Source of the DNA: a virus
DNA: 22,725 nucleotides
Strand: one strand, 5' to 3'
Virus record (IMG/VR): IMGVR_UViG_3300009183_000387
Span: 1 to 22,725 of that record
The position numbers and the translations under genes are program-made. Below are positions 1 to 22,725 of this stretch, in pieces (positions within the stretch are counted from its first letter, which is position 1; every line of letters starts with the position of its first letter). The notes under the pieces are model-generated. The model had not been told where the DNA came from. It did not search any database and worked only from the letters and a program-made list of their open reading frames with translations.

Positions 1-1
1 G

Positions 2-379
2 ATTGAATTCTTAAATCGTTTAGATAATAAAGCATTCATTCATCACATTGCAGGTCGTATAGATAATTCATATGCAAAGATGAGCAGTGACAGAACGATT
101 ACATTCTTAAGAAAGAATAGGCATGGTGGTGACAGATACAATGCACTCAATCTTAACAATGAGAAAACAATCGAAGTTAGGTTGTTTGCAACACCTATGA
201 ACTATAAAGAATTTGCTAGTCGCTTACAGTTTGTTCAAGCATTAGTAGACTATTGTAGTCCAGCCCAATCAAATGAATCTTTAAAGAAACAGACACACTA
301 TCAAGCATTCATGCATTGGTTATCTAGTAGAAAGCGTATGTTCCCAGAACTTAGTTATCATTTAAAGGAGTGTAAATAA
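2..379 (+). CDS. Amidoligase-like protein (GS-like fold), 3' part, cut by window edge
   Basis: The reading frame is open from the first bases of the window, so this is the C-terminal part (about 125 codons) of a longer gene; the first internal ATG at 80 is not a convincing start. The segment RYNALNLNNEKTIEVRLF followed by FVQALVDYC resembles the C-terminal core of the phage/plasmid amidoligase family (Amidoligase_2, glutamine-synthetase-like fold), in which such enzymes are predicted to form amide bonds using ATP. The next two genes, a class II glutamine amidotransferase and an ATP-grasp ligase, are the partners expected for this family and overlap or abut it, which supports the call. Substrate is unknown. 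The N-terminal half with most of the active site is outside the window, so catalytic competence cannot be judged. Confidence 0.68.
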   Translation: MEFLNRLDNKAFIHHIAGRIDNSYAKMSSDRTITFLRKNRHGGDRYNALNLNNEKTIEVRLFATPMNYKEFASRLQFVQALVDYCSPAQSNESLKKQTHYQAFMHWLSSRKRMFPELSYHLKECK

Positions 380-1341
380 TGTGTATTGCAATCTATAAAC
401 CTGCAGATAAAATCTTATCTCAAGAAACACTTACCGAGTGCTATAATTCCAACCCTGATGGTGCTGGATTTATGTATGCTCAAGATAAAAAGCTACACAT
501 AGAAAAAGGATTCTTTAGTTATGATTCTTTTTATAATGCATTCAAACAACATGAACACAAACAAGCAGTCATTCACTTTAGGATAAAAACTCATGGTAAA
601 ATTGATACAACAAATTGTCATCCCTTTGCAGTTAATAATGCAATTGGTTTTGTGCACAATGGGATTATTAGTGGCTTCGGTGATTCTAATCATAGCGATA
701 CCATTGGATTTAATAATGCAATTCTTCAGCCACTTGTACATAAGTGGGGTAACTTGGCTCTCTTCCAAGATCCAATCATAAACCTTATCGAAGGTCGTAT
801 TGGATACAGTAAACTTGTGTTCCTTGATAGACATGGGAACCACAAGATTATGAATGAAGATAAAGGTGTATGGGATAATGGTGTATGGTATTCTAACAAC
901 AGTTACAAACCATATGTAGCACCAGTATCCTTAGGATACAAAGGTAAAGACTACAGTTGGAATAACACTGACTGGATTAAAGACACTTACAAAAAACCAG
1001 TAACAAAGATTAAAACTAAAACAGCAGTAGTAATTGGTGACATGGTAGAATTACTAGAAGACATAGCTGACCCAGGTACTCTAACTGTGCATGAAACAGG
1101 GGAAATATGTGAAGTTGTAGCAGTCAATCAAAACTTTACATGTGACCTTATGTTAGATAGTGATGGATCAGATAAAGATAAACCTAAATTTATTTACAAT
1201 GTTCCATTCCATTCACTAAACTTTTTAGATGACTTTGCTTTAGATGATGAAGATTATTTAAATTGTCCTGTAGATCCAGTAGGTGTACCACCATATCATA
1301 ACTATGCAGCACCTTCTTTATTGAAAGGAAAAACTAAATGA
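379..1341 (+). CDS. Class II glutamine amidotransferase (Ntn-hydrolase)
   Basis: The protein starts MCIAIY, so removal of Met exposes an N-terminal Cys, the nucleophile of class II glutaminases. Family signatures follow: HFRIKTHGKID and NCHPF near residues 70-85, then GFVHNGII, which helps form the glutamine pocket. The domain occupies roughly residues 1-190; the rest (to 320) is an acidic tail I do not recognise. It should release ammonia from glutamine for a partner synthase or ligase. The start is set by an AAGGAG site just upstream of ATG at 379, and the start overlaps the last base of the amidoligase stop. The ATP-grasp gene begins inside its stop codon (ATGA), implying translational coupling and joint action of the three products. 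Confidence 0.86.
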   Translation: MCIAIYKPADKILSQETLTECYNSNPDGAGFMYAQDKKLHIEKGFFSYDSFYNAFKQHEHKQAVIHFRIKTHGKIDTTNCHPFAVNNAIGFVHNGIISGFGDSNHSDTIGFNNAILQPLVHKWGNLALFQDPIINLIEGRIGYSKLVFLDRHGNHKIMNEDKGVWDNGVWYSNNSYKPYVAPVSLGYKGKDYSWNNTDWIKDTYKKPVTKIKTKTAVVIGDMVELLEDIADPGTLTVHETGEICEVVAVNQNFTCDLMLDSDGSDKDKPKFIYNVPFHSLNFLDDFALDDEDYLNCPVDPVGVPPYHNYAAPSLLKGKTK

Positions 1342-2090
1342 GTCTTAAAATCTTTCCATATAAATCTGGTAGCGTATCAGCTAAACGATTAGCCCGTACA
1401 CTTGGTGTGTTACGGGTGTCATCTAGTTATAATGCTAGACGCAAGGATGTTATAGTTAATTGGGGTAGCTCTACACCACCACACTTTCGTTGGATGGAAC
1501 AGGATCTCAATAAGCCACAGGCTATTGCCTTGGCTAGTAACAAACTAAATACTTTTCTAGAATACCGTACTAAATCTTTTAAACATGTGCCAGACTGGAC
1601 TACTAATCCTAATGAAGCACAACAATGGCTTGACTTGGGACTTAAAGTATACTGTCGTACAACAACTATGGGACATAGTGGTAATGGTATTGTTATATGT
1701 AATGATGGTGATAGACTTGTACATGCACCACTATATACATTACATACTAAACATAAGTATGAGTATCGTGTTCATGTATTTAAAGACAAGGTACTTGATG
1801 TTCAAATGAAGCGTAAGCGTAATGGATCCCTAGGGGGATCAGGTGTTCGTAACCATGCAAATGGATGGGTGTATACAAGGGCAGAAATACTACCGTCCGA
1901 AGAACTACTATCATCATCAATAGAAGCCGTAAAATTATTAGGGCTAGACTTTGGTGCTGTTGACATAGGTCATCGACTTATCGATAATAAATTATTTGTC
2001 TTCGAAGTTAATACTGCACCAGGATTAGAAGGAACAACGCTTGACAAATATTCAAAAGCCATATACAATTATTATAAGACTATAACTTAA
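1338..2090 (+). CDS. ATP-grasp ligase (RimK/COOH-NH2 ligase-like)
   Basis: A 250-aa protein with the C-terminal ATP-grasp signature: EYRVHVFKDKVLDVQ (about residues 142-156), LDFGAVDIG (about 203-211), and KLFVFEVNTAPGLEG, whose E-x-N is the usual Mg-ATP ligand pair. Such enzymes join a carboxylate (activated as acyl-phosphate) to an amine. The N-terminal part (KSGSVSAKRLARTLGV) is short, as in phage COOH-NH2 ligases that travel with amidoligases and class II amidotransferases. It overlaps the upstream gene by 4 bases. The natural substrate is not deducible; peptide, cell-wall or virion-protein modification are all possible. A sigma70-like promoter for the downstream genes appears to lie within its last 50 bases. 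Confidence 0.85.
   Translation: MSLKIFPYKSGSVSAKRLARTLGVLRVSSSYNARRKDVIVNWGSSTPPHFRWMEQDLNKPQAIALASNKLNTFLEYRTKSFKHVPDWTTNPNEAQQWLDLGLKVYCRTTTMGHSGNGIVICNDGDRLVHAPLYTLHTKHKYEYRVHVFKDKVLDVQMKRKRNGSLGGSGVRNHANGWVYTRAEILPSEELLSSSIEAVKLLGLDFGAVDIGHRLIDNKLFVFEVNTAPGLEGTTLDKYSKAIYNYYKTIT
2041..2069 (+). promoter_or_regulatory. Sigma70-like promoter ahead of the replication genes
   Basis: TTGACA at 2041-2046 (perfect -35) is followed after exactly 17 bases by TACAAT at 2064-2069 (5 of 6 for a -10). Initiation near 2076 would give a short leader of about 28 bases carrying the AAAAGGGG ribosome binding site of the gene at 2104. It lies inside coding sequence, so chance is possible, but position and spacing fit a start point for the replication operon. 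Confidence 0.45.
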
Positions 2091-2103
2091 AAGGGGTATT
2101 ATA

Positions 2104-2325
2104 ATGCGTTGTATAGCTTGCAATAAAAACTTAAATGATTTTGAATCTACTCGTAAATCAGCTACAACAGGGGAATATGTTGACTTATGTAATCATTGTT
2201 TTCATAATGTAGAACAAGACATAGAATCTATTGTTCGTGAAGACTTACGAGATGAAGAATCTATTGAAGATGAAAATGAATTAGATGATTTAGAAGGGGA
2301 TTTGTTAAATGGCTACAAAGAATGA
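2104..2325 (+). CDS. Small zinc-ribbon protein with acidic tail
   Basis: A 73-aa protein with two CxxC knuckles (CIAC at residues 3-6 and CNHC at about 29-32), so probably one structural zinc. After residue 36 it is strongly acidic (EESIEDENELDDLEGD). I recognise this layout as a conserved small protein of marine T7-like and related podophages, placed just before the primase; no function is established. A strong AAGGGG site precedes the ATG. The acidic tail could mimic DNA or contact a replication protein, but that is speculation. Its end overlaps the next gene by 17 bases. Confidence 0.75.
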   Translation: MRCIACNKNLNDFESTRKSATTGEYVDLCNHCFHNVEQDIESIVREDLRDEESIEDENELDDLEGDLLNGYKE

Positions 2326-2497
2326 TATTACAGGGGATAGACTTATTAATAAAAGACTATCTAAAGAGGGTGAAGATAATTGGGATAAGATATTTAAAAA
2401 GAAAAAAGAATTACCTGAATATGAACTTGATAAGTCTACGGGGGAAGTTGTCAAAGTAGATTCTAAAAGATTAACTGATGCTTATAATGGACACTAA
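2309..2497 (+). CDS. Conserved small phage protein of unknown function
   Basis: A 62-aa, highly charged protein beginning MATKNDITGDRLINKR, with a lysine run (IFKKKKELPEYELD). It has no cysteines, membrane segment or known motif. The opening MxTKNDITGD resembles small proteins found before primase genes in many podophages, so I regard it as a real member of the replication operon. GGGGA upstream of ATG at 2309 supports the start; its stop (TAA) shares one base with the primase ATG, which suggests coupled translation. Function unknown. Confidence 0.7.
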   Translation: MATKNDITGDRLINKRLSKEGEDNWDKIFKKKKELPEYELDKSTGEVVKVDSKRLTDAYNGH

Positions 2498-3192
2498 TGG
2501 CCTTCATTCAACATACTAATTGCCCCAAATGTGGGAGTAAAGATAATCTAGCAGAATATTCTGATGGTTTCTATTGCTTTGGATGTGGTTATAGAAAGCA
2601 AAAGAATGATCTTAATTCTGTGCGAAGTAGATTGCAGAGTGGAGTAGACGGAGCGATGCCATCTAATGAGCTTGATATTTTTACTACTAATGATATACCA
2701 ATAGAACCAATGCAATGGTTGCTTCAGTATGGTATTACGCAACAAGATGTTGATACATACAAACTTGGATGGAATTCTAATAATCAAATGTTAGTACTTG
2801 TCAATACACCTCAATATTACCAAGCTAGAAACTTCAGTAACTATGGGCCAAAGTATATAGCTAAAGGTAAAAAACCCTTGCTATTCTATGGGTTAGGTGA
2901 TATACTTATATGTGTAGAGGATGTAATTTCTGCTATTAAAATAGCTAAAGCTAATAAAAATGTTACAGTAACTCCCCTACTAGGTTCAATTATATCTCTA
3001 GAACTCACAGAAACCATCCTTAAACGCTTTAAAAAGGTTTGCCTATGGTTGGATAGGGATAAAGCAATTGAAGCTGTTAAACAGGCTAGAAATATTAAAC
3101 AAAAAGGTATTGACTCGGATGTAATAATTACACCCAACGATCCTAAAGAATATTCTACAGGAGAAATCAACCAATGGTTGAGAAACAAATAA
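2497..3192 (+). CDS. DNA primase, T7 gp4A-like (zinc finger plus Toprim)
   Basis: A 231-aa stand-alone primase. Residues 9-12 (CPKC) and 27-30 (CFGC) form the N-terminal zinc-binding domain that reads the template start site. The Toprim core is at about residues 135-190: ILICVEDVISAIK has the acidic metal ligand (E141) and VCLWLDRDK the DxD pair (D186, D188). NDPKEYS near residue 214 is a typical C-terminal primase motif. It should make short RNA primers for the lagging strand. In T7 the primase is fused to the helicase; here it ends inside the start of a separate helicase gene (19-base overlap). The upstream stop overlaps the start by one base. Confidence 0.9.
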   Translation: MAFIQHTNCPKCGSKDNLAEYSDGFYCFGCGYRKQKNDLNSVRSRLQSGVDGAMPSNELDIFTTNDIPIEPMQWLLQYGITQQDVDTYKLGWNSNNQMLVLVNTPQYYQARNFSNYGPKYIAKGKKPLLFYGLGDILICVEDVISAIKIAKANKNVTVTPLLGSIISLELTETILKRFKKVCLWLDRDKAIEAVKQARNIKQKGIDSDVIITPNDPKEYSTGEINQWLRNK

Positions 3193-4415
3193 TTAAATTG
3201 TTTTGTGAAGATAAAATTATCTTTACAAAATACTACAAGTATGTTAATATTAATTATATTAAGATTAATTATAATGAATTATATAAATTATTTAATATGA
3301 TAGATTTATATTATAATAAATATATTAATAATAATAATATTAATCTAAATGAATTAGATATATTTTATAATAGTAATTATTTATTAAAAGATAATGAAAG
3401 AAAAGATTTAGAATTGCTGTTAAAAGATGTCTATGAACAAGACATCACTAACATGGAAGCAATCATTGGACTGTTAGAGGAACACAGAAGACGTTCCCTT
3501 GCTGGACAAGTAGCACTTATGGCTCTAGATGTAGAAGCTGGTAAGAAATCTACAGCAGAGCTACTAGAATTATTTAATAACTTTGAACATCAAGAGGTGG
3601 AAGCAGATGAAATTACTCCGGTTGACATGGATTTGGATAACCTTTACGACACTCAAATTGCTACACCTGGTTTGCGTTGGCGTATTAATTGGCTTAATAA
3701 AAGTCTTGGATCTTTGCGTAAGGGTGACTTTGGGTTTATCTTTGCTCGTCCCGAGACAGGTAAGACTACATTTCTTGCAAGTGAGATTACGCATATGGTC
3801 AGTCAGACTGAAGGTGATATACTGTGGTTTAATAATGAAGAACAGGGAACTAAGGTTGGCATCAGAGTCTATCAAGCTACACTGGGCCTTACTACGCAAG
3901 CATTATTTGCAGACAAACAGACTAATAAAGCACGATATAAAGCAATAACAAATAACCGTATTAAGATTCTAGACTTTGAAGATTCAAGTAGTAAAAATAG
4001 AATTGAATCTGTACTTAAACAATACAACCCCGCTCTTATTATCTTTGACCAGATAGATAAAGTCCGTGGATTTAAAGGAGATCGTAATGACCTTGAACTC
4101 AAACAGATCTATCAATGGGCTAGAGAGATATCTAAAACATACGCACCAGTTATTGCTGTATCCCAAGCAAGTGGTGAAGCCGAAGGTAAACTATTTCTTA
4201 CCATGGACATGGTGGATGGCTCTAAGACAGCCAAACAAGGCGAAGCTGACTGGATCTTGGGAATAGGTAAAGAACAAGATAACACTAGTAGATCTAGGTA
4301 CTTTAACATTACTAAGAATAAACTTATTGGTGATAAAGATACATCACCTGATCTACGACATGGCTCTACGCAAGTATTAATTAAACCTGAAATTGCTAGA
4401 TATGAGGACATATAA
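3174..4415 (+). CDS. Replicative DNA helicase, SF4 / DnaB-like (T7 gp4B type)
   Basis: A 413-aa RecA-fold helicase expected to form a ring and unwind the fork 5' to 3'. Walker A is ARPETGKTT (residues 191-199, with Ala where Gly is usual), Walker B is LIIFDQID (288-295), followed by VIAVSQASG (about 326-334) as the H4-type DNA-contacting loop. Residues 1-90 form a conserved-looking N-terminal domain written in extremely AT-rich codons, rich in Asn, Ile, Tyr and Lys. The ATG at 3174 follows AGGAG (3160-3164) by 9 bases and overlaps the primase end by 19 bases, so the two are probably translated together. The linker to Walker A (about 100-160) matches primase-helicase proteins of marine podophages. 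Confidence 0.92.
   Translation: MVEKQIIKLFCEDKIIFTKYYKYVNINYIKINYNELYKLFNMIDLYYNKYINNNNINLNELDIFYNSNYLLKDNERKDLELLLKDVYEQDITNMEAIIGLLEEHRRRSLAGQVALMALDVEAGKKSTAELLELFNNFEHQEVEADEITPVDMDLDNLYDTQIATPGLRWRINWLNKSLGSLRKGDFGFIFARPETGKTTFLASEITHMVSQTEGDILWFNNEEQGTKVGIRVYQATLGLTTQALFADKQTNKARYKAITNNRIKILDFEDSSSKNRIESVLKQYNPALIIFDQIDKVRGFKGDRNDLELKQIYQWAREISKTYAPVIAVSQASGEAEGKLFLTMDMVDGSKTAKQGEADWILGIGKEQDNTSRSRYFNITKNKLIGDKDTSPDLRHGSTQVLIKPEIARYEDI
3241..3410. other. Extremely AT-rich coding stretch in helicase gene
   Basis: Counting bases, 3241-3360 has 8 G/C in 120 (about 7%), and 3241-3410 about 13 in 170. Flanks are near 35%. It is fully coding, with short related words such as ATTAATTA and AATTATA. 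It could double as an easily melted element (for example an origin), but this is inference; I see no clear iterons or DnaA boxes. Confidence 0.6.
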
Positions 4416-4574
4416 ATGGATAATGAATTTGATATAGTATTAAAAGCAAGACCTGACTTGACTCGTGCAGATTTGTATGACATAATAGATATTATGGATG
4501 TAGGTGATACAATGCTGGAATCAGCTAACAAATACTATCCACTTAACAAAGGAGCAGGAGAGTGCGGAGCCTAG
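4416..4574 (+). CDS. Small ORF between helicase and DNA polymerase
   Basis: A 52-aa ORF starting directly after the helicase stop (TAA then ATG at 4416) and ending inside the first codons of the DNA polymerase gene. The sequence is MDNEFDIVLKARPDLTRAD... with a likely helical middle (DLYDIIDIMDVGDTMLES). It fills an otherwise non-coding 146-base gap and its 3' end carries the polymerase ribosome binding site (AAAGGAG at 4548-4554). I do not recognise a family. No strong ribosome binding site of its own is visible beyond ATGAGGA in the helicase end, so it may depend on coupling. Confidence 0.58.
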   Translation: MDNEFDIVLKARPDLTRADLYDIIDIMDVGDTMLESANKYYPLNKGAGECGA

Positions 4575-5731
4575 TTTTAGACGTTGAAACAACCATCAGC
4601 AATAAGGGAAACTCATTTGACCAATCAAACAAACTATGTTACATTGGGATAACAGATGCTAATGGTAATGACTGCTATGCAATTGAATACGGAAATGATC
4701 CTTACCGTAATAAACTAGACGAGGTGCAAAAAAGAATTGATGATGCTGAAATATTGGTTGGCTTTAATCTTAAGTTTGATTTGCATTGGGTTAGGAAATA
4801 TGGAATTAACTTTGTGGGTAAGCGTGTTTGGGATTGTCAGCTGGTACATTTTATACTTACGGGACAACAATATCCCTATCCAAGTCTTAACAGTGTCGCT
4901 GCTTACTATAATTTGGGTAGTAAACTTGATGTTGTTGCTACAGAATATTGGAGCAATAAAATAGATACACCAAACATCCCTGCAGATATCCTTGAAGAGT
5001 ATCTACTAGGTGATTTGCAGTTAACGCAAAAAGTATATGAGAAACAACAAGAAGAATTTGCGTTATGTACAAAACAAATGCAAAGATTAATTAGTTTACA
5101 TAACCAAGACTTATTGGTTTTAGAGGAGATGGAATACAATGGTATACTATACGATGAAGAGGGATGTAATGAGGGAGCTAAAGATCTTGTATTACGGATC
5201 AGTGCTATTGACAACGGGCTTTATCAATATCATTCTCTTGCTGAGTTCAATCCTTCCAGCGGTGAGCATGTATCTTCTTTACTCTATGGCGGGACAATTA
5301 AGGTTAAAAGAAGAGAAATCATTGGAACTTTTAAAACTGGTGAAAGAGCGGGCCAACCTAAAGAAAAATGGGTTGAACACTTAATACCATTTGAAAGAAT
5401 GGTAACACCATTAAAAAGATCTGAGTTAGAAAAAGAGGGTTACTTCTCAACTGATGAGGCCACACTTAAAGGGTTACGAGGTACTAAAAAAGCTAAAGAT
5501 TTAATAGAACTTATCTTAACCAGATCTACCCTAGAAAAAAGATTAACAGCTTATTATAGAGGACTGGTTGAGCTTAGAACTCATATGAACTGGCCTATAA
5601 ATAAATTACATGGGCAACTTAACCAATGTGTAGCTAGAACAGGTAGACTATCATCTAGTAAACCTAACTTGCAAAACTTTGATGGTGAAATTAAACAATT
5701 ATTTGGGAGTAAGTATGCTGTTACAAGCTGA
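4562..5731 (+). CDS. DNA polymerase family A, N-terminal part (3'-5' exonuclease and thumb)
   Basis: 389 aa. The proofreading domain is intact: DVE (D7, E9) is Exo I, GFNLKFD (N69, D73) Exo II, and YLLGD (Y147, D151) Exo III. The thumb follows, and TGRLSSSKPNLQN (360-372) is the conserved motif that precedes the palm in PolA enzymes. The frame then stops at TGA (5729-5731), just before the motif A aspartate; that motif and the rest of the catalytic core continue in the +1 frame (next entry). The start is GTG at 4562, seven bases after AAAGGAG. No extra domain or intein is seen. Either the polymerase works as two chains, a frameshift joins them, or this is a sequence error. Confidence 0.86.
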   Translation: MRSLVLDVETTISNKGNSFDQSNKLCYIGITDANGNDCYAIEYGNDPYRNKLDEVQKRIDDAEILVGFNLKFDLHWVRKYGINFVGKRVWDCQLVHFILTGQQYPYPSLNSVAAYYNLGSKLDVVATEYWSNKIDTPNIPADILEEYLLGDLQLTQKVYEKQQEEFALCTKQMQRLISLHNQDLLVLEEMEYNGILYDEEGCNEGAKDLVLRISAIDNGLYQYHSLAEFNPSSGEHVSSLLYGGTIKVKRREIIGTFKTGERAGQPKEKWVEHLIPFERMVTPLKRSELEKEGYFSTDEATLKGLRGTKKAKDLIELILTRSTLEKRLTAYYRGLVELRTHMNWPINKLHGQLNQCVARTGRLSSSKPNLQNFDGEIKQLFGSKYAVTS

Positions 5732-6431
5732 TGCTAAGGCACTAGAATGGGTATGTGCAGCTTACTTAAGTCAAGATCCAATAGCAATTGAGGAGGTATT
5801 AAATAATGTTGATCAACATAGTGATAACCAAGAAAGATTTGGATTACCAAGTAGACTGGTCGCAAAGACTTTCGTCTTCAGACTTATATATGGAGGGTCA
5901 GCCTGGAGCTATGCAAGGGATCCCGATTTTAAAAACATTGGTGGAGAAACTTTCTGGCAAGGAGTTATTGATCAATTCTATGCAAAATATGTACGACTCG
6001 GAGAGTGGCATGTTGACATTGTCAATGACGCTAAAAGAGATAGAAAATTAACTATGCCTACAGGACGAATCTATTATTACGAACCTGAGGTTAGAAGTGG
6101 ACAAGCTAAATGGCCAAGAACAAAGATATTAAATTACCCTGTACAAGGGTTAGGAGCTGACCTAATGGCTATAGCAAGAGTTTCTTTGAGTAATAGACTT
6201 AAAGATATGCAAGGAATCAAACTAATAAATACTGTACATGATTCAATTATACTTGACTTTGATTCTAAAGTATGGGATAATATTAGTATAGTATCAATAG
6301 TTGATAAATGTTTTACCGATATCCCATTGAACTTTAAGAAGTTATTTGGGGTAGATTTTAACCTTCCCATGAGGGTCGAGTGTCAAGTTGGACCTAACTG
6401 GGGTAACATGGAGATAGTGAATGTTAATTAA
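5715..6431 (+). CDS. DNA polymerase family A, C-terminal catalytic part
   Basis: 238 aa from ATG 5715 (the frame itself opens further upstream). It begins MLLQADAKALEW, where D6 is the motif A metal ligand. Motif B (O helix) is RLVAKTFVFRLIYG with R47, K51, F55, Y59 and G60 matching Klenow R754, K758, F762, Y766 and G767; the next Gly is Arg here. Motif C is TVHDSI, with Ser in place of the usual Glu. F at the 762 position is reported as typical of lytic phages. GGGAG at 5705-5709 sits 5 bases before this ATG, so independent translation is credible. The 3' end overlaps the SSB gene by 11 bases. With the previous entry it makes one complete polymerase. Confidence 0.86.
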   Translation: MLLQADAKALEWVCAAYLSQDPIAIEEVLNNVDQHSDNQERFGLPSRLVAKTFVFRLIYGGSAWSYARDPDFKNIGGETFWQGVIDQFYAKYVRLGEWHVDIVNDAKRDRKLTMPTGRIYYYEPEVRSGQAKWPRTKILNYPVQGLGADLMAIARVSLSNRLKDMQGIKLINTVHDSIILDFDSKVWDNISIVSIVDKCFTDIPLNFKKLFGVDFNLPMRVECQVGPNWGNMEIVNVN

Positions 6432-6930
6432 TATTGTAGATGTAGGTGCACCAAATACACATGCAGCTAAGAATGGTCGATCATATCAATCAATCGAAGT
6501 TACATACAAGAATGATCTAGGTCAGACACAGTCTAAAAAACTAATGTCTTTCAGTAATCCAACTGTGTTTAATCATATTAAAGATTTAAACAAAGGTGAA
6601 TCACTTAATGTAACAACTGAAAAAGATGCTAATGGTTATTGGCAATGGACTGGTATCGGAGGAGATAACGTTGTGTCAGAAACTAAACAAACAGCACCAG
6701 CAACAGGTGGTAGAGTTACAGGTTCTAACTATGAGACTAAAGAAGAAAGAGCAGCACGTCAAATATTAATTGTACGTCAATCTTCTTTATCTAGTGCAGT
6801 AGAATTACTTGGTGCTGGTAAATCTGTAGAAGATGTTATTGCAACAGCTAAACAATTTGAAGCTTATGTATTTAGTAAATCAACAGGTATTGATGCAATT
6901 AATGAATTAGAGGATGACATCCCTTTATAA
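6421..6930 (+). CDS. Single-stranded DNA-binding protein (phage type)
   Basis: A 169-aa protein with a beta-rich first part (residues 1-80, e.g. SYQSIEVTYKND, ESLNVTTEKD, GYWQWTGIGG), a low-complexity linker rich in Thr, Ala and Gly (about 85-105), a helical part and an acidic C-terminus ending ELEDDIPL. The DDIP tail is the hallmark used by SSB-type proteins to bind replication partners. The place between polymerase and 5'-3' exonuclease fits T7 gp2.5-like order. It should coat lagging-strand template and recruit polymerase and nuclease. ATG at 6421 follows GGAG by eight bases and overlaps the polymerase stop. Confidence 0.8.
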   Translation: MLINIVDVGAPNTHAAKNGRSYQSIEVTYKNDLGQTQSKKLMSFSNPTVFNHIKDLNKGESLNVTTEKDANGYWQWTGIGGDNVVSETKQTAPATGGRVTGSNYETKEERAARQILIVRQSSLSSAVELLGAGKSVEDVIATAKQFEAYVFSKSTGIDAINELEDDIPL

Positions 6931-7640
6931 TGAAAGCTCTTATTGATGCTGACATAGTAGCGTATAGGGTTGCCTGTACGTTAGAGGAAGACGATGCCGA
7001 AGACTTTGTATATGCTAGAGCAGAAGATCTTATAGATAACATTCTAGTAAATACTGAAGCGACCGAGTATCGTCTCTTCTTAACAGGAAAGAATAACTTT
7101 AGGTATACAATATATCCTGAGTATAAAGCTCATCGTCCTAAAGAGAAACCATTCTGGCTTGAGAAATGTAGACAGTACCTTATCGCTACATTCAATGCAG
7201 AGGTGGTTGATGGACAAGAGGCTGACGACGCTTTAGGTATTGCTCAAACAGAGGATACAATCATATGCTCTATTGACAAAGACCTACTTATGATTCCTGG
7301 TCGGCACTATAACTTTGTTAAAGACGAGTTTCAAGAAGTTACCAATGATTCAGGTATGCGTCATTTCTACATGCAATGTCTCACTGGAGACCGTTCTGAT
7401 AATATTAAAGGTATTGAACAGATTGGTCCTAAAAAAGCAGAAAAGATTTTAGTAGGTTGTGTAACAGAACAAGAGTTGTTTAACGCTGTTAGGGAAGCTT
7501 ATAGTAATGATGAAGAATTCCTAATGAATGGTCGAGTCCTATGGATTAGACGTAAAGAAAACGAAGACTGGAAGGAAAGATTTGATACACTCATTCAAGA
7601 GCAAACTAGAGGAACAAGTTTGGAAGATTTTAAAGAGTAA
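6930..7640 (+). CDS. 5'-3' exonuclease, T7 gp6 / FEN-like
   Basis: 236 aa with the acidic metal ligands of the PIN/FEN nuclease fold: ALIDADIVAYR at the N-terminus, GQEADDALG (about residues 95-103), CSIDKDLLMIPG (about 114-125) and GDRSDNIKGIEQIGPKKAEKIL, which combines the last aspartates with a helix-hairpin-helix DNA-binding element. YPEYKAHRPKEKPFW is the conserved arch-region sequence. It is expected to remove RNA primers and degrade host DNA for nucleotides. One-base overlap (TAATG) with the SSB gene; the endonuclease I gene begins 113 bases before its end in another frame. Confidence 0.92.
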   Translation: MKALIDADIVAYRVACTLEEDDAEDFVYARAEDLIDNILVNTEATEYRLFLTGKNNFRYTIYPEYKAHRPKEKPFWLEKCRQYLIATFNAEVVDGQEADDALGIAQTEDTIICSIDKDLLMIPGRHYNFVKDEFQEVTNDSGMRHFYMQCLTGDRSDNIKGIEQIGPKKAEKILVGCVTEQELFNAVREAYSNDEEFLMNGRVLWIRRKENEDWKERFDTLIQEQTRGTSLEDFKE

Positions 7641-7971
7641 CTTTCCATCAGTTAAGTATGAGCCTGACAAGTTTAAATACATACAACCTGAAAAAGAAAG
7701 AACTTATATACCTGACTTTAAAACAGGTAAACGTAATATATACCTTGAAGCTAAAGGTAAGTTAGATCTAGATACAAGACAAAAGATGGTGTGGTTTAGA
7801 GATTCACATCCTGAAACAACTGTAATCTTTTTGTTTATGAATCCTGATAACAAAATTACTAAAAGAAGTAAAACAACTTATTGGATGTGGGCGGAAGCCA
7901 ATGAGTTTAAATGGTTAGATTTTAGAAAGGATTGGTTAAATGATTATAAACAATTGTGTACAAAACTCTGA
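7528..7971 (+). CDS. Endonuclease I (Holliday junction resolvase, T7 gp3-like)
   Basis: 147 aa, close to the 149 of T7 endonuclease I. FKSKLEEQVWKIL matches the T7 N-terminal helix, PDF in TYIPDFKTG supplies the catalytic Asp, and YLEAKGKLD supplies the E-x-K pair of the PD-(D/E)xK fold; RQKMVWFRDSHPE is also typical. It resolves branched DNA before packaging and helps break down host DNA. I keep the ATG at 7528, although it overlaps the exonuclease by 113 bases, because the residues before FKSKLEE (MVESYGLDVKK) resemble the T7 protein start (YG..K) and length fits. The 3' end overlaps the next small gene by 32 bases. Confidence 0.9.
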   Translation: MVESYGLDVKKTKTGRKDLIHSFKSKLEEQVWKILKSNFPSVKYEPDKFKYIQPEKERTYIPDFKTGKRNIYLEAKGKLDLDTRQKMVWFRDSHPETTVIFLFMNPDNKITKRSKTTYWMWAEANEFKWLDFRKDWLNDYKQLCTKL

Positions 7972-8134
7972 TGGGTCTTTGGACTTTGACTTTCATGTAG
8001 ATCCTGATGAAGCTTCATTCTTAATGGATTTAGCTATTAAAGAGTTAGTTAGACGTGGTGTATTTAGTATTGCTACAGATGTAGCTCAACAAGAATTAGA
8101 CTTATTTAAAGGAGATGGAGGTATGGTATCATGA
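7940..8134 (+). CDS. Conserved small phage protein of unknown function
   Basis: A 64-aa acidic protein (MIINNCVQNSDGSLDFDFHV...) with a predicted helix DEASFLMDLAIKELVRRG. Similar short proteins with a DFDFxVxPDEA-like start occur after endonuclease genes in podophages, as far as I recall; function is not known. It starts inside endonuclease I (32-base overlap; the local AAAGGATTGGTTAA gives a ribosome binding site at 7926-7931) and its stop overlaps the next ATG (ATGA). It holds the AAAGGAG site for that next gene near its 3' end. Confidence 0.68.
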   Translation: MIINNCVQNSDGSLDFDFHVDPDEASFLMDLAIKELVRRGVFSIATDVAQQELDLFKGDGGMVS

Positions 8135-8331
8135 GTAATGGAAACTCACCAGCTTTCCCGTGTCAAGATAATAATAAACAAATCTATACAGGTATGAACC
8201 TTAGAGATTACTTTGCATTAGAAGCTATGAATGGTTTACTTGAAGCAGATCATGTTAAACGAGATGACATACCAGCAGAGGCTTATAGGCTTGCTGATAT
8301 AATGCTTGAAGAAAGACTTAAGTATAAATAA
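8131..8331 (+). CDS. Conserved small phage protein (GMxLRDYFA family)
   Basis: A 66-aa protein with the widespread phage pattern: MSNGNSPAFPCQ near the start, then TGMNLRDYFALEAMNGLL and a C-terminal helix AEAYRLADIMLEERLK. Proteins of this kind are found in many tailed phages of proteobacteria, and no function has been assigned that I know of. GGAGATGGAGG lies upstream of the ATG, and the start overlaps the previous stop by 4 bases. Soluble, no membrane segment. Confidence 0.75.
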   Translation: MSNGNSPAFPCQDNNKQIYTGMNLRDYFALEAMNGLLEADHVKRDDIPAEAYRLADIMLEERLKYK

Positions 8332-8333
8332 TT

Positions 8334-8513
8334 ATGGCTAAAACATCTAATTACTGGGTTAAGGTTCGTTATGAAAAAGAAATACGAGTGCATGTTGTTA
8401 ATGAAGAAATAGCTAAAGTTAAAGCAATGCATGACTTTCTTACTGAGCTTCCTAACATTAGTGAAAAAGATTTAAGAATTATCCATGTAGAAACTTCTGA
8501 GGACAGAAAATGA
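8334..8513 (+). CDS. Small basic phage protein, unknown function
   Basis: A 59-aa ORF (MAKTSNYWVKVRYEKE...) that fills the gap between 8331 and 8510 exactly and ends with the ATGA overlap that starts the next gene. Predicted strand (YWVKVRYEKEIRVHVV) then helix (EEIAKVKAMHDFLTEL) then strand (DLRIIHVET) suggests a small alpha/beta fold. No recognisable motif. Coding tightness is the main support; no good ribosome binding site is seen ahead of the ATG, so it is probably coupled to the gene before, whose stop is 2 bases away. Confidence 0.62.
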   Translation: MAKTSNYWVKVRYEKEIRVHVVNEEIAKVKAMHDFLTELPNISEKDLRIIHVETSEDRK

Positions 8514-9256
8514 GTAAGATATTATTATTAGATATTGAAATGGCACCAAATGTAGCCCATGTATGGGGTATATGGGATCAGAACATTGGTCTTAACCAAC
8601 TTAGAGAATCATCTTATGTAATGTGTTACGCAGCCAAATGGTTGGGTGATAAAAAGATGATGTTTGATTCTGTAAAGAAATCTGGTGAAAAGAAAATGCT
8701 TGCTAGTATCCATAAACTACTTGATGAAGCTGATGCTGTTATCCATTACAATGGTAAACGTTTTGACATACCTTCTCTTAACAAAGAATTCTTATTAAAT
8801 GGTATGTTTCCACCAGCCCCTTTTAAAGAAATAGATTTACTTACTGTAGCTAGGGGTCGCTTTAGATTTGTATCTAACAAGCTTGACTACGTTGCTCAGT
8901 CACTAGGTTTAGGTAAGAAGACTGCTCATGAGGGGCATGAACTATGGGTGCAATGCATGGCAGGTATCCCTAAAGCATGGAAGACTATGGAAGAGTATAA
9001 CAAAAACGATGTTATCCTTCTAGAGAAGGTCTATGAACGCTTTAAACCTTGGATTAAAAACCATCTTAACCACAACATTATTAATGGAACTACCAATTGT
9101 TGTCCTACATGTCAATCTAAAAACATACAGAAACGTGGCTATAACATTACTACAACTAGCCGTTATCAACGTTATCAATGTCGTGATTGTGGTAATTGGT
9201 TTAGAGATGGAACTAATTTAAAACCAAAAGGATCGCAGAAGTTAGTAAATGTTTAA
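8510..9256 (+). CDS. DnaQ/RNase H-like 3'-5' exonuclease with C-terminal zinc ribbon
   Basis: 248 aa. LLLDIEMAPN gives the Exo I DxE (D7, E9), AVIHYNGKRFDIPSL the Exo II N-x3-D, and YNKNDVILLEKVY the Exo III Y-x3-D, so the nuclease core (residues 1-185) looks intact and resembles YprB/RNase H-like family proteins. The C-terminus (about 199-235) has CPTC then CRDCG with basic and aromatic residues between, like zinc ribbons of transposases. It may trim or degrade DNA ends; the target is unknown. The start overlaps the previous stop (ATGA). The gene ends a polycistronic run: the following 59 bases contain a promoter-like element. Confidence 0.82.
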   Translation: MSKILLLDIEMAPNVAHVWGIWDQNIGLNQLRESSYVMCYAAKWLGDKKMMFDSVKKSGEKKMLASIHKLLDEADAVIHYNGKRFDIPSLNKEFLLNGMFPPAPFKEIDLLTVARGRFRFVSNKLDYVAQSLGLGKKTAHEGHELWVQCMAGIPKAWKTMEEYNKNDVILLEKVYERFKPWIKNHLNHNIINGTTNCCPTCQSKNIQKRGYNITTTSRYQRYQCRDCGNWFRDGTNLKPKGSQKLVNV

Positions 9257-9284
9257 TTACTACTATCATCACTTAACAAATAAC

Positions 9285-9323
9285 TTGCATTCTTTTTATA
9301 GAAATGGTATAATATATGGGTAG
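9285..9323 (+). promoter_or_regulatory. Sigma70 promoter with extended -10, shared core motif
   Basis: TTGCAT (9285-9290), 17-base spacer, then TATAAT (9308-9313) preceded by TG-G, an extended -10. The stretch ATGGTATAAT-N3-TGGGTAG (9304-9323) matches 17 of 20 positions of the pqqA promoter on the opposite strand at 12042-12061. Initiation would be near 9320, which is inside the second codon of the DUF3310 gene; the clearest beneficiaries are the genes from 9525 on, including ribonucleotide reductase. Confidence 0.7.
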
Positions 9324-9528
9324 TGCCTTAGACAAACAAATTGGTGGAGATCATTATAAGCAGTTTAAAATACAACCTGCTTTCTTTTCTTATGTTAATG
9401 AAATTCCTTACTTAGAAGCTACAGCTATTAAATATCTTTGCAGATGGAAAAACAAGGGTGGTATACAAGACCTTGAAAAAGCTAAACATTTTATAGATTT
9501 ACTAATTGAATTTGAAAACACTAAATGA
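9316..9528 (+). CDS. DUF3310 protein
   Basis: 70 aa with the complete DUF3310 pattern: DKQIGGDHYK, then IQPAFFSYVNEIPYLEATAIKYLCRW, then DLEKAKHFIDLLIE. The family is common in phages and is often annotated as a nucleotide-kinase-like or unknown protein; catalytic activity is not established. The ATG at 9316 has no ribosome binding site, and it lies between the -10 element and the predicted transcription start. So it is either read from upstream transcripts or as a leaderless message starting at 9316. The stop overlaps the next ATG (ATGA). Confidence 0.85.
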   Translation: MGSALDKQIGGDHYKQFKIQPAFFSYVNEIPYLEATAIKYLCRWKNKGGIQDLEKAKHFIDLLIEFENTK

Positions 9529-9701
9529 CACTTACGTTACAAGAAATAAAAGTAAAACTAGCTGAAGAGTATGATGAAATTACTTTGTTAGAAGTTTTAA
9601 ATATTAACTCATATGATCTAGTTGATGCATTCTTTGAACGTATAGAAGAAAGGTATGAACACTTTAATAAAGAACTGTCAATGAATAGGGACAATGAATA
9701 A
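9525..9701 (+). CDS. Small helical phage protein of unknown function
   Basis: 58 aa: MTLTLQEIKVKLAEEYDEITLLEVLNI... An amphipathic, acidic all-helical protein (LLEVLNINSYDLVDAFFERIEERYE). Similar short proteins starting MTLTLQ and containing EI(S/T)LLE(V/L)L occur next to nucleotide-metabolism genes in podophages, from memory; no function known. It shares 4 bases with DUF3310 upstream and one base with the ribonucleotide reductase start downstream, so all three are likely translated from one message. Confidence 0.68.
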   Translation: MTLTLQEIKVKLAEEYDEITLLEVLNINSYDLVDAFFERIEERYEHFNKELSMNRDNE

Positions 9702-11590
9702 TGCAATTAACCGATTACCAACGATTCATTCATGCTAGCCGCTATGCAAGATGGCTACCTGAAGAGTACCGTAGAGAAACATGGAAAGAAACTGTAGACA
9801 GATACACTGGATTCTTTACTAATAGATTCCCTGATATCTTTCCTACTGAAGATGTAAATAAAGCAATACACAATTTGGATGTAATGCCTAGTATGAGATG
9901 TTTAATGGCGGCAGGGCCTGCTTTAGAACGAGATGAGATAGCTGGTTACAATTGTAGCTTTATAGCTATTGATTCACCTAAAGCATTTGACGAAGTAATG
10001 TATGTTTTAATGTGTGGTACTGGTGTAGGCTTTAGTGTTGAAAGACAATTCATTAATAACTTACCTAATATAACAGAGGAATTTCATGAAACTGATACAA
10101 CAATTAGAGTTAAAGACTCAAGAATTGGGTGGGCTAGTGCATACCGTGAACTCATTAGCTTACTCTATTCAGGAAGACTTCCAAAATGGGATACTTCTGG
10201 AATTAGACCTGCCGGAGCTAGGCTTAAAACTTTCGGGGGTAGAGCAAGCGGCCCTAAGCCTCTCGAGGACTTGTTCGCATTTACGGTACACACTTTTAAG
10301 AAAGCAGCAGGAAGGAAGCTTAACAGCTTAGAATGCCATGACCTTGTATGTAAAGTTGCTGATATTGTTATTGTGGGGGGTGTGCGTAGGTCAGCTCTTA
10401 TCAGCTTGTCAAACCTCACCGACGACAGAATGCGTAACGCAAAAAACGGAGAGTGGTGGCGTACTGATGTGCAGCGTAGCCTTGCCAACAATTCCGTTGC
10501 TTACACCGAGAAACCCGATGTAGGTATTTTCTTAAAAGAATGGGGAACATTGTATGACTCGAAAAGCGGGGAACGAGGTTTATTTAATAGAGTTGCAGCT
10601 ACAAAGAAAGCCAGCTCTAACGGAAGAAGAGATGTTGAAGGCTTTGACTATGGTACAAACCCTTGCGGAGAAATTATCCTGCGATCTAAAGGACTTTGCA
10701 ATCTCAGTGAAATTGTCATCAGAGAGAATGATACCCTTATTAGTCTTAAGGAAAAAGTCAGGATCGCAACAATTGTCGGGACATTTCAATCCACCCTTAC
10801 AAACTTTAGATACTTAAGAAGTGAGTGGAAAAAGAATCAAGAAGAAGAACGTTTACTTGGTGTAAGTATGACTGGTATTATGGATCATCCAGTACTTAGT
10901 CAACCTAATGAAGAAACAATTAACTGGTTAACGGAGCTAAGAGAATATGCAATTAAAACTAATAAGGAGTGGGCTGAACGACTTGGTATTCCTGTGTCTG
11001 CTGCTATCACTACTGTTAAGCCCTCAGGAACAGTTAGTCAGTTGGTGGGTTGTTCTAGTGGCATTCATCCTGCATATAGTGAATACTATATTCGGACTGT
11101 ACGAATGGACAATAAAGACCCCCTCACACTCTTCTTTAAAAGCCAAGGAGTCCCTAATGAGCCTGATGTTACCAAGCCAAGTGACATTACAATCTTCAGT
11201 TTCCCGCAAGAAGGAAGCAAATCAGGAGTAACAAGAAACGAAACAAATGCAATAGATCAATTAAAACTTTATAGTGTATACCAAAAACACTGGACAGAAC
11301 ATAATCCTTCTATTACTGTATACTATAAAGATGATGAATTCTTGAACATTGGTGCTTGGATTTATAATAACTTCAGTGATGTCTCAGGTATATCGCTTCT
11401 GCCTCATACCGATCACGTTTATGAACAAGCTCCTTATCAAGAGATTACAAAGGAAAAGTATGATACCTTTGTAAGTAGTTTCCCTTCAATCGATTGGGGT
11501 AACTTAAAAGAGGAAGAAGACACCACTACAGGAACACAAGAGTTAAGTTGCTTAGCTGGTGCCTGTGACATTATAGGAGTACAGACATGA
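9701..11590 (+). CDS. nrdJ: Class II (B12-dependent) ribonucleotide reductase, monomeric type
   Basis: 629 aa, against 739 in the Lactobacillus leichmannii enzyme. It should reduce ribonucleoside triphosphates with adenosylcobalamin as radical source. NCSF (C85) and C333 in GLCNLSE are the active-site disulphide pair; NPCGE gives the thiyl radical Cys (C322) and Glu (E324). A C-terminal CLAGAC (C617, C622) is the re-reduction pair. VLMCGTGVGFSVER and GGVRRSALISL are typical. The shorter length suggests reduced allosteric regions, as in other phage homologues. It would supply dNTPs for replication. Bases 10201-10800, which encode the active site, are about 45% GC, against about 33% in the rest. 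One-base overlap with the gene before. Confidence 0.93.
   Translation: MQLTDYQRFIHASRYARWLPEEYRRETWKETVDRYTGFFTNRFPDIFPTEDVNKAIHNLDVMPSMRCLMAAGPALERDEIAGYNCSFIAIDSPKAFDEVMYVLMCGTGVGFSVERQFINNLPNITEEFHETDTTIRVKDSRIGWASAYRELISLLYSGRLPKWDTSGIRPAGARLKTFGGRASGPKPLEDLFAFTVHTFKKAAGRKLNSLECHDLVCKVADIVIVGGVRRSALISLSNLTDDRMRNAKNGEWWRTDVQRSLANNSVAYTEKPDVGIFLKEWGTLYDSKSGERGLFNRVAATKKASSNGRRDVEGFDYGTNPCGEIILRSKGLCNLSEIVIRENDTLISLKEKVRIATIVGTFQSTLTNFRYLRSEWKKNQEEERLLGVSMTGIMDHPVLSQPNEETINWLTELREYAIKTNKEWAERLGIPVSAAITTVKPSGTVSQLVGCSSGIHPAYSEYYIRTVRMDNKDPLTLFFKSQGVPNEPDVTKPSDITIFSFPQEGSKSGVTRNETNAIDQLKLYSVYQKHWTEHNPSITVYYKDDEFLNIGAWIYNNFSDVSGISLLPHTDHVYEQAPYQEITKEKYDTFVSSFPSIDWGNLKEEEDTTTGTQELSCLAGACDIIGVQT
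10201..10800 (+). other. GC-rich mosaic block within ribonucleotide reductase gene
   Basis: By hand count 10201-10800 has about 268 G/C of 600 (45%), peaking at 62 of 120 in 10381-10500 (52%), while 10801-10920 has 39 of 120 (33%). Codons such as CTC, ACC, GCC, GGG and CGT are frequent here and rare in neighbours. The reading frame is unbroken. It looks like a segment acquired by homologous exchange with a different phage lineage. Confidence 0.6.
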
Positions 11591-11721
11591 TTACCTGGAG
11601 TTTAATACAAGGTTGTACCTTTGGTTTAGAACTAGTAGATGGTAAGATGATAGATCCTAATAGTGAAGCAGTGTATTTAGTAATAGACTTATTTTTATTC
11701 AGGGCAGTAATAGATATTTAA
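11587..11721 (+). CDS. Small ORF after reductase gene, unknown function
   Basis: 44 aa, MITWSLIQGCTFGLELVDGK..., with a hydrophobic C-terminal half (AVYLVIDLFLFRAVIDI) that could contact the membrane or be a beta element. It starts in an ATGA overlap with the reductase stop and its own stop provides the beginning of the AAAGGAG site of the next gene. Small proteins of similar WSLIxGxxFGxE form occur in other phages, by memory. Translation would rely on coupling. Function unknown. Confidence 0.55.
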   Translation: MITWSLIQGCTFGLELVDGKMIDPNSEAVYLVIDLFLFRAVIDI

Positions 11722-11731
11722 AGGAGAAAAC

Positions 11732-11899
11732 ATGCAGTATACGCAAGTGCAAATTAACAAGGTAGACAATGGTTATTTAGTAACAGCAAATAAAGTTGTC
11801 TTTGGTCAACCACAACCTGAACAGACTATTAAAGTCTTTCATGAATGGGACTTAGTAGAACAGTTTCTAAATCCTAAAGCAACATTAGCATCAGTATAA
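11732..11899 (+). CDS. Small ORF closing the plus-strand block, unknown function
   Basis: 55 aa, MQYTQVQINKVDNGYLVTANKVVF..., a likely small beta protein with a helical end (FHEWDLVEQFLNPKA). It has an excellent ribosome binding site (AAAGGAG, then 5 bases, then ATG), which together with its position before a terminator supports it as real. The layout (strand, NGYLV strand, xIKVF strand, then helix) is shared by small accessory phage proteins of unknown role. It is the last plus-strand gene; the terminator begins 6 bases after its stop. Confidence 0.66.
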   Translation: MQYTQVQINKVDNGYLVTANKVVFGQPQPEQTIKVFHEWDLVEQFLNPKATLASV

Positions 11900-11904
11900 A
11901 TAAC

Positions 11905-11929
11905 AAAGCCCCTTAATCGGGGCTTTTTT
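11905..11929 (+). terminator. Rho-independent terminator, probably bidirectional
   Basis: Stem AAAGCCCC (11905-11912) pairs with GGGGCTTT (11919-11926) around a 6-base loop, followed by T residues to 11929. It ends the plus-strand block. On the minus strand the same stem follows the pqqA stop by only a few bases and is trailed by TTTGTTATTT after the CTTT arm, so it can serve both converging transcripts. Confidence 0.88.
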
Positions 11930-11933
11930 ATTA

Positions 11934-12005
11934 TTACTTATTCATTACATACATTGTAACTTCGAAACCGAAACGCATTTCAGTAGCAGCGGGTTTAGTC
12001 CACAT
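11934..12005 (-). CDS. pqqA: PqqA, precursor peptide of pyrroloquinoline quinone
   Basis: A 23-aa peptide, exactly the usual PqqA size. It opens MWTKPAA, continues MRFGF, and carries the core E15-V-T-M-Y19, followed by a short tail ending MNK. The Glu and Tyr separated by three residues are the two side chains that the radical SAM enzyme PqqE (with chaperone PqqD) crosslinks to build PQQ, the redox cofactor of methanol, glucose and other periplasmic dehydrogenases. AAGGAGA (12011-12017) lies 5 bases before the ATG, and an extended -10 promoter lies 40-50 bases upstream. No pqqB-E gene is visible here, so the host would supply the maturation enzymes. It is the last minus-strand gene, after the tail-fibre-like gene. 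This gene is short enough to be missed by gene finders. Confidence 0.9.
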
Positions 12006-12041
12006 AGTAATCTCCTTAAAAGTTAATGTAAAGTTTTCACT

Positions 12042-12061
12042 CTACCCAATAATTATACCAT
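12042..12061 (-). promoter_or_regulatory. Extended -10 promoter of pqqA
   Basis: On the minus strand ATGGTATAAT-N3-TGGGTAG is read from 12061 down to 12042, with TATAAT at 12057-12052 and TG-G before it. No good -35 is present at 17 bases (ATGATT), typical of extended -10 promoters. Start would fall near 12045, inside TGGGTAG, giving a 40-base leader with the AAGGAGA site. The same core is found at 9304-9323 on the other strand. Confidence 0.72.
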
Positions 12062-12101
12062 AATGAATGAAAACAATCATCAGTAAAACCATGAATCTAT
12101 A

Positions 12102-12653
12102 CTAAGTAGCTTGTGTTTGAGCTGTTAAAATACCATTAGTAAATGTCATACTACCTTGTGTTCCTAAAGCAGTTAAAGCTGCTGTAGTAATAGTAGCTGT
12201 AATACCTGTATTCTGAGTAGCCATAGTACCTAACCCTAGGTTAGTTCTAGCAGTAGCAGCACTAGCTAAGTCTGATAGATTATTAGCACGATAGGCATAG
12301 GTTGTATCAGATCCTGTAGCAGTAACACCTAAGTTAGTCCTAGCTCCCGCTGCAGTGGTAGCCCCTGTACCACCATTAGCTACGGTTAAAGGTATAGCAG
12401 GGAACGCTTGTACAATTGCATACTCAGCGGCAGTTAAATGATAATATTGTGAAGCAATACCACCTTGAATACTCTGTAAAGCATTATGCTGTCTAGTCTG
12501 AATGTTTAATAAATTAGATCCTGTAAAGTCAATAGACGTCCAAGCAATAGAAGATTGTTGCACAAGCAATTGAGAAACAGCAAAAAACCAATCACGCCAT
12601 ACAAATACGTCCGTAATTGGGTTGTTAGGTATTGGAGGTAATTGAATAGCCAT
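12102..12653 (-). CDS. Short tail-fibre-like virion protein
   Basis: 183 aa. The N-terminal part (PPIPNNPITDVFVWRDWFF) is likely the virion attachment region. The middle has YYHLTAAEYAIVQAF, a pattern common in tail fibres. The rest is low-complexity Thr/Ala/Gly repeats, including NGGTGATTAAGARTNLG and NNLSDLASAATARTNLGLG, the usual shaft repeats of fibre proteins. No chaperone or receptor domain follows, so it may be an adapter or a short spike stem, and the receptor tip may be elsewhere. It overlaps the end of the large ejection protein by one base (TAATG). It is the last structural gene of the minus block. Confidence 0.75.
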   Translation of the reverse strand: MAIQLPPIPNNPITDVFVWRDWFFAVSQLLVQQSSIAWTSIDFTGSNLLNIQTRQHNALQSIQGGIASQYYHLTAAEYAIVQAFPAIPLTVANGGTGATTAAGARTNLGVTATGSDTTYAYRANNLSDLASAATARTNLGLGTMATQNTGITATITTAALTALGTQGSMTFTNGILTAQTQAT

Positions 12654-15600
12654 TAATTAGAATCCTCAATCTTCTTCATTTTATTCTCACGTGTTGTTTC
12701 TTTTTTCTGTCTCTTACGTTCCATAAGAACATCAGGACTTGTATTTTGTTTATTAGTCTGACCATAAATAGGAGTACCCACAAAGCTTGCAACTGCTCGT
12801 TTAATCTTTTCACCTTTAGGTGCTTTAACAGCAGAGCTTACTTGGAATGGTAAGAAAGGTTCTACTATCTTTTCAACTACATCAATAGGACCTTTAGTAG
12901 TGTCTTTAGATATTTCTATTATAGTTTTAGGGAAGTAACCAAATTTATTACTTAGTGTTTTCCACGGATGCATTACCCAATGAGCTGCTTCCATAGAGTG
13001 TTTAGCTGCTTGCATAGTTGTACCATCTTTTAAATCAATTCGAGTAGGATCTTTATTTTCCCACATATAATTACCTGATGTAGCATAGTTAATACCATTG
13101 TAAATCGTAGCCCAACCTATTAATGTAAACAATGCATAACGTCTAGCTAAGTCGGCTTGAGATGTAGGATCATTTAGTCCTTTAAAACCTTTACGTAATT
13201 CCCAATTCTTAGGCTTTAATAACTCTTTAGGTAGTCCTGTAGTAAATGCTCTTAATGTAGATACCGTCCAGTCAGGTGCAAATAAAGCTACGTTAGCCCA
13301 CATCCTATTTTCTTTTTTAAGAAGTTTAAATAAGAATTCTCTAAGTACTACACTCTGTGTATCATTAGCTATTTGTAACCAATTTAAACCACCCATTGTA
13401 TTATTAACAAACTTAGATACTTCTTCTCCAATAGCTTGATCACTAAGTTCAGGATGTCTAGTCTTAATCTCTGTAAAGTAATGTTGCCATAGTTGTAATT
13501 TACCAGCAGTATGCATATACTCCCAAGTAAACTTTTCTAGGTGCCCTAAGAAATGTTCTTGTAAAGGGTCAGTAGCTCTACTTAATAATTTAACATTACC
13601 TGTTTCTTTACTAATAGGTTTAATTAAATAAGTATTAATAAAGTTATCAATATCTTTACCTAACTTTTCAACAGAACCTAATTGAACGTCATCTGATTTA
13701 ATACCAAGATTTGTATCTAAAGCTTGTTTAACTGTTTGACTAGCTCCATTACGTTCAAACTCTTCTAAAGCTTGTCTAGAACCCGCACCTTTAGTAAAGA
13801 TTTCTTTAATCATTAAGCTAGGAGCTGCTGTTGATTTAGATATAAACAATGATGTAGCGTGAAATAATGATGCAGTGGTTGCAAATGTCTTAGCAAGCAT
13901 TGAAACAGAATTCAATCCTTGAAGAAGAAGTAAAGGATCTTTTTGATAGAACAGATGACCTAAAGGATCTGCAAAGTCAGGGTGTACTTTATAACCTTTT
14001 AATACTTCTGAACCAGGTCCTGTAAACGGAACATAGTTCCCTTCATAAGCAGTCTTAGCATCTTTAGTTATAATAGGTAACTCTTTAATTGTACCTAAAA
14101 GTTTGTTACCATCTAACTTAATCTTAGTTAAGTAGTTAACAAGACGTTTTTCAATTATAGCTTTACCCATAGAGTCTTTATAGATTTGCATAATCTTTGC
14201 AATATCTTTTTCTACAATAACACCACGAGTATCTATACCTAGACTATCACCTGCTTCACGTAGCTTAGCTTCAAGCTCTCTAATATATCGAACAGTACGA
14301 GCCTTAGCAAAATCTCTAAAGAACCTAGGACTAGTGTTTTTAAATAACCAATCACTAATTTTAATTTGTTCATCTCTATTTAAGTTACTACCTTTAAAGT
14401 TAAGAGCATGAGTTACATAGTTTTGTCTAGTCTTTTCATAGTTACCCTCTGTTCTAGCAAGGATATCTAAACGTTTAAATTCGTTTTTAACTAACTCCAT
14501 AGCTTTAAATGTCTCAGGAGTATCATGCGGACGAGCTTCAACCCTATCAACTACATTAGTTAATCTTTGTTCATGTTCTTTTAAGAAAGAAAGCTGTCTT
14601 TCTGGAGTAGCTTCTTTAGGAAAACCTTTAGATTTATTATAGTTATGCCAGGCACGATCAAATCCTTTAAAAGTATTAGGATTCTCTTTAGCAGCTATTC
14701 TAGCATTGTAACGTTCAATACCAGGAAGTCCTTCAGATATCATCATACGGTATACTTGTCTAGCACCAACCATACCACGATCAATACGATCAGCCATACT
14801 TGTAGGTAAACCTAAAGCTTTACGTCTTTCAGCTCTAGCTTCTTTAGCTGCCACTATTGTTTCATTGTCACCATAAAGTTTTTGACGTTTAGTTTCTTGA
14901 TTTACTAATACATCAAAAGTCTTTTGACCTTCAAGAGCCATAGTAATATTTTCTCTATTACGTACATCAGGAACCATTTGTTCAAGTGTAGCTCTCCAAA
15001 TCTTAGACTCTCTAACATTTTTAGTTATATCAGCAAGAGTCTGCAGAATAGCTTGTATAGGTTTATTTTTATTAGATATAGTAGCTTCTTGTACAGGAGT
15101 AAATACTTGACCTGATCTAGCTTCAGCTTCAGCTGGGTCAGCTACATCTTGTGGCATTGGATTATCAGGTAATGTATACTCAGCTTCAGGTTTAGGCTGA
15201 GTCTTTGCTGCCATAGATTCTGCTAATGTAGGAAGTTTAAACTTCTTCATTATGTTAGCTGCCATCTTTTCAGCTTGAGTAGTTATAGCTGTAGGTTTAG
15301 CAGCAATAGCACTAAAAAGAGAAGCTTCTTTAATTTTCTCAGAACTAAGTTTTTCACCTGATGCTAATTCAGAACCAGCTTCAAATGCACCACCAGCTAC
15401 TCCTAATCCTGCTCTTTGCATTAAAGGACTTATTGTTTTACCACTAGCTAATACAATAGGTTTTAAGAAACCAGGTCTAAACAATACAGTACTACCAGCA
15501 TACACACCATAACGAGAAGCTTTAGGATTATCTTTTATTTCTGCTTCACGAGTCTTAGTATCATAACCAGTAAACTCTTTAAACTTCTCAGGCATAAACT

Positions 15601-16498
15601 CATCATAAAGTTTTTCTGTAGCTTTTTCACCAGCAATTAATCCACCAACACCTCCTACAATAGCCCCTGCAATGCCTCCTACAGGGCCTCCATAGATAGT
15701 ACCTAGTGTTCCTAATCCCTCAGCTCCAAGTGTCATTGCTGGTAATGCAGGAGTAAGTTTAGCAGCTGTACCTATAGCACTCTTAGTAAATGCTTTAACA
15801 GTATCAATGTTCTCAGCAGATCCACCTTCAAAAGGTACATAGCCAGGATAAGATGATGTTTTAGTTTTAGTTTTGGTAGGTTGATTAAAACCTGCTAGGA
15901 GGGGATTTGTTTCTGTTTGAACTTCTTCTTTAAAACCGTCAAGCAAAGGATTAGAAGAAGAACTAGGCCGATCTAACACCTGTTGAGGTTGTGCTTCATC
16001 GGCTTTGGTAACTGCATTGTCTGCAGTCATGGTAGCTTTTAAATTTTCCTCAACCCACTCGGGTGATCGTTTTGATTGTAAATAGGGACTTGATGGAAGA
16101 CTTGCCCAAACTGAACCCAACTTTTCGTTAGCAGTTTTGTAGTCTCCCTTTTGAATATCTTCTAGTGCACCTTTATCTTGAATAAGTTTAAGTGCAATCT
16201 TCTTTTGACTATCAGGACTAAAGTCAGTAATACCTAGTTTAGGAGCAACATCATCATAAGTCTGTTTAGTAATCTGCCATTTGCCTGCAGCTTTACTTGG
16301 ACCTTCTTTAGTAGTAGCACCAACAGTATCAGGATGTTTAGAATAGTCATAGAACTTACCACCACCAACAATGGTGTTGTAATCAGGACTACCCTCAGCT
16401 TTATTTAAAAACTCTAAATAGTTATCAACATTAGAATTATAGTCTACGCTAGAGGGTGGGTCATTAAATCCATCTAATAAAGGATTTGCTGTAGCCAT
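12653..16498 (-). CDS. Large internal virion / ejection protein with lysozyme-like N-terminus
   Basis: 1281 aa, comparable in size and place to T7 gp16. Residues about 24-158 match the lambda R / GH104 muramidase fold: catalytic Glu E35 in NKAEG, TIVGGGKFYDYSKHP, AAGKWQI, DFSPDSQ and WASLP. Residues 255-292 form a glycine-zipper hydrophobic stretch (GGPVGGIAGAIVGGVGG), suited to membrane insertion, and the rest is mainly helical and basic. It is expected to be ejected with the DNA, cut peptidoglycan locally and line an envelope channel. The motif NPLL(D/A)GF occurs at residues 5-11, 183-189 and 198-204. AAGGAAG precedes the ATG. Two smaller ejection-type genes lie upstream. Confidence 0.88.
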   Translation of the reverse strand: MATANPLLDGFNDPPSSVDYNSNVDNYLEFLNKAEGSPDYNTIVGGGKFYDYSKHPDTVGATTKEGPSKAAGKWQITKQTYDDVAPKLGITDFSPDSQKKIALKLIQDKGALEDIQKGDYKTANEKLGSVWASLPSSPYLQSKRSPEWVEENLKATMTADNAVTKADEAQPQQVLDRPSSSSNPLLDGFKEEVQTETNPLLAGFNQPTKTKTKTSSYPGYVPFEGGSAENIDTVKAFTKSAIGTAAKLTPALPAMTLGAEGLGTLGTIYGGPVGGIAGAIVGGVGGLIAGEKATEKLYDEFMPEKFKEFTGYDTKTREAEIKDNPKASRYGVYAGSTVLFRPGFLKPIVLASGKTISPLMQRAGLGVAGGAFEAGSELASGEKLSSEKIKEASLFSAIAAKPTAITTQAEKMAANIMKKFKLPTLAESMAAKTQPKPEAEYTLPDNPMPQDVADPAEAEARSGQVFTPVQEATISNKNKPIQAILQTLADITKNVRESKIWRATLEQMVPDVRNRENITMALEGQKTFDVLVNQETKRQKLYGDNETIVAAKEARAERRKALGLPTSMADRIDRGMVGARQVYRMMISEGLPGIERYNARIAAKENPNTFKGFDRAWHNYNKSKGFPKEATPERQLSFLKEHEQRLTNVVDRVEARPHDTPETFKAMELVKNEFKRLDILARTEGNYEKTRQNYVTHALNFKGSNLNRDEQIKISDWLFKNTSPRFFRDFAKARTVRYIRELEAKLREAGDSLGIDTRGVIVEKDIAKIMQIYKDSMGKAIIEKRLVNYLTKIKLDGNKLLGTIKELPIITKDAKTAYEGNYVPFTGPGSEVLKGYKVHPDFADPLGHLFYQKDPLLLLQGLNSVSMLAKTFATTASLFHATSLFISKSTAAPSLMIKEIFTKGAGSRQALEEFERNGASQTVKQALDTNLGIKSDDVQLGSVEKLGKDIDNFINTYLIKPISKETGNVKLLSRATDPLQEHFLGHLEKFTWEYMHTAGKLQLWQHYFTEIKTRHPELSDQAIGEEVSKFVNNTMGGLNWLQIANDTQSVVLREFLFKLLKKENRMWANVALFAPDWTVSTLRAFTTGLPKELLKPKNWELRKGFKGLNDPTSQADLARRYALFTLIGWATIYNGINYATSGNYMWENKDPTRIDLKDGTTMQAAKHSMEAAHWVMHPWKTLSNKFGYFPKTIIEISKDTTKGPIDVVEKIVEPFLPFQVSSAVKAPKGEKIKRAVASFVGTPIYGQTNKQNTSPDVLMERKRQKKETTRENKMKKIEDSN
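15887..16486 (-). repeat. Three NPLL(D/A)GF peptide repeats in ejection protein
   Basis: The heptad NPLLDGF appears at codons 5-11 (16466-16486) and 183-189 (15932-15952), and NPLLAGF at 198-204 (15887-15907). They bracket the lysozyme-like domain. The repeats lie in probably disordered segments, which fits short binding motifs, for instance for packing in the capsid core. This is a protein-level repeat; the role is not known to me. Confidence 0.7.
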
Positions 16499-16507
16499 TA
16501 AACTTCC

Positions 16508-18103
16508 TTATTTATATTTAGCAGGATTTACTTTAATATACTTTTCAAACTCTAAATCAGGATAAGCTTCTTTAAACTTAGCTTTAACATGATCAAGCAA
16601 AGCTTTTGTTGGAGTAGCATTAAGAGCTTTAATAGTGTCTTGAATAACTTCTTGTGAAGGTACATTAGCATTATCAGTAGTAGTCTTATCTGTAGTATCT
16701 TTAGCACCAGGTTTTAACTTAGCAGTATAACCTTTAAGTTTAGCTTCTTCAAGTGCAATCTCAGTTTCTAAATTAACAACCTCTTGTTGTAAAAGTGGAA
16801 CTTCTTTAGCACGTTCATCATCGTCCATTTTTAAACCTGATGAATCAATATATAAATTACCTTTTCTTAATTCAAGTAATTTACTTTGTTTTAATTTAAG
16901 ATCTGTTTGTAATGAAGTAACTCGTTTTTGACCTTCATTAATAAAAGTAGTAAGCTCTTCTTTTGACTCTTTGTTTTTAGCAATTTCTCGTTTTGCAGCA
17001 TTATTTGTTATAGTTTCATTAGCTAACCTATCTCTTGTAACTTGAGCTTTATTAGCTCTATCATTTTGTTCTTGTAATTTAACACCTTTTAGCATAAGTT
17101 CAAGTTTCTTAGCAGCTGACATAGAAGCATCTGAATATTTCTCTGCAATAGCTAAACGTGCTTTAGGATCTGTCATAGATCTTAAATCACCAGCAGGAAT
17201 ACCATTCATTTCTAATAACATTAATGTAGATTGCCATGCTCTTTCTAATTCTACAGGATCATTTGTTCTCTTAGCTACTTCAACATAACCACCAGCAAGT
17301 CTACCAGTTATTTCCATAATATCTTTAGTAGCACTAATACGACGAGTCTGTGCTTGTGTTCTAGCTTCTTCTAATTTACCAGCAACTTCAAGTTGTTTTT
17401 GATATGGTTTTAATAGACCAGCTCGTTTAAATTCTTCTGCTAATTTATAAGCAGAGTCTACTTGATCATTAGCTTCAGTAAAATCTAATGTAGCTTTTTT
17501 AACCTTTGTAGCAATATTACTAACAGGAGGAGGTGCAGTCTCTTGTGGTGAAGGAGGTTGATTATATCCTTGTACAGGAGTTTGTTCTTGAGGTGCTGCT
17601 TCAGTAGGAGGTTGCTCCTGACCAGAACTAGGATCTACTTGAGTTTGTAGAGCTTGCTCAGGAGACTTATAATCTTTAGGAATAGCTCCGCCAAGACCAT
17701 AAGGCATGTCAGCAGGACTCTCAGCACCACGTTGTTCATAAGTACCAAACGGAGATGTAGGATTAACATCTGTTGTTTCAGCAGTAGCATATTCTGTAGG
17801 AGCTTGATCAAGTCCTGTAGGACCTTGACGAGTTCCTTTATCTTGTGTTTGATATGACAACATTGGATCTTGTTGATTGTTCATAGTAGGAATAGAAGTA
17901 GGAGCATTAACTTTAGACTCAGCTAGTCTTTTAATAGCATCTTCTTTTAATGCATTCTTTTTCATTATTTCTTTAGATTTTTTATAATCTTCTAAATCAA
18001 TTTCAGCTTCGCCTGTTTTAAGAACATCCATTCTGTCCCTAGCCATCTTAGCTTCTATTCCACCAAAAGTGGAAGTACCATAATACATTGGAATGCCTGC
18101 CAT
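16508..18103 (-). CDS. Internal virion / DNA ejection-type protein, coiled coil
   Basis: 531 aa. Residues 1-70 are charged helices (MARDRMDVLKTGEAEIDLEDYKK). Residues about 70-200 are a disordered Pro/Gln/Thr-rich linker (e.g. GQEQPPTEAAPQEQTPVQ). From about 205 to 480 it is helical, with a likely coiled coil (LQTDLKLKQSKLLELRKG and LLQQEVVNLETEIALEEAKL). No enzyme motif is seen. Place between a glycine-rich 318-aa protein and the lysozyme-bearing protein suggests the middle member of a three-protein ejection set, analogous to T7 gp14-gp15-gp16 or P22 gp7-gp20-gp16. AAAGGA precedes ATG at 18103. Assignment is mostly by context. Confidence 0.72.
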   Translation of the reverse strand: MAGIPMYYGTSTFGGIEAKMARDRMDVLKTGEAEIDLEDYKKSKEIMKKNALKEDAIKRLAESKVNAPTSIPTMNNQQDPMLSYQTQDKGTRQGPTGLDQAPTEYATAETTDVNPTSPFGTYEQRGAESPADMPYGLGGAIPKDYKSPEQALQTQVDPSSGQEQPPTEAAPQEQTPVQGYNQPPSPQETAPPPVSNIATKVKKATLDFTEANDQVDSAYKLAEEFKRAGLLKPYQKQLEVAGKLEEARTQAQTRRISATKDIMEITGRLAGGYVEVAKRTNDPVELERAWQSTLMLLEMNGIPAGDLRSMTDPKARLAIAEKYSDASMSAAKKLELMLKGVKLQEQNDRANKAQVTRDRLANETITNNAAKREIAKNKESKEELTTFINEGQKRVTSLQTDLKLKQSKLLELRKGNLYIDSSGLKMDDDERAKEVPLLQQEVVNLETEIALEEAKLKGYTAKLKPGAKDTTDKTTTDNANVPSQEVIQDTIKALNATPTKALLDHVKAKFKEAYPDLEFEKYIKVNPAKYK

Positions 18104-18113
18104 AATTTATCCT

Positions 18114-19070
18114 TTATCCAAAAAATCCACCAAGAGCACCACCTAAACCAAGAACTGCTTCTAATTGTTGGTCCTTTTTATTCTTTGCTGCTAATGATTG
18201 CATGTTAGCTGCATTTGCATAAGCAGTTTGACCTACAGCTGGAGCTTGATTTGCTCCTGATTGTGCAGATAATTGATTTACATAATTATTAAACCAGTCT
18301 TGTGCTACGTTAGCACTTTGTTTTTGTAATGATGCTAATGTATTACCTGAAATAGATTGACCTGAAGCGGATGCTTGTCTTTGAATAGCTTTAGCTTGTT
18401 CTTCTTGAGCAAAGTTATAACCTGGCATACCATAAACCCTACTAGGATCGTTCATTAATTGATTTAATTGAGTAGCAGCATCCTCTCTATATTTAGCATA
18501 AGGATCTGCATTAGCTTGAGCTGCTTGAGGTGTTTGTCCTGTACTTGTATTATTAAAGGCATCATAAATACTCATACCACTTTTAATAAGATTAGTATAT
18601 TTACTAAGACCACCAATACCACCATTACTAGTAGGAATACCACCAGATTCACCTGTTGTAATTGTATTACCTAAATTACTAAGTGAGTTTGCAATACTAC
18701 CAAAAGAAGAACTTGCATTAGGTACAGATGAAGTAAAACCACCAAGACCATTAATAAAAGAATTAGCTCCACTAAAGGCACTAGATACTCCTAAACCTCC
18801 TGCAGTAGATAGTAATGAGCCTCCAATACCACTAGCTAAAGTGCCAGAGGTTAACATACCTGCCCCTGTCATTCCTCCTCCTAATATACTAGGCGCTGAA
18901 AGTGCAGCAAACCCAGAAGGAGCAAGGTAAGGCATACCAAAGTAAGCAGCAGCTATAGTTCCTATAGGTCCCAAAGCATCGGCTACACTTCCTACAGCGT
19001 CAACAACGCCACCGACTACAGAACCAACTGCATCGGCTACACCTCCAACAATATCAGCAACAAAGCCCAT
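18114..19070 (-). CDS. Ejection-type virion protein with hydrophobic N-terminus
   Basis: 318 aa. Residues 1-55 carry near-repeats of a Val/Ala/Gly segment (ADIVGGVADAVGSVVGGVVDAVGSV, given here in meaning only as alternating D-A-V-G-S-V units), likely membrane-active. A Gly/Ser-rich middle follows. The C-terminal half is helical with SASGQSISGNTLASLQKQSA and DWFNNYVNQLSAQSG, a pattern I associate with small DNA-transfer proteins of podophages (P22 gp7-like or T7 gp14-like). It may form the outer-membrane part of the ejection channel. AAGGA lies 9 bases before the ATG. It overlaps the GNAT-like gene end by 17 bases. Confidence 0.72.
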   Translation of the reverse strand: MGFVADIVGGVADAVGSVVGGVVDAVGSVADALGPIGTIAAAYFGMPYLAPSGFAALSAPSILGGGMTGAGMLTSGTLASGIGGSLLSTAGGLGVSSAFSGANSFINGLGGFTSSVPNASSSFGSIANSLSNLGNTITTGESGGIPTSNGGIGGLSKYTNLIKSGMSIYDAFNNTSTGQTPQAAQANADPYAKYREDAATQLNQLMNDPSRVYGMPGYNFAQEEQAKAIQRQASASGQSISGNTLASLQKQSANVAQDWFNNYVNQLSAQSGANQAPAVGQTAYANAANMQSLAAKNKKDQQLEAVLGLGGALGGFFG

Positions 19071-19443
19071 CTTGTGTAATCCTTATATTTATTTTATTAT
19101 TAATTTGATTGTATGGTTTAAATCCCAATCTAGTTACAAACTTTAAAGCATTTAGATTATTAGAATGAACAGTAGAAATAACTTCTTTATGTTCGTTTAA
19201 CAACGGAACTAAAATAGCTTTAACATATTTTCTAAGATTAAATTTATCTGTAGCAAATATGTGAATTTCATTATCTCTTACTGCAACACAACCTATAACA
19301 CCATTTATAGTTTTAATAGGGTAAATGATAAACCCTGTAAATTGTTTTAAGAATTCTTCTTTAGTATCTTCCCAATAGTCTTTATAACTATCCCAAGCTT
19401 TTTCAATAGCTTTAGTTTGTTCCTGCGTCAAGGTCCATTTCAC
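19054..19443 (-). CDS. GNAT-like acetyltransferase domain protein in virion cluster
   Basis: About 129 aa from a GTG at 19443. The frame is open further upstream (ATG at 19488 and 19539), but those extensions lie wholly inside the gp10-like gene, and MKWTLTQEQ is a more natural start; the start is uncertain. The C-terminal EVISTVHSNNLNALKFVTRLGFKPY is the acetyl-CoA-binding/beta-bulge end of the GNAT fold; the middle (FTGFIIYPIKTINGVIGCVAV) supplies the central strands. Small GNAT-like proteins sit in the same place in other podophages (compare T7 gp13 position). Whether it is catalytic or a virion part cannot be told. Overlaps gp10-like gene by about 32 bases. Confidence 0.72.
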   Translation of the reverse strand: MKWTLTQEQTKAIEKAWDSYKDYWEDTKEEFLKQFTGFIIYPIKTINGVIGCVAVRDNEIHIFATDKFNLRKYVKAILVPLLNEHKEVISTVHSNNLNALKFVTRLGFKPYNQINNKINIRITQDGLCC

Positions 19444-21166
19444 AAGCTTGCAATCTAAGTGGCTGGTTGTCTGTGCAGAAAAATTCATAAGCTCTTCGTC
19501 TAAAGTTACCGTTTTGATATAAAACACTTCTAGTTGCACTTAGATCAACATTACGATATTGAGACCAATTTTGATAGTCATCATCTGTATGTCTTATGCG
19601 AAGTGTAGCTCCTATCTTATCACCTACTACCTCAAGTCTACCTATAAATTTACGTGTAGTAGCTTCAGCATCTATTAAAGGTGTTCTAATTCTATATTGA
19701 ATAGGTCCTGTTTCATCAGTATAAGTATGCTCACTTATATTATACAGTTTTCCATTAGAGTTGTCAAGAGCATATCCTTCATTATTATATGATGTAAAAA
19801 ATGTACCATTTAAAATAGTCTCTTGATTATTTACATAAGAAGTCCAAATACACCATTGTTTACTTTTAATATCACAAACAAGAGTTAAATCATCATCTAA
19901 TAAATTAAGCACATAAAAATAATGTCCTGCTATTTTTAATGAGTAAGCTCTAACATTAGTTAAAGAAGACTCATCTAGTATTCTTTCAATAGAAACATCT
20001 GAAATTTGTACTGGTCTTGTACCATCAAGCATAAGAACTGATCTACCAGTATTACGCCCTACAGCTACCCATACAACTGTTTGTTGCATTTCTACAACAG
20101 AGTTACCATTAGCACATCCAAACTCAATACGAAATGTTTGATTAGGTAACAATGGAGATCCTACTGCATTACCTGCATCATAGAAAAACTCTGTAGACCA
20201 TTGTCCAAAGGCTATTAAATAGTTAAAGTGTTTAGCTAAAGCAACACCTTTATCAGGTTCAGCTTCTGCTGTAATAAAGTTTAAAGCATCCCATTTAGTA
20301 GGATCATTTGGTTCACTATTCCAAATCTTACCATCGTCTGTCATTACATAGACATAAGTATTAAAATAGGCAGTGCCTGGTACAATACTACCTGATGGAA
20401 ACCCATTAAGTAAACAAGTAGCAGTAGCTTGAATACCTGATGGTGATGCTGAAATTGTTATTGTAGGAGGGTTAATATAACCTGTTCCTGCATTTGTAAT
20501 AGTAATTGCTGTAACAATACCACCAGTTTGTGTAGCTGTTGCTGTAGCAGGAGTTCCTGCATATGTTAATGTAGCTGTACCATCAGCTTGAGAACCACTA
20601 GTAAAAGTAGGAGGAGTACTTGCTGTAGTTCCTGCAACAGTTACTGTATAAAGATTAGTACCATAAGAAACTTGTTGATTTACAATATATGGTGTTGTAG
20701 CTGCCCAGGCAGGTCCAAACGTAACAGTAGGTGTAACATATGTAGTACCACCTGCTGTAATTGTAACAAATGCTACGCTATCTGATCTAACTCTAGCTAA
20801 GGTTGTTCCATCATAAGTATAACCATAGTCTCCTTTTTGAAAGAACATATAACCATTATTAATGGTATTAGTAAACGAACAAGGAGTAGTAGTTCCTGTT
20901 AAACTTCCTACAGTAGAAACAGTACTTAAATTAGTACTATAAAGAGTGTTATTAGTAACACCATAAATTTTACTAGCATATGTATAAAGACCTTGTCCAG
21001 TTCCTGCTGTAAAACTTACTGCAGAAGATGTATATCCTGGTCTTTTCTTAGCATAGATAGTTCCATTATAGTCATCTGCATAACAGTTAACCATCTTAGA
21101 ACCTTTAGCTGTGGTATCATTACGAAACTCTACCCCATAACTCATAGGTAAACGTAAAGTTTGCAT
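19412..21166 (-). CDS. P22 gp10-like head-completion (packaged DNA stabilisation) protein
   Basis: 584 aa. The start (LRLPMSYGVEFRNDTTAKGSKMVNCYAD), given here in part as GSKMVNCYAD and KRPGYT, and later KHFNYLIAFGQWSTEFFYDAGN-type beta-propeller strands match the P22 gp10/Phage_stabilise family, which plugs the portal and joins the tail needle or fibre. Residues about 133-253 are an insert: a GGTTYVTPTVTF beta element, a W..PY...QQVSYGTNLYTV module like carbohydrate-binding CBM5/12 domains, then TNAGTGYINPPTITI. The neighbour gp4-like protein bears a similar insert. TAATG overlap with that gene; AAGG precedes the start. Confidence 0.82.
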   Translation of the reverse strand: MQTLRLPMSYGVEFRNDTTAKGSKMVNCYADDYNGTIYAKKRPGYTSSAVSFTAGTGQGLYTYASKIYGVTNNTLYSTNLSTVSTVGSLTGTTTPCSFTNTINNGYMFFQKGDYGYTYDGTTLARVRSDSVAFVTITAGGTTYVTPTVTFGPAWAATTPYIVNQQVSYGTNLYTVTVAGTTASTPPTFTSGSQADGTATLTYAGTPATATATQTGGIVTAITITNAGTGYINPPTITISASPSGIQATATCLLNGFPSGSIVPGTAYFNTYVYVMTDDGKIWNSEPNDPTKWDALNFITAEAEPDKGVALAKHFNYLIAFGQWSTEFFYDAGNAVGSPLLPNQTFRIEFGCANGNSVVEMQQTVVWVAVGRNTGRSVLMLDGTRPVQISDVSIERILDESSLTNVRAYSLKIAGHYFYVLNLLDDDLTLVCDIKSKQWCIWTSYVNNQETILNGTFFTSYNNEGYALDNSNGKLYNISEHTYTDETGPIQYRIRTPLIDAEATTRKFIGRLEVVGDKIGATLRIRHTDDDYQNWSQYRNVDLSATRSVLYQNGNFRRRAYEFFCTDNQPLRLQACEMDLDAGTN

Positions 21167-22161
21167 TATCTAAACCTTAATACTTGTGATCTAATATCTG
21201 GTTGGAAGAATGTAGAAGCGTACTCTGTATCCCATGCCATTAATCTTTGTTTGTATGACTCTGCTCTAGAGATAACACCACTTAGTTTTTCTAAGGGTAG
21301 ACCATAGTCAACTGCAATCTCTGAAGCTAGACCCCAACGCAATGATTGAAACCACTCTGATGGAAAGTCAAATGTTTGATTAGCTGTAGTAATATCCTCA
21401 ATAGGACGTTGAACAGTTATATGTAATTCATATGTAGTTGATGTACTTGCATTAGGAGTTAAGAATACTTTAAGTTCTCCATATGTTGGATAAGGCCAGT
21501 AGTACACAGAGTTTACTGTACCTGTGTTAAACTTAGAACCTAAGATGTTATATTCTTGTTGTGAAAGAATAGACATAGGTAAATCAATATAAGTATTTAA
21601 AAGAGAGTCAACAGTAATAGTTGCTGGAGTTGTAAACGTACCACCAGACATTGTTAAAACATCACCTACTGCATAGTCATTACCACCATCATTAGCAAGA
21701 AGAGCTTTAGTAACAACACCACCAGTATAAGTTAAATTAAATGTAGCACCGGAGCCAGAACCACCAGTAGCTGATACAGGGTTTGTAGCTTGTACTGTAT
21801 AACCTGTTCCACCTGAAAGTAAAGATATATCTGCAACTTGATTAGTAGTATTAGATATCTTTCTTAAAAAAGATTGAATAAGTCTTAAAGGTCTATTAGT
21901 ATTTAAATCATAAGAACTAGAAGGCCCAATAGTATAAGTTGTTTGGTTAGACTTTAAAGGAATGGTTAACTCAGTAACTGTCCATAGTTTAATACCATCA
22001 GTCATCCAATCCTTAAGCATCATATTAAGAACCAAACTTGCACTTTCAATAGCACTAGCCGTAGGTTGTGTGCCTTCTTCAAGCACACCTAATAGACGTA
22101 GAGATGACTGAATAATGTCATTACGAGTTACGCTAAATGTTGTTGTACCTGAAGTAGCCAT
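21166..22161 (-). CDS. P22 gp4-like tail accessory / head-completion protein
   Basis: 331 aa, about twice the 166 of P22 gp4. VTRNDIIQSSLRLLG and SASLVLNMMLKDWMTDG (residues 11-56) are the helical core of the gp4 family, which binds under the portal after packaging. RPLRLIQSFLR (90-100) and LPMSILSQQEYN (194-205) are adjacent in normal homologues but here are split by residues 110-188, a Gly-rich insert (SLLSGGTGYTVQ, GGSGSGATFNLTYTGGVV). The C-terminus (DFPSEWFQSLRWGLASEIA) is typical. AAGGA lies just before the ATG. It would act together with the gp10-like protein encoded next. Confidence 0.83.
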   Translation of the reverse strand: MATSGTTTFSVTRNDIIQSSLRLLGVLEEGTQPTASAIESASLVLNMMLKDWMTDGIKLWTVTELTIPLKSNQTTYTIGPSSSYDLNTNRPLRLIQSFLRKISNTTNQVADISLLSGGTGYTVQATNPVSATGGSGSGATFNLTYTGGVVTKALLANDGGNDYAVGDVLTMSGGTFTTPATITVDSLLNTYIDLPMSILSQQEYNILGSKFNTGTVNSVYYWPYPTYGELKVFLTPNASTSTTYELHITVQRPIEDITTANQTFDFPSEWFQSLRWGLASEIAVDYGLPLEKLSGVISRAESYKQRLMAWDTEYASTFFQPDIRSQVLRFR

Positions 22162-22162
22162 A

Positions 22163-22348
22163 TTAGTCCTTGTTCTTTCCTAATAGTTTTTGTACTGTCT
22201 TTGTTTCGTAGATACGGATAGTTGTCCATATAATTGTAAATAAAGCTGCAATAGCAGGTAGTAATTGCATCATAGTTCCTACTGCTGTAGCAATAGATGC
22301 ACCATCAATTACATGTTTAGTTGCATCTGTTAAATGTTCGTGGGGCAT
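22163..22348 (-). CDS. Holin-like small membrane protein
   Basis: 61 aa. A short soluble N-terminus (MPHEHLTDATKHVIDG), then a hydrophobic region at residues 16-45 (SIATAVGTMMQLLPAIAALFTIIWTTI), which could be one long or two short membrane helices, then a basic tail (YETKTVQKLLGKNKD). The final IRIYETKTVQKLLG pattern recurs in proteins annotated as holins in many podophages, as I recall. It would form membrane lesions that time lysis. AAGGAC before the ATG; the ATG shares one base with the SprT-like stop. No endolysin gene is seen next to it. Confidence 0.7.
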   Translation of the reverse strand: MPHEHLTDATKHVIDGASIATAVGTMMQLLPAIAALFTIIWTTIRIYETKTVQKLLGKNKD

Positions 22349-22686
22349 TATAAGTCCTTAGGTTCCCAGCCATAAATCTCGGCTATTTGATATGTTAGTT
22401 TATAGAAGTTTTTGTTATGAAGTTCATATCTTTTACCTTCAAGGTATAAAATAAGATGCACCATTTCATGTGCCATTGTTTTCTCTAGAGTCTGTAGATA
22501 GCTTTGTTTACTTGTACTCATGGTAATGCAGTGTGGTTCAGGTGAATACGATCCATACATATCAGGATCATCTACAACTAGAAACTCTATCTCGGAAGGT
22601 CTGGGTAACTCATACTTATTGAAAGGTGGTAGTTCACTTAACATTCTGTAAACTGCTTTACACGTTTCAACTGTTATAAGTTTCAT
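22348..22686 (-). CDS. SprT-like zinc metallopeptidase
   Basis: 112 aa. AHEMVHLILYLEG holds the HExxH zinc-binding and catalytic motif (about residues 73-77), and RYELHNKNFYKL supplies a further His, as in SprT-like peptidases. The N-terminus lacks a signal peptide, so the site of action is cytoplasmic unless it is released at lysis. Such small metalloproteins are frequent in podophage late regions, but the substrate is unknown; DNA-protein crosslinks (as for Spartan) or virion maturation are possibilities. It begins 5 bases after a probable upstream stop and lacks a strong ribosome binding site. It is joined to the holin-like gene by a one-base overlap. Confidence 0.8.
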   Translation of the reverse strand: MKLITVETCKAVYRMLSELPPFNKYELPRPSEIEFLVVDDPDMYGSYSPEPHCITMSTSKQSYLQTLEKTMAHEMVHLILYLEGKRYELHNKNFYKLTYQIAEIYGWEPKDL

Positions 22687-22690
22687 AAAA

Positions 22691-22725
22691 TCAATATGGT
22701 CTAGTGCCAGCTTTGTCTATAATTA
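22691..22725 (-). CDS. Probable C-terminus of an upstream gene, cut by window edge
   Basis: Reading in from the right edge on the minus strand, one frame is open and ends in TGA (22693-22691): IIDKAGTRPY then stop. Given the near-zero spacing of this operon, this is likely the end of the preceding gene. Too short for a family call; the other two frames stop as well, so this is weak evidence. Confidence 0.35.
   Translation of the reverse strand, partial: IIDKAGTRPY

Follow-up and report, generated by a model that had tools for sequence, protein, structure and literature searches.

The pqqA Gene and Its Genomic Setting

The window analysed here, a stretch of 22,725 nucleotides from a virus record of IMG/VR, contains a pqqA gene at positions 11934–12005 on the minus strand. 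The gene is 72 bp long and comprises 23 codons and a stop, with an ATG start, exactly as an earlier interpretation made from the letters alone (hereafter the sequence-only reading) had described it. The profile search which that reading had proposed placed the peptide above the cut-off of both available models: the Pfam PqqA model (PF08042) gave 42.4 bits (E 6e-11; curated cut-off 21.1) and the NCBIfam PqqA equivalog (TIGR02107) gave 40.4 bits (E 2e-10; cut-off 20). The peptide of 23 residues falls within the PqqA size of about 22–24, is letter-identical to the chromosomal PqqA of Methylophilaceae and possesses E15 and Y19 in the spacing E-x-x-x-Y. The Glu and Tyr so spaced are the residues of PqqA that are converted into PQQ. 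Judged by its sequence, the product is a true PqqA, and the match is far from chance.

The gene content of the window, which includes a helicase, a DNA polymerase, a ribonucleotide reductase (RNR), a head closure protein and a tail fibre, identifies the contig as phage. The upstream neighbour of pqqA (12102–12653, minus strand) encodes a tail-fibre-like protein and is the last gene of a minus-strand structural block; downstream lies a convergent 55-aa ORF (11732–11899, plus strand) with no assigned function that belongs to a conserved neighbour family. Both are outside the pqqA unit. Contamination with host DNA was rejected as an explanation, given that phage isolates carry pqqA, the window gene content is phage-like and there is one copy per phage record. 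The host is most likely a methylotroph, a Methylophilaceae bacterium. That it is a methylotroph, as guessed in the sequence-only reading, is strongly supported, because all nine pqqA-bearing isolates infect Methylophilales and the encoded peptide equals that of the host.

A separate feature of the window is the DNA polymerase at 4562–6431, which is divided between two overlapping ORFs in different frames (4562–5731 and 5679–6431). Since the polymerase of phage MEP402 is likewise two-part, the split is probably a lineage trait; frameshifting or an error is also possible.

Promoter, Leader and Terminator

The predicted unit reads, 5′ to 3′ on the minus strand, motif A, extended −10, hairpin, ribosome-binding site, ORF and terminator. 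Motif A (TCATGGTTTTACTGAT, 12079–12094) is an operator-like element 37 nt upstream of the −10 that also occurs in host pqqA promoters. The extended −10 element (TGGTATAAT, 12052–12060) is a perfect match and is kept in the related contigs L259, L260, L262 and L263. The fold contains a predicted hairpin (GTAGAGT-GAAA-ACTTTAC, 12028–12045) close to where the transcript is predicted to begin; it occurs once in the window and is kept in L260, L262 and L263. The ribosome-binding site AAGGAGA (12011–12017), conserved in relatives, was found 5 nt before the ATG, where the sequence-only reading had placed it, and the terminator that it saw right after the gene was also confirmed: a bidirectional intrinsic terminator with 8 pairs, 5 of them G-C, lies directly past the stop (11905–11926) and is near-identical in L260 and L262.

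The extended −10 noted in the same reading is present and conserved; taken alone, it is not rarer than chance in the window (4 found vs. 2.7 expected), and TGNTATAAT alone is not enriched there either. What gives the element weight is its conservation in relatives. A generic scan for promoters was of no help, with 3 sites vs. 4.6 in shuffles. The predicted whole transcript has a more stable fold than its shuffles (z −3.1), and the terminator contributes to this value. By these predicted signals, the pqqA of the window is an autonomous, moron-like transcription unit.

Relatives at the Same Locus

The gene was found at the same locus in all four relatives that cover it (L259, L260, L262 and L263), with a near-identical leader, so that the conservation of position that the sequence-only reading had suggested checking was borne out. 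L259, a 46-kb IMG/VR contig, is 99.98% identical to the window over 20 kb. In L262, where the aligned DNA elsewhere is mostly 79–87% identical to the window, the stretch of about 100 nt preceding the ATG matches it exactly, and the ORF has changed codons and two changed residues. The gene is not universal, and its prevalence is incomplete in some lineages. The relative ct2os315, whose RNR is 73% identical, has no pqqA beside the RNR and gave no tblastn match. Among MEP402-type terminase relatives, 2 of 18 carry the gene, and among Venkman-type contigs of at least 22 kb, 5 of 6 do; many contigs are partial, which blurs prevalence estimated from terminase relatives.

Distribution among Phages

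A tblastn search over 50,697 phage records returned ten phage matches, namely nine isolates (Venkman, P19250A, MEP301, MEP401, MEP402, Melnitz and three variants), all infecting Methylophilales, and a Manatee Spring phage, which encodes the identical peptide. The pqqA-bearing phages include a T4-like myovirus, podoviruses of several kinds and a siphovirus. The gene is unannotated in the records of cultured methylophages examined; in Melnitz and the Manatee Spring phage, an ORF is annotated on the opposite strand at this place. The main text of the papers on Venkman, MEP301, Melnitz and MEP401/402 does not mention pqqA.

Degenerate DNA patterns applied to IMG/VR yielded at least 120 pqqA contigs, and a sub-pattern accounting for 7 of the first 120 matches listed itself gives at least 120. 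By a rough extrapolation from this sample, which is not random, more than 1000 IMG/VR contigs may carry the gene. PqqA types unlike the Methylophilaceae peptide were also found on viral contigs (MWTKPTYExIRLGFEVTMYFKxR; WTTPxAQDMRFGFEITMYIANR; MAWTTPSAQDMRFGFEITMYIANR). The contigs bearing the first two (L012, L021, L023, L029, L036, L045, L053, L061; L011, L063, L070, L089), some of 148–166 kb, possibly belong to phages of other PQQ makers. Matches labelled as Acinetobacter phage, the only ones assigned to other hosts, were rejected, as the contigs look bacterial. Two records, CAKLQF020000010 (L008) and CAKLQH020000055, are filed as Acinetobacter phage MD-2021a; in the former, pqqBCDE, ppk and other bacterial genes adjoin pqqA, so that this record seems to be a bacterial contig under a wrong label.

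The sequence-only reading knew of no characterised phage pqqA. The gene is not wholly unreported: Lake Baikal virus VP_266 was described with a viral PqqA in 2020 (Coutinho et al. 2020, PMC7678222), and viral pqqA also appears, with no further detail, in a reservoir survey of 2026 (PMC13188868). Phage pqqA is not wholly new as a kind; the idea put forward in that reading stands and reaches further than stated there.

Selection and Stand-Alone Status

Phage genes were searched with a DNA pattern that left codons 15 and 19 free. Of the unique phage genes among the matches listed (at least 120), 117 had GAA and 3 had GAG at codon 15, giving Glu in 120/120, and 61 had TAC and 59 had TAT at codon 19, giving Tyr in 120/120. 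The conservation of both residues, which the sequence-only reading had named as a check, is therefore complete in this set. Among the matches listed, 109 unique coding sequences encode 48 peptides, with a dN/dS of about 0.10 and of 0.18 at codons not named by the search. These comparisons indicate that phage pqqA is under strong purifying selection.

Each of 50 whole viral records has exactly one pqqA. No pqqE scored over the cut-off in any of the 50, and the host would therefore have to supply PqqE; a methanol dehydrogenase is encoded in one of them. Contig L546, unlike the single-copy records, has two tandem pqqA genes (11629–11685 and 11763–11819). The flanking genes define approximately 99 gene contexts among the matches listed, and in 40 cases among them both neighbours of pqqA are antisense to it. 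Contexts were counted by flanking-gene families; single-linkage clustering by shared proteins had merged most lineages. Terminator-like hairpins lie 3′ of 49 of the 121 copies among the matches listed, compared with 11 of 2080 random stretches, and a hold-out set gave a similar picture (26/118 among the matches listed vs. 10/2400 in the control).

Regulatory Signals Shared with Hosts

Motif A was defined on a first sample and then checked on a hold-out phage set. It was present in 59/124 phage leaders among the matches listed, in 59/127 host pqqA leaders and in 44/13314 control windows; the hold-out phages gave 53/117 (matches listed) vs. 41/11511 control windows. In phages the motif starts 37 nt before the −10, and in hosts a copy lies at 60–61 nt, often with a looser second one at 36–37 nt. 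In six host genomes (G001, G002, G003, G033, G067 and G069) scanned for the tandem dyad TMATGAWWWTMMKKAG-N6-TTMATGR, comparison of coordinates placed 18 of the 19 matches directly before pqqA. The sole other match lies near a cupin-like gene in L630. The dyad is a candidate operator almost exclusive to pqqA promoters in hosts.

In about 11–12 phage contigs, all without motif A, a different element lies directly upstream of pqqA, a putative leader RNA with the consensus UCAAG-NNNN-GACYU...CUCUC-N'N'N'N'-UGAUCUG (L107:3031–3108, L092:6017–6098, L085:624–701, L048:809–886 and others). It was also found in 14/14 OM43-clade genomes searched, with one strong match each, directly before a pqqA (e.g., L275:1501–1590), and is absent from the window. 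It consists of a 4-pair covarying stem within an invariant UC/GA clasp. Across 26 sequences, 99.4% of cells were paired and 32 were changed on both sides, compared with 0 of 500 shuffles; since the stem had been picked out visually from some of these sequences, a fairer test is given by the OM43 sequences that were added and by the slid-partner control, which the stem clearly passes. At the gathering threshold, the leader RNA matched no Rfam family. ROSE_3 RNA thermometers scored above the Rfam gathering score in two of the same contigs (L107:1445–1510 and L092:4506–4572) and were rejected as an identity for the leader RNA, as they lie elsewhere on those contigs. The leader RNA is a candidate new riboregulator.

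Phage pqqA thus appears to use host regulatory signals: some phages share the operator and its spacing with the hosts, and others share the leader RNA. A more far-reaching proposal would be that methylotroph phages have built PQQ supply into infection through pqqA-dedicated regulation and that the leader RNA is an undescribed riboregulator, possibly sensing PQQ or a PQQ intermediate. We regard this as possible but rather doubtful; if true, a one-peptide phage gene plugs into a pqqA-dedicated regulatory system.

A Proposed Role in PQQ Supply

The best explanation, and one in which we have considerable confidence, is that this is a genuine pqqA, autonomous in a methylotroph phage, acting as a dosage gene that feeds host PqqD, PqqE, PqqB and PqqC and so supplies PQQ. 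Upon infection, the phage gene would yield extra PqqA peptide; host PqqD would bind it, PqqE would cross-link Glu15 to Tyr19, and a host peptidase, PqqB and PqqC would complete PQQ. The identity of the window peptide with that of the host lends indirect support to its being a substrate of PqqE with PqqD. The PQQ supply for the XoxF/MxaF methanol dehydrogenase would thereby be held up, and electrons and formaldehyde-derived carbon would keep flowing for phage synthesis. Expression of the gene, processing of the peptide by the host and a benefit to the phage are what we infer from the data above, and the phage copy may be a minimal means of holding PQQ supply as host transcription fades.

One PqqA is consumed per PQQ by PqqE, PqqD, PqqB and PqqC, which are reused; since the peptide is consumed one for one, a single 72-bp gene would be the cheapest route to PQQ. 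All 121 Methylophilaceae genomes have pqqA, with 1–12 copies each, and the rest of the pathway (pqqBCDE) is present and typically single-copy in members of this family that have been studied (PMC4109929), which fits precursor dosage as the control point. The precursor may nevertheless not be limiting, because hosts already have several pqqA copies. In Acetobacter, extra pqqAB raised PQQ by 29%, and overexpression of the whole operon raises it far more than pqqAB does (PMC7936290).

The same data can be read in other ways. Phage PqqA could occupy PqqD/PqqE as a decoy, lowering host PQQ and diverting host metabolism; the substrate is indeed encoded alone, with no maturation enzymes, and enough of it might conceivably saturate PqqE. 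One would expect Glu15 or Tyr19 to be lost or changed in a decoy, whereas both cross-linked residues are kept in 120/120 copies among the matches listed and the window peptide is identical to the host's, so that competition with host PqqA, raised as an alternative in the sequence-only reading, finds no support in the sequences. With one pqqA contig also carrying a methanol dehydrogenase, which points to boosting, we think a decoy quite unlikely. The purifying selection that keeps the coding sequence also bears on the idea that the host pqqA regulator is titrated by the operators of phage DNA as this replicates, raising or lowering host pqqA expression. An operator almost dedicated to pqqA in hosts (18/19 matches) and kept at a fixed distance from the −10 in about half of the phage copies would suit such a role, but it is missing from about half of them, and titration seems very unlikely.

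Least credible is a neutral hitch-hiker, a host gene acquired through recombination and of no consequence to the phage. Its small size, many insertion contexts and host-like promoter would be expected of such a gene; the dN/dS of about 0.1 already disfavours it, the leader and terminator are conserved, and the gene occurs in unrelated phage types and in very many contigs, which makes neutrality highly improbable. PQQ might also serve beyond methanol dehydrogenase, as a redox cofactor or antioxidant, or as a signal. The PqqA types unlike the Methylophilaceae peptide, which may stem from phages that infect other PQQ makers, are in keeping with this; all isolates with pqqA, however, infect methylotrophs, and such a second role appears unlikely.

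If PQQ supply is indeed the function, the metabolic hijack is an unusual one, in which the phage supplies no enzyme but a substrate peptide that a cofactor pathway consumes. At 23 codons, a very common phage gene has been overlooked by annotation because of its length. The hypothesis of viral steering of the methanol step of the carbon cycle is testable in existing phage–host pairs (H5P1 with Venkman or Melnitz; FZCC0133 with MEP401), and the analysis has also exposed, in the hosts, an almost pqqA-specific putative operator and a structured leader RNA.

Comparison with Known Systems

The nearest counterparts are the orphan pqqA copies of Methylophilaceae (PMC4109929), which share with the phage genes the identical 23-aa peptide, scattered copies, the same operator or leader RNA and a similar ribosome-binding site. 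The phage genes differ in having a single proximal operator at 37 nt, where hosts have a tandem pair at 60 and 37 nt, and in lying on a phage genome, often with their own terminator. Autonomous promoter–gene–terminator cassettes in many contexts, often antisense to their neighbours, are likewise characteristic of phage morons, and phage pqqA has its own predicted promoter and terminator in differing contexts. Most known morons belong to temperate phages and carry virulence or exclusion functions, whereas the cargo here is metabolic. In being located on genuine viral genomes, in having a homologue among host metabolic genes and in being under selection in phages, pqqA resembles an auxiliary metabolic gene. 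Like cyanophage psbA, it is a host-like gene that would sustain a central energy pathway while infection proceeds; unlike psbA, it encodes, in 72 bp, the consumed peptide substrate of a cofactor pathway and no enzyme or photosystem protein. For VP_266, too, it was proposed that phage PqqA raises the PQQ available to methanol oxidation, in one metagenomic population where it accompanies a viral methanol dehydrogenase (PMC7678222); the pqqA described here stands alone, spans unrelated phages including isolates and has its selection and regulation documented.
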